The notes below the pieces were generated by a model that was not told the DNA's origin, ran no database searches, and saw only the letters and a program-made list of their open reading frames with translations. A stretch of DNA of 47,527 nt from Candidatus Saccharimonadota bacterium. Lineage in GTDB: Bacteria; Patescibacteriota; Saccharimonadia; Saccharimonadales; Saccharimonadaceae. Position 1 is the first letter of the stretch; each line of letters opens with the position of its first letter. The stretch spans positions 1 to 47,527 of the forward strand of contig JAFWIY010000005.1 of assembly GCA_017514675.1 (NCBI GenBank). Reading direction: 5' to 3'. This document shows, one piece after another, positions 1 through 47,527 of this stretch. The position numbers and the translations under genes were made by a program.

Positions 1-1
1 C

Positions 2-1852
2 ACCATTCTCACTAGTCTTTCTTTTGTTTCATTTCTATTTCTTGCATCTTCTTCTATCTTTGCCTCAGACCATGTCTCTAATGTCTCAGTTACAGTACCA
101 GTATCGTGTAATATTAGTAGCACTCTAGATGCTGCTCATACTGCTACTATTAACCCAGGACAAGTAAAAGCAGATATTGGTACTACTACCTTCAAAGTAT
201 TCTGTAATGATAATACAGGCTATGCTATCTATGCTATAGGCTATAGTAATGATGAGTATGGTAATACTAATATGTTACCTGCTAGCTCTAGCTCTACTAA
301 CCCTGGTTCTTCCACTAACCCTAGTATAGTGACTGGTACTGCTACGAGTGGAGATACGAGTAACTGGGGCATGAAGATTACTCCAGTAGATGGTACCTAT
401 AAGCCTACTATAGAAAGTGATACCAATGGTTCATTTACTAACTATCATATAGTACCAGACACTTATACCAAAGTAGCTACCCTTACTACTAATACAGACT
501 TTACTATAGGTTCATCCTTCCAGTCTACCTATAGAGTTTTTGTTTCCCAAACCCAGCCTGCGGATACTTATACTGGGAAGGTTAAATATACTTTAGTTCA
601 TCCGAATGACACTAAACCACCCGAAGATCCACGCTTTATTGCTAATCTAGACACTGGCCAAACCGTAAACCGAAAACTCAAAAGATTGGCTGGTAATAGT
701 TCGGCTACATACGACACTCAAGACAACGGCATCACCGCTCTAGTTCGCTCTGACACTTTACCAAGTGATTTTACCCCTACTACAGCTAATACTATTTCCA
801 CCACTTCTTCCGGAAAACCAATCTATGCTTGGTATGATTCTACTAATAAAACTATCTACTATTATTCTGAAGCTACAACCATTAAAATGAACCAGAACTC
901 TAGCTATTTCTTCAGTCGCATGATGGCCCTATCTGATCTCTCCACCATCTCTTCCTGGAACACTTCTAGTGTGACGTATATGTCTGATATGTTCCGCGAT
1001 GCCGGCTACAATGCCACCACCTTTACTCTAGACCTCTCCTCATGGAACACTTCCAGCGTGACGGATATGTCTAATATGTTCTACTATGCTGGCTACAATG
1101 CTACCACCTTTACTCTAGACCTCTCCTCTTGGGACACTTCTAGTGTGACGAGGATGTCTCATATGTTCTACTCTGCCGGCTACAATGCTACCACCTTTAC
1201 TCTAGACCTCTCCTCTTGGGACACTTCTAGTGTGACGAGGATGACTCTGATGTTCTCCCTTGCCGGATACAGCGCCACCACCTTTACTCTAGACCTCTCC
1301 TCCTGGAACACTTCTAGTGTGACGACTATGTATTGCATGTTCTGCTATGCCGGCTACAATGCCACTACCTTTGCTCTAGACCTCTCTTCTTGGGACACTT
1401 CTAAAGTGACGGAAATGACTTGCATGTTCGAGGATGCCGGCTACAGTGCCACCACCTGGTCTATTGGTGATCTCTCTTCCTGGAACACTTCTAGCGTGAC
1501 GAATATGTCTAATATGTTCAACTCTGCCGGCTACAGCGCCACCACCTTTACTCTAGACCTCTCCTCCTGGGACACTTCTAGTGTGACGAGGATGACTAAT
1601 ATGTTCTTCAATGCCGGCTACAAAGCCACCACCTTTACTCTAGACCTCTCCTCCTGGGATACTTCTAGTGTGACGGATATGTCTTATATGTTCTACTCTG
1701 CCGGCTACAGGGCCACCACCTGGTCTGTTACTATTCCAAAAACCAATAAAGGTAGTACCCCAATTACAAATACTACAACAAGACTGTATGGTAATACCGC
1801 TTCGGTTTACGCTACACCACGATCAGGCAAGTCCTTTACGCTTGCAAATTAA
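2..1852 (+). CDS. BspA-like surface protein with DUF285 repeats, 5' end outside window
   Basis: The reading frame is open to the window edge, so the ATG at 272 is internal and the true start lies upstream. The first visible residues form a hydrophobic stretch ending in a small-residue site (SSSIFA, then SDHVS), which looks like the end of a signal peptide. Nine tandem repeats of 29 residues (87 bp) follow, each carrying the pattern W-[ND]-T-S-x-V-T-x-M-x-x-M-F and A-G-Y-x-A-T-T. This is the DUF285 / BspA-type leucine-rich-like repeat of bacterial surface proteins. The protein is rich in Thr and Ser. No LPXTG motif or C-terminal membrane segment is visible after the repeats. A role in adhesion to a host cell is inference from the family. 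The nearly identical repeats favour copy-number change by recombination. Confidence 0.85.
   Translation, partial: TILTSLSFVSFLFLASSSIFASDHVSNVSVTVPVSCNISSTLDAAHTATINPGQVKADIGTTTFKVFCNDNTGYAIYAIGYSNDEYGNTNMLPASSSSTNPGSSTNPSIVTGTATSGDTSNWGMKITPVDGTYKPTIESDTNGSFTNYHIVPDTYTKVATLTTNTDFTIGSSFQSTYRVFVSQTQPADTYTGKVKYTLVHPNDTKPPEDPRFIANLDTGQTVNRKLKRLAGNSSATYDTQDNGITALVRSDTLPSDFTPTTANTISTTSSGKPIYAWYDSTNKTIYYYSEATTIKMNQNSSYFFSRMMALSDLSTISSWNTSSVTYMSDMFRDAGYNATTFTLDLSSWNTSSVTDMSNMFYYAGYNATTFTLDLSSWDTSSVTRMSHMFYSAGYNATTFTLDLSSWDTSSVTRMTLMFSLAGYSATTFTLDLSSWNTSSVTTMYCMFCYAGYNATTFALDLSSWDTSKVTEMTCMFEDAGYSATTWSIGDLSSWNTSSVTNMSNMFNSAGYSATTFTLDLSSWDTSSVTRMTNMFFNAGYKATTFTLDLSSWDTSSVTDMSYMFYSAGYRATTWSVTIPKTNKGSTPITNTTTRLYGNTASVYATPRSGKSFTLAN
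941..1730 (+). repeat. 87-bp tandem coding repeats (nine DUF285 units)
   Basis: Nine in-frame copies with a period of 87 bp; for example, the CTAGAC landmark recurs at 1028 and 1115. Units differ mainly at the codons around the variable M-x-x-M-F positions, while the flanking codons are nearly unchanged, which suggests recent duplication or gene conversion among units. Confidence 0.85.
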
Positions 1853-1900
1853 TATAAATCAAATTTTCTAGGTCAAGTTTTCCTATTGCGCTCTTTTCCC

Positions 1901-1952
1901 GCGTTTGTCGCGACGAGTCTTAGTAGCCTTCACCTGCCCCGCCGACAAACGC
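1901..1952. repeat. Intergenic inverted repeat (10-bp arms)
   Basis: The arms GCGTTTGTCG (1901-1910) and CGACAAACGC (1943-1952) are perfectly complementary and enclose 32 nt. There is no T run on either side, so it is not a classical terminator. It lies in the 196-bp gap after the surface protein. It may be a small relative of the palindromic elements elsewhere in the window, but I see no convincing shared core. Confidence 0.5.
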
Positions 1953-2048
1953 CCGAGTTGGTATTAAAGCCTAACCACTTTAGATCTAATCATAACCGAG
2001 AGAAAGGGTGTTGAATTTATTTTTCATCTATGGTAGTATTTCGCCACG

Positions 2049-2441
2049 ATGAAAAATAATTATAAATTAATAATTCCAAAAGAGCTAATTAAAGAAATAG
2101 ATTTAAAAGAAATATCTGCTGCTGAAATACTCATGGAATATTTTAAAACTGATATAAGTTTTATACGTAGATCTAATCATAAAACACCAGACTTTGAAAT
2201 CAACGGTCTTCGTTGGGAGCTCAAGAGTCCGACTGGTTCTGGTAAACATAATATCCAACATAATATGCAGGATGCAGCATTGCAGTCAGAGAATATTATT
2301 ATTGATGGTAGAAAATCTAAAATTCACCCGATTAGGCTAAGAAATGAAGCGAAGTATCAATTTGAAATTATTAAGAGCCTAAAACGTGTCCTTATAATTA
2401 CAAAGTCAAAAAAAGTTCTTGAAATTAACCGAAAGAAATGA
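2049..2441 (+). CDS. Small CdiA_C-like (tRNase-fold) nuclease domain protein
   Basis: A 130-aa protein made almost entirely of one domain. The central part reads PDFEINGLRWELKSPTGSGK and is followed by a Q-x-A-x-x-Q-S-x-N-I-I-I-D pattern. That layout (D, then W-E-x-K, then a basic helix and a hydrophobic strand) matches the CdiA C-terminal tRNA nuclease family (PF18451-like), a PD-(D/E)xK-type fold. Likely catalytic residues are the Asp of PDF and the Glu and Lys of WELK. No signal peptide, secretion domain or immunity gene is seen next to it. The gene is AT-rich compared with its neighbours and has no clear Shine-Dalgarno sequence. It could be a toxin, a stress nuclease or a captured mobile-element gene. 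The family assignment is from memory of the motif. Confidence 0.6.
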   Translation: MKNNYKLIIPKELIKEIDLKEISAAEILMEYFKTDISFIRRSNHKTPDFEINGLRWELKSPTGSGKHNIQHNMQDAALQSENIIIDGRKSKIHPIRLRNEAKYQFEIIKSLKRVLIITKSKKVLEINRKK

Positions 2442-2456
2442 TACTATATAATTATT

Positions 2457-2506
2457 GAAAGTTCGTCAGGCAGCGTTGCAACGCAGGATCGGGACTTTCT
2501 TTTTTA
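2457..2506 (+). terminator. Rho-independent terminator, nested hairpin
   Basis: The outer stem GAAAGTTC / GGGACTTTC encloses a perfect inner palindrome GCGTTGCAACGC (2473-2484) and is followed by a run of T. It should end transcription of the CdiA_C-like gene, and it touches the stop codon of the convergent cysS. Confidence 0.75.
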
Positions 2507-3850
2507 TATTAGATATTGCCAAATTGGTCCGGACGGAGTATCTTCGACAGTAACCCCTCGGCGCTTTAATTCATCACGAATCTCATCCGAGCGCGCAAAA
2601 TCTTTATTATCACGCGCCACCTGTCGTTCAAAAATCATCCGCTTAACATCTTCGCTTACATCTGGCGTATCGGCAATCAAATTTAATCCAAACAACTCAT
2701 CCACCTTTTCCCAATCCTCCATCATTAGCTCCGAAGTATCAATAATCGCAAACGCCTCCGGCGAACCAAGATTATTATTGACCGCATCAACGATTTTCAT
2801 CATAGCCTCATTATTATTAGCAATCTCCCGTTGATAGCAAAGCGCGATGCGATTTCGCCAATTTAGCCTGCGCTGTTTTGCCGCTTCTAAACTATCAAAC
2901 GTAAAATTCCGCGTACCTTGATAATGCCCGGCAAGAACCCACATCTTAAAGTCCATCGGCGAAAACCCTCGCTCAGCCAAATCAGAAAGACTATAAACAT
3001 TCCCTAGCGACTTTGAAATCTTCTCCCCCTCAATCGTAATAAAATCACAGTGCATCCAATACTTAGAAAGTTCCCGGCCAGTCATCGCATAAGTTTGTGC
3101 AATTTCATTGGTATGATGAATCGGGATATGATCAATTCCTCCGGTATGAATATCAATCGGCGAGCCTAGCTCTTTGTCAATAATTACCGAGCACTCTAGA
3201 TGCCACCCTGGATATCCCGGTCGCCCAAGATAATCCCACCGCATCGCATGCTTTTCGCCCGGCTGAATAAACTTCCATACCGCAAAGTCTGACACATTCC
3301 TCTTTTCATCCGAAAACCCCACTCTCGCTCCGGCTTTTAAGCCATCCAAATCAAGCTTTGCAAATTCCGCATAGCCCGGAAACTTAGATGTATCATAATA
3401 TACCCCATCGGCAGTTTCGTAAGTAAACCCGCCTGCGGTCATTGTATCTACCGCACGTTTATCATCCTCAATATAATCCGTCGCTCGCGCAACCACATCT
3501 GGCTCAACCAACTGTAGCGCTCGGAAATTCCGCATAAAGTCATCGCCATAAAATTTAGCAATTTCATCTACGCTTTTACCTTCGCGCCGCGAAGTCTTTT
3601 CAAACTTATCTTCACCTTCATCCGCATCTGAAACTAGATGCCCTACATCCGTAAAATTAAGCACCCGCCGCACCTTATACCCATCAGCTTTCAAGGTCCG
3701 CACCAACAAATCCCAATAAATATACGCCGCGTAATTTCCAATATGCTGAAAATCATAAACCGTCGGCCCACAAGTATAAATCTTCACAATCTCGCCAAGC
3801 GGCTTAAACTCTTCCAGCTTCTTATCTGCCGTATTGTATATTTTAAGCAT
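2504..3850 (-). CDS. cysS: Cysteinyl-tRNA synthetase
   Basis: Class I aminoacyl-tRNA synthetase that charges tRNA-Cys in the cytoplasm. The HIGN signature is at residues 36-39 and the KMSKS-type loop KISKS at 277-281. The catalytic zinc ligands expected for this enzyme are present: Cys27, Cys220 in HLEC, a His in HIPIHH (about 245) and Glu249. At 448 aa it is a normal length. The start overlaps the stop of the upstream alpha/beta hydrolase by 8 bp, so it is the last gene of a three-gene operon led by the DHH phosphoesterase. Its stop codon abuts a terminator hairpin of the convergent gene. Confidence 0.97.
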   Translation of the reverse strand: MLKIYNTADKKLEEFKPLGEIVKIYTCGPTVYDFQHIGNYAAYIYWDLLVRTLKADGYKVRRVLNFTDVGHLVSDADEGEDKFEKTSRREGKSVDEIAKFYGDDFMRNFRALQLVEPDVVARATDYIEDDKRAVDTMTAGGFTYETADGVYYDTSKFPGYAEFAKLDLDGLKAGARVGFSDEKRNVSDFAVWKFIQPGEKHAMRWDYLGRPGYPGWHLECSVIIDKELGSPIDIHTGGIDHIPIHHTNEIAQTYAMTGRELSKYWMHCDFITIEGEKISKSLGNVYSLSDLAERGFSPMDFKMWVLAGHYQGTRNFTFDSLEAAKQRRLNWRNRIALCYQREIANNNEAMMKIVDAVNNNLGSPEAFAIIDTSELMMEDWEKVDELFGLNLIADTPDVSEDVKRMIFERQVARDNKDFARSDEIRDELKRRGVTVEDTPSGPIWQYLI

Positions 3851-4577
3851 TAAGTACCTCCTCCAAAACTTCTCTTACTTTATTATACTTATCACGCGTT
3901 ACGCCATGCCGGCCAATCGTTTTAATCGCCGAAATATATTTCGCGTTATCTTTTAGAAGCTTCGGATAATTATATGCTGCTATCAGTTGGTCTTCGTTGC
4001 CGTAAATCATCACTGTGCGGGTTTTTAGTTCGGCCAAAGTCTTATAGTTCTTAGGATTTTCTACAATTTTCGCCATCGAATTTATAAACATCTTGTCCTT
4101 CAAAATCCCTGGATTTTTCAGCGCTACAGCTTTCTTAAACGCTTCCATCCCAGCCTTAAACGCTGGATTTTTCAAATCCTCCGGCGTATAAACCGGCGCC
4201 GAAACCAAAATCAGCTTCTTGATAGATTTCTTGTACGTATCAGCATATTTTGTTACGATAAAAGACCCTAGCGAATGACCCACTAGAACCAGCGGCGTAT
4301 CTAACTTTAATTTCAAAATCGCATTATGAAGCGCCTCAATCTGCTCTTTATAATCATATTCCAACTTGTCGCTTTTTACTGATTTTCCACTCCCAAGCAA
4401 ATCAAAAGTTACAAATCGCACATTTTTGAGCGACACCGTACCCTCTAGATATGCCAAAGCATTATTATAAGTCGTAGAGTCCGAAGCAATCCCATGAATC
4501 AAAACCACTGTCAGCTCCGGCTTCTTACTCGCCGAAAAATCGTGTGTCTTTTTTAAAATCAATTTCTTACTCAACAT
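3843..4577 (-). CDS. Alpha/beta hydrolase
   Basis: A 244-aa serine hydrolase of the alpha/beta fold. The HG oxyanion motif is VLIHGIAS near the N-terminus, the nucleophile elbow is GHSLGS, the probable acid is the Asp in GNEDQ, and the catalytic His is in GRHGV near the C-terminus. No signal peptide or membrane segment is seen, so it should be cytoplasmic. The substrate cannot be deduced. Translation is probably coupled: it overlaps the DHH gene before it (11 bp) and cysS after it (8 bp). Confidence 0.85.
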   Translation of the reverse strand: MLSKKLILKKTHDFSASKKPELTVVLIHGIASDSTTYNNALAYLEGTVSLKNVRFVTFDLLGSGKSVKSDKLEYDYKEQIEALHNAILKLKLDTPLVLVGHSLGSFIVTKYADTYKKSIKKLILVSAPVYTPEDLKNPAFKAGMEAFKKAVALKNPGILKDKMFINSMAKIVENPKNYKTLAELKTRTVMIYGNEDQLIAAYNYPKLLKDNAKYISAIKTIGRHGVTRDKYNKVREVLEEVLNA

Positions 4578-5550
4578 TTCCTAAAAGCTCCGGCACTATT
4601 TTCACTAATTCCCGCACTACTTCCTCGTAGCTAGTGTCATAAGTTCTAAACCCAGCCGCCATCGGATGCCCGCCACCGCCAAAATACCCGGCAATCTTTT
4701 CAGCAATTGGCGCATCCGAAGCCGTGCGGATTTTGCCAGTCACTTTACCGTCTGGATAAGTCTTCACCGCTACCGCCACGCGCACCCCCTCCACTAGCCG
4801 CATCTCTTCCAAAATCAACACATTCGGATTATATTCATCCGAATATTCCCGAATATCATCCCATGGAATGTGTACAGTCGCCAGCTCGCCATCTAGCGAA
4901 TATTCAATTCGCTTTATAAGATCTGCTTTATAATCCAAAATCCGCGGCGATTTCTTCATGAATTCCCGCCGCCTATCTTCTAGCTCCGAAATATTCGCTC
5001 CAAGCCTGGTCAGCTCTGCTGCGATTTCAAAAGTTTCCGCCGTGACACTTGAACTAGTTAACCCCAAAGTATCTGACAAAATCCCCTGAAAAATCGCCTC
5101 CGCCGCTTCTTTTGAAATCGCAAGCTTTTCTGCTTTTGCAATACGATATATTACTTCCGCACAAGCTGGCACCACCTCGATAATACTCTCATGCGGGAAA
5201 CTTAAATCATCTTCCGTTTCATGATGATCGATTACAAGTACCGGCGCCGAATATAAACGATTACGAATCGCTGTATCATCTAAGAGTTTAGACAGCAAAA
5301 CCTCTGCCGCCGTGTCTACGATAATATACCCATCCGCCTTAAAATCAAATTCATTAGAAACCCTGGACCAATCCGCAAAATAATGCAGATATTTTGGGAT
5401 ATCTACCGGACAGTACAAAGATATCTCTTTTTCTGACAACAAATAATCTAACGCAATCGCACTCGCCAAAGAATCCCCATCCGGATTCTCGGCTTGAATC
5501 ACGCAAATCTTTTGCTTGCCTACTAAAAAATCACTAAATTTATTATACAT
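4567..5550 (-). CDS. DHH/DHHA1 phosphoesterase, NrnA-like
   Basis: A 327-aa member of the DHH family, which includes nanoRNase/pAp phosphatase NrnA and single-domain relatives of RecJ and GdpP. Motif I is NPDGDS at residues 22-27, the middle Asp is in IIVDT (about 80), the DHH triad is at 108-110, and the DHHA1 substrate loop GGGGHPMAAG is near 291-300. The likely role is hydrolysis of very short RNAs and/or pAp; cyclic dinucleotide cleavage is an alternative. The start follows a TATAAT box with a 6-nt gap, so the message should be leaderless. First gene of an operon with the hydrolase and cysS. Confidence 0.88.
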   Translation of the reverse strand: MYNKFSDFLVGKQKICVIQAENPDGDSLASAIALDYLLSEKEISLYCPVDIPKYLHYFADWSRVSNEFDFKADGYIIVDTAAEVLLSKLLDDTAIRNRLYSAPVLVIDHHETEDDLSFPHESIIEVVPACAEVIYRIAKAEKLAISKEAAEAIFQGILSDTLGLTSSSVTAETFEIAAELTRLGANISELEDRRREFMKKSPRILDYKADLIKRIEYSLDGELATVHIPWDDIREYSDEYNPNVLILEEMRLVEGVRVAVAVKTYPDGKVTGKIRTASDAPIAEKIAGYFGGGGHPMAAGFRTYDTSYEEVVRELVKIVPELLGNVE

Positions 5551-5556
5551 ACATTC

Positions 5557-5562
5557 ATTATA
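5557..5562 (-). promoter_or_regulatory. -10 box, leaderless start of DHH gene
   Basis: TATAAT on the minus strand ends 6 nt before the ATG at 5550. The upstream DNA is the left outer arm of the palindromic element 5566-5725. No -35 hexamer close to TTGACA is visible. Confidence 0.7.
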
Positions 5563-5565
5563 ACA

Positions 5566-5725
5566 CGACTATATGTTTTATTTTATGAGTATTGAGCAAG
5601 CCCAAGAAGTAAATTATAATTTTACAAGTCGAGTACGAAACTGTAATTTCGGCGCAGACTTGCCTAAAATTATAATTTACTTCCTGGCGCGCAGCGAAGC
5701 ACGAATAAAATAAAACCATATAGTC
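5566..5725. repeat. Palindromic element type I, copy A
   Basis: A 160-bp element between two divergent genes. Outer arms 5566-5585 and 5705-5725 are complementary apart from one bulged base. Inner arms 5606-5624 and 5665-5683 form a perfect stem of about 19 bp, and CAAGT (5625-5629) pairs with ACTTG (5658-5662). The central core 5631-5657 begins GAGTACGAAACTG and ends TTTCGGCGCAG. It matches the core of copy B at 37953-37980 (minus strand) at 27 of 27 positions with one base inserted in B. Stem sequences differ completely between the copies but keep pairing. It lies exactly between two divergent -10 boxes. Confidence 0.88.
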
Positions 5726-5734
5726 GTTTTATGA

Positions 5735-5740
5735 TAAAAT
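5735..5740 (+). promoter_or_regulatory. -10 box, leaderless start of yqeG-like gene
   Basis: TAAAAT ends 6 nt before the ATG at 5747. The sequence just upstream is the right outer arm of element A, so both divergent promoters have nearly the same upstream sequence. Confidence 0.65.
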
Positions 5741-5746
5741 ATTTAT

Positions 5747-6178
5747 ATGACTATTTTTAAAGCAGACAAAAAATTTGAACGGTTTGAGGATGTCACTCCG
5801 GAAATTTTGAAAAAAGAAAACGTCAAACTACTTTTGTGCGACCTTGATAATACTCTTAGGCTCCACTCCGAAAAAGAGCCTGCCGAAGAATTACGAAAAT
5901 GGATCAAAGCCTGCAAAAAAGCCGGTGTCAAAATCGCAATTGTTTCTAATAACGGCCGCAAAAAAATGATGTTAGAATTTTGCGAGCCAATTGATGTGCC
6001 ATGTGTTTGGTGGGCTTGGAAACCTCGCAGCACCAAACTCACCGAGGCCATGAAAGAACATGGCGTAAAACCCGCCGAAACTGTCATGCTCGGCGACAAG
6101 TGGACTACCGATGTGCTCGCAGCGCACTTTGCCGGCGTTCGCGCCTGGAAAGTTGAGCACAGGAAATATATCGTATGA
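5747..6178 (+). CDS. YqeG-family HAD phosphatase (probable phosphatidylglycerophosphatase)
   Basis: A 143-aa HAD IIIA-type phosphatase. Motif I is DLDNTL (nucleophile Asp and acid/base Asp), motif II is the Ser of VSNN, and motif IV is GDKWTTD. The family contains YqeG and the yeast/plant Gep4-type phosphatidylglycerophosphate phosphatases. Its stop overlaps the pgsA start (ATGA), and pgsA makes phosphatidylglycerophosphate. I therefore infer that it removes the phosphate to give phosphatidylglycerol. No membrane segment is seen. Start chosen at the ATG 6 nt after TAAAAT (leaderless). Confidence 0.85.
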   Translation: MTIFKADKKFERFEDVTPEILKKENVKLLLCDLDNTLRLHSEKEPAEELRKWIKACKKAGVKIAIVSNNGRKKMMLEFCEPIDVPCVWWAWKPRSTKLTEAMKEHGVKPAETVMLGDKWTTDVLAAHFAGVRAWKVEHRKYIV

Positions 6179-6711
6179 CCGGTCCAACAATACTTACTAT
6201 TATTAGAATGTTTCTCTCAATTCTATTTTTATTTTTTGTGCTCCTACCGGGCACTTGGGCTAAAATTACAGCTTTGGTCATTTTTATCATCGCTTCTATC
6301 ACCGACTTAATTGATGGCAAATGGGCCCGCAAGAAAAAACTCGTTACCGACCTCGGCGCTTTTCTAGACCCCATCGCCGACAAAATGCTTACTAGCCTAG
6401 CCTTCCTCGCTCTCACATACTTGAATATAGTCCCAATCTGGGTCTTCGCCATCATTCTAGTTCGCGACTTCGCAGTAGATGGCATGCGCATGATGGCTGC
6501 CAAAAAGAAATTCACCATCGCCGCCTCCATTTACGGCAAACTCAAAACTACCACTCAGATGGTTGCGCTAATTATTTTGCTATTAAATCTTATTATTAAC
6601 TTAGAACCACTCGCCATTATTGGCAATATCGCACTTTACCTTGCACTGGCTCTTACTATCATTTCTGGCGCCGATTACCTTATAAAAGGCAAGAAATTAA
6701 TAACAAAATAG
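6175..6711 (+). CDS. pgsA: CDP-diacylglycerol--glycerol-3-phosphate 3-phosphatidyltransferase
   Basis: Integral membrane enzyme of 178 aa that joins CDP-diacylglycerol and glycerol-3-phosphate. The CDP-alcohol phosphotransferase signature D-G-x2-A-R-x8-G-x3-D-x3-D is complete: DGKWARKKKLVTDLGAFLDP continuing to IADK. Several hydrophobic helices fit the family. It overlaps the YqeG-like gene by 4 bp (ATGA). Its 3' end overlaps the convergent cdsA by 32 bp, so the two genes cannot have a terminator between them. A phosphatidylinositol- or other head-group synthase of the same superfamily cannot be excluded. Confidence 0.9.
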   Translation: MTGPTILTIIRMFLSILFLFFVLLPGTWAKITALVIFIIASITDLIDGKWARKKKLVTDLGAFLDPIADKMLTSLAFLALTYLNIVPIWVFAIILVRDFAVDGMRMMAAKKKFTIAASIYGKLKTTTQMVALIILLLNLIINLEPLAIIGNIALYLALALTIISGADYLIKGKKLITK

Positions 6712-7366
6712 TCGCTGCAAACGCCGTAGAATCAATCCGGTCTAGAAATCCACCGTGTCCCTCCGAGCCACCCACTAAAAGCTCCAACCCACGAAAATAT
6801 TTATTTTTTATCAATATCTCATTAGAATCTTTTACCTCGAACTGTCGCTTTAAGTAACTCTCAAACAAATCACCCGCTAATGCCAGCGGCGCACAAAGCA
6901 GATACATCCAGTCGGTTGCTAGAGCCCCTCTAACTGCAATCAAAATAGACACCATACAAAACGCCGAGGCAATACCGAGTATTGTCCCCTCCCAGGTTTT
7001 ATTTTTAGAAATCTTCGGAAATGGCCGCGATTTTTTAAACACTTTCCCGCCAAATAGTTTTCCAAAAAGATAAGCAAAAATATCATACCCTGGCACACCA
7101 AGAATAATATACCAAAAATGCGCCGGGTCAATCTTAGCTACAAATACCGTACTCCAAACCAAAAACAAAATTTCTAGCCCCGCTAAGAAAAATTGTCTAG
7201 ATTTACGCTTATTTTTAAAAAAACTAATCAGCTCAATCAACGAAATAAAAGCAAAGAAGCCATAGATAATTTTAAATGGTATCGCATCAAAAGTATACAG
7301 CGCCACGATTGCCACCACGAACATCGCCACCCCTACAATCACCCGCACTCTAAAATTCTTATCCAT
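6680..7366 (-). CDS. cdsA: Phosphatidate cytidylyltransferase
   Basis: Multi-pass membrane enzyme of 228 aa that makes CDP-diacylglycerol, the substrate of pgsA on the opposite strand. The CDS signature is present in two parts: S-Y-L-K-R-x4-K-D-S (about residues 169-180) and GHGGFLDRIDS (about 202-212). Between them lie about 20 residues (NEILIKNKYFRGLELLVGGS) where most homologues have about 4, so this copy carries an insertion next to the catalytic motif. It is shorter at the N-terminus than E. coli CdsA, like many small-genome versions. The start follows TATAAT by 6 nt (leaderless). Confidence 0.9.
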   Translation of the reverse strand: MDKNFRVRVIVGVAMFVVAIVALYTFDAIPFKIIYGFFAFISLIELISFFKNKRKSRQFFLAGLEILFLVWSTVFVAKIDPAHFWYIILGVPGYDIFAYLFGKLFGGKVFKKSRPFPKISKNKTWEGTILGIASAFCMVSILIAVRGALATDWMYLLCAPLALAGDLFESYLKRQFEVKDSNEILIKNKYFRGLELLVGGSEGHGGFLDRIDSTAFAATILLLISCLL

Positions 7367-7372
7367 ACTTAT

Positions 7373-7378
7373 ATTATA
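7373..7378 (-). promoter_or_regulatory. -10 box, leaderless start of cdsA
   Basis: TATAAT on the minus strand ends 6 nt before the ATG at 7366. Confidence 0.7.
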
Positions 7379-7401
7379 ACACCATTTCGCCCTAAAGATG
7401 G

Positions 7402-7407
7402 TAAAAT
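7402..7407 (+). promoter_or_regulatory. -10 box, leaderless start of acyl-activating enzyme
   Basis: TAAAAT ends 6 nt before the ATG at 7414. The cdsA and ligase promoters are back to back within 50 bp. Confidence 0.65.
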
Positions 7408-7413
7408 AATTAT

Positions 7414-9144
7414 ATGCTAGAGTTATTGTATAACAAGGTTAAAAACACTTTACGAAAGATCGATATGCGTTTAGAGCGTGCCAAATATGGCTATATCGAC
7501 AAGTTACCGAAAAATATTGAATATTTTAACGGCGGGCTTTACGATGCGATTTACGAAGCCTCCTGCAAATGGCCACACAATGTCGCCTTAGAATATTTTG
7601 ACACTCAAATCACTTACAAAGAACTTATCAAAAAAATCAACAAAGTTGCCGCCGCTCTTAAAGCTATCGGCGCCGAAAAAGGCGAAAATATCACGATTTG
7701 CATGCCAAACACGCCAGAAAGCATTTATATGTTTTATGCGGTAAACGAAATTGGTGCGGTCGCCAACATGGTCCATCCCCTCTCTTCCGAAAAAGAAATT
7801 GAGGATTATCTCGTACAGGCTAATTCCAAAATTATGCTATGTATTGACATTGCCTATCCCAAAACCGAAGCCATTATCAAAAATACCAACGTAGAACAAG
7901 TCGTGGTAGTTTCCGCCACTCGCTCAATGGATTTTCTGATTCGCGCCATTTACAAAATCACCAAAGGTCGCAAAAACCACGTCAAGAAAAGTCAGCACGT
8001 CATTACATGGGATAAGTTTTTAAACAAAGCCAACAGGTATATTGGCAACCCTCACGCGCGCGTCGATTCGGATGACGCCGCCGTCATCATGTATTCTGGC
8101 GGCACTACCGGCAAACCCAAAGGCGTAATCCTTTCTAACCTCAATTTCAACGCTCAAGCTCTAGGTGCTAAATATCTCGTACCAGAGCTCATTAAGTCAA
8201 ACTATGCCTTTCTTACCTTCTTGCCGAATTTTCATGCCTTTGGTCTAGGCGTTTGTATTCATTTGCCACTATATTTTGGGAGTAAAATCGTTTTAATCCC
8301 ACAATTCAACGCTAAGAAACTAAAGAATTACATTAAAAAATATAAAATAAACATCCTAGTTGGCGTACCTACGGTCTTTGATTATCTTACCAAAATAAAA
8401 TTCAAGAAAAATGAATTAAAATGCATTAAAGCTGTAGTTTCTGGTGGCGACATCATTAGTATGTCCAGCAAAACCCGCATCAATGATTTTCTAAAGGAGC
8501 ACGGCTCCAAAGCAGTCATCGAAAACGGCTACGGTCTTACCGAGGCTTCTGGCGGCTTTATCTTTTCACCCCGCAGCGTAGCCGAAGAAGCCGATACTAT
8601 TGGCTTCCCTATACCAGACAACGATGTTCGTATTGTAAATATCAAGACCGGCAAAGAAGCCGATCTCGGCGAAGATGGAGAAATTGTAGTACGCGGACTT
8701 TCGGTAATGAAGGGATACTTAAATAAACCCAAAGAAACCGAGCAGGCTTTTATTAAACTTCGCAACAAAAAATACCTTCGCACGGGCGATATTGGCTACA
8801 TGGATCAGCGCGGCGTAATACATTTTCGCTCGCGCTTAAAGCGCATGATTATCACCAATGGCTACAATGTCTATCCAGCCAATATAGAAGATGCTACTTT
8901 GAAATGCGAACTCATCGCAAGTTGCGCCGTAGTCGGAAAAGAAGATGCTTTGCGTGGCGAAAAGATTGTTACCTTCGCCGTATTAAAAGAAAACGCTTCC
9001 GAACGCGCCGCTAGAAAAGAATTGGCAGGCATTTACAAAAAATACCTCGCCAAATACGAAATTCCGCGCGAAATCCGCTTCATCCCAGAACTCCCCAAAA
9101 CCAAACTCGCTAAAGTAGACTTTAAAAAACTGGAAGACTTGTAG
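7414..9144 (+). CDS. AMP-dependent synthetase/ligase (probable long-chain acyl-CoA or acyl-ACP synthetase)
   Basis: A 576-aa ANL-superfamily adenylating enzyme. The P-loop-like motif YSGGTTGKPKGV, the adenine-site motif NGYGLTEASG, and the TGDIGY and R-L-K-R-M-I-I-T-N-G-Y-N-V motifs with a C-terminal Lys (PKTKLAKVDF) are in the usual order. These give acyl-adenylate formation followed by thioester transfer. No N-terminal signal peptide is seen. The neighbours make CDP-diacylglycerol and phosphatidylglycerol, so activation of scavenged fatty acids is a reasonable inference. The substrate is not fixed by sequence. The last codons (D-L-stop) lie inside the arm of a palindromic element shared with recR. 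Confidence 0.85.
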   Translation: MLELLYNKVKNTLRKIDMRLERAKYGYIDKLPKNIEYFNGGLYDAIYEASCKWPHNVALEYFDTQITYKELIKKINKVAAALKAIGAEKGENITICMPNTPESIYMFYAVNEIGAVANMVHPLSSEKEIEDYLVQANSKIMLCIDIAYPKTEAIIKNTNVEQVVVVSATRSMDFLIRAIYKITKGRKNHVKKSQHVITWDKFLNKANRYIGNPHARVDSDDAAVIMYSGGTTGKPKGVILSNLNFNAQALGAKYLVPELIKSNYAFLTFLPNFHAFGLGVCIHLPLYFGSKIVLIPQFNAKKLKNYIKKYKINILVGVPTVFDYLTKIKFKKNELKCIKAVVSGGDIISMSSKTRINDFLKEHGSKAVIENGYGLTEASGGFIFSPRSVAEEADTIGFPIPDNDVRIVNIKTGKEADLGEDGEIVVRGLSVMKGYLNKPKETEQAFIKLRNKKYLRTGDIGYMDQRGVIHFRSRLKRMIITNGYNVYPANIEDATLKCELIASCAVVGKEDALRGEKIVTFAVLKENASERAARKELAGIYKKYLAKYEIPREIRFIPELPKTKLAKVDFKKLEDL

Positions 9145-9248
9145 GCGGGTGGCCGAAACCTATCTTTCGAAGGGCCTAAGACTTGGGCGAGCGCCTTGGG
9201 AGCTGCGCCCGAGAAAGATAGGTTCGGACAGGACCCGCCTACAAGTCT
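9135..9248. repeat. Palindromic element type II, copy C, carrying both convergent stop codons
   Basis: The 16-bp perfect arms AGACTTGTAGGCGGGT (9135-9150) and its complement (9233-9248) encode the final Asp-Leu-stop of both the acyl-activating enzyme (+) and recR (-). An inner stem of 12 bp (about 9158-9169 with 9213-9224) encloses a GC-rich centre. On the minus strand the first arm is followed by CCTGTCCG, similar to CCTGCCG at the same place in the pheT copies. There is no T run, so a bidirectional terminator function is possible but not shown. Confidence 0.8.
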
Positions 9249-9844
9249 GTTCTATTTTCCAAAGCCGCACTTAGCGTAATTTGGTCTGCGTAGGAGAGAT
9301 CTACGCCAAGTGGCAACCCACGCGCCAAGCGCGTAAGTTTTAATTCTGGATTTTGTTCGTGTAACATTTTTTCAAGAAGCAGGGCCGTCGATTCTCCTTC
9401 AACCGAAGGATTAGTTGCGATAATTACTTCTTTAACATTGTCGTCGTTAACCCGTTTAATCAGTTCCCCGATATGTAATTGTTCCGGCGTGATACCGTCT
9501 ATCGGCGAGATCGCCCCGCCCAGCACATGATAAGTGCCTTTATAACCTTTGGTTTGCTCAATCGCATAAATGTCTAGTGGTTCCTCTACTACTAAAACAG
9601 TAGCCTTATCACGCGTAGGGTCAGCATAATATGGCGACACTTCTTCGTCTGCATCAATTAGCGCAAAAGTTACTGGGCAAGATTTTACGCCCCGATGCAA
9701 ATTTTCCAAAGCCTCAGCAATATTTAAAGCAATCTTATCATTAGACTTAAAAAGATAGCACGCATAACGCTCCGCCGTGCGCGGCCCCACTCCTGGCAAC
9801 CTCGCCAAAGCATCGACTACATTCTCCAGAGCTCGTGGCAACAT
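9239..9844 (-). CDS. recR: Recombination protein RecR, zinc-finger cysteines mostly lost
   Basis: A 201-aa RecR of normal length, acting in RecFOR-type gap repair. The helix-hairpin-helix is RLPGVGPRTAERYA (about residues 15-28), and the Toprim part includes VVEEPLDIYAIEQT and the ATNPSVEGESTA segment. Usual RecR proteins have a C4 zinc finger between these parts. Here that region (about 56-75, SCPVTFALIDADEEVSPYYA) keeps a single Cys, so zinc binding is probably lost. It follows ybaB by 3 bp, the common ybaB-recR pair. The stop codon lies in the arm of the palindrome 9135-9248. Confidence 0.95.
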   Translation of the reverse strand: MLPRALENVVDALARLPGVGPRTAERYACYLFKSNDKIALNIAEALENLHRGVKSCPVTFALIDADEEVSPYYADPTRDKATVLVVEEPLDIYAIEQTKGYKGTYHVLGGAISPIDGITPEQLHIGELIKRVNDDNVKEVIIATNPSVEGESTALLLEKMLHEQNPELKLTRLARGLPLGVDLSYADQITLSAALENRTDL

Positions 9845-9847
9845 TTA

Positions 9848-10150
9848 CTACATTCCAAGGCCAAGATTGCCAAGGCCACCCATTAGCGGCTTCATTTTAT
9901 CGGTCGCAATCTCTTGCGCTTTGGCGAAACCATCACGCATACAGTTCTCAATCCAGCGCTCTAGCTCATGAATATCATCAAAATCAATTTTCTCTGGGTC
10001 TAGTTTTACTTTTTTAACTTTTAGCTCGCCGTTAATCTGCACAATAACGGCACCATCACCAGCTTCTACTTCCACAATCTCATTTTTTAGCTCTTTTTGA
10101 GCCTTGCGTAGTTGGTTTAATAATTTCATTTGATCCATGGTTTGTCCCAT
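9848..10150 (-). CDS. YbaB/EbfC family nucleoid-associated protein
   Basis: A 100-aa protein with the YbaB pattern: an N-terminal helix (MKLLNQLRKAQKELKNE), the V-E-A-G-D-G-A-V segment and a C-terminal helix, ending in a Gly/Met-rich tail. The family binds DNA as a dimer and usually sits next to recR, as here. A Shine-Dalgarno AGGAGAG precedes the start, which abuts the stop of the upstream membrane gene, so it is probably co-transcribed from the promoter near 11607. Confidence 0.92.
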   Translation of the reverse strand: MGQTMDQMKLLNQLRKAQKELKNEIVEVEAGDGAVIVQINGELKVKKVKLDPEKIDFDDIHELERWIENCMRDGFAKAQEIATDKMKPLMGGLGNLGLGM

Positions 10151-10151
10151 T

Positions 10152-11597
10152 TTACTCTCCTTCTGTTATTTCAACTTCTGTATATAGATATATTATATCA
10201 GAGTTCTCACGCATTGGCGAGGTAATAATCCGCGTCATTTTATAACGCTCTGGCATATTTTCTGGCCTATGTAAGACTGCTACCACCCGTGGATTCTCGA
10301 TTGCGGAAATAACATTAATATCGGTAGAATCTTCCAAAATCTTATAAAAATCATAATTCTCATACACTAGCAAATTCTCATCCGTAAGATTCTCACGAAT
10401 TACATTTAAATCATAATTAAATTGGTTTACCACTTTCGGATTATAATGGTATCCATATATATACTGCAAAAGTCCAGGCACAATCATAAAACCAAATAGT
10501 AGGGTGAGTGGAACCAAAGCAGCAATCCTAGCATACGGATTTTCCGGAAACAGGCCGTACCATTTTTCAAGCAAATACTTAAGGCCGTGTGCTACCAAAA
10601 TTGAAAACGGCAAAATACAAAATATCACCGCATTGGGATTAAACCCGGTAATTATTAGACAAAACACCAAGAGAATCGTTGCGATAGAATTTCGCGAAGC
10701 AAAAAAACCTTTAGTAGTGGAAAATAGACCAATGAGAGCTAATGTAAAAATCGGCAAGCTAATAAGCGGAGATAAATACACACTCTCTAAACTATTATAC
10801 CAAGAGAACACCGGCGCAAAACCAGCAGAAATATTACCAAAGAAATGCGAAATTTCAAAATCTTTTGCAAACAATAGCTCCATGATAGTTTCCGGATGAT
10901 GGATTACTCCGATAATAGTCACAGTGAGGCCAGCCACCACTAAAATACCAACTAAAATAAGCGGTAGTATCGGCAAAGATTTGACCACGAAGCGCAGATG
11001 TGGCTGCAAAAACACAAATAGTACGCAGAAAATAGCAAAATAAATCATAAATGGCGTAAATACGGAAAATAGCATAATAATCGCAAACAAGAAACAGTAT
11101 AGCGGCTTCGGCCTTTTTTCACCTTGAATCTTAGACCCAAGCCAAAGCAGTAATGTCGGCCAAAATACCAACATAATTAGCGGCGTACCCGAACCGGCCA
11201 AAAATAAAAATGGCGTAGAAAGAATAATTAGACAGGAAGCCAGAAGCGAAACATTGCTCTTAAACCATCGGTTGAGTAATAGAATCAACAACACGCCAAG
11301 AAGTAGGCCTATAATTATGCTTGGTAATTTAATAGCGTAACTAGATAAACCAAACATCATTATCGATGCTTTTTGCAACAAACGATATGGCCAATCTATT
11401 AAATCACCATCAAAAATTCCCTCTTGACTCAAATAATACGAGCTAGTTGCAGAATCAATCTCAGCTTGTGACAAACCGTCCTGTGCTAGTAGTGGCAAAG
11501 CGATAAGTAGAGCAATAAAAGCAATACCAAGCACCATATAACCGATTACAAATTTATATCGGTACAAAAAAAGTTTAGAAACAATAATTTTCTTCAC
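10152..11597 (-). CDS. GT39/PMT-like membrane glycosyltransferase
   Basis: A 481-aa protein with about ten hydrophobic segments. After the first membrane segment comes an extracytoplasmic loop with Asp/Glu residues (AQDGLSQAEIDSATSSYYL), the arrangement of the ArnT/PMT/GT39 glycosyltransferases that use polyprenyl-phosphate sugars. Sequence conservation beyond this is weak, so the acceptor cannot be named. The start is GTG at 11597, 6 nt after TATAAT, which fits the leaderless rule of this genome. ybaB and recR follow directly. Confidence 0.65.
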   Translation of the reverse strand: MKKIIVSKLFLYRYKFVIGYMVLGIAFIALLIALPLLAQDGLSQAEIDSATSSYYLSQEGIFDGDLIDWPYRLLQKASIMMFGLSSYAIKLPSIIIGLLLGVLLILLLNRWFKSNVSLLASCLIILSTPFLFLAGSGTPLIMLVFWPTLLLWLGSKIQGEKRPKPLYCFLFAIIMLFSVFTPFMIYFAIFCVLFVFLQPHLRFVVKSLPILPLILVGILVVAGLTVTIIGVIHHPETIMELLFAKDFEISHFFGNISAGFAPVFSWYNSLESVYLSPLISLPIFTLALIGLFSTTKGFFASRNSIATILLVFCLIITGFNPNAVIFCILPFSILVAHGLKYLLEKWYGLFPENPYARIAALVPLTLLFGFMIVPGLLQYIYGYHYNPKVVNQFNYDLNVIRENLTDENLLVYENYDFYKILEDSTDINVISAIENPRVVAVLHRPENMPERYKMTRIITSPMRENSDIIYLYTEVEITEGE

Positions 11598-11603
11598 ATA
11601 AGT

Positions 11604-11609
11604 ATTATA
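11604..11609 (-). promoter_or_regulatory. -10 box, leaderless GTG start of the GT39-like gene
   Basis: TATAAT on the minus strand ends 6 nt before the GTG at 11597. It lies in the 19-bp gap after dnaB, so the membrane gene, ybaB and recR can be expressed separately from dnaX-dnaB. Confidence 0.65.
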
Positions 11610-11616
11610 CCACTAA

Positions 11617-12969
11617 CTAATGGTTTTCATCAAGCGACATAAAACGCGAGAATTTACCTTCAAAGTATAGTTTCACGGTACCAATCGAGCCATGCCGGTG
11701 CTTACGAATCAAAAGCTCGGTGATATTATCTTTTTCTTCATCATCTTTTTTATAGTAATCTGGGCGGTGCAAAAACATCACTAGGTCGGCATCCTGCTCA
11801 ATAGAGCCAGATTCACGCAGATCGGACAGTACCGGCCTCGGATCATCACGGCCAGTTACATTACGCGAAAGCTGCGCCAAGGCCACTACAGGAATTTCTA
11901 GTTCCCTTGCCAAAATTTTTAAGCCACGCGAAATTTCAGTTACTTCCTGCACGCGGTTACCTTTGTAACGATCGGACCCAGCAATCAGCTGTAAATAGTC
12001 GATAATCACTATCCCAATTTGGTGATCATGCATCGCGCGCCTTGCTTTGTTACGAATTTCCAAAATATTTAGCGAGCTAGTATCATCAATATAAATCGGC
12101 ACCTCATCCATTTCGCTCATCGCATCATCAATTCGCGTAAATTCTTCATCATTTAAATTTCCAGTTTGAAGCTTCCATGAATCTACACTCGCCACATCTG
12201 ATATAATCCGATCAATAATTTCACTGGCCGCCATCTCCATGGAGAAAAACAGCACACCTTTTTTGTTGATACTGGCAATATTATAAGCTAAATTTTGCGC
12301 CATGGTGGTTTTACCCATCGCCGGGCGCGCACCCACGATAATTAAATCACCCTTCCTAAATCCAGCCGTAATTTTATCAATATCATGAAAACCGGTCTTT
12401 AAGCCACGCACGCCGCCTTTATTTTTCTTTAGCTCTACAATTCTCTCCAGAGCATCCGGCATTAAATCTTCCAAAGCTACGTAATCACTCTTGATAATTT
12501 TATCCGACACTTCAAACAACTTTTTCTCGGCCTCACCAACCAGCTCATTTACGTTGGCATCTTCCTCGTAAGCCTGTTCGGAGATTTTTGTACCCGCCTC
12601 AATTAATCTTCTTCTCACCGAAGCTTTTTCAATAATTTCGGCGTAAGCCTTGGCATGTGATGCCGCCGGCACAAAAGTAGAAAGTTCCGTAAGATACGGC
12701 GCACCACCAACTTCTTTGAGTTTTTTTCTAGTCTTTAATTCGGCCGTGAGAGTAAGTAAATCTATCGGCTTGTGCTGATCGTATAGATCAATCATTGCTT
12801 CAAAAATTGTCACGTGCCGAGGCTCATAAAAATCCCCCGGCTTTAAGATAGTCAGAACTTCAGTAATCACATTTTCAGACAGCATCACCGCACCTAAAAG
12901 CGACTTTTCTGCCGACAAATCTTGTGGTGGTACCCTGCCACCTTGTTTAGAAAGGGTTTTCTCCTCCAT
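11617..12969 (-). CDS. dnaB: Replicative DNA helicase DnaB
   Basis: Hexameric 5'-3' helicase of the replication fork, 450 aa. The N-terminal domain has PQDLSAEKSLLGAVM (about 15-29). The RecA-like domain has Walker A GARPAMGKTT, Walker B VIIDYLQLI and the arginine-finger region RESGSIEQDADLVMFLHR. No intein is present. The start overlaps dnaX by 23 bp, so the clamp-loader subunit and the helicase are made from one message. Confidence 0.97.
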   Translation of the reverse strand: MEEKTLSKQGGRVPPQDLSAEKSLLGAVMLSENVITEVLTILKPGDFYEPRHVTIFEAMIDLYDQHKPIDLLTLTAELKTRKKLKEVGGAPYLTELSTFVPAASHAKAYAEIIEKASVRRRLIEAGTKISEQAYEEDANVNELVGEAEKKLFEVSDKIIKSDYVALEDLMPDALERIVELKKNKGGVRGLKTGFHDIDKITAGFRKGDLIIVGARPAMGKTTMAQNLAYNIASINKKGVLFFSMEMAASEIIDRIISDVASVDSWKLQTGNLNDEEFTRIDDAMSEMDEVPIYIDDTSSLNILEIRNKARRAMHDHQIGIVIIDYLQLIAGSDRYKGNRVQEVTEISRGLKILARELEIPVVALAQLSRNVTGRDDPRPVLSDLRESGSIEQDADLVMFLHRPDYYKKDDEEKDNITELLIRKHRHGSIGTVKLYFEGKFSRFMSLDENH

Positions 12970-14293
12970 CGTTTTTTACCTCTCCTCCCATTATATCAGA
13001 AAGTTTAGAAAGCACTGCATCTTTTTTGTAATTTTTCGGCTTCTCTTCATGGCTATGCACTACAATATTTAAATTACTTTCGCGCTTTAATACAAATAAA
13101 TTATTTTTGCTGTTTAAAATACTTTCACTAATTCTGGTAGATGGGTAAATATCTAAAGTGATGCCATCAAATTCATATTGTGCTTTTTTTAACTGTCGCC
13201 CAATCGCCTCATTTTTTTCTAACATTTTATTAACCAAATTATCCCAATCAAATGGTGCTGATACGCTTGAGGTTGCCGGTTTTGGTTTTAGTTGGGGCGG
13301 CTCTACTAGTTTCACTGGTTCTATGGGCCTTGTATCCGGCTCGGTCAACTTCACTGGCGCAACCGGCGCAGTCGTAGTTAACGCAATTAGCAGCCTAGCC
13401 TCCGCATACGGGGCTCGCACTTCTGTAAGTTTTGGCAAAAGTTTTAAATATTCTGGGCGTGGATTATTTAAAATATATTCAACTAGGTGCGAGGCTAGTG
13501 TTTCGGGCTTAATTCCCGATATTAAAAGCTCCTTATAGCAATTAGCAATTTTTTCTATACTACTAGTCGTGCAAACGGTGAGCAGTCGTGCCAACACTTC
13601 ATCATCCGGCAAGCCCAACGCGCTCACTACCATTTCGCGTGTGATTTCTTTATCAGACAATGTAGAAATTTGGTCCAAAAGCGACAAGGTATCACGAAAA
13701 GATCCGCCGCCATGTTTTACTACTAATTCTAGCGCCGCATCATCTATTTTAATCTTTTCCTTATTCGCCACCGACTTTACAAAATCTAGCATTACACTGG
13801 TATCGGCTAATTTAAACGTAAAAGTTTGCGCCCGCGATACGATCGTAGCCGGTACCTTATAAGCATCGGTAGTCGCCATAATAAACACTACGTGGCTAGG
13901 CGGCTCCTCCAAAGTCTTGAGCAGTGCATTGAAGGCTTCCTTGGTTAGCATGTGGACTTCATCTATAATATAGACTTTGTATTTGCCGGCTGTTGGCGCA
14001 ATCGCTGCCTTTTCGCGTAGTTCTCTAATATTATCAATTCCGCGGTTTGAAGCACCATCTATCTCAATAATATCAACATAGTCATCTTCCAACTCGTAGG
14101 TGAATTCGTTTATCTCGTGCGCAAAAATCCTCGCTACCGAAGTCTTGCCAGTGCCGCGCGGCCCGATAAAGAGATAAGCGTGCGAAACTTTACCCTGCTT
14201 TAAAGCATTAGAAAGCGATGTGGTTACCTGCTCCTGCCCAACTACTTCGGCCAGTTTTTTGGGGCGATATTTTCGGTAGAGTGCTTTGGCCAT
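12947..14293 (-). CDS. dnaX: DNA polymerase III gamma/tau subunit lacking the zinc module
   Basis: AAA+ clamp-loader ATPase of 448 aa. Walker A is GPRGTGKT (44-51), Walker B is IIDEVHML, and sensor 1 with the SRC-like motif is TIVSRAQTF. Between the first helix and the D-G-A-S-N-R-G motif, usual DnaX proteins have a four-Cys zinc module. Here the stretch at about 60-75 (EINEFTYELEDDYVD) has no Cys, so the module is deleted. A Pro/Val-rich linker (about 310-345) leads to a C-terminal tau-like domain. The start overlaps the upstream OB-like gene by one base (TAATG). Confidence 0.95.
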   Translation of the reverse strand: MAKALYRKYRPKKLAEVVGQEQVTTSLSNALKQGKVSHAYLFIGPRGTGKTSVARIFAHEINEFTYELEDDYVDIIEIDGASNRGIDNIRELREKAAIAPTAGKYKVYIIDEVHMLTKEAFNALLKTLEEPPSHVVFIMATTDAYKVPATIVSRAQTFTFKLADTSVMLDFVKSVANKEKIKIDDAALELVVKHGGGSFRDTLSLLDQISTLSDKEITREMVVSALGLPDDEVLARLLTVCTTSSIEKIANCYKELLISGIKPETLASHLVEYILNNPRPEYLKLLPKLTEVRAPYAEARLLIALTTTAPVAPVKLTEPDTRPIEPVKLVEPPQLKPKPATSSVSAPFDWDNLVNKMLEKNEAIGRQLKKAQYEFDGITLDIYPSTRISESILNSKNNLFVLKRESNLNIVVHSHEEKPKNYKKDAVLSKLSDIMGGEVKNDGGENPF

Positions 14294-14820
14294 TATAGGG
14301 CAGCCTCAACGGCAGCCCAAGTCGCATCATCTTTGTTCGCTGGAATAATTACGGACACCTGCGAACCCTCTCGCAAGTGGAAATAGGTCACTGAAGCATA
14401 CAAAATCTGATATTCTTTGCCCGCTACTTCTACAAAGTATTTATCATCATGGTGAGTAAGCGTACCGATCACAGTTTTTCTTTCAATCGGGCCAATTTGC
14501 TTGTAGAGGAACTTGCCATCTTCTGTGATGGTAAGCTTCATAATATCACCCTCTACTAGCTTGGACTTAGAAGCATAGTTGGCCGGTACTGGGTAATTCT
14601 TGCCATCTGGGCCAATCATAATTTGCCCATCAAAGATACCCTCAATCACCTTGCCTTCTGGACCAGTCACAATCGTATCGCGTGGCGCAGCAATCGCCTC
14701 GCCATCACCAAGAATGGACACCAATAATTCCTTAGCCGCTGACAAATTAGTCTCAGCTTCGCTCAGTAGAGTTCGTAACCTTTTTATTTGTTTATCTGGT
14801 ATTTCAGACATACCTCGCAT
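14293..14820 (-). CDS. Unknown protein: short coiled coil plus AAA+-associated-type OB domains
   Basis: A 175-aa protein. Residues 5-40 form a coiled coil. The rest is beta-rich with two GPDGK/GPEGK turns (TIVTGPEGKVIEGIF, IMIGPDGKNYPVP), then a second beta unit. This layout recalls the OB-fold domains of proteasome-type ATPases, but no ATPase domain is present. The function is unknown. It is the first gene of an operon with dnaX and dnaB, so a link to replication is possible. A second ATG 9 nt downstream (MSEIPDK) is an equally good start. The upstream DNA has overlapping TATAAT boxes (14840-14855). Confidence 0.55.
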   Translation of the reverse strand: MRGMSEIPDKQIKRLRTLLSEAETNLSAAKELLVSILGDGEAIAAPRDTIVTGPEGKVIEGIFDGQIMIGPDGKNYPVPANYASKSKLVEGDIMKLTITEDGKFLYKQIGPIERKTVIGTLTHHDDKYFVEVAGKEYQILYASVTYFHLREGSQVSVIIPANKDDATWAAVEAAL

Positions 14821-14935
14821 CCTGTCTAAAGATAGTATTAATATTATATTATATCTTTATCAAAATAAAGTCAAGGTTTTTTAAATAAAGTTTTCCACCA
14901 TTTTTACAGCGGTCGCGGTAGAAATGTTGTAATTT

Positions 14936-15982
14936 TTACAAATTATAGAGTCCGGTATGTTTTTTGCCATCATAAATCACAGTCGGAATACCTTTAACCT
15001 TCAGCTTATTTGTGACAAGCTCAGCGTTTTCTTCCATTTTAGTAGCAATTTCAGGATACTGCGAAATTTCGCGCACCAAATCAACTCGGCCTTGATCCAG
15101 CCCAAATTCTAGTAGCCACTGCTCCAATTTCGCCGCCGCTTGGGCTTCGCTATAGTCTTCGTTAAATCTGTCTTGATAAGATATTCCATCCGCATTCTTC
15201 GTGGTAAAAATTTTGTCTAGCAACCGCATCGCCATCCCGCTTTCTACCTGCTCTACCGCCAGCATATAACGCGCCACCACCCCAGAGTTCTTAAACTTAT
15301 AGTTCCCCTCTGGCGTCTTAATCGCAAACGGCACCAAACGCACTACATAATTTTCAAAGAAACCAGCCTGCTTTTGGTTTTTGTAGCTATTAGCACACAC
15401 CAAACAGCCAGGGTCAAAAATATCTACCGCAATCGGCTTATCGCTTACATCCGGATTTGCCACAATATAATTAAAATCATAATCCTCTGCTTGGTAACTC
15501 TTGAATTTTTCCGGGATTGCTTCAAAGATTTCGCACCATTCAGTAAACCACCGCCCAGTGGCCTCCAGAGGGTTAGTTGGTTCGCTTTCATCTATTGCGC
15601 AAACTTCTGCGCCCATAGTGCAAGCGGCTGGTTTCGTAACATTACAAGTCCCGAGCGCCCAAAGCGCGAGTAAAGATTTAATTGCGGTTAAAATCGCCCA
15701 GACTGCCACCACTACAATTACTACCGAAACAATCTCAATTATTACCGATAGCGGCTTTACCCACTTTGGGTGTTTAACAATCACGCGCGCAAGCAAAGTA
15801 TTTTTTACATCGGACTTAAAATTCGTTTCACACTTTTGCAAGCGCACCTTTTTCCATAGGCACCCCCAAGCTTTTTTCAGCATCTTGAGATAGCTTTTCC
15901 CTACCTTTGGCTTAAAAATTGATACCGCGGCCACAAACACCCCCATCACCGCCAAAATAATAAACGCTGCAATACAAACCAT
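14936..15982 (-). CDS. Membrane-anchored thioredoxin-fold (DsbA-like) protein
   Basis: About 348 aa from the ATG at 15982. Two N-terminal hydrophobic regions (about 1-20 and 75-110) precede an extracytoplasmic part. The active-site pair is CLVC (about 193-196) in the context DIFDPGCLVCANSY, and a cis-Pro loop VKGIPTVIYDGKK is near the C-terminus, both typical of thioredoxin-fold oxidoreductases. Four further Cys lie between the membrane region and the fold. The likely role is disulfide formation or exchange in secreted proteins. An alternative TTG start at 16000 would include the promoter's -10 box and is rejected. Confidence 0.75.
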   Translation of the reverse strand: MVCIAAFIILAVMGVFVAAVSIFKPKVGKSYLKMLKKAWGCLWKKVRLQKCETNFKSDVKNTLLARVIVKHPKWVKPLSVIIEIVSVVIVVVAVWAILTAIKSLLALWALGTCNVTKPAACTMGAEVCAIDESEPTNPLEATGRWFTEWCEIFEAIPEKFKSYQAEDYDFNYIVANPDVSDKPIAVDIFDPGCLVCANSYKNQKQAGFFENYVVRLVPFAIKTPEGNYKFKNSGVVARYMLAVEQVESGMAMRLLDKIFTTKNADGISYQDRFNEDYSEAQAAAKLEQWLLEFGLDQGRVDLVREISQYPEIATKMEENAELVTNKLKVKGIPTVIYDGKKHTGLYNL

Positions 15983-15988
15983 AAAAAC

Positions 15989-15994
15989 ATTATA
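15989..15994 (-). promoter_or_regulatory. Extended -10 box, leaderless start of the thioredoxin-fold gene
   Basis: TGTGCTATAAT on the minus strand, ending 6 nt before the ATG at 15982. Confidence 0.7.
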
Positions 15995-16004
15995 GCACAA
16001 TGCG

Positions 16005-17255
16005 CTACTTTACTAACACTTTGTTATATATATTAATAAATCTATCTAGCGTTTTCTCGAAATCATGCTCGCTGGCAATCTCTAACGACTTTTTACTAAA
16101 CTTCTCTCTAAGTTTGTCATCCGATAATATCTTTACCATCGCTTGCGAAATCCCCCCTACATCTCCTGGCTGACACAAAAATCCATTCTCGCCATCAATA
16201 CATACTTCCGCCACCGCACCTTTATCCACTGCAATCAGTGGCAGGCCAGTCGCCGCCGCCTCAATCAAAACAATTCCCTGAGTTTCAATCTCCGAAGCGG
16301 TCGCAAAAACATCACCCAGTTTATATAGCTCGTATAAATCCGGCGGTAGTACCCGACCCAAAAACTTCACACAATCAGATAATTCCAAATCTTCCGCCAT
16401 CTTCTCTAGTCGCAGCTTGTCCACTCCATCCCCTACTATCAAAAGTTCGGTATTTTTCGGCAAAACCTTACGCGCTTGCTTAAATGCCTCAATCACCAAC
16501 CCCACCTTTTTCTCTGGATCTACTCGCCCTACATATAATATCTTTAGCCCGTCACGCGATAGCCCATACTTCTTATAAATTTCCTCCGACACCTTACCCG
16601 GCTTAAATCCCGACAAGTCCACACCATTAGACACCGCTGCCACTGGCACTCCAAAGTCCTTACCCGTAGCGCCAATCAAATTCCGAATCGCTTGCTCGGT
16701 CGGCATGGTGACGAAGTCGCTTTTACTTTGCCGATTCCGAAAATACGAAGCCAAAAGATAATTCATCGGCCGGCGCACCACCTTTGGCACTTTAAGCGGC
16801 TCCGTAATCACCTCTGGTTGATTATGTTCCGTAGTTACTACCGGAATTCCGCGCTTTCTCGCATACGACACCACCGATAGCCCAATCGGATCAGACACTT
16901 GCACATGCACCACATCCGGCCGAAAATCATCCAGCACTCGTTTTATTTCCATCGCCGGAAATACCGACACCCTAAAACCTTTTTTATAAAACAAGTGTGG
17001 GAACTCCATGCCAAATAATTTCTTTTTTCCCGGCACTGGGTTAATTTGGTCTGGATAAACCCTAGTATTGATAGATTTCAAATATCGTACTCGCACCCCA
17101 TCTTGTCTGGCACTATAATTTTTGCCAGTCTGCGAAGGACAAAGCACCAACACTTCATGTCCGCGCCGCGCCAGTCCCATCGCTAAATTATGCGAAAATA
17201 CCGCCACTCCATTTATCATCGGGTAGTAAACTGCAGTTGCAATTACAATTCTCAT
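16005..17255 (-). CDS. GT4-family glycosyltransferase
   Basis: A 416-aa GT-B retaining glycosyltransferase. The N-terminal motif MINGVAVFSHNLAMGLARRG binds the acceptor side. The C-terminal domain has YVGRVDPEKKV and the E-x7-E signature region SEIETQGIVLIEAAATGLPL, which binds the sugar nucleotide. Homologues include PimB/MgdA-type enzymes that glycosylate membrane lipids. A lipid acceptor is a reasonable guess given the envelope genes around it, but it is not fixed by sequence. The start overlaps the protease gene by 4 bp (ATGA). Confidence 0.85.
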   Translation of the reverse strand: MRIVIATAVYYPMINGVAVFSHNLAMGLARRGHEVLVLCPSQTGKNYSARQDGVRVRYLKSINTRVYPDQINPVPGKKKLFGMEFPHLFYKKGFRVSVFPAMEIKRVLDDFRPDVVHVQVSDPIGLSVVSYARKRGIPVVTTEHNQPEVITEPLKVPKVVRRPMNYLLASYFRNRQSKSDFVTMPTEQAIRNLIGATGKDFGVPVAAVSNGVDLSGFKPGKVSEEIYKKYGLSRDGLKILYVGRVDPEKKVGLVIEAFKQARKVLPKNTELLIVGDGVDKLRLEKMAEDLELSDCVKFLGRVLPPDLYELYKLGDVFATASEIETQGIVLIEAAATGLPLIAVDKGAVAEVCIDGENGFLCQPGDVGGISQAMVKILSDDKLREKFSKKSLEIASEHDFEKTLDRFINIYNKVLVK

Positions 17256-18445
17256 AGTGCCTTCGCTTTATCCATTTGCGGGTCACGCATCGCATTGATA
17301 TCTTCATACGAGCGCTCTACCTCTACGTCCGGCGTAATTCCTTCGCCGTTGATTGAGCGGTCATTCGGCGTGTACCATTCCGCAGTTGTAACTTTTAGCA
17401 CCGTTCCGCCTGATAGATCATATAAATTCTGCACTACACCCTTACCATAAGTCCTCTCACCCACGATTGTCGCTTTATTATAATCCTGCAAGGCCCCCGC
17501 CACGATCTCCGAAGCCGAAGCCGAAGAGCCATTCACGAGCACTATAGTCTTCATATCTTTAAGCAGGGCTTTCCCGCGCGATGCCGAATTGGATGAGTTA
17601 CCAAAATGCTTGGACTTTTGTATTAAGACTTTATCGCCATCCAGCCACAAAGAAAGCAAATCCTGCGCCGCCGACACATATCCACCACCATTACCACGCA
17701 AATCCAAAATCACCTTATTAATGCCTTTCCCGGCAAACTCCTTAGCAAACTCCTGTACTTTGGTACCTGTATCATTGTCAAATCTTGTCACTGTAACAAT
17801 CGCGGTCTTGCCATCATATTCCACATACGCCGACACGTTATTAATCGCTTCGCGCTTCATAGTAAATTCTTTTTCCTCACCATTTCGCACCACCGTAATA
17901 GTTACTTCGCTGCCGGTCTCACCGCGCACTTTCTTAGCAATCTCATCCACAGACAAACTATACACTTCCTCGCCATCTACTTTATAAATAATATCACCAG
18001 CCAGCACTCCGGCTTTTCTAGCTGGATTATCTGGCAAGGTTCTTAGCACCCTCACATAACCATCACGTAAGCCCATTTCTACCCCAATCCCCGACCCTAC
18101 GTTACCATGCAAATCGTCATAAAAATCCGAAGTCTCCTCCGCATCCATATAGACCGTATAAGTATCGCCAAGCGCCTCTACCAAGCCTTTTTTAGCACCC
18201 TCTACCACATCTTGCTTAGAAATTTCACCATTATAAGAACTAGATAATTTATTATAAACTTCATTTAGTGGCGACCAATCTACATCAGAAGTAACACTAG
18301 TATTTATACCGAGATATGGCGCAAACCCACCGAACCAATTTTGCCAATTTGCACCGAGTACCACACCCAGTACCGCCAAAACAAACGCGACCACAATCGC
18401 GCTGCCCAGGCTTACTTTTTTTTCATTCCACTCTTGCTTTTCCAT
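17252..18445 (-). CDS. C-terminal processing peptidase (S41)
   Basis: A 397-aa secreted or membrane-anchored protease with one N-terminal membrane segment (about 14-33). The PDZ domain is at about 105-185 (IGVEMGLRDGYVRVLRTLPDNPARKAGV, then GDIIYKVDGE). The catalytic Ser is in NGSSASASEI and the Lys in GERTYGKGVV, the Ser-Lys dyad of the S41 family. It stands directly after the CHAP hydrolase gene of the ftsEX group, so it may process or turn over that hydrolase. The start is leaderless. Confidence 0.92.
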   Translation of the reverse strand: MEKQEWNEKKVSLGSAIVVAFVLAVLGVVLGANWQNWFGGFAPYLGINTSVTSDVDWSPLNEVYNKLSSSYNGEISKQDVVEGAKKGLVEALGDTYTVYMDAEETSDFYDDLHGNVGSGIGVEMGLRDGYVRVLRTLPDNPARKAGVLAGDIIYKVDGEEVYSLSVDEIAKKVRGETGSEVTITVVRNGEEKEFTMKREAINNVSAYVEYDGKTAIVTVTRFDNDTGTKVQEFAKEFAGKGINKVILDLRGNGGGYVSAAQDLLSLWLDGDKVLIQKSKHFGNSSNSASRGKALLKDMKTIVLVNGSSASASEIVAGALQDYNKATIVGERTYGKGVVQNLYDLSGGTVLKVTTAEWYTPNDRSINGEGITPDVEVERSYEDINAMRDPQMDKAKAL

Positions 18446-18451
18446 TTTTCA

Positions 18452-18457
18452 ATTATA
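18452..18457 (-). promoter_or_regulatory. Extended -10 box, leaderless start of the S41 protease
   Basis: TGTGCTATAAT on the minus strand, ending 6 nt before the ATG at 18445. Confidence 0.7.
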
Positions 18458-18467
18458 GCACAAGTTA

Positions 18468-19652
18468 CTATCTAAAATGAATATAATTATACTGCCAAAC
18501 TTCGCCAGCGCTAATCGTCCTCGCGCCAAAATCACCACTCCTAGAAACGCCAGAATAAAGGTACGTAGCGTAATAGTTATTATATTCGGTTACATTAATC
18601 GAACCATCTCCATTCACGCTCTCCACCCAAAACACGTGTCCATACGGATAGCCATCTACCTGTCCAATCGTGCCAGCGGCCGGCTGCTTGTCGACTCGAT
18701 ACCCAGCCGCCCTTGCGCCTTCATCCCATGAGTAGGCATTACCCCACGCCGCCGCTACACCATAAGCCTCATACGCTTTCCAGCCAGCATAACTTACGCA
18801 CTCACAGACATATCCACCGATTTTATGCCAACCAAATGCATCCTCCCAGTAGGTAAGATAATCATCTTGCCGCTGTGGGCAATCTCCTTGCCATGGATAA
18901 GTATTTGCACCAGAATACGCGCTACCACGATAAAGCTCCGGATGCGCCTCCTGCTCAATTCTTTCAGCTTCACGTTGCGCGAGCTGCGCTGCTTTCGCCT
19001 GTTCAGCATACGCTTCCGCATCATTGGCATACTTCTCTACTAGGTTTTGTTGCTCAGTTCTCTTTGCCACCAACGACTCTTTTGCTGCTTGCTGCTGAGC
19101 TAAAAGCTCTTCTACTTCTTCCTTATCGTGTTCTAGTTGCTCTTTTGCCTGTTTTACGGATGCCGCCGATAGACTAATCTGTTCTTTTACTACCTGCTCA
19201 CGCGCCGCCTTTTCTGCTAAATCAGAAATCGACGTTGCGCCTGCCAAAATCTGAATTGGCTCCGCATCACTACTAAAATGCATATTTACCAACAACTGAG
19301 CCAGAGCGTCCTGCTCTGCCTTAAGTCGTCTCTCGGTTTCGATAATCTGTTTCTTTAGATCTTCGATTTGAGCGGAGGTTTCGGCAATTTCAGCTTGTTT
19401 AGCCGCAATTTCCACCGACAAATCATTTACTTTCATCTGAAAGAGACTTGAATTACTCGCCGCCACCGCCGCATTCTTATTTGCTTGTTTTTCTTGCTCT
19501 ACTGCCTCTAGACAAGCTGGGGAATTCTGACAAGCCTTAGAGATGCCGCTCGCTTCGCTTTGCAAAAAATACATCCCCGCAAACAAAAAACCTACCGATA
19601 TTACAAGTATAGCCCACGAGAAAAACGTATTTTTGTTTTTAGGTTTTACCAT
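18468..19652 (-). CDS. Secreted CHAP-domain peptidoglycan hydrolase, PcsB-like
   Basis: About 394 aa from the ATG at 19652. An N-terminal membrane segment or signal (WAILVISVGFLFAGMYFL) is followed by a long coiled coil (about 65-235, Ala/Gln/Glu-rich), then a CHAP amidase/endopeptidase domain. The catalytic Cys is in CECVSYAGW and the His in YPYGHVFWVE. Coiled coil plus CHAP is the architecture of PcsB, the hydrolase that FtsX activates. It lies directly after ftsE-ftsX, which supports this role in septum splitting. A TTG start at 19670 is rejected because it precedes and includes the TATAAT box. Confidence 0.88.
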   Translation of the reverse strand: MVKPKNKNTFFSWAILVISVGFLFAGMYFLQSEASGISKACQNSPACLEAVEQEKQANKNAAVAASNSSLFQMKVNDLSVEIAAKQAEIAETSAQIEDLKKQIIETERRLKAEQDALAQLLVNMHFSSDAEPIQILAGATSISDLAEKAAREQVVKEQISLSAASVKQAKEQLEHDKEEVEELLAQQQAAKESLVAKRTEQQNLVEKYANDAEAYAEQAKAAQLAQREAERIEQEAHPELYRGSAYSGANTYPWQGDCPQRQDDYLTYWEDAFGWHKIGGYVCECVSYAGWKAYEAYGVAAAWGNAYSWDEGARAAGYRVDKQPAAGTIGQVDGYPYGHVFWVESVNGDGSINVTEYNNYYATYLYSGVSRSGDFGARTISAGEVWQYNYIHFR

Positions 19653-19658
19653 AACCTT

Positions 19659-19664
19659 ATTATA
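19659..19664 (-). promoter_or_regulatory. -10 box, leaderless start of the CHAP hydrolase
   Basis: Minus-strand TATAAT in the context TTGTGTTATAAT ends 6 nt before the ATG at 19652. It lies just after the ftsX stop, so the hydrolase has its own promoter in addition to any read-through. Confidence 0.65.
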
Positions 19665-19673
19665 ACACAATTG

Positions 19674-20693
19674 TCAAGCTTTGTTGAGATATCTAGACAC
19701 AGCAAGTCTCGCCGAAATCCTACCAATCACAATGCCGGCCGCAATAAATATCAAAAACACCAAGATTAGCTGATTGGAATCTAATATATTATCTATTTGC
19801 TCCACATTAATTCCGTAACTAGCTAGCTTCGGCGAAACGAATTTAAAGCCAAAGTAAGACACTATGCCGGCAATAATTCCGGCGATAATCCCACAAATTT
19901 CCGCCTCAATCAAGAATGGCCCACGAATAAATCTTTTATCTGCGCCAACCAGCTTCATCATATAAATTTCTTCGCGCCGTGAGAAAATCGCCATTCTAAT
20001 CGTACTAAATATAATCAAAATTGAAATCACCAAGAATACAGCTGCCAAAATGATGCCCGCCGTCCTAGCAATCCGCGCCCAAGATGTAATCGTGGCAATC
20101 TCCACCCGATTTACATCATAAGTTGGCAATTTTTCCTTGTCAGTATAAGTTCTAAATAATTCATCATTCTCTACTAAGTCTTTAATGCTATCCAAGTTAT
20201 CAATATCGTGAACTTTGATACGCATCGTAGATTGCATCTTCGCAATCATAAGCTCTTTCATATCTTCATCTAGAATATTAATAATTTCATCACTTTCTGC
20301 ATTTTCTTCCAAAAATTTTTCATATTCTTGTTCGGAAGTAGAGATCTCAACGCTCTTTATATTTTTATCTTCTCTAATCTTCCCCTCAAGTTCACTCAAT
20401 TTTTCGGCAGTAGTTACTGGCTTGAAATAAATCGTAATATCAATTTTATCTTTCATCATCTGCGCAGTGTTAGACAAAATTACACTCGCCACGATCGTTA
20501 TAAACAAGATAATTAAAGTAAATGCCATCACCGCAGTAGCTGCAGTCGATAGCCAAATATTCCGCCCAAAACCTTTCGTACCATATTTCACAATGCGTGC
20601 TTGCTCGCGCAAAAGATGGCGGCTGCGATTTTTCTGCATTGTCTTCAGACTCTTTTTTGAAACTTTCTTAAGCTTTTTCTCTTTTTCGATCAT
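19674..20693 (-). CDS. ftsX: Cell division protein FtsX
   Basis: A 339-aa membrane partner of FtsE. A basic N-terminal tail, a first membrane segment (about 52-75), a large extracytoplasmic domain (PVTTAEKLSELEGKIRED and onward) and three C-terminal membrane segments follow the FtsX/MacB-type plan. The loop MKLVGADKRFIRGPFLIEA is the conserved contact with the ATPase. It starts in overlap with ftsE (ATGA). It passes the ATP signal across the membrane to the CHAP hydrolase encoded next. Confidence 0.93.
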   Translation of the reverse strand: MIEKEKKLKKVSKKSLKTMQKNRSRHLLREQARIVKYGTKGFGRNIWLSTAATAVMAFTLIILFITIVASVILSNTAQMMKDKIDITIYFKPVTTAEKLSELEGKIREDKNIKSVEISTSEQEYEKFLEENAESDEIINILDEDMKELMIAKMQSTMRIKVHDIDNLDSIKDLVENDELFRTYTDKEKLPTYDVNRVEIATITSWARIARTAGIILAAVFLVISILIIFSTIRMAIFSRREEIYMMKLVGADKRFIRGPFLIEAEICGIIAGIIAGIVSYFGFKFVSPKLASYGINVEQIDNILDSNQLILVFLIFIAAGIVIGRISARLAVSRYLNKA

Positions 20694-21517
20694 ATCACAA
20701 ATCTCCTAGGCTTTGATTTCGATGCTGGCTTTTGTGTCAGTTTTGGCGTCGACTTTTGCACTGGGCGTGGTTTTAGCGCATGCCCTGGCACTTGCACTAC
20801 TCTCGCCGGCTGCTTTGGCACTGGTGCACTACCGAGTTCATAAATACCATTGTTTTTCTGGTCATTCACGATTTTACCATCTTTCATTGTAATTACGCGC
20901 TTTTGTAAATTGTTCACGATATTTTCATTGTGCGTAGTAACTAAAATCGTGGTACCAAAATCATTAATTTTCTTTAATAAATCAATAATTTCTTGCGTGG
21001 TAAGCTTGTCTAAGTTTGCCGTTGGCTCATCCGCAATCAAAATCTTTGGCTGCCGCGCCACCGAACGCGCAATTGACACTCGCTGCCTTTGTCCACCAGA
21101 CAATTGATCCGGAAACTTCTTAGCCTGGTCCGATAAATCTACCAATTCCAACACCTTAGGCACCGTACGGCGAATATCCTTGCCGCTCATTCCGGCAATT
21201 TCTAACGCAAACGCCACATTTTCATATACAGTACGCCGTGGCAACAACTTAAAATCCTGAAACACCACGCCAAGCCGCCTTCTGTAGCCCGGGATATGGC
21301 GTTTCTTTACATAATCCAAGTCGATTCCACCAATAATAATCTTACCGGCATCTGGAGTTTCTTCTTTGGTAATCATTTTCATCAAAGTAGACTTACCCGC
21401 ACCAGATTTACCTACCAAAAATACAAATTCGTTCGGCTCAATATGTAGCGACACCGAATCAAGTGCCGGGTTCTCGTCCCCAGGATATTGTTTCGTAACT
21501 GAATCCAGCAAAATCAT
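20690..21517 (-). CDS. ftsE: Cell division ATP-binding protein FtsE with C-terminal tail
   Basis: ABC ATPase of 275 aa. Walker A is GKSGAGKST (36-44), the signature LSGGQRQRVSIAR is near 137, and Walker B is ILIADEPTANLD. The catalytic core ends near residue 222. A Pro/Lys/Gln-rich, probably disordered tail of about 50 residues follows (VPKQPARVVQVPGHALK and onward), longer than in usual FtsE of about 220-230 aa. The leaderless start follows TAAAAT by 6 nt. First gene of the ftsE-ftsX-hydrolase group. Confidence 0.95.
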   Translation of the reverse strand: MILLDSVTKQYPGDENPALDSVSLHIEPNEFVFLVGKSGAGKSTLMKMITKEETPDAGKIIIGGIDLDYVKKRHIPGYRRRLGVVFQDFKLLPRRTVYENVAFALEIAGMSGKDIRRTVPKVLELVDLSDQAKKFPDQLSGGQRQRVSIARSVARQPKILIADEPTANLDKLTTQEIIDLLKKINDFGTTILVTTHNENIVNNLQKRVITMKDGKIVNDQKNNGIYELGSAPVPKQPARVVQVPGHALKPRPVQKSTPKLTQKPASKSKPRRFVI

Positions 21518-21523
21518 AAGCTT

Positions 21524-21529
21524 ATTTTA
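21524..21529 (-). promoter_or_regulatory. -10 box, leaderless start of ftsE
   Basis: TAAAAT on the minus strand ends 6 nt before the ATG at 21517. Confidence 0.6.
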
Positions 21530-21546
21530 ACATAAGCATCATAATT

Positions 21547-24099
21547 CTACAAGTTTTCTAAAATCGGCATGATTTTTTCATCAAATTTGGTAAATTCTAA
21601 ATGCAAGGTCATATTTTTTTCACTAGCGCCTTCTGGCTGGTAAATCGCTCCCGGCATAATCTCCGCCTCGTAGCCATTTTCGCAAATTACTTCATGCACT
21701 CTTTTTGCAATCTCGCCGTAAGTCTTGGCAGTTTTTATCGTAAGGTCACGCATTTCTTTTTTAATAAAGTTTATATTCTTATGATGCGCCTTATTTTTGC
21801 AAAGTAGCTCCAGATCAATCTCAAACCCAGCCGTATAATCACCAAGCTTAAAATCATTTTTCACTGAATTTTTAAATTCGCCCACCACGCCCAGCACTTC
21901 GCCATTTTCTAGAACTACTTCGGCCGAACGCTTCGACTCAAACGGTTGCGCCATCGGCGAATGATTTTTTAGTGGCACATACGACACGTTTACGCCAAAA
22001 TGTTTCAGGAGTAAATCCAAATACTTTTTGGCTTTGTAAAAGGCAGTTTCGCTATTTTTTCGTTCTGCCACCACAAAGCCTAAATTAATTTTCTCAACCG
22101 GCACTTCCTCATCATCAAACCCCAAGTCTTTCTGATAGACTTTATTCATTTCAAAAATCGCAAACTTATCTACTGGCAACTTGATATTTAGATACGCCTT
22201 ATCTAGGAGGCTCGGCACCAGCGTTTGCCGCACCAATTGCAAATCTGGCGAAATTGAATTGACAATTTTATAGGAATTACTTTTCTTTAACCCGGCCTTT
22301 TCTAATAATTTTTCGCTTACGAAACTATAAGTTAATACTTCGTTTGTGCCAAACTTCGCCAGCAAGTCCCTTACTTCGTGTTTAAACTCAAAAATCTCAT
22401 CTCTATTAGCTGTGCCGTGTAGCGGCAAAGAAAGCTGGATATTCTCATATCCCAAAAGCCGCCCGACTTCCTCAATAATGTCTTCCTTGATATGAATATC
22501 TGTCCGCCAGATTGGGCTTTCGATAACTAGCTGCTCGACGGGTCCTGCCGCCGCAGCTTCCCCCACCGTGCTCGCCTCACGGCTGCGCGCGGCGGGGGTC
22601 CCCCCAGCGGCGTCACCCGTCGATGTAATACCAAATCCAACATTTTCCAAAGTCCTAACTATCAAATCCTTACTATAGTCAGTACCAAGCAAACCATTAA
22701 TTTCATCTGTTGTAATTTTTACAACGGTTCCACCATGATATCCTGGCCAGGCATCATTCAAGTCTACTGGCTCGGCATTCATTTGGCGCACCGCCTCCGC
22801 CAGCACATTGTAAGTTTCACTAGCTGGCACACCCTTTGTAAACCTCGTAATCGCCTCACTAAAAATCCCGTGCGCCATTTGTGTCTTGCGCAAATTATAC
22901 AAACTAAATGTCGCCGACTCTATCAAAACATTTTTTGTCCCCTCATCAATTTCGGTATTCGCACCCCCCATCGCCCCAGCCAGTGCCACTGGCACATCAT
23001 TTGAAGTAATCAAAATATCATTTTCATTGCAAATCACTTCCTTACCATCGAGCAGTACTAACTTTTCGCCCGGCCGAGCCGCCCTAACAATTATCTTCGG
23101 ATTCTCGGTTTGCCCCACCGCTACAAATTTATCTCTATCAAACGCGTGTAATGGTTGACCTGTCAAAAGCATCAAATAATTTGTAATATCTACAATCCGA
23201 GAAACCGACTGCATCCCGGACTTCGCGATTAGAACCCGCATTTTGGTCAAATATTTTTCCTCAACCACCGCCTGCGCGACCTTAACCTCCGCACAGGTAT
23301 AACGCGGACAAATCTCCGAGTCGGTAATAGCAATTTTGATGTTGGAGTTTTCTGAAATCTGTTTTTCTCGAAGCGTACCATGATTTGAATTTTCAACACG
23401 TATATTCCTGCCGGACCCGAGAGGTTCGTCCCGAAGGGACGGTTCTCTCGGCGTCCCAGCGTATGACGTGCTTGAAAATTCAAGTCCAGCTGGGGGAAAA
23501 ATAGGTTCAGAAAACTTAACGCCCAATATCCCCGCCACCTCGCGCGCAAACCCAATAATCCCAAAACAATCCGGCCGGTGCGTCAGAGATTTGTTTTCAA
23601 TTTCCAAAATCAAATCATTTAAATTAAATACATCCGCAAGCAAATCTCCTGGCTTCGCAATTTCTGGATCAATTTCCACAATCCCAGAATGATCGCCGCC
23701 AAAATCTAGTTCATCTGCGCCCGCCAACATCCCATTAGAATCATATTTACCAAGCATTTTTCGCTTACCAATCACGAATGGAGCATCTTCATGCACGCTT
23801 GCCGGCACTATCGCGCCCGGGGCAATCCAGGCCGCTAACATTCCTGCGCGCACATTCGGCGCACCACATACCACCTGCACCAACTCTTCACCACCATCAT
23901 TTATTTGGCAAAGCGTCAAATGCGTGCCAGGTATCTTTTCGGCAGTTTCTACCTTCACTACCTTAATTTTGTCATATTTATGCGTTTCATCAATTACGCC
24001 CTCTACTTCTACCAATCTCGCACCAATCAAGCGTGTCAGCTCATCATCCGGCACTTTTACATCTACATATTCTTTTAGCCAATTCAAACTAATTTTCAT
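21547..24099 (-). CDS. pheT: Phenylalanyl-tRNA synthetase beta subunit with two palindromic in-frame inserts
   Basis: An 850-aa subunit of the (alpha-beta)2 enzyme. In order: the tRNA-binding OB domain (about 40-150, with VVCGAPNVRAG), B3/B4 editing domain (about 260-470), B5 domain, catalytic-like core and the C-terminal FDX-ACB domain (about 755-850). Two segments do not align with what I expect of the family. Residues about 206-239 lie between the B1 region and the IKIAITDSEICPRY strand. Residues about 493-522 lie just before ESPIWRTDIHIKEDIIEEVG. Both are encoded by palindromic DNA (23385-23483 and 22535-22623). The gene starts 1 bp after pheS. Confidence 0.96.
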   Translation of the reverse strand: MKISLNWLKEYVDVKVPDDELTRLIGARLVEVEGVIDETHKYDKIKVVKVETAEKIPGTHLTLCQINDGGEELVQVVCGAPNVRAGMLAAWIAPGAIVPASVHEDAPFVIGKRKMLGKYDSNGMLAGADELDFGGDHSGIVEIDPEIAKPGDLLADVFNLNDLILEIENKSLTHRPDCFGIIGFAREVAGILGVKFSEPIFPPAGLEFSSTSYAGTPREPSLRDEPLGSGRNIRVENSNHGTLREKQISENSNIKIAITDSEICPRYTCAEVKVAQAVVEEKYLTKMRVLIAKSGMQSVSRIVDITNYLMLLTGQPLHAFDRDKFVAVGQTENPKIIVRAARPGEKLVLLDGKEVICNENDILITSNDVPVALAGAMGGANTEIDEGTKNVLIESATFSLYNLRKTQMAHGIFSEAITRFTKGVPASETYNVLAEAVRQMNAEPVDLNDAWPGYHGGTVVKITTDEINGLLGTDYSKDLIVRTLENVGFGITSTGDAAGGTPAARSREASTVGEAAAAGPVEQLVIESPIWRTDIHIKEDIIEEVGRLLGYENIQLSLPLHGTANRDEIFEFKHEVRDLLAKFGTNEVLTYSFVSEKLLEKAGLKKSNSYKIVNSISPDLQLVRQTLVPSLLDKAYLNIKLPVDKFAIFEMNKVYQKDLGFDDEEVPVEKINLGFVVAERKNSETAFYKAKKYLDLLLKHFGVNVSYVPLKNHSPMAQPFESKRSAEVVLENGEVLGVVGEFKNSVKNDFKLGDYTAGFEIDLELLCKNKAHHKNINFIKKEMRDLTIKTAKTYGEIAKRVHEVICENGYEAEIMPGAIYQPEGASEKNMTLHLEFTKFDEKIMPILENL
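22535..22623. repeat. Palindromic element type II, copy E, inside pheT
   Basis: Outer arms TCGACGGGT (22535-22543) and ACCCGTCGA (22615-22623) pair perfectly. Inner pairings are GCCGC with GCGGC, CCCCC with GGGGG, and a central hairpin CCGTG/CACGG. The first arm is followed by CCTGCCG. It is much richer in GC than the surrounding gene. It encodes about 30 Ala/Gly/Thr-rich residues without breaking the frame. Confidence 0.82.
23385..23483. repeat. Palindromic element type II, copy F, inside pheT
   Basis: A 99-bp (33-codon) palindrome. The arms TTGAATTTTCAA (23385-23396) and TTGAAAATTCAA (23472-23483) pair, with CACGT/ACGTG continuing inward. The centre is a hairpin of about 16 bp with some mismatches, closing on CCC-GAA-GGG (about 23418-23452). 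The first arm is followed by ATTCCTGCCGGAC. The reading frame is preserved. Confidence 0.82.
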
Positions 24100-24100
24100 T

Positions 24101-25057
24101 TTAAAACTCCCTCAAAAAGTTAAGATTTCCCGACTCAAACAATCGCACATCCTTTAGCCCGTAACGTAACATCACTAGCCGATCTATCCCACCGCCCCAG
24201 GCAAAGCCATGATATTTCTCCGGGTCAATCCCAGCCATTTTTAACACGTTCGGATGGATCATCCCGCAACCTAGCATTTCTAGATAATCGCCTTTTTTGC
24301 CGCCTAGCGATTTTGGCTTTTCAATCATAAACTCTAAGCTAGGCTCCGTGAACGGAAAATACCCAGGCTGAGTCCGGATGTTCAATTTCTGTTCGTAATA
24401 CTTTTCAAAGAACTCCCGCAAAATCCCGAGCATATCACTCATCGCGCAAGTCTCAGATACATATACACCTTCACATTGATAAAATGTATGCTCGTGCGTG
24501 GCGTCTACATCCTCATTTCTAAATACCCGCCCCGGCACCACTACCGCAATCGGCTTGCCAGATGCTAAATTATTTTTATATTTTTTTAGCACCCGATGTT
24601 GCATCGTAGAAGTATGCGCCGGCGGAATTAAACCTTCCTCGGTCCTAAATGTATCGTACCCATCCCGCGCCGGATGCCCCTTTGGGAAATTCAGCGAATC
24701 AAACATATGGAATTCATCATCTAGCTGCCGCGATTCCACTACATCAAAACCCATCAGTTGATAAATATCAATCACGCGGTCTAGCTCAGTCATCAAAGGA
24801 TGCTTAGATCCCATCTCCGCCGTATAAAACTCCGGCAAAGCCTCATTCGTGCCCGACCAAGCTGTAATATCAAGCGGTTCTACCGCTGCATCTATCGCTG
24901 CCTTTTCCGCCGCCGCAATCTGCGCCAAAATCTCCTGCTTCTTCTCATTCATCTTGCGCCCAAACTCCGCCCGCTCTTCCGGCGGAATATCCTTAATTTT
25001 GACATATTCGGCATTTAGCTGATTTAATTCTTGTTTTAATCGTTCTACATCTTGCAT
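24101..25057 (-). CDS. pheS: Phenylalanyl-tRNA synthetase alpha subunit
   Basis: A 318-aa catalytic subunit of the class II PheRS. An N-terminal coiled coil (1-60) is followed by motif 2 (GRVFRNEDVDATHEHTFYQ) and motif 3 (GFAWGGGIDRLVMLRYG). It forms an operon with pheT. A TATAAT box lies 7 nt before the start and overlaps the end of the upstream 1019-aa gene. Confidence 0.97.
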   Translation of the reverse strand: MQDVERLKQELNQLNAEYVKIKDIPPEERAEFGRKMNEKKQEILAQIAAAEKAAIDAAVEPLDITAWSGTNEALPEFYTAEMGSKHPLMTELDRVIDIYQLMGFDVVESRQLDDEFHMFDSLNFPKGHPARDGYDTFRTEEGLIPPAHTSTMQHRVLKKYKNNLASGKPIAVVVPGRVFRNEDVDATHEHTFYQCEGVYVSETCAMSDMLGILREFFEKYYEQKLNIRTQPGYFPFTEPSLEFMIEKPKSLGGKKGDYLEMLGCGMIHPNVLKMAGIDPEKYHGFAWGGGIDRLVMLRYGLKDVRLFESGNLNFLREF

Positions 25058-25065
25058 ATATATAA

Positions 25066-28000
25066 TTATACTACAAAATTGCGGTTACGCACATCAGTGT
25101 AAACAATCTCGCCCAGCGGCATCATCACATCTACCGCCAAAGTATGTTCGTTGTCAAATTTCAGTTCTTTCTCAACTTCCGGCTCACCAAATGCATAACG
25201 CTCCTCTGGATGATAATTCGCGACATATTCAACATAATCAATTAACGCGAGAGTGTCAGTAACTTCTTCTTTGGTAAGACCGCCATACCGTGCGATTATC
25301 CCCTCATAAGAATTATCTAACGGGTTTTTCTCGTAATACTCGTCCAGGAACACCGCCATAGCCGATTTCTCAATTATCCCTAGTCCCTCAAGAGTACGTT
25401 GGTCGACACTATAATCAGAATAATATCTATAACTTGGATCGGAACATACGGCTTGACTATTCCACTTTATATTATTTTGCTCCTCTATTGCTTGAAAGAC
25501 ATCTAGGCCGCCTTCAAAAGGAATGAGCCCCGAAGCAACGCCAAGCAACGTACTACCAAGTACCGTATCGCCAGAAGTAGATCTAGAAACTCTCGAAATA
25601 TAACCCTCAACTACCGAACTCATCGTGCCAGGCTGTGCGTCGTTCGTATTGCACGCTATAATATACTTGGCATAATCAGAATTGGCTTTTATTCGCGGAT
25701 TCCCATACTCATCAAAACCTTCAAAACTATCTTGAATCTTCTCGTAAATCTCGTAAGATGTCATCGTGTCTAGATCGTCTATATAGGCACCAGAATATTT
25801 ATTGCAATACACATCACCAGCAAGCCCCATACTAGTCAAATTTGCGCAATGTCCATCACTGCTTAAGGATAACTTGAAAGAACCCACGTCATTCAGAGCA
25901 CTAACCGAAGAGCCGGCCAACGTAGCCATAGAGCTACCTAATAAGCTAGCCGATGAAGATATAGAAGACACTAGCGAGCCACGACTAGAGTTTATTACCG
26001 GAATCACCGATTGCACCAAACTACCCAAAAAAGTATATTTGCTGGAAGCGTCAAAAGGACTAAGCGTCGCCCTATCGTAAGCTGCCCATTCCTTCTCAAT
26101 GTTCTTAGTCATGCCGTACAGCTCTATGGTCTGCTCCTCGTTCGCATTCATACCGGCAGACATTTGGAGATTACCGCCTTGTATTATATGTCCACCACTA
26201 TCCATAGCATATCCACTAATCTTCCCCCGGAATATTCCGCTCAAATCTTCGGCAAACCATTGTCCCAACATTGGAGCAATAAGAGCAATCGCCGCACTCA
26301 ATGCTCCAATCGCCAACGTAACTTTCGCCGCATTAAACACGCCACCGAAAAACTCTTTTACGGCATTACCTATACCGGCAGTAGTAAAAAATAAAATAAC
26401 ATCACCAATTAGATCGGCAGCCCCGAGACCCAATTGAATCGCATTGCAAGCGCTAAATGCCGCCACCGATGTACCGACACGACCAAGTAACTGACCCCAA
26501 TCACTAATTCCCGCAAAATCCGCATTTATCAAAGCATTCTTTGTAGCGTATTCACGATTCACCATCAACGCGCCAGGATCATCCTCGGCAACGATGTTTC
26601 GGTCGCTGAATGCATTATTCCACCCGTCACTCTCAGTGGCAGCACCAACCAAAGTCACGGGATTTCCATTAATATCATATGCTGTAGATTCAGCCGGCTC
26701 ATTCAAAGAATTAGCTATCTTATTAAAACTATCATTCCCGTCACCAGCGCGAACTTTATCAGAAGCTTCTAGAATCTTCAATGTATAATTTATAACATTT
26801 GCAACCTGGGCACCCGCAACAATCGCATTAATAGCCCCAATGCCTCTTAGTACCATACAAACAACGGAACCGCCTACTCCAGCTTTTTTTAGTGTTGTTT
26901 TTAGCTTCGAACCAATTTTGGCGGTATCAGTGTCCCCCACTCTTAATGAGTTATCACCATTATTATTATCAACCTCAAAATCAGCGTCCGTGGTGCTTTC
27001 TATCTTCACTATAGGCTTACCATCTTCATCCGTCTTAACTCTCCCGTTTTCGTCTAATTCTTCCTCTTCCTTTACTACCCTTGACGTATTAGAATCATCC
27101 GCCCCGTCACTCGCATTCTTATATAGTACGGCATCAATTTCTTCAGAATCAGAGTCGTTAGTCAGCTTATTTAACTTCCTCCTCGCATCACTTCCGCCAA
27201 TACGTTTCAAAAACGCATCAGCCAATGAATCGAACCAACCAGCAATCTTACCAGTTATAGTAATCGTTGATGTATCCAAACTTACCCTGAAGCCATCAAG
27301 GGTCGTCTTAGCCACGTCTAACGTAAGTCCATCGACGTTAGAATAGCCTTTAGGTATTCTGCCGATATCATTATCCGAAGCTACGATTGGAACTTTTGTA
27401 CCATTTGTCGAATCAGACCAAACGAGCATCCTTAATGGCTTACCGTCCGCACCATCAATTTCCACAACATCTATATTGTTTGCTTTTAATTTTTGTGTCA
27501 TTTTTTCGCCAATTTTATACTTATCTGAGCCAAAAATGCTACCCTTGACCAAAGAAGTATGGTTCGGATCGATACCATTTGGGTTGGCATTTAACGCACG
27601 ACGCAAAACAAAATTTGAACGAAGATTCAAAACGGCACTAGATTGACCAAAAAGTACATTTATATTGGCCACCCAAGAAAATAACTGAAAACCCTGAGAG
27701 CTAAACGCCAAAACTCCTACACAAAGAATCAGCCCAACAATTAACCCTATTGGACCCTTTCTCTTCAGGATGCCTTTAATACTAGCTTTTTTCTCACCCT
27801 TTTCGTGAGCACCGCGCCCTATCACATTTGATACAATCCCGCCGGACTCTTCTTTGTTGCGCACGCCAGGTATACCACTATCGTCGGTTACATCACCGGC
27901 ACTCCCATCCTCAAGCCCCCTAAGATCGTCCGCAGCTTCTTTTCTTCTGCTGCTTTTTTGCTTACCTTTCTTTATCTCATTCCCATATTCATCTACTGGT

Positions 28001-28125
28001 TTGCCATTCAAAATATACGAGGCGCCCTTATTATAACCCTCACTTCCGGGCAATACCATACCAGAGCCACCTTTGCGACTCTTGCGACCATCTAAATCAA
28101 CACCGGGGCCATAATCATCATCCAT
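25066..28125 (-). CDS. Large membrane protein of unknown function (1019 aa)
   Basis: I do not recognise a family. The N-terminal about 125 residues are hydrophilic, Gly/Lys/Asp-rich and probably cytoplasmic. A membrane segment at about 130-150 (GLIVGLILCVGVLAF) is followed by a long acidic, probably extracytoplasmic region. Three or more hydrophobic segments lie at about 430-620 (MVLRGIGAINAIVAGAQVAN, LIGDVILFFTTAGIG, LAIGALSAAIALIAPMLG). The C-terminal 380 residues are soluble, with two Cys-containing stretches (HCANLTSMGLAGDVYC). The plan recalls the large polytopic VirB6/TrbL-like or pilus-associated proteins of CPR genomes, but this is only a resemblance. The neighbouring 78-aa anchored protein is likely a partner. 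Confidence 0.6.
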   Translation of the reverse strand: MDDDYGPGVDLDGRKSRKGGSGMVLPGSEGYNKGASYILNGKPVDEYGNEIKKGKQKSSRRKEAADDLRGLEDGSAGDVTDDSGIPGVRNKEESGGIVSNVIGRGAHEKGEKKASIKGILKRKGPIGLIVGLILCVGVLAFSSQGFQLFSWVANINVLFGQSSAVLNLRSNFVLRRALNANPNGIDPNHTSLVKGSIFGSDKYKIGEKMTQKLKANNIDVVEIDGADGKPLRMLVWSDSTNGTKVPIVASDNDIGRIPKGYSNVDGLTLDVAKTTLDGFRVSLDTSTITITGKIAGWFDSLADAFLKRIGGSDARRKLNKLTNDSDSEEIDAVLYKNASDGADDSNTSRVVKEEEELDENGRVKTDEDGKPIVKIESTTDADFEVDNNNGDNSLRVGDTDTAKIGSKLKTTLKKAGVGGSVVCMVLRGIGAINAIVAGAQVANVINYTLKILEASDKVRAGDGNDSFNKIANSLNEPAESTAYDINGNPVTLVGAATESDGWNNAFSDRNIVAEDDPGALMVNREYATKNALINADFAGISDWGQLLGRVGTSVAAFSACNAIQLGLGAADLIGDVILFFTTAGIGNAVKEFFGGVFNAAKVTLAIGALSAAIALIAPMLGQWFAEDLSGIFRGKISGYAMDSGGHIIQGGNLQMSAGMNANEEQTIELYGMTKNIEKEWAAYDRATLSPFDASSKYTFLGSLVQSVIPVINSSRGSLVSSISSSASLLGSSMATLAGSSVSALNDVGSFKLSLSSDGHCANLTSMGLAGDVYCNKYSGAYIDDLDTMTSYEIYEKIQDSFEGFDEYGNPRIKANSDYAKYIIACNTNDAQPGTMSSVVEGYISRVSRSTSGDTVLGSTLLGVASGLIPFEGGLDVFQAIEEQNNIKWNSQAVCSDPSYRYYSDYSVDQRTLEGLGIIEKSAMAVFLDEYYEKNPLDNSYEGIIARYGGLTKEEVTDTLALIDYVEYVANYHPEERYAFGEPEVEKELKFDNEHTLAVDVMMPLGEIVYTDVRNRNFVV

Positions 28126-28150
28126 ACACCCACCATTATAACACTAATGC

Positions 28151-28387
28151 TTAAAATAATACAATGGAAATCACTGACAAAATCGCCAGCACAATTAGCA
28201 CAATCCACACCCAACCAAACCGGCCAGTCTTTTTTGTATCCTTTACATAATCTGCATCATCCACCAAATCCGGCGCGTCGCCTCGCGTTACGCCAGTACT
28301 GCCACTCATCTTAGTGCGAAGGTCAGCCTCAATCCGCCGCGACAATTCATTGTTTTTAGTATTTTCTTTGTTTACAATTACACCCAT
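28151..28387 (-). CDS. Small tail-anchored membrane protein
   Basis: A 78-aa protein with a charged cytoplasmic N-terminal part and a single C-terminal membrane segment (FGWVWIVLIVLAILSVISIV). No family recognised. It has a leader with an AGGAAA-type ribosome site and a TATAAT box at 28418-28423. It lies 25 bp upstream of the 1019-aa protein on the same strand and is probably co-transcribed with it. Confidence 0.6.
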   Translation of the reverse strand: MGVIVNKENTKNNELSRRIEADLRTKMSGSTGVTRGDAPDLVDDADYVKDTKKTGRFGWVWIVLIVLAILSVISIVLF

Positions 28388-28440
28388 ATTTTTCCTAAAT
28401 AAATTATTAACTTTTTTATTATAGCATATAAAATTTGTGA

Positions 28441-28470
28441 TATAATAGCATTATTATTATTTAAGGAGGT
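28441..28470 (+). promoter_or_regulatory. Promoter -10 and strong Shine-Dalgarno of the aquaporin gene
   Basis: An extended -10 TGATATAAT ends at 28446. The perfect AAGGAGGT ribosome site is at 28463-28470, 5 nt before the ATG. This shows the genome also uses canonical leaders, in contrast to its leaderless genes. Confidence 0.75.
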
Positions 28471-28475
28471 CAAAA

Positions 28476-29399
28476 ATGGCAACGAAAAAGCCAAAGACGT
28501 CGCAAAAGACCACTAAGTCCAAAGCGACCAAATCCAAAGCTGCCGCAAAAACTGTCAAGCCAGTAGTTGCAGCCCCTAAAACCAAAACGGTGGAGAAAAA
28601 ACCAACAGAAAACAAATCCTGCTTCAAAGGTTTCTTCGCCAAAAAATACGAAGAAAACGAAAGCATTCTAACTATTTTCAAGAAACCTAAGTTTTACGGT
28701 GCTTTACTAGGCGAAGTATTCGGCACTATGCTACTCACTATGGTAATATTTGCCGTGATGCCATTCCAGGGCGGCGCGTTTAATGTTACCCAGTACATTT
28801 TACCAATCACTGCCATCTTGATTGCGGTTTACGCCTTCTCGGGCGCTTGCCTTAATCCGCTCATCACGGTCGGCATGATGGCAACCCGCCGCATGTCGGT
28901 AATCCGTGGCGTAATGTATATTATTGCCGAAGTACTCGGCGCTTGGTTTGGTTGGCTCATCTTTAACGCCTTCCATCTAGCTGGCGGCGAAACCGCTATG
29001 GATATGTCCGCGCTTTCCGCTATCGGCGAAAACCAATTCTGGCTCTTTGCTATGGTAGAATTACTCGGCGCAATTATCATCGGCTTCTTCTTTACTAGAG
29101 CCCTTGCTTATAAGCGCAGCGCTTTCACCTTTGCAATTGTAGTTGCAGGTGGTATTGCTGCAACCATGCTAATCGGCTACGTAGCATCCGCTGCTTTCCT
29201 CGGGTTAAACAACAACTTCATCCTCAACCCAGCAATCGCGATGATGCTTCAAATCTTCCCAACCGCCGGCGAAAACTTCGGCGAAATCCTCGGCGGCATC
29301 TGCCAGGCCCTCTCGGTCTATGCACTACTGCCAATGATCGGTGGCGTAATCGGCTTCTATCTTTCCGATTTCACCGCCCGCCTCTCCGGCGAGAACTAA
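28476..29399 (+). CDS. MIP-family aquaporin/glycerol-channel-like protein with long Lys-rich N-terminus
   Basis: A 307-aa protein. Residues 1-72 are rich in Lys, Ala, Thr and Pro, and probably cytoplasmic. Six membrane segments follow, with the two half-helix boxes of the MIP family. The first is NPL (127-129, in GACLNPLITVG) instead of the usual NPA; the second is NPA (251-253, in ILNPAIAMML). It should pass water or small neutral solutes. The NPL variation and the basic tail make the substrate uncertain. It is followed by a symmetric terminator. Confidence 0.82.
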   Translation: MATKKPKTSQKTTKSKATKSKAAAKTVKPVVAAPKTKTVEKKPTENKSCFKGFFAKKYEENESILTIFKKPKFYGALLGEVFGTMLLTMVIFAVMPFQGGAFNVTQYILPITAILIAVYAFSGACLNPLITVGMMATRRMSVIRGVMYIIAEVLGAWFGWLIFNAFHLAGGETAMDMSALSAIGENQFWLFAMVELLGAIIIGFFFTRALAYKRSAFTFAIVVAGGIAATMLIGYVASAAFLGLNNNFILNPAIAMMLQIFPTAGENFGEILGGICQALSVYALLPMIGGVIGFYLSDFTARLSGEN

Positions 29400-29403
29400 T
29401 TTT

Positions 29404-29433
29404 AAAAAATAACCCCTCCTGGGGTTATTTTTT
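29404..29433. terminator. Bidirectional Rho-independent terminator
   Basis: The hairpin AACCCC-TCCT-GGGGTT is flanked by A6 on the left and T6 on the right, so it works on both strands. It separates the convergent aquaporin and metG genes and touches the metG stop codon. Confidence 0.92.
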
Positions 29434-30847
29434 AATTCTTTGGAAATAATGGTGTTTTAGGCGGAGTAATCTCGCCACCAAAAACTTCGTAAATCTTGTC
29501 GGCCGTATTCGGAATAAACGGACTTAGCATTTGATTAGCTTGAAGTAGTCCATCTACTAATCCAGCCAAACATTTCTCTAGTTCATCCAACTTACCTTCT
29601 TTTGCCAAAGCCCACGGCTTTTCCTTATCAATCTTGCGATTTAATCCTTGTACTTTTTCCCACACATAATCAAACGCTTTATTATATTCGTAATTATTCA
29701 TCAGCTCGCAATACTCGGCCGGCAATTCATAATCCGGCTCAGTAGCAAGCCTAAAATTATTCTTCGCCGCCATAGTTGCTAGCCGCTGCGCCAAATTACC
29801 AAGATCATTAGCCAATTCATTATTATACGCATCCTCAAACTTTTCCCAGGTAAAATCCGAATCCGCAAAAGTATCAATACGCCTTAAGAAGAAATAGCGA
29901 AAAGCATCCAGGCCATGTTTATCCAGCACTTCAATCGGATTCACTACATTACCGATAGACTTACTCATCTTTTGCCCATTCGCCAAAATCATCCCATGCG
30001 AAGAAATTACTTTTGGCAAAGGCAGCCCGAGGCCTAATAGCATTGCTGGCCAAATAATCGTATGAAATCTCAAAATATCTTTACCTACAAATTGCGCTTC
30101 GGCCGGCCACCAATCCGAGATATCCTTTTCTGGATAGCCCAGCACCGTTAGATAGTTGGACAGCGCATCAATCCATACATACATTACCTGACTCTCATCA
30201 TCTGGCACCGGCACACCCCAAGTTAGCTGCGACTTCGGCCGCGAAATTGACACATCCGGCGTTTCTTCTAATAATTTCAAAATCTCGCGTTTTCTAAACT
30301 CCGGCAAAATCAACATTTCATCCGCCGAAATTGCCGCGATAACTTGCTCCTTAAAATCCGAAATCCGAAAATAATAATTTTCCTCTTCTAGTTTATCGTA
30401 AGGCTTTTGATGGTCCGGACAAACGCCATGGTTTTCATCATATTCTTTGTCGGTAATAAATCTCTCACAGCCCGTACAATACCAACCCTCGTACTTTCCC
30501 AAGTAAATATGCTCTTTTAATTGTCGCCAAATTTCCTGGCAGCGTTTTTCGTGAAAATCATCCGTAGTCCGCACAAAATCAGTATAGGAAATACCCAATT
30601 TCTCAATGAAATCCTTAAACTTTGCCACATTAGAGTCCACATATTCTTTTACCGGCAAGCCCAAATCCTGCGCCTTCTGAAAAATCTTACTCCCGTGCTC
30701 ATCAGTACCAGCCTGCAGCCGCACTTCATCGCCAAGCAGTCTATGATACCGCGCACAAACATCCGCCTGCACGTAATCCATCGCGTGCCCGATATGCGGG
30801 TCGCCGTTCATATATGGTATTGCTGTAGTAATATAAGTCTTATTCAT
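29432..30847 (-). CDS. metG: Methionyl-tRNA synthetase
   Basis: A 471-aa class I synthetase. HIGH-type motif HIGH is at residues 19-22 (GDPHIGHAMD). The zinc knuckle CTGC plus CPDH, the KMSKS loop GQKMSKSIGN and the anticodon-binding helix bundle are present. It lacks the C-terminal dimerisation/tRNA-binding domain found in longer MetRS. The start lies 7 nt after a TATAAT box, so it is probably leaderless. Confidence 0.97.
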   Translation of the reverse strand: MNKTYITTAIPYMNGDPHIGHAMDYVQADVCARYHRLLGDEVRLQAGTDEHGSKIFQKAQDLGLPVKEYVDSNVAKFKDFIEKLGISYTDFVRTTDDFHEKRCQEIWRQLKEHIYLGKYEGWYCTGCERFITDKEYDENHGVCPDHQKPYDKLEEENYYFRISDFKEQVIAAISADEMLILPEFRKREILKLLEETPDVSISRPKSQLTWGVPVPDDESQVMYVWIDALSNYLTVLGYPEKDISDWWPAEAQFVGKDILRFHTIIWPAMLLGLGLPLPKVISSHGMILANGQKMSKSIGNVVNPIEVLDKHGLDAFRYFFLRRIDTFADSDFTWEKFEDAYNNELANDLGNLAQRLATMAAKNNFRLATEPDYELPAEYCELMNNYEYNKAFDYVWEKVQGLNRKIDKEKPWALAKEGKLDELEKCLAGLVDGLLQANQMLSPFIPNTADKIYEVFGGEITPPKTPLFPKN

Positions 30848-30910
30848 ATCCTAAATTATACAATTAAACAAAAACCAGAGCAAGCGTAACCAAAGTCAGG
30901 TTAACTAATA

Positions 30911-31492
30911 TTATTTAGCAAGCTGCATGACCAAAATCGCCACAAGCGCAATCACCACCATTGCCGCCACTACAATCAAAGCTATCAAAGTCGTACGATT
31001 GGTTTTCTTTTTAGCTGGAGCTGCGGGAGTACCTTGCATTGGCTGAGACGCAGTGGCCGGATCGGTAAACGAAACGCTGGGCGGAGCACTAATGGTTCCA
31101 CCAAAAGCACCCGCAGTACTCGGTGCCGAATCACCGCTACCAGAGATTGCAGAACCGATCGAACCTGGCACTGGCGCCGCTGGCGTCAAAGGTTCACTTG
31201 CGGCCGGAGCTATAGGAGCCGCTGGCTCTACTACTGGCGTAGCCGGAGCTTCTGGAAGGACTGGCGCTACTGGCGCCACAGGAGTTTCAGGAGTCACTGA
31301 AACAGGCGGCACCACTGGTTCAGTCGGCACTACTGGCGCAACAGGCCCCACCGGAGCTACTGGCGGTACAGGTGGCACCGGTGTAGGTGGCGCAACAGGT
31401 TCCACCGGAGCCACTGGTGGCACCGCTGGCTCTGGCCCGCCTGCTGGCGGCACAGGTGTTGGAGTTGGTATTGGGTTGTTTACTGGATCCAT
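30911..31492 (-). CDS. Proline/alanine/valine-rich protein with C-terminal membrane anchor
   Basis: A 193-aa protein. Residues 1-120 are low-complexity P-V-x-P and A-P-x-x-P repeats. A Ser/Gly-rich stretch and a basic KKKTNRTT come before a single C-terminal membrane segment ([20 protein letters not shown]). By the positive-inside rule the proline-rich part should be cytoplasmic. The function is unknown. A Shine-Dalgarno AAGGAAA precedes the ATG. The opposite strand reads as a false collagen-like Gly-x-x open frame. Confidence 0.65.
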
Positions 31493-31547
31493 TTTAATTT
31501 CCTTTTTTAAATTATCTTCACAATTTATTTAATTTTACAACTTATGT

Positions 31548-32468
31548 TTACTTTTCGCAAGATTTAATCGCCGCTTTCAATTGGTTAATTGATTTCTGTA
31601 AAGCAATCCCCTCTTGTTCAGATATTTTTACATCCAATCTCCGAATCACGCCTTCACGCCCGACCACAGTCGGGAAGCCAAATGACACGCCAGAAAAAGT
31701 GTCATACGAAGATACTGGCAACACCCGCATCTCATCATTTAAAATACAATTCAAAATCTGTGCAACACATGTTGCAATTCCATAATGCGTGGATCCCTTT
31801 TTCTCAATAATGTCATATGCTTCATTCTTTACGAACTCCGAAATCCCATCTCGCACATCTTTCGGCAACATTTCTTCAATTTTTTGTCCGCCCATATCTG
31901 CCAGCGACCAAACCGTGAGCTCCGAATCGCCGTGCTCACCAATTTGATAAGCGTGCACCGATTTCGCATTGACATTTAGATATCCAGCAATTCTCTGCCT
32001 TAGCCTTGCAGAATCCAGCACCGTGCCAGAGCCAATCACTTTCTCTGCCGGCAATCCCGAAAACTTCATCGTAAAATAAGTTAGAACATCCATCGGGTTT
32101 GTCACCACCAAGAAAATCCCATTAAACCCGCTTGCCATAATCTGCTCTACCATCCCCTGCAAAATATTCACATTTTTCTTTAAGAGATCCATCCGCGTTT
32201 CGCCTGGTTTTTGCGCCGCTCCGGCCGTGATTACCACTACATCGCAATCCTTCGCATCTTTATAAGTACCATTACTGATCTTTACATAGCTCGGCGCCAC
32301 CGCCAAAGCATCACGAAGATCCATCGCTTCACCTTCGGCATCTTTCGCGATAATATCCGTTAAAACAATTTCGTTTACTGCGGTTCGCTGATTAATCAGC
32401 GCAAACGCAATACTGGCCCCCACATTACCAGTCCCCACAATCATAATTTTATTGTTGTCCATACCCAC
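31548..32468 (-). CDS. ldh: L-lactate dehydrogenase
   Basis: A 306-aa NAD-dependent enzyme that reduces pyruvate to L-lactate, the usual way for fermentative CPR cells to recycle NADH. The Rossmann motif is GTGNVGASIAFAL. The substrate-specificity loop GAAQKPGETRMDL has Gln at the position that separates lactate (Gln) from malate (Arg) dehydrogenases. The catalytic His is in GEHGDSE, and GSGTVLDSARLR is conserved. A Shine-Dalgarno AAAGGTG precedes the start; a second ATG two codons later is also possible. Confidence 0.93.
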   Translation of the reverse strand: MGMDNNKIMIVGTGNVGASIAFALINQRTAVNEIVLTDIIAKDAEGEAMDLRDALAVAPSYVKISNGTYKDAKDCDVVVITAGAAQKPGETRMDLLKKNVNILQGMVEQIMASGFNGIFLVVTNPMDVLTYFTMKFSGLPAEKVIGSGTVLDSARLRQRIAGYLNVNAKSVHAYQIGEHGDSELTVWSLADMGGQKIEEMLPKDVRDGISEFVKNEAYDIIEKKGSTHYGIATCVAQILNCILNDEMRVLPVSSYDTFSGVSFGFPTVVGREGVIRRLDVKISEQEGIALQKSINQLKAAIKSCEK

Positions 32469-32495
32469 CTTTCTTTATACTATTTTACCATAAGT

Positions 32496-33917
32496 TTAAT
32501 AATCTGTGTCAAAAAGCGACTCAAAATAAAGTTTTAATTCCTCACCAATATAATCATCTTGCTCGTAAACTTTTTCTAGCTCGCTCATGAATTTCGGCGC
32601 TAGGCGCTCTAGTCTAGCTCGGCGATACTTTTTATAAGCCTCTGCCTCCTTTTCCGACAAACTCTCCGGAAAGTTACGCCCCTTGTAATGCAAAAGCAAT
32701 TCCGGCAGCCTTTCATCGTTGAACTCTGGGTGAAAATCCGCGAGCTCCTCAGGCCTAGCATTTCGTACCGCCGCTACTTTTACACGATCATTATCGTTCA
32801 AGAACCCATCATAAAGCGCCGCTTCGGGCTCCACCGCCGGCGGAAACTCCGGCCGATTCTCGTTTTCTTCGCGCATTTTCTCCGCAAACTCCGGGTGCTT
32901 TAATAAAATCTCCAAATTTTTCTCTATGGTTTCTTTATTTAGTCCAATCTTTTTCCACCCATCCTGCTCGTCCAGCACGCTAATCGGCGCCACCGCCGGA
33001 CACTTATTAAAACACAGCTCCTTTACGACGGGGTAGGCCGAAGCCCTACTCACAGCGTGTCCTTCGGACACGCTCCGGGCCGCTCTGGCCAAGTCTTCAT
33101 GTTCCGCAGAACACCCAGTGAGTAGGCCTTCGGCCTCCATGTCGTATCTCAAATCATATACTAATACGTTGCCATTACGCCCGCTCGTCAGCGGAAATGC
33201 GACAGTTGTTTTGTTGAATTCATTTGCATATCTACCCGAAGCATAAACAAACGGCTTTTTGTTCTCTAGATTCACTAATTTCTTTACCTCATTTTTCCCC
33301 CGCATCTTAAATAAATAATCAAACAGTTTCGGCTGCTTCTCCCGAATCAGCCTAGCCACCGCGATTGTCGCATAAACATCCGAAAGCGCATCGTGCGCGT
33401 GCTCGTGCGAGATACCATTTAGCTTCGTGATGAGTTCCAACCGATTAGTCGGCGCCCCATCCTCACGAAACGGCCATTCTATTCCTTCTGGCCGAAGCGC
33501 CCGGGTTAAGCGCACTACATCCAGCATGTCCCAGCGGCTTCGCTCATCCTTCCACTGCCATTCGTATGGGTCGTAAAAGTTTCGCCAAAACACCGCCCGC
33601 ATAAACTCATCATCAAACCGCACTGTGTTATATCCTACCGCCACTGTACCAGGCGTAAAAATCTCCTCGCTCACATATTTACAAAACTCCGCCTCACTAA
33701 TTCCATCGCGCAAAGTCTCCTGCGGCGTAATTTTAGTTACCATTATCGCCCCCGGGCTCGGCAAAGCATCATCCGACAGCCGCACTAAAATATTCACCGG
33801 CTCGCCTATCGGTTTTAAATCCATATCAGTCCGCTGCCCCGCGAATTGCATAATCCGATCCTCACGAGGATTAAGCCCCGACGTCTCCAAGTCATAAAAG
33901 AAAAAACTCTGTTTCAT
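32496..33917 (-). CDS. sbcB: Exonuclease I (SbcB-like) with an in-frame palindromic insert
   Basis: A 473-aa 3'-5' single-strand DNA exonuclease. The DEDDh motifs are DLET (Asp9, Glu11), NTVRFDDEFMR and H-D-A-L-S-D. The SH3-like and C-terminal domains follow, with CFNKCPAVAP matching the VHINKCPVLA region of E. coli ExoI. Residues 258-298, directly before that motif, are encoded by a 123-bp palindrome (33024-33146), and the region is about 9 residues longer than in E. coli. The start overlaps the KilA-N gene by 4 bp (ATGA). Confidence 0.9.
   Translation of the reverse strand: MKQSFFFYDLETSGLNPREDRIMQFAGQRTDMDLKPIGEPVNILVRLSDDALPSPGAIMVTKITPQETLRDGISEAEFCKYVSEEIFTPGTVAVGYNTVRFDDEFMRAVFWRNFYDPYEWQWKDERSRWDMLDVVRLTRALRPEGIEWPFREDGAPTNRLELITKLNGISHEHAHDALSDVYATIAVARLIREKQPKLFDYLFKMRGKNEVKKLVNLENKKPFVYASGRYANEFNKTTVAFPLTSGRNGNVLVYDLRYDMEAEGLLTGCSAEHEDLARAARSVSEGHAVSRASAYPVVKELCFNKCPAVAPISVLDEQDGWKKIGLNKETIEKNLEILLKHPEFAEKMREENENRPEFPPAVEPEAALYDGFLNDNDRVKVAAVRNARPEELADFHPEFNDERLPELLLHYKGRNFPESLSEKEAEAYKKYRRARLERLAPKFMSELEKVYEQDDYIGEELKLYFESLFDTDY
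33024..33146. repeat. Palindromic element type II, copy G, inside sbcB
   Basis: A 123-bp (41-codon) element. Arms 33024-33053 and 33118-33146 pair over almost 30 bp with a few mismatches, and each arm is itself a hairpin (AGGCC-gaa-GGCCT type). Three hairpins fill the middle: AGCGTGTCC-ttc-GGACACGCT (perfect), GGCC-gctct-GGCC, and TGTTC-cgca-GAACA. The predicted shape is a four-way junction. On the minus strand the arm is followed by GGGTGTTCTGCGGAAC, loosely like the box of copies C, E and F. Confidence 0.85.
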
Positions 33918-34741
33918 ACATCCCCCATTCTCAACTTTTTAATAGTTTTATGCAATAAAAGAGATTTTAATTGTTCAATTGCAACTTGGTTTAGTTTTTC
34001 TAGTCTTTCAGCTTGGCTTAATCCATCACGAATTAAAAGTGCATTTATACTCTCCAAATTTGATAAAACTACAAGCTGTTCTAATGTCGCCTCATCGCGA
34101 ATATTACCTTTCGTATTTGGATTTTCTGCACGAAACTCGGCGGCAGTTTTTCCGAATAGAGCGACATTTAACAAATCTGCTTCATTCGCATAAGTAATAG
34201 ACTTTTGCTTATTGCTTACAATCGCCGGAATTAAATGATCTTTTATCGCATCAGTATGAATACGATAATTAATTTTAGCGAGCGTTCTTTGTAAATTCCA
34301 GCCGGATGACAACCTTTCTTGTTCTTCGGCCTTGAGTCTAGCAAACTCTTTGATTAAATAAATCTTAAACTCTGGGCTAATCCACATTCCGAACTCAAAC
34401 GCAATATCCGGATGCGCATAAGTGCCGCCATACCTTCCAGCGGTAGATTTAATACCAATAGCATTAGTCTTTTCTACCCATTCTTTAACACTAATTTTAT
34501 AATTATTAAGCCCAGCTTGACTTCTAATTATGGCAAATTCGCCATAATTAAAATTAGGATTATTAATGCTTTCCCAAATTCCCAAAAACTCCACCGTATT
34601 ACGATTGCGTAGCCAATCCGCAATAAAGAAATCGCCATCTTTAGCTTTTATCATATCAGTAATAGAAATAAAATAATCATCGTTTCTAGACAAAAGCGAA
34701 ATTTCGGTACCTTTTACTATAATAGATTTTTCTTGTGCCAT
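33914..34741 (-). CDS. KilA-N domain protein (putative DNA-binding)
   Basis: A 275-aa protein. The N-terminal KilA-N domain covers about residues 1-135 (ISLLSRNDDYFISITDMIKA, ADWLRNRNTVEFLGIWE, GTYAHPDIAFEFGMWISPEF). This family occurs in phages and as chromosomal DNA-binding proteins. The C-terminal half is helical and of unknown function. It overlaps the start of sbcB by 4 bp, so the two are translated together. A TATAAG box lies 7 nt before the ATG. Domestication of a mobile-element gene is possible. Confidence 0.82.
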   Translation of the reverse strand: MAQEKSIIVKGTEISLLSRNDDYFISITDMIKAKDGDFFIADWLRNRNTVEFLGIWESINNPNFNYGEFAIIRSQAGLNNYKISVKEWVEKTNAIGIKSTAGRYGGTYAHPDIAFEFGMWISPEFKIYLIKEFARLKAEEQERLSSGWNLQRTLAKINYRIHTDAIKDHLIPAIVSNKQKSITYANEADLLNVALFGKTAAEFRAENPNTKGNIRDEATLEQLVVLSNLESINALLIRDGLSQAERLEKLNQVAIEQLKSLLLHKTIKKLRMGDV

Positions 34742-34886
34742 ACCACCCCTTATACCACAGACAAATAAAAATTACAATCCCCTACCACTAGCTTATGGTT
34801 ATTATGTTTTGCCGGTTACGGCGCTGAGGGTGTGATATTAATTATTTCGGAAAGACTTGAGGTGAGAAAACCCTGAATGAGAAAAA

Positions 34887-36413
34887 CTACCTAGAAACAC
34901 AGCGTACTGAATAGCCCATGTAAGACTGACTATAAAGAAGACCGACAGTACCATCATATTCCGCAAATAGGTTAATTGACGATTGTCTATTGTCTAGTAC
35001 TGTGGACAATAATAGAGCGCTATAGTGAGAAACAGCACTCGATGAACCGCTCCAGTATCCTCCCAGCGTAAAATACAATGGCGACTCCCATACATAAGGT
35101 TCAGTCATCTTCGCCCCCGCGTCATCTACGTAGCCATATTCTTCTAGCATATATATAATAGATCCTGCACCAGCGTTCTCGTCTCCGGCAGGCAAAGTCC
35201 ATCCAGCCGGACAGATAGATTGGTCAACATTCTGACCAGCAGTACCAAAAGTGCTAGTATCATTCATTGCCACTGCGGCACCAAAGTTGTAATAGTTGCC
35301 GAGGTGATAGTGAGGGCCAGAGCCCTGAATCATACTATCTAAAGTTTGGCCGTTAGATCTTGGCATACCATCCCAGATCTTGTTGCCTGGATCATAAGAC
35401 TGCTGGCCGTAAAAATGGTGCCATATCAGACCTCCTCCGCCGGGAGGTAGCTCCCCGCGCAAAGTATCCCAAGTCGTATCACCAGTAGCATAGGTAGATT
35501 TATCCGGCGTCCAATTGGCTGGGACATCCGTATCTTGCGGAGTATAGGTGCGGTCTTTGTTTATATCGTGGTCCAAGTTCTGGGTAAACCAACACTTGCC
35601 ATCGCGGAGCTTAGTAATCCAGTAGACTTTGTTGTCTCGGGTGTCTATAGCTTGCATTTGAGATCCTTCATCTACTACTTCGGCGGCATTGCAGATATTT
35701 GCATTCATGTCTTGGAGCTTAAAGTAGCCGTTATGCTTTTCTTTGCCGGCGTTTTCGTAAGCCATAGAAAGAGTAGTAGGAAGTGGCGTGGCTACAAGCT
35801 CAAAGTTGATTACATTTCTATATTCACCAGAAGCTTGGGTATTGCTAGCTTTGGCAGCGATTTTGAACTTGATATTATCGCCACTAGCACTAGATACTGG
35901 TGTAGATGAGTTCTTTAGTTGAGCTACATTGGTAGTATCAGAATAGAGTGGTAAGCCAGAATAGTTGGTCCAGTTAGTGCCATCGTTAATAGAATAGCTA
36001 TAGGCCCAAGTATTGTCACTTAGACTAGTGTTACTTGTAATACTACTACCAAAATCTACAGAAGAAAAGGTATTTGGTACTGTATTATTAGTGTGGACTA
36101 GGTTTCTGGTGTTATAGGTAGTGCTATTACCTACCGATGCGTTTAAGGTGTAGCCATTGGTGCTATTGGTGATTACATTAACGTCTATGATATTAGAGTC
36201 TGTGGCGGTACCTGGAGCGAGGTTAGGGATTATTAGGTCTGAAGAGAGAGTAAGCCCAATTACTGGGTGAAAGGTGAAAGATACGCCGATATCCTGAGAG
36301 TAGGTAAGCCCGTGCGCCAAATTAACCATCGCCGCAGCAGCTACCATGGTCACAGCCACCCCAGAAATTAGTGTTTTTTTCATTTTCTTAGTTTCACGTG
36401 CACGACTAACCAT
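34887..36413 (-). CDS. Surface protein with Fibrobacter-succinogenes major paralogous domain
   Basis: A 508-aa secreted protein. A basic N-terminus and a hydrophobic signal (ISGVAVTMVAAAAMVNLAHG) are followed by a Thr/Asn/Ser-rich beta domain (about 35-215). The C-terminal part has the Fib_succ_major pattern: WITKLRDGKCWFTQNLDHDI, CPAGWTLPAGDE and GYWSGSS, ending in SVRCVSR. The family is common on the surface of CPR cells and Bacteroidetes, and its role is unclear. The start is leaderless (TATAAT, 6 nt). Cys residues in the last domain may form disulfides made by a thioredoxin-fold protein such as 14936-15982. Confidence 0.82.
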   Translation of the reverse strand: MVSRARETKKMKKTLISGVAVTMVAAAAMVNLAHGLTYSQDIGVSFTFHPVIGLTLSSDLIIPNLAPGTATDSNIIDVNVITNSTNGYTLNASVGNSTTYNTRNLVHTNNTVPNTFSSVDFGSSITSNTSLSDNTWAYSYSINDGTNWTNYSGLPLYSDTTNVAQLKNSSTPVSSASGDNIKFKIAAKASNTQASGEYRNVINFELVATPLPTTLSMAYENAGKEKHNGYFKLQDMNANICNAAEVVDEGSQMQAIDTRDNKVYWITKLRDGKCWFTQNLDHDINKDRTYTPQDTDVPANWTPDKSTYATGDTTWDTLRGELPPGGGGLIWHHFYGQQSYDPGNKIWDGMPRSNGQTLDSMIQGSGPHYHLGNYYNFGAAVAMNDTSTFGTAGQNVDQSICPAGWTLPAGDENAGAGSIIYMLEEYGYVDDAGAKMTEPYVWESPLYFTLGGYWSGSSSAVSHYSALLLSTVLDNRQSSINLFAEYDGTVGLLYSQSYMGYSVRCVSR

Positions 36414-36419
36414 AACCCC

Positions 36420-36425
36420 ATTATA
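36420..36425 (-). promoter_or_regulatory. Extended -10 box, leaderless start of the surface protein
   Basis: TGATATAAT on the minus strand ends 6 nt before the ATG at 36413. Confidence 0.7.
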
Positions 36426-36455
36426 TCACACCCCCACTCACGCGCAATATTCTCG

Positions 36456-36490
36456 CACAAAAAATCCCCCGGGATAAATCCCGAGGGGGT
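36456..36490 (-). terminator. Rho-independent terminator of the small membrane protein gene
   Basis: The hairpin CCCCC-TCGGGATTTATCCCG-GGGGG is followed by ATTTTTT on the minus strand, 25 bp after the stop at 36515. Confidence 0.9.
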
Positions 36491-36514
36491 AGGCGAATAA
36501 TCTCAGATAGTTTC

Positions 36515-37009
36515 TTACAGATATTCTGTAAGACCTTCTTTAACCATTTCTTGCTGAAGGTCTTCTTCGATACATTGCTGTATCTCGATTTCCTTCTCTT
36601 CACGAGCCTCGCGGCTCGCCTTACCAATTTCGGCCAACCGGCCAAACGCGGCCCATGCCGCAATCTTGCAGGTCCCATAAAATAGAACGCCGTAAGCTGC
36701 GGCAACTATTCCGATCAGCCCCGGTGCAATAAACAAAGCAAACGCCCCTGCCGCACCCTTCGAATATTCATCTATTACTTGGGCAAAATCGCCCAAGCTC
36801 TCTAAGAATATCCAAATGGCGGCCACTATTGCGGCTGCCAAGCTTACCTTTTCGAAGGTTCTCTCGTCATATTTGTAGACGAGCTTGTCCTTATAGGACA
36901 ACGACCAGCGGCTCACGCCAATCATTACCGCCGCCAGTAACAGAAGCGGCAGTCCTACAAACCAGAACCTGAACTGAACAGTAAACGGATAAGTTTGAGT
37001 GTAAAACAT
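36515..37009 (-). CDS. Small polytopic membrane protein of unknown function
   Basis: A 164-aa protein with three or four membrane segments (FWFVGLPLLLLAAVMIGVSR, VSLAAAIVAAIWIFLESLG, AAGAFALFIAPGLIGIVAAA) and a charged C-terminal tail rich in Glu and Lys. I do not recognise it. It stands alone with a consensus promoter, a hairpin-containing leader, a strong AGGAGGGG ribosome site and its own terminator, so it is probably well expressed. Confidence 0.65.
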   Translation of the reverse strand: MFYTQTYPFTVQFRFWFVGLPLLLLAAVMIGVSRWSLSYKDKLVYKYDERTFEKVSLAAAIVAAIWIFLESLGDFAQVIDEYSKGAAGAFALFIAPGLIGIVAAAYGVLFYGTCKIAAWAAFGRLAEIGKASREAREEKEIEIQQCIEEDLQQEMVKEGLTEYL

Positions 37010-37073
37010 TTTCTTTCCCCTCCTGAATGTTTTTGCGAAACTATTTTTCGCCTAGAAAACAGTTTCTACCCTC

Positions 37074-37102
37074 ATTATACCACAAACGCCTTAAAATGTC
37101 AA
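37074..37102 (-). promoter_or_regulatory. Consensus promoter of the small membrane protein gene
   Basis: TTGACA (37097-37102), a 17-bp spacer and TATAAT (37074-37079) on the minus strand. The leader of about 55 nt has a hairpin GAAACT/AGTTTC just before the ribosome site. Confidence 0.88.
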
Positions 37103-37116
37103 TACCTAAATCACAT

Positions 37117-37842
37117 TTACTCTGATACCATCATAGTATCGTAATCTATACCATACTGGGCATATTGCAATTTTGTCGAAGCAAGATCCAGTTCATCTGC
37201 CAAAGTCTTCAAACTTCCATCCTTCTCTTTGGCCATCACGATAAATTTAAGTGGCTTATTTAGCCCACCGCAAATTTCCCTAGAATCGCCATACGCCAGC
37301 TCCGAAGAAATTGTCATTTCGCGCACGCCACCGATTTTCATCCCCTCTACAGCTAGATTCCACCCCTCAATCAACCCCATACCAGGGTCCAAAATCCGCA
37401 CTAGTTTGGTAGGATTAGCGGCATCATCGTACACCGAATCAAATACTGTTTCATCTGGGCACCAACCGATGTAATACGCCAAGTAATCCTCGTCCCCCGC
37501 CTCTAGCTCGCGACCGGAGCCATCTAGGAGATCCCTAGTTTGTATACCGCCGCCATTCGCCGCCGCCTCGTTAAAAGCCTTTACCTCTGAGCGATACTGC
37601 GAAAATACCGCAAAATCATCTTTAGTCGCCTCGGCAAATTCGGCCTCTTTCTTATCGTAGGCCACCTCGTATTCCATTAGCTTCGCCTCGGAAATTTGCT
37701 CGGTGCTAGTAGAACCGCCGCTTTTGCCACCGTTTATTACAATCAGCGCGTACCCAGCTATCATCGAGCCAAGCATCAACACCGCAATCAAAATTATAAA
37801 AAACCGCTGTTTCGGACTAGTCTTTAAATCCTTTTCGTTCAT
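37117..37842 (-). CDS. Membrane-anchored FKBP-type peptidyl-prolyl isomerase
   Basis: A 241-aa protein. An N-terminal cytoplasmic stub and one membrane segment (FFIILIAVLMLGSMIAGYAL) place the rest outside the membrane. The FKBP domain is in the C-terminal half: GLIEGWNLAVEGMKIGG, R-E-M-T-I-S-S-E-L-A-Y-G and LKFIVMAKEK. It should help fold secreted proteins. It follows the ribosomal cluster but has its own promoter (TATAAT at 37871-37876) and a GGAGA ribosome site, and element B separates it from rplO. Confidence 0.88.
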   Translation of the reverse strand: MNEKDLKTSPKQRFFIILIAVLMLGSMIAGYALIVINGGKSGGSTSTEQISEAKLMEYEVAYDKKEAEFAEATKDDFAVFSQYRSEVKAFNEAAANGGGIQTRDLLDGSGRELEAGDEDYLAYYIGWCPDETVFDSVYDDAANPTKLVRILDPGMGLIEGWNLAVEGMKIGGVREMTISSELAYGDSREICGGLNKPLKFIVMAKEKDGSLKTLADELDLASTKLQYAQYGIDYDTMMVSE

Positions 37843-37886
37843 AAGTTCTCCACTTTAAGTAATATACTATATTATAGCACAAAAAA

Positions 37887-38045
37887 GTTAAAGAGTAGAA
37901 TTTCTTAGCTACTCCTCGCGCAATCGTAAAAAATACAACGGTTCAGGCGGAACTGCGCCGAAATTATCAGTTTCGTACTCGTTCCGTGACCGTTGTATTT
38001 TTTACTGTTGGCTCGTCGTAATGCTAAAAAATTCTACTCTTTAAC
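37887..38045. repeat. Palindromic element type I, copy B
   Basis: A 159-bp element between rplO and the FKBP gene. Outer arms GTTAAAGAGTAGAATTT (37887-37903) and their complement (38029-38045), inner arms GTAAAAAATACAACGGT (37926-37942) and complement (37989-38005), and a CGGAA/TTCCG stem all pair, yet none resembles copy A. The core, minus strand 37980-37953, is the same as in copy A except for one extra A. The bulges on each side are also partly alike (GACGAGCCAA here, GAGCAAGCCCA in A). The right arm shares TTCTACTCTTT with the 3' end of rplO. Confidence 0.88.
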
Positions 38046-38075
38046 TTACGTCCGAAAAACAGTTAAGAAAAACTT

Positions 38076-38537
38076 CTACTCTTTCGCTGCAGGCTTCTTT
38101 AAAATCGCAACTTTCTTAAACGAACCACCGGCAGCCCTAATCGCAACCATGGCAGACTTTGAAGCAAATTGCGTTTCAAGATCAATTTTAGCGGTAAGCT
38201 CGCCGCGGGAAATCACCTTCACCTTAACATAAGGCGAAGAGATCAAATTCTTATCGGCAAGCACGAAGTTGTCAATTTTACCCTTCAAATCATTCAATCT
38301 GTCGGTGTAAACTACCTCAGCCTTAGCATGGAAAGACTTAAAGCCTTTGAGCTTTGGCACAGCCTGCATAATCGCACGTTGGCCACCCATGAAACCAGCC
38401 GGCATCTTGCGATGACCAGAACGAGCCTTTTGACCCTTGGTGCCACGGCCAGCGGTTTTGCCCTGCCCAGCCGAGATGCCACGGCCCTTACGGGATGGGC
38501 GAGTGTTTTTCTCTACGACTAAATCATTGTATTTCAT
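38076..38537 (-). CDS. rplO: 50S ribosomal protein L15
   Basis: A 153-aa protein with the L15 signature GRGISAGQGKTAGRGTKGQK and GHRKMPAGFMGGQ. Last gene of the cluster; its start overlaps the rpsE stop by one base. The usual L30 gene between S5 and L15 is absent, and secY does not follow. Confidence 0.95.
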   Translation of the reverse strand: MKYNDLVVEKNTRPSRKGRGISAGQGKTAGRGTKGQKARSGHRKMPAGFMGGQRAIMQAVPKLKGFKSFHAKAEVVYTDRLNDLKGKIDNFVLADKNLISSPYVKVKVISRGELTAKIDLETQFASKSAMVAIRAAGGSFKKVAILKKPAAKE

Positions 38538-39157
38538 TACTTATCCTCCTTTTTCGCCGCGCGCCATTCTTTGCGTGGTACCTGTTGCCTCAAACCCTCA
38601 ATCACCGCATAAGCAATGTTGACCTTGTTGGTCGAGCCTAGAGACTTCGAAATCAGGTTTTTGACCCCAGTTAAACCAATAATTGAACGCACGGTACCAC
38701 CAGCGATAATACCAGTACCGGGAGCAGCTGGCTTTAAAAGCACATCTGCACCAGTTACCTTGGTACGAGTTTCGTGAAAAATAGTTTCGCCATCCATATT
38801 AAACGTAATCATGGATTTCTTGGCCTTGGAAGTAGCCTTCGCCACAGCGGTGGTAACATCGTTGCCCTTCGCCACACCTACGCCAACCTTATTTTTATGA
38901 TTACCAACCGCAACGAGCGCCTTAAACCTCATTCTGCGACCACCAGCCACAGTACGAGATACGCGATCTACTGCAATTGTAATCTCATCAAATTCCTTTG
39001 GGCCCGCATCGGCCTTTACGCGGTCGCGGCGGTTTCTGCGGTCCATTTTCTTGCCGGCAATGTCGCGCACCTCTTTACGAGCAGCGGTCTCATCAGTCAT
39101 CTTGAGAGTGCCGGACTTGTTAATTACCTTTGGGGCTTTTTTATCTGCTTCTGGCAT
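38537..39157 (-). CDS. rpsE: 30S ribosomal protein S5
   Basis: A 206-aa protein. An N-terminal extension of about 45 charged residues precedes the S5 double-strand RNA-binding domain (FDEITIAVDRVSRTVAGGRR, VGVGVAKGNDVTTAVAKA) and the C-terminal domain (PGTGIIAGGTVRSI). It lies 2 bp after rplR and overlaps rplO. Confidence 0.95.
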   Translation of the reverse strand: MPEADKKAPKVINKSGTLKMTDETAARKEVRDIAGKKMDRRNRRDRVKADAGPKEFDEITIAVDRVSRTVAGGRRMRFKALVAVGNHKNKVGVGVAKGNDVTTAVAKATSKAKKSMITFNMDGETIFHETRTKVTGADVLLKPAAPGTGIIAGGTVRSIIGLTGVKNLISKSLGSTNKVNIAYAVIEGLRQQVPRKEWRAAKKEDK

Positions 39158-39159
39158 AA

Positions 39160-39489
39160 TTAAAACTCCAATCCTTCCTTACGGGCAGCATCAGCGAGTG
39201 CCGACATTCTACCAGCGTATAATTTTGAACCTCTGTCAAAGACCACCTTAGAGATCTTTGCAGCTTTGGCTTTCTTAGCGATTTCTGCACCAACTTTAGC
39301 GGCCTTTTCGGTCTTAGTACCAGTCATTTTGGCGCCAACCGTAGTAGCATAAGCCAAGGTCATTTTCTTGTCATCATCAATTACCTGAGCGATAATGTGT
39401 TGATTAGAGAAATTCACCGAAAGGCGTGGGCGCTCGGCTGTGCCGTGAATTTTAGCACGTGTTCTGTTTGCTCTAAAAACTTTATTCAT
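39160..39489 (-). CDS. rplR: 50S ribosomal protein L18
   Basis: A 109-aa 5S rRNA-binding protein: [20 protein letters not shown] at the start and the C-terminal [20 protein letters not shown] motif. Its start overlaps the rplF stop by one base (TAATG), so translation is likely coupled. Confidence 0.95.
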
Positions 39490-40025
39490 TATTTCTTCCC
39501 TGCCTTTCCAGCTTTGCGGATGATTACTTCATCTACATACTTAATGCCTTTACCCTTGTAAGGTTCTGGCTTCTTTAGGCTGCGGATTTCCGCCGCCACC
39601 TGGCCGACTTTTTGCTTGTCAATGCCAGATACGGTGATCTCCATCTTATTAGTGGTAAGTTGAACACCTTCCGGGGCTTTGTATTTCACTGGATGTGAAA
39701 ACCCAAGCGCCATTTCAATCTCGGCGCCACCACCAGAAAGCCGAAAACCTACACCGTTAATTTCTAGTTTTTTCTCGTAGCCTTTGGTTACGCCAGTTAC
39801 CGCATTATTGATTAATGCTCTCTGCAAACCGTGCCAAGCCCGAGATTTTGGCTCGTCATTCTCACGAGTGACTGTGAGCGTTGTACCCTCAACCGTAGTT
39901 TTAGTCTTCGGTTGCACCGGAACAATGAGCTGACCCTTTGGGCCCGCAACAGTAATTTCGCTGTCGCCGACCGTAATTGTCACTCCCGCCGGAATTTCGA
40001 TGGGTTGTTTTCCGATACGACTCAT
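39489..40025 (-). CDS. rplF: 50S ribosomal protein L6
   Basis: A 178-aa protein with two L6 repeats: [14 protein letters not shown] at the start and the C-terminal signature [15 protein letters not shown] gap of 71 bp separates it from rpsH and contains a perfect sigma-70-type promoter, so L6-L18-S5-L15 can be transcribed apart from the upstream genes. Confidence 0.96.
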
Positions 40026-40055
40026 ATCTTTTCCTTTCTTTTACTTTAACCTTTA

Positions 40056-40084
40056 ATTATAGCACACATTTGACATTTTGTCAA
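40056..40084 (-). promoter_or_regulatory. Internal consensus promoter before rplF
   Basis: TTGACA (40079-40084), exactly 17 bp, then TATAAT (40056-40061) with an extended TGTGC, on the minus strand. The -35 lies in a perfect palindrome TTGACA-TTT-TGTCAA (40070-40084), a possible operator. Confidence 0.9.
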
Positions 40085-40096
40085 TGCTAGCCTCTG

Positions 40097-40498
40097 TTAC
40101 CAAACTTTCACCAAGATTTCGCCACCGAGGCGGTTTTTCTTGGCTTCGCGGCCAGTCATCAAGCCCTTAGAGGTAGATACAATCACCATACCCCGGCCCG
40201 ATTTTACTACTGGCAGTTCATCTGCCGCGGAGTAAACTCTCCGACCTGGCTTTGAAACTTTGGTAATCTCATTAATTTTGGCGTTGGTGCCAGCCTCGTT
40301 GATCACGACCTTCAAAAGTCCACGAGGTTTGCCTTCCTCAACCTTGAAGTCAGCCAAATAACCATTCTTGGCCAAAACTTCTACCACGCCCACTTTCAAA
40401 CGAGAAGTAGGAACCAGGATTTCGGTTTTGCCGACATTAATCGCATTACGAATGCGGGTAATAAGGTCGGCGATTTGATCTGTAGATTGTAATGACAT
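40097..40498 (-). CDS. rpsH: 30S ribosomal protein S8
   Basis: A 133-aa 16S rRNA-binding protein: DQIADLITRIRNAINVGK at the N-terminus and the C-terminal signature STSKGLMTGREAKKNRLGGE. It begins 13 bp after rpsN with its own ribosome site (AGGAGAGA). Confidence 0.96.
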   Translation of the reverse strand: MSLQSTDQIADLITRIRNAINVGKTEILVPTSRLKVGVVEVLAKNGYLADFKVEEGKPRGLLKVVINEAGTNAKINEITKVSKPGRRVYSAADELPVVKSGRGMVIVSTSKGLMTGREAKKNRLGGEILVKVW

Positions 40499-40511
40499 AT
40501 ATCTCTCCTTC

Positions 40512-40781
40512 CTACCAGCTACTCTTTGTTACACCAGGAATTTCGCCCTTAGAAGCTTTTTCCCGGAAATTAATACGACTAAGGCCAAACCGGCGCATAT
40601 ATCCGCGTGGACGACCATCCAACATATCGCGGTTTTTTAGCCTGGTTGGCGAAGCGTTGCGTGGAAGCTTTTGGAGTCCTTCCAAATCACCCGCCGCCTT
40701 TAGCTCGGCGCGCTTAGCCTTATATTTTTCATACATTTTGCGCCGCTTTTCATCGCGGAGAACTGCAGATTTTTTCGCCAT
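40512..40781 (-). CDS. rpsN: 30S ribosomal protein S14, zinc-free form
   Basis: An 89-aa S14 with the C-terminal signature [20 protein letters not shown]. It has no CxxC pairs, so it is the zinc-independent type. I prefer the ATG at 40781 (MAKKSAV) over the upstream one at 40802: it lies 1 bp after the rplE stop and has a GGAG site at good distance inside rplE. Confidence 0.93.
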
Positions 40782-40782
40782 C

Positions 40783-41421
40783 TTACTTTTCTCCTTTCTC
40801 AAACGGCATTCCGAAGAGTTCTAGCAATTTAGTGCTTCCTTCCTTTGAACCATTTTTAATGATAAACGTTATCTCTAGACCGTGCAGAACCGCTGCATCC
40901 TCAAAGGTAATCTCTGGGAAGACAGTCTGTTCTTTTAGGCCTAGGTTGTAGTTACCTTGCTTGTCAAACGCAGTGCGAGACACGCCGTGAAAATCACGTA
41001 CATGTGGCAAAGCGATATTAATCAGCCTATCTACAAATTCGTACATCTTGTCGTTGCGAAGAGTAGTGAGGTAGCCGACTGGCGCACCCATGCCTTTACG
41101 AATTTTAAAGGTAGCGATAGACTTCTTGGCGAGCCGCGAGGTTGCCGCCTGACCAGTAATTTTGGCCAAGGTCAACTCTACGGTTTCGGTGAATTTCTTG
41201 TCTTCACGCTTCTTGCCTACACCGCAAGATACGGTAACCTTCTTGAGTTCTGGAACTTGATTGATATTCTTTAGGCCTAGTTCCTTTTGTAATTTCGCCT
41301 TGAGCTCATTATTATAAAGAGCTTTGAGGCGTGGCCCAGCCACAGCTTTCTTGGCTGGTTTTGCCGCAGGCTTTGCTGCTGGCTTGACAGCTTTCTTCGC
41401 TGCTACTTTCTTTTCCGCCAT
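40783..41421 (-). CDS. rplE: 50S ribosomal protein L5 with basic N-terminal extension
   Basis: A 212-aa 5S rRNA-binding protein. Residues 1-30 are a Lys/Ala/Pro-rich extension not found in usual L5 (about 180 aa). The L5 core follows ([40 protein letters not shown]). It overlaps rplX by one base. Confidence 0.95.
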
Positions 41422-41699
41422 TATTTAGCTCCTTTCTTAGCCTTAGCGTTTTTTGCTTTCTTTTCTACCTTAGCCGCTTCAACTAGCTTCAAGTTAGAAA
41501 GATCAATGCCTACATGGATGGTTTTCTTACCACCAGCTGGATTGAGATACGATTTTTTCATGTGTCGCTCTACTATACCGATACCTTCTAGCATAGCTTT
41601 GCCGGCGCGGCGATCAATTTTTACGATCTTAGCTTCTTTACCCTTATTATCGCCGGAAATGATGCGAACCTTGTCGTTTGCTTTCAAATTCTGTGCCAT
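41421..41699 (-). CDS. rplX: 50S ribosomal protein L24
   Basis: A 92-aa protein with the KOW motif KVRIISGDNKGKEAKIVKI and a Lys/Ala-rich C-terminal tail. It lies 1 bp after rplN. Confidence 0.95.
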   Translation of the reverse strand: MAQNLKANDKVRIISGDNKGKEAKIVKIDRRAGKAMLEGIGIVERHMKKSYLNPAGGKKTIHVGIDLSNLKLVEAAKVEKKAKNAKAKKGAK

Positions 41700-41700
41700 C

Positions 41701-42069
41701 TTAGAGTACCTCCGGAGCTAAGCTAATAATCTTAGTAAATCCAGCGTCGCGTAGTTCGCGTGGGATTGGCCCAAAGACACGAGTGCCTTTTGGAGTCTTG
41801 TCCTCGTTTACTAACACGGCGGCATTTTCATCAAAACGGATAGTAGAACCATCTGGGCGGCGAATCGGCGCTACGGTGCGGACAATTACTGCCTTTACCA
41901 CGGCCTTCTTCTTGACACCGCCGGTAGGAGTAGCATCCTTGACCGAGCAAGTCACGATATCGCCAACTTTGGCATACCTAGCGCGAGTACCACCAAGCAC
42001 GCGGATTACTCCGAGTTCCTTGGCGCCACTGTTGTCGGCGACCTTTAATCTAGTTTCTTGTTGTATCAT
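41701..42069 (-). CDS. rplN: 50S ribosomal protein L14
   Basis: A 122-aa protein of normal length beginning [20 protein letters not shown], with the conserved C-terminal [14 protein letters not shown]. It directly abuts rpsQ. Confidence 0.97.
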
Positions 42070-42441
42070 TTATGCTTCCTCCCCTTCAGCGACCTTAGCA
42101 GCAGCCTTTTCGGCAACTCTTTTCTGGCGTACTTCTTCATCCGCGCCCACCTTCTTCTCTTCTTTCACGGTGTTTACATCCTCTTTCAGTTCTACAGTAC
42201 CACGAGATTTCTCAATGATCTTTACCAAGCTAAAAGCTTTAGTCTTGGAAATTGGCCGAGTTTCGGCAATTTCTACCAAGTCGCCTAGTTTGGCTTCATT
42301 TTTTTCATCGTGGGCGGTATACTTACGAGTTTTGGTGTATTGCTTCCGATAAAGTGGGTGAGTTTCTCTACTCACAATGGAGACGGTAATGGTCTTATCA
42401 CGCTTATCGGAGGTTACTGTCCCTACTAATGTGTGTGCCAT
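42070..42441 (-). CDS. rpsQ: 30S ribosomal protein S17 with C-terminal extension
   Basis: A 123-aa protein. Residues 1-83 are the S17 OB fold ([36 protein letters not shown]). Residues 84-123 are a charged extension (Glu/Lys/Ala). It lies 1 bp after rplP, so the usual L29 gene (rpmC) is missing here. Confidence 0.95.
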
Positions 42442-42442
42442 A

Positions 42443-42862
42443 TTAGAACTCCTCTTTCTTAATTATTTTACATTTGACCGGCAATTTGTGTGATGCGAGG
42501 CGCAGAGCTTCCTTGGCCTGCTCATCGGTCACATCGGCGATTTCAAACATCACCGTACCAGCCTTCACTTTTGCTACATAATATTGTGGTTCACCTTTAC
42601 CAGAACCCATTTTTACATCAAGTGGTTTCTTGGTAACTGGTGTATGTGGGAAAATCCGAATCCAGATTTTACCACCACGCTTAATATAACGGGTAATCGC
42701 CTGGCGAGCTGCCTCAATTTGGCGAGAGTTAATTCGCTCATTGTCAAGAGATACCAAGCCATAATCACCGAACGCTACAGTATTACAGCGGGTAGCCACA
42801 CCTTCGTTTTTGCCTTTGCGAACCTTGCGGTGCGCAGTTTTCTTTGGAAGTAAAATAGCCAT
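42443..42862 (-). CDS. rplP: 50S ribosomal protein L16
   Basis: A 139-aa protein of the usual length, with [20 protein letters not shown] and [20 protein letters not shown], at the A-site side of the large subunit. It lies 1 bp after rpsC. Confidence 0.96.
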
Positions 42863-42863
42863 A

Positions 42864-43490
42864 TTACTTTTCCCCCTTATAGATCCAAACCTTTACACCG
42901 ATAATACCAGCAATGGTAGGAGCATGATGACAATAAAAGTCAATATCTGCTCTTAGAGTGTGTAGAGGCACGGAACCTTCAATAAACTTTTCGCGGCGGC
43001 TCATTTCGGCGCCGTTCAAGCGTCCAGATACTTCAATACGTACGCCTTTCGCACCGGCATTCATCGATGACTGCAAGGCCATCTTGACTGCGCGGCGGAA
43101 ATTCATCCGCTTACCTAACTGAAAACCGATATTCTCAGCTACGAGCTTGGCGTTTAGCTCTGGCTTTTTAACTTCTTCTACATTGATACGAACTGGGCCG
43201 CTCACAATCTTCTCAAGTTCTTTCTTGAGTTCGTTGATACCTGCACCCTGCTTACCAATCACAGCGCCGGCTTTGGCGGTGAGAATGGTAATAGTAGTGA
43301 GGTTGGCGGAGCGTTCGATATTGATTCGTGCAATAGTCGGGCGAGCTTTGAAGCGGCCTTCTATGAGTTCACGAATCTTAACGTCCTCCACTAGCCAATG
43401 GCGAAAGTCGGCTTTGCGGGTAAACCACTTAGACGACCAGTCTTTGCTAGTCTGGAGACGGTAAGAGATGGGATTAACCTTCTGACCCAT
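42864..43490 (-). CDS. rpsC: 30S ribosomal protein S3
   Basis: A 208-aa protein. The N-terminal MGQKVNPISYRLQTSKDWSS, the KH domain (AGAVIGKQGAGINELKKELE) and the C-terminal signature region (GVRIEVSGRLNGAEMSRREK) are clear. It lies 1 bp after rplV. Confidence 0.97.
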   Translation of the reverse strand: MGQKVNPISYRLQTSKDWSSKWFTRKADFRHWLVEDVKIRELIEGRFKARPTIARINIERSANLTTITILTAKAGAVIGKQGAGINELKKELEKIVSGPVRINVEEVKKPELNAKLVAENIGFQLGKRMNFRRAVKMALQSSMNAGAKGVRIEVSGRLNGAEMSRREKFIEGSVPLHTLRADIDFYCHHAPTIAGIIGVKVWIYKGEK

Positions 43491-43491
43491 A

Positions 43492-43893
43492 TTACTTTTT
43501 CTCCTTCTTGTCTGCTTCCTTAGCTGGAGCAGCCTTTTTAACTTTCTCTTCGCCGGCGACCTCGACGAATATATTACTACTTACCTTTTCATAAGGAAGC
43601 GCGCGGCCTCTAGAGGCTGGCTTATAGCGGCGCATTCTAGTACCACTGGTTACAAAAATTCTTGCAATTCTGACGGTTTTTGGATCAATTGATACCTTAG
43701 AATTATTGAGCAAGTTAGCGTTGGCTGATTCTACGGCCTTGCGCACTGCTCTAGCTGCACGGCGTGGGGTATTTTCTAGAATTACCACCGCATCAGCGAC
43801 ATAGCGGTCACGCACAAGTGCGGCCACTACGCTAGTCTTGCGTGGCATTGAGTCAATACCTTTTTCGTATGCGTGGGCAAAATGAGTAGCCAT
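43492..43893 (-). CDS. rplV: 50S ribosomal protein L22
   Basis: A 133-aa protein with MPRKTSVVAALVRDRYVADA and the exit-tunnel loop region MRRYKPASRGRALPYEK. Usual L22 is about 110 aa; the extra part is a Lys/Ala-rich C-terminal tail. Confidence 0.95.
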   Translation of the reverse strand: MATHFAHAYEKGIDSMPRKTSVVAALVRDRYVADAVVILENTPRRAARAVRKAVESANANLLNNSKVSIDPKTVRIARIFVTSGTRMRRYKPASRGRALPYEKVSSNIFVEVAGEEKVKKAAPAKEADKKEKK

Positions 43894-43895
43894 AA

Positions 43896-44189
43896 TTAGT
43901 TACCTCCCTTTGCTGCCGCAGCTTCAGCGGCCTTCTTACCACCGTGGCGCTTAAATTTACGAGTTGGCGCAAATTCACCAAGCTTATGACCAACCATATT
44001 TTCCGAGATATAAACTGGTACATGTACTTTACCGTTATGAACAGCAATAGTGCGACCTACCATTTCTGGCGAAATCGTAGATTGTCTGGCCCAAGTTTTG
44101 ATCACGGTGCGGTCTTCGCTGGAAAGTGCGGCAACCTTCTTCGCGAGTTTGTAGTCTACAAATAGACCTTTCTTTAGACTCCGAGACAT
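43896..44189 (-). CDS. rpsS: 30S ribosomal protein S19
   Basis: A 97-aa protein beginning [19 protein letters not shown], with [19 protein letters not shown]. It overlaps the rplB stop by one base. Confidence 0.96.
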
Positions 44190-45025
44190 TATTTCCTCTT
44201 TCCTTCGTGGCGACTGCGCACGATCATTTTATTAGTTTTCTTATTGTGACGAGTACGATAACCCAAAGTGAGTTGACCCCAAGGCGTACGAGGAGCCTTA
44301 CCAGAGCCGTGGCGACCGCCATCACCACCACCGTGTGGGTGGTCAGTTGCGTTCATCACGACACCACGAACTGTTGGGCGAATACCCTTGCGGCGCTTCC
44401 GACCAGCGGCGCCAATCTTCACATTCTGATGTTGAACATTTGAAACTGTCCCAATTGAAGCTTCGCAGGTAGCTAGTACCTTGCGGACTTCACCTGATGG
44501 CATTTTAAGAGTAGCGTAGCCATCTTCTTTTGCCATTAGCTGTGCCGAAGCACCAGCGGCGCGCACCATTTGGGCGCCCTTGCCTGGAGTAAGCTCAATT
44601 GCATACACAAACGTACCGACCGGGATATTCTCTAGTGGCATTCTTGAAGAATCTTCCACTTCAATTTCATTACCAGTCTTAAAGGTGGTACCTTTTGTCA
44701 TCTTGGTATCGGCAATTACATAGTAATAATTACCATTTTCATCCTTCACGCGAGCGATTCTAGCGCTGCGGTTTGGATCGTATTCAATTTCTTCAACTGT
44801 AAAAGTTGCGTTCTTTGGCAAAACATAGGTCATCAAGCGATAGTGTCTTTTGACACCGCCACCACGATGGCGCACGGTAATCCGACCTTGGTTGTTTTTG
44901 CCGGCTTGTTGTTTTTTCGCCTTAAGTAACGATTTCATCGGCTTTTTGGTTGTGATTTGGTCAAAATCCTGAGTGGTCTTTTGACGCTGAGCCGGGGTAA
45001 TCGGGCGATATGCTTTAATAGCCAT
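44189..45025 (-). CDS. rplB: 50S ribosomal protein L2
   Basis: A 278-aa core protein of the peptidyl-transferase region. The conserved loop [20 protein letters not shown] contains the important His residue. It overlaps rplW by one base. Confidence 0.97.
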
Positions 45026-45393
45026 TACTTGTCTCCCTTCTTAGCTGACTTTGCTGGCTTTTTAGTCTTATCTTCTTCTGGTTCATCAAATACCTTAATT
45101 GAATCACCCTTCTTCAAAGTTACATAAGCAAACTTCTTGTCTTGGCGATGAGTAATGCCAGGATAAGCGTGCTTGCCCTTGCTAAACTTAGTTTTCTTGC
45201 CGTTACGAATCAGAGTGCGGACATCAGTCACGGTCACTTCAAATTCTTTTTCCACGAGCTTCTTAATCTCTTGTTTGCCCATGGATTTCTTCACTGGGAA
45301 AACATAGGTGCGATTAGTTTGCTCTAGATAGCTTTTCTCGGTAGCGCGTGGCTCTAAGATGTTGAGTTTGATATCAGTCTTTTTCTCTGCCAT
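45025..45393 (-). CDS. rplW: 50S ribosomal protein L23
   Basis: A 122-aa protein with EPRATEKSYLEQTNRTYVFP and a Lys-rich C-terminal tail. It lies at the tunnel exit and binds chaperone and SRP. It lies 1 bp after rplD. Confidence 0.94.
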   Translation of the reverse strand: MAEKKTDIKLNILEPRATEKSYLEQTNRTYVFPVKKSMGKQEIKKLVEKEFEVTVTDVRTLIRNGKKTKFSKGKHAYPGITHRQDKKFAYVTLKKGDSIKVFDEPEEDKTKKPAKSAKKGDK

Positions 45394-45394
45394 C

Positions 45395-45994
45395 TTACTT
45401 CTCCTCTCCGATTAGCCAAGCTTCAATTACCGGTAAAGATTTCTCAGTAATAACAACCTGATCTGCGTTCAAAATATCAAATACATTCAAGTAGGTTGGG
45501 CGAACGACTTTCAAAGTTGGCACATTAGAAGTTGCGCGAATGACCAAGTCATCTTTATCGCTCACTACCAACAACGTGTTTTTATCCATATCCAGCTTGT
45601 TATTCTTGAAAAACTCAACCGTTTCTTTCACCTTACCCTTAGGGCAAGCAAAGGTCTCGGCAATAAACACCTTCTTATCTTTGTTCTGCAAGCTCAACGC
45701 CTGACGAACAGCAACCTTCTTTGAAGATTTGGAAAGTTTCTTAGTGAAGTTTTCGTTGCCAGTGCGACCAAAGGCCACACCACCATGGCGCCAGATTGGG
45801 TTACGGGTGGAGCCAAAACGCGCTCTACCAGTACCTTTTTGCTTCCATGGCTTCTTGCCGCCACCACTTACTTCGCCTCTTTTCAAGGTCTTGGCGTGGC
45901 TTGAACGAGAATTGGCAAGATACGCATCATAAGCGAGTTTTACTAGCTCAAAGTTTTCTACTTTGAGGCCAAAAATATCTTTATTTAGTGCCAT
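45395..45994 (-). CDS. rplD: 50S ribosomal protein L4
   Basis: A 199-aa protein. The exit-tunnel loop is KKPWKQKGTGRARFGSTRNP. In other bacteria L4 represses its own operon through the mRNA leader, and this operon has a structured leader before rplC. It lies 1 bp after rplC. Confidence 0.96.
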   Translation of the reverse strand: MALNKDIFGLKVENFELVKLAYDAYLANSRSSHAKTLKRGEVSGGGKKPWKQKGTGRARFGSTRNPIWRHGGVAFGRTGNENFTKKLSKSSKKVAVRQALSLQNKDKKVFIAETFACPKGKVKETVEFFKNNKLDMDKNTLLVVSDKDDLVIRATSNVPTLKVVRPTYLNVFDILNADQVVITEKSLPVIEAWLIGEEK

Positions 45995-45995
45995 A

Positions 45996-46616
45996 TTACT
46001 CCTTTCCCTCCACTACTACAATACCTTTCTTTGGGCCAGGCACAGCGCCTTTTAGGCCAAGCAGATTGTTTTCTGCATCAATATAAGCCACTACCAAGTT
46101 CTTTACGGTTACTTGGTCGTGCCCCATGCGACCTGGCATTCTTTTGCCCTTGAAAACTTTTTGTGGATACATTGAACCGATTGAACCAACCTTACGAATG
46201 TCTCCCTTAAAGCCGTGGGTATTGCGAGATTCGTTAAAGTTCCAGCGCTTTACAGTACCAGCAAAACCTTTACCTTTGCTCGTACCAGTCACTGCAACTT
46301 TGTCGCCAATTTTGAAACTTTCGACCGTGACGCTATCGCCTAGTTTCATATCTTCCGGAAGTTCGTTCACACGAAACTCCTTCAGGACCTTAGGATTAAT
46401 ATTTTCACCAGCCTTTTTTAGGTGGCCAGTAACCAACTTGCTCAGATTCTTACCCTGACCATAGCCCACTTGCACAGCATTATAACCATCAGTTTCGGTG
46501 GTCTTTATCTGAGTCACTGTGCACGGACCGGCTTGGAGGATAGTTACAGGGGTAACTACGCCATCTTCACCGATAATCTGGGTCATACCAATTTTGGTGC
46601 CGAGAATGACTTGCAT
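45996..46616 (-). CDS. rplC: 50S ribosomal protein L3
   Basis: A 206-aa protein with MQVILGTKIGMTQI at the start and the signature WNFNESRNTHGFKGDIRKVG. First gene of the cluster in this window; the usual S10 gene (rpsJ) does not precede it. The ribosome site is AGGAAAAGG immediately before the ATG, after a leader of about 140 nt. Confidence 0.96.
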   Translation of the reverse strand: MQVILGTKIGMTQIIGEDGVVTPVTILQAGPCTVTQIKTTETDGYNAVQVGYGQGKNLSKLVTGHLKKAGENINPKVLKEFRVNELPEDMKLGDSVTVESFKIGDKVAVTGTSKGKGFAGTVKRWNFNESRNTHGFKGDIRKVGSIGSMYPQKVFKGKRMPGRMGHDQVTVKNLVVAYIDAENNLLGLKGAVPGPKKGIVVVEGKE

Positions 46617-46758
46617 CCTTTTCCTTTCTATCTACTTTAATTTTACCTCTGTACATCAGGTAAAATTTCCTCGCAGATTTTTAACATTATTAAAACTAGA
46701 CTTTTAGGTTGGTTTCCTCGGCAAAAAGCCTTTGGACCTCACCTTATGTCTAGGTAAC
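46617..46758 (-). promoter_or_regulatory. Structured 5' leader of the ribosomal protein operon
   Basis: The leader holds a perfect hairpin AATTTTACC/GGTAAAATT (46639-46647 with 46659-46667) about 20 nt before the rplC start and a second one, GGC-ttttt-GCC, inside a GGTCC/GGAAACC context (46711-46737). A role in autoregulation by a ribosomal protein such as L4 is inference. Confidence 0.6.
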
Positions 46759-46764
46759 ACATTC

Positions 46765-46793
46765 ATTTTATCACACTTTTAGCTTGAACGCAA
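46765..46793 (-). promoter_or_regulatory. Promoter of the ribosomal protein operon
   Basis: TTGCGT (46788-46793), a 17-bp spacer and TAAAAT with an extended TGTGA (46765-46770) on the minus strand. Confidence 0.7.
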
Positions 46794-46826
46794 GGGGTTT
46801 TATGAGGTTTTGTAGGTTTTTTGGCA

Positions 46827-46857
46827 CAAAAATGGCCCGGGCTTTTAAGCCCAGGCC
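46827..46857 (-). terminator. Rho-independent terminator of the 133-aa gene
   Basis: The hairpin GGCCTGGGCTTAAAAGCCCGGGCC-type (46834-46857) is followed by ATTTTTG on the minus strand, 25 bp after the stop at 46883. Confidence 0.9.
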
Positions 46858-46882
46858 GAGGGGGGAGAGAAAAAGGCGAATA

Positions 46883-47284
46883 TTAATACGCAATAAGCGT
46901 ATCTTCACCGGTATCAGTAGACTTGCCAGCAAAGAGATGGCGCTTTTCAAGAAAATCACCAAGCGTTTCGGCATTAGCAAGATCCTCACAGATTTTGTAG
47001 AGCTCACTGTGCCTATTTTGGCAATTATCCAAAATGAATTCCATTAATTCATCGCATCTCGTCGTATTTACCACCAACTCTCTGTTAGCCAACGACTCGT
47101 ATAGCGACTCCTTAATGATATCATCTGCTTCCCGCTCCAACAAATCCGCCAAAGCAGGGTATATAGCAGTATCATTGTTGTCCATGATACCAACCTCGAA
47201 AAGCGTCTTGGCCATGGTCGAGTCTTCTGTCTCGGCTAACATTCTCGACACAGTGTATCCTTTTACCTCTTCGATTGTCTTCAT
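46883..47284 (-). CDS. Unknown 133-aa acidic helical protein
   Basis: No family recognised. It is soluble, acidic and probably all-helical (LADLLEREADDIIKESLYES, CDELMEFILDNCQNRHSELY), without signal peptide or membrane segment. It is a single-gene unit with a near-consensus promoter, a leader of about 65 nt, a GGGAG ribosome site and a strong terminator, so it is probably abundant. Confidence 0.65.
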   Translation of the reverse strand: MKTIEEVKGYTVSRMLAETEDSTMAKTLFEVGIMDNNDTAIYPALADLLEREADDIIKESLYESLANRELVVNTTRCDELMEFILDNCQNRHSELYKICEDLANAETLGDFLEKRHLFAGKSTDTGEDTLIAY

Positions 47285-47352
47285 TTTAAAGTTTCTCCCT
47301 TTCGCGTGTAGCCCGCCGGCAATTTAAGGATAAAAAATACCCCTATCCCCTA

Positions 47353-47381
47353 ATTATATCACACTTATGTAAAAAAGTCAA
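47353..47381 (-). promoter_or_regulatory. Near-consensus promoter of the 133-aa gene
   Basis: TTGACT (47376-47381), a 17-bp spacer and TATAAT with extended TGTGA (47353-47358) on the minus strand. Confidence 0.85.
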
Positions 47382-47448
47382 TTCTTACGTATTAACTCAC
47401 AACCTTTGCAACATAAAATGCTGGCTTCTTGTCATCAAAAAAGGTAGA

Positions 47449-47493
47449 TTCTATACTTATATCAATATCACTTAATAAAGAAAGGATCTACCT
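47449..47493 (+). promoter_or_regulatory. Leader hairpin that could mask a ribosome site
   Basis: GGTAGATTC near 47450 pairs with GGATCTACC (47484-47492), 8 of 9 positions. The second strand overlaps the AAAGGA ribosome site of the gene starting at 47494, so folding would hide it. Confidence 0.5.
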
Positions 47494-47527
47494 ATGTCAT
47501 ATTGTACAGGTAAAAACATAGAAAAAG
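47494..47527 (+). CDS. Start of an unidentified gene, cut by the window end
   Basis: Only 11 codons are visible (MSYCTGKNIEK). The ATG is preceded by AAAGGA at good distance. Too short to assign. Confidence 0.5.
   Translation, partial: MSYCTGKNIEK

Follow-up and report, generated by a model that had tools for sequence, protein, structure and literature searches.

A GC-rich palindrome in the pheT gene of a Saccharibacterium, a probable copy of a dispersed element resembling Rickettsia palindromic elements

The closest described counterparts of the element analyzed here are the palindromic elements of Rickettsia (RPE-1 to RPE-10) and of Wolbachia, which, in the excerpts of the literature drawn on, appear as short palindromes of several families that lie in frame within conserved genes and leave these unbroken, traits that all recur in the present case. 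The length of an RPE is given in the portions of the published accounts used here as 105-146 bp or ~150 bp (PMC2229807, PMC10969869). In Rickettsia japonica, the relevant part of the genome account places RPE-7 in the phenylalanyl-tRNA synthetase beta subunit and RPE-4 in tRNA ribosyltransferase-isomerase, queA (PMC3767692); a QueA-like insertion site was also seen for the element described below, the gene name being judged from residues.

The element was recognized in a window of 47,527 nucleotides (the whole stretch of DNA that was analyzed), where it lies inside pheT (Table 1). The gene product is regarded as a bona fide PheT because its match to TIGR00472 (NCBIfam) scores 459.9 bits, above the cut-off of 402.65; it contains the Pfam domains B3_4, B5, CLM and tRNA_bind, and a search of the assembly (a MAG of 632 kb, 84% complete) gave no second pheT. 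A GC-rich palindromic insert had been predicted at positions 22535-22623 of this gene, and an imperfect inverted repeat of 89 nt was found at exactly these coordinates. The coding (minus) strand of the segment folds with a calculated energy of -68.3 kcal/mol; dinucleotide shuffling, repeated 200 times, gave -47.9 +/- 3.9 kcal/mol (z = -5.25), and not one shuffle equalled the native value. The anticipated contrast in base composition is also borne out, with a GC fraction of 0.81 in the 81-nt element versus 0.43 across the remainder of pheT, and no stretch of equal length elsewhere in the window reaches the GC content of the element. The residues that it encodes, STGDAAGGTPAARSREASTVGEAAAAGPVEQ, directly precede the ESPIWRTDI motif and are rich in Ala, Gly and Thr, as had been claimed. 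In an AlphaFold2 model of PheT (mean pLDDT 81.3), residues 496-519, which correspond to the insert, have pLDDT values below 50 and lie between strands 490-493 and 523-527; the ~27 insert residues are predicted to be disordered in an otherwise well-folded protein. PheT should therefore still fold, because the insert is placed between two beta strands and is itself predicted to lack order.

Table 1. Coordinates of the pheT element, its host gene and other features of the window.
Feature	Position	Strand	Remarks
pheT, phenylalanine--tRNA ligase beta subunit (host gene)	21547..24099	-	850 aa
Element proper, C-GGGTGAC...GGCAGGACCC-G, long interrupted hairpin	22539..22619	-	81 nt = 27 codons
Copy-specific inverted arm TCGA, downstream side in coding orientation	22535..22538	-	arms complementary per copy
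Copy-specific inverted arm TCGA, upstream side in coding orientation	22620..22623	-	arms complementary per copy
Second palindromic insert in pheT, different family	23382..23486	-	fold z -6.85, single copy in genome
Probable diverged family member, GGGTGGCCGA...GGACAGGACCC	9135..9248	+	R1 match

PheT proteins were extracted, where possible, from 80 related loci, and in nearly all of them only a short loop precedes ESPIWRTDI. One relative (L097) has an unrelated insert at this place, and a single distant relative (L114) carries a related peptide, which is encoded by a homologous palindrome scoring 80.3 bits. No relative was seen to encode the same residues in non-palindromic DNA, and nearly all of them lack these residues altogether. 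The assertion that pheT holds two palindromes is likewise correct, although the second is a member of another family. It corresponds to PheT residues 202-249, which have pLDDT values below 50 in the AlphaFold2 model and are predicted to be disordered; a similar peptide occurs at the same place in a Saccharibacterium from roe deer (L057) and is missing from the 83%-identical relative of the latter (L110).

Other palindromes were observed in the window and in the genus. An imperfect inverted repeat with 34-nt arms, 85% complementary, is located at 33035-33136 of the window. The MnmA loop that follows ATGHYA contains many different palindromic or low-complexity inserts of apparently unrelated families (L193-L210), and judging from this loop the genus seems to host several active families of elements. 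Furthermore, a repeat peptide encoded by mnmA, GARQRENQRRTPVATGRADAARK (about residues 374-412 of L004), matches many sites in this and other genomes of the genus and probably represents another multi-copy family.

The pheT palindrome is not a product of chance, since four further copies share its genome, and together with the fold statistics these copies support the earlier contention that a palindromic insert occupies an essential gene beyond chance expectation. The original prediction was thus right about the insert, while the lineage-wide, multi-copy family to which it belongs and its insertion-specific arms went unseen there. The five copies, which are 71-100% identical at the DNA level, are all in frame within genes (pheT, a DAGK-domain gene, murB, mnmA and tlyA). 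The mnmA copy is located on a contig (C26) that could be a contaminant, because it is short and the same 84%-complete MAG holds a second mnmA; the two mnmA genes in this MAG (G000:C26:455-1837 and G000:C22:10963-12219) are 67% identical. A covariance model built on the five genomic copies (R1) detects the family in 84/174 genomes of the genus, with a maximum of 21 matches per genome, as well as in a minority of the other genera within the host's family of Saccharibacteria, and finds relatives in 15/380 genomes scattered over other families of the phylum. Among named relatives, the nearest are Candidatus Saccharibacteria, mainly from the ruminant gut, and a homologue search of plasmids and phages gave chance-level matches or none. 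Within the window, R1 matches one further segment (23.6 bits, genome-wide E 0.006), which has perfect outer arms of 16 nt without a long ORF spanning it, and this is a probable diverged member of the family. Very probably, the pheT feature is a single copy of a dispersed palindromic element which is non-autonomous, inserts itself into protein-coding genes and works in the manner of an RPE.

The anatomy of the element was derived from 133 distinct copies, over which the core extends from GGGTGAC to GGCAGGACCC. Outside the core, Watson-Crick pairing between the flanks is found in 75-95% of copies at positions 1-5 and in 27% at position 6. Perfect 5-nt inverted arms are present in 77/133 copies and comprise 27 different arm sequences, versus 5.1 perfect-arm copies on average, and never more than 13, in 2000 trials with shuffled right arms. 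When copies from one genome whose cores share at least 90% identity are compared (69 pairs), the identity of the flanks is 0.94-0.99 at position 1 and 0.38-0.72 at positions 2-5. Because near-identical copies lose identity past the C/G pair, the element proper is taken to be C-core-G, amounting to 81 nt in pheT. The possibility that the arms are an inherited part of the element is rejected, since near-identical copies bear different arms, which indicates that the arms are acquired at each insertion. As for direct target-site duplication, which characterizes MITEs, the 133 copies show no clear excess of flank-to-flank base identity. Of the 33 pairs in the consensus fold, 9 show compensatory change; covariation is seen in the tip and middle stems, and across the phylum the internal motifs are kept while the stems differ. 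In phylum-wide relatives (L344-L350), GCGCGCA...GAGCA and CAGGACC are shared and the stems different, a pattern of the kind expected for a structured RNA or a recognition hairpin.

The copies show no sign of being actively targeted to genes, because 103 (79%) of the 130 with enough flank fall within ORFs of 150 aa or longer, compared with 86% of random positions of the same loci. Within these ORFs, 88/103 elements have a core length of 1 mod 3, versus 9/27 outside them, a length that preserves the frame if the net gain equals the core plus 2 (81 nt in pheT) or plus 5 (84 nt in pheT). The choice of frame is also uneven: the two frames that yield small, flexible peptides of Ala, Gly, Ser, Thr and Pro are used by 74 of the 84 in-frame copies, where 33.9 would be expected if all open frames were equal. 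Translational bypass or splicing is disfavoured by the codon-multiple lengths within genes.

Most orthologues of the host genes are without the element. Relatives of MnmA and MurB have a short loop in many cases, this element in some and other inserts in others, and sister genomes that are ~92% identical can carry different palindromes at one site. Loops surrounding the insertions are remodelled even between genomes this similar, and a comparison over about 40 kb of sister-genome sequence with ~92% identity yielded no clean empty site for a single insertion of the R1 family. In the absence of such a clean, closely related empty site, the exact junction and the net length are only inferred. Projected net lengths scatter widely, the commonest being 78-87 nt for a 79-nt core, and lengths of empty sites relative to the core are commonly +1, -2, -5 and -8, too noisy to choose between insertion models. 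Elsewhere, a clean presence/absence of 117 nt with a palindromic middle separates two ~92%-identical genomes (G181 and G334; L293 at about position 753 versus L294), possibly a clean empty site for another element.

A scheme that would account for these features is one in which an enzyme acting in trans recognizes the conserved ends and the internal loops of the hairpin, mobilizes the element and inserts it without target duplication. Insertion might take place on the symmetry axis of a short palindrome already present, with a net gain of 81 nt, or might generate a 5-nt inverted copy of one flank, with a net gain of 84 nt; either would keep the frame. A model in which both arms are carried in and nothing else is changed is rejected, as the net gain of 89 nt would be out of frame. 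Genic copies would then survive because whole codons without stops are added, and would be tolerated because those codons specify small residues, so that a benefit to the host need not be assumed. A bolder extension, which we put forward only tentatively, is that the family belongs to a superfamily of structured selfish elements that spans the Patescibacteria and in which every insertion builds the 5-nt inverted arms anew from the target, either by fold-back copying of a flank or by insertion at a palindrome axis. If true, it would imply that these elements transpose by a chemistry different from the routes known for other small repeats (DDE, Y1/RAYT and target-primed).

Covarying stems and conserved internal loops are also a pattern reminiscent of RNA, and would suit spread by reverse transcription, in which a resident reverse transcriptase copies the hairpin RNA into DNA. 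RVT_1 is present in 13/20 element-rich genomes, including that of the window (where the reverse transcriptase domain was observed at G000:C10:7731-8441). However, the remaining seven are without RVT_1, among them G195 (98% complete), G333 (97%) and G306 (95%), which weakens any requirement for a reverse transcriptase, and those of the carriers may belong to diversity-generating retroelements. Furthermore, 5'-truncated copies, a sign of retro-insertion, are not in excess, solo 3' ends being no more numerous than solo 5' motifs, although both counts are noisy. Reverse transcription is consequently an unlikely means of spread.

A domain or regulatory RNA under selection, serving the host as a peptide or a structured RNA, could in turn explain why the internal motifs are conserved phylum-wide despite different stems and why two peptide frames are so strongly preferred. 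Against this improbable reading, the element is found in both orientations in enzymes that are unrelated to one another, and is missing from the majority of their orthologues; the preferred peptides are of low complexity and predicted to be disordered, and no curated structured-RNA family in Rfam matches the element. It is highly unlikely that the copies are immobile, ancient insertions that have been inherited and sporadically lost: several insertions are indeed common to orthologues (tlyA in G000 and G181; the DAGK-domain gene in G000, G267 and G334), but each species has subfamilies of its own, inserted at many sites that are not orthologous, cores within a genome are >95% identical, and the arms differ between copies. 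A REP/BIME-type repeat, mobilized as a single-stranded hairpin by a RAYT (Y1/TnpA_REP) transposase, would fit the conserved ends of the hairpin and the lack of direct target duplication, but is most improbable and is rejected as far as Pfam-recognizable Y1 proteins are concerned, since PF01797 occurs in only 2/60 genomes of the genus (G235 and G220), both without an R1 match, is lacking from the element-rich genomes among the 60, and was detected in 5/14 control genomes by the same search.

The reading of the pheT palindrome as one copy of a mobile, non-autonomous element has practical consequences. With more than 130 copies bearing insertion-specific arms, the way in which such elements move becomes directly testable, and unaligned, disordered inserts of element origin are to be expected in the annotation of Saccharibacterial proteins. 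No earlier report of such elements in Saccharibacteria or Patescibacteria was found among the open-licence papers searched, which is weak evidence of novelty.

Several classes of small repeat resemble the element in part. The GC clusters of yeast mitochondrial DNA are GC-rich palindromes in AT-richer DNA, some of them in frame (var1), but these are shorter, reside in an organelle and have another target. REP/BIME repeats are likewise dispersed hairpins whose ends lack direct repeats; in contrast, the present element lies mainly inside genes, is about 81 nt long, and its carriers are without a Y1 transposase. Bacterial MITEs (Correia/NEMIS, RUP, ERIC) are, in the portions of the accounts used here, small, non-autonomous and structured, and sometimes intragenic with in-frame ORF fusions (PMC2229807, PMC10969869), whereas the element described here has neither a target-site duplication nor TA termini. 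Its ends are inverted (GGGT/ACCC), and no related transposon was found in a search covering the Y1 and RVT_1 families.

Compared with all of these, the RPEs stand closest. As in RPEs, there is one long stem-loop, which is dispersed in many copies and lies in frame within conserved genes with a preferred peptide frame, and, in the RPE descriptions drawn on, different families also replace one another at one site. The element differs in being shorter (81 nt) and very GC-rich, judged against those descriptions, and in its insertion-specific 5-nt inverted arms, on which the same excerpts are silent. Its hosts are Patescibacteria rather than Alphaproteobacteria, the relatives of the host being Candidatus Saccharibacteria and not Rickettsia or Wolbachia, and because of this difference in lineage the element is RPE-like and not an RPE, likened by behaviour and not by sequence homology. 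Selfish DNA that spreads via harmless loops in essential proteins was previously known mainly from Rickettsia and Wolbachia; its occurrence across a genus of the unrelated, tiny-genome Saccharibacteria therefore points to a recurrent strategy in reduced genomes, with pheT hit in both lineages, on the Rickettsia side in the portion of the R. japonica account drawn on (PMC3767692).
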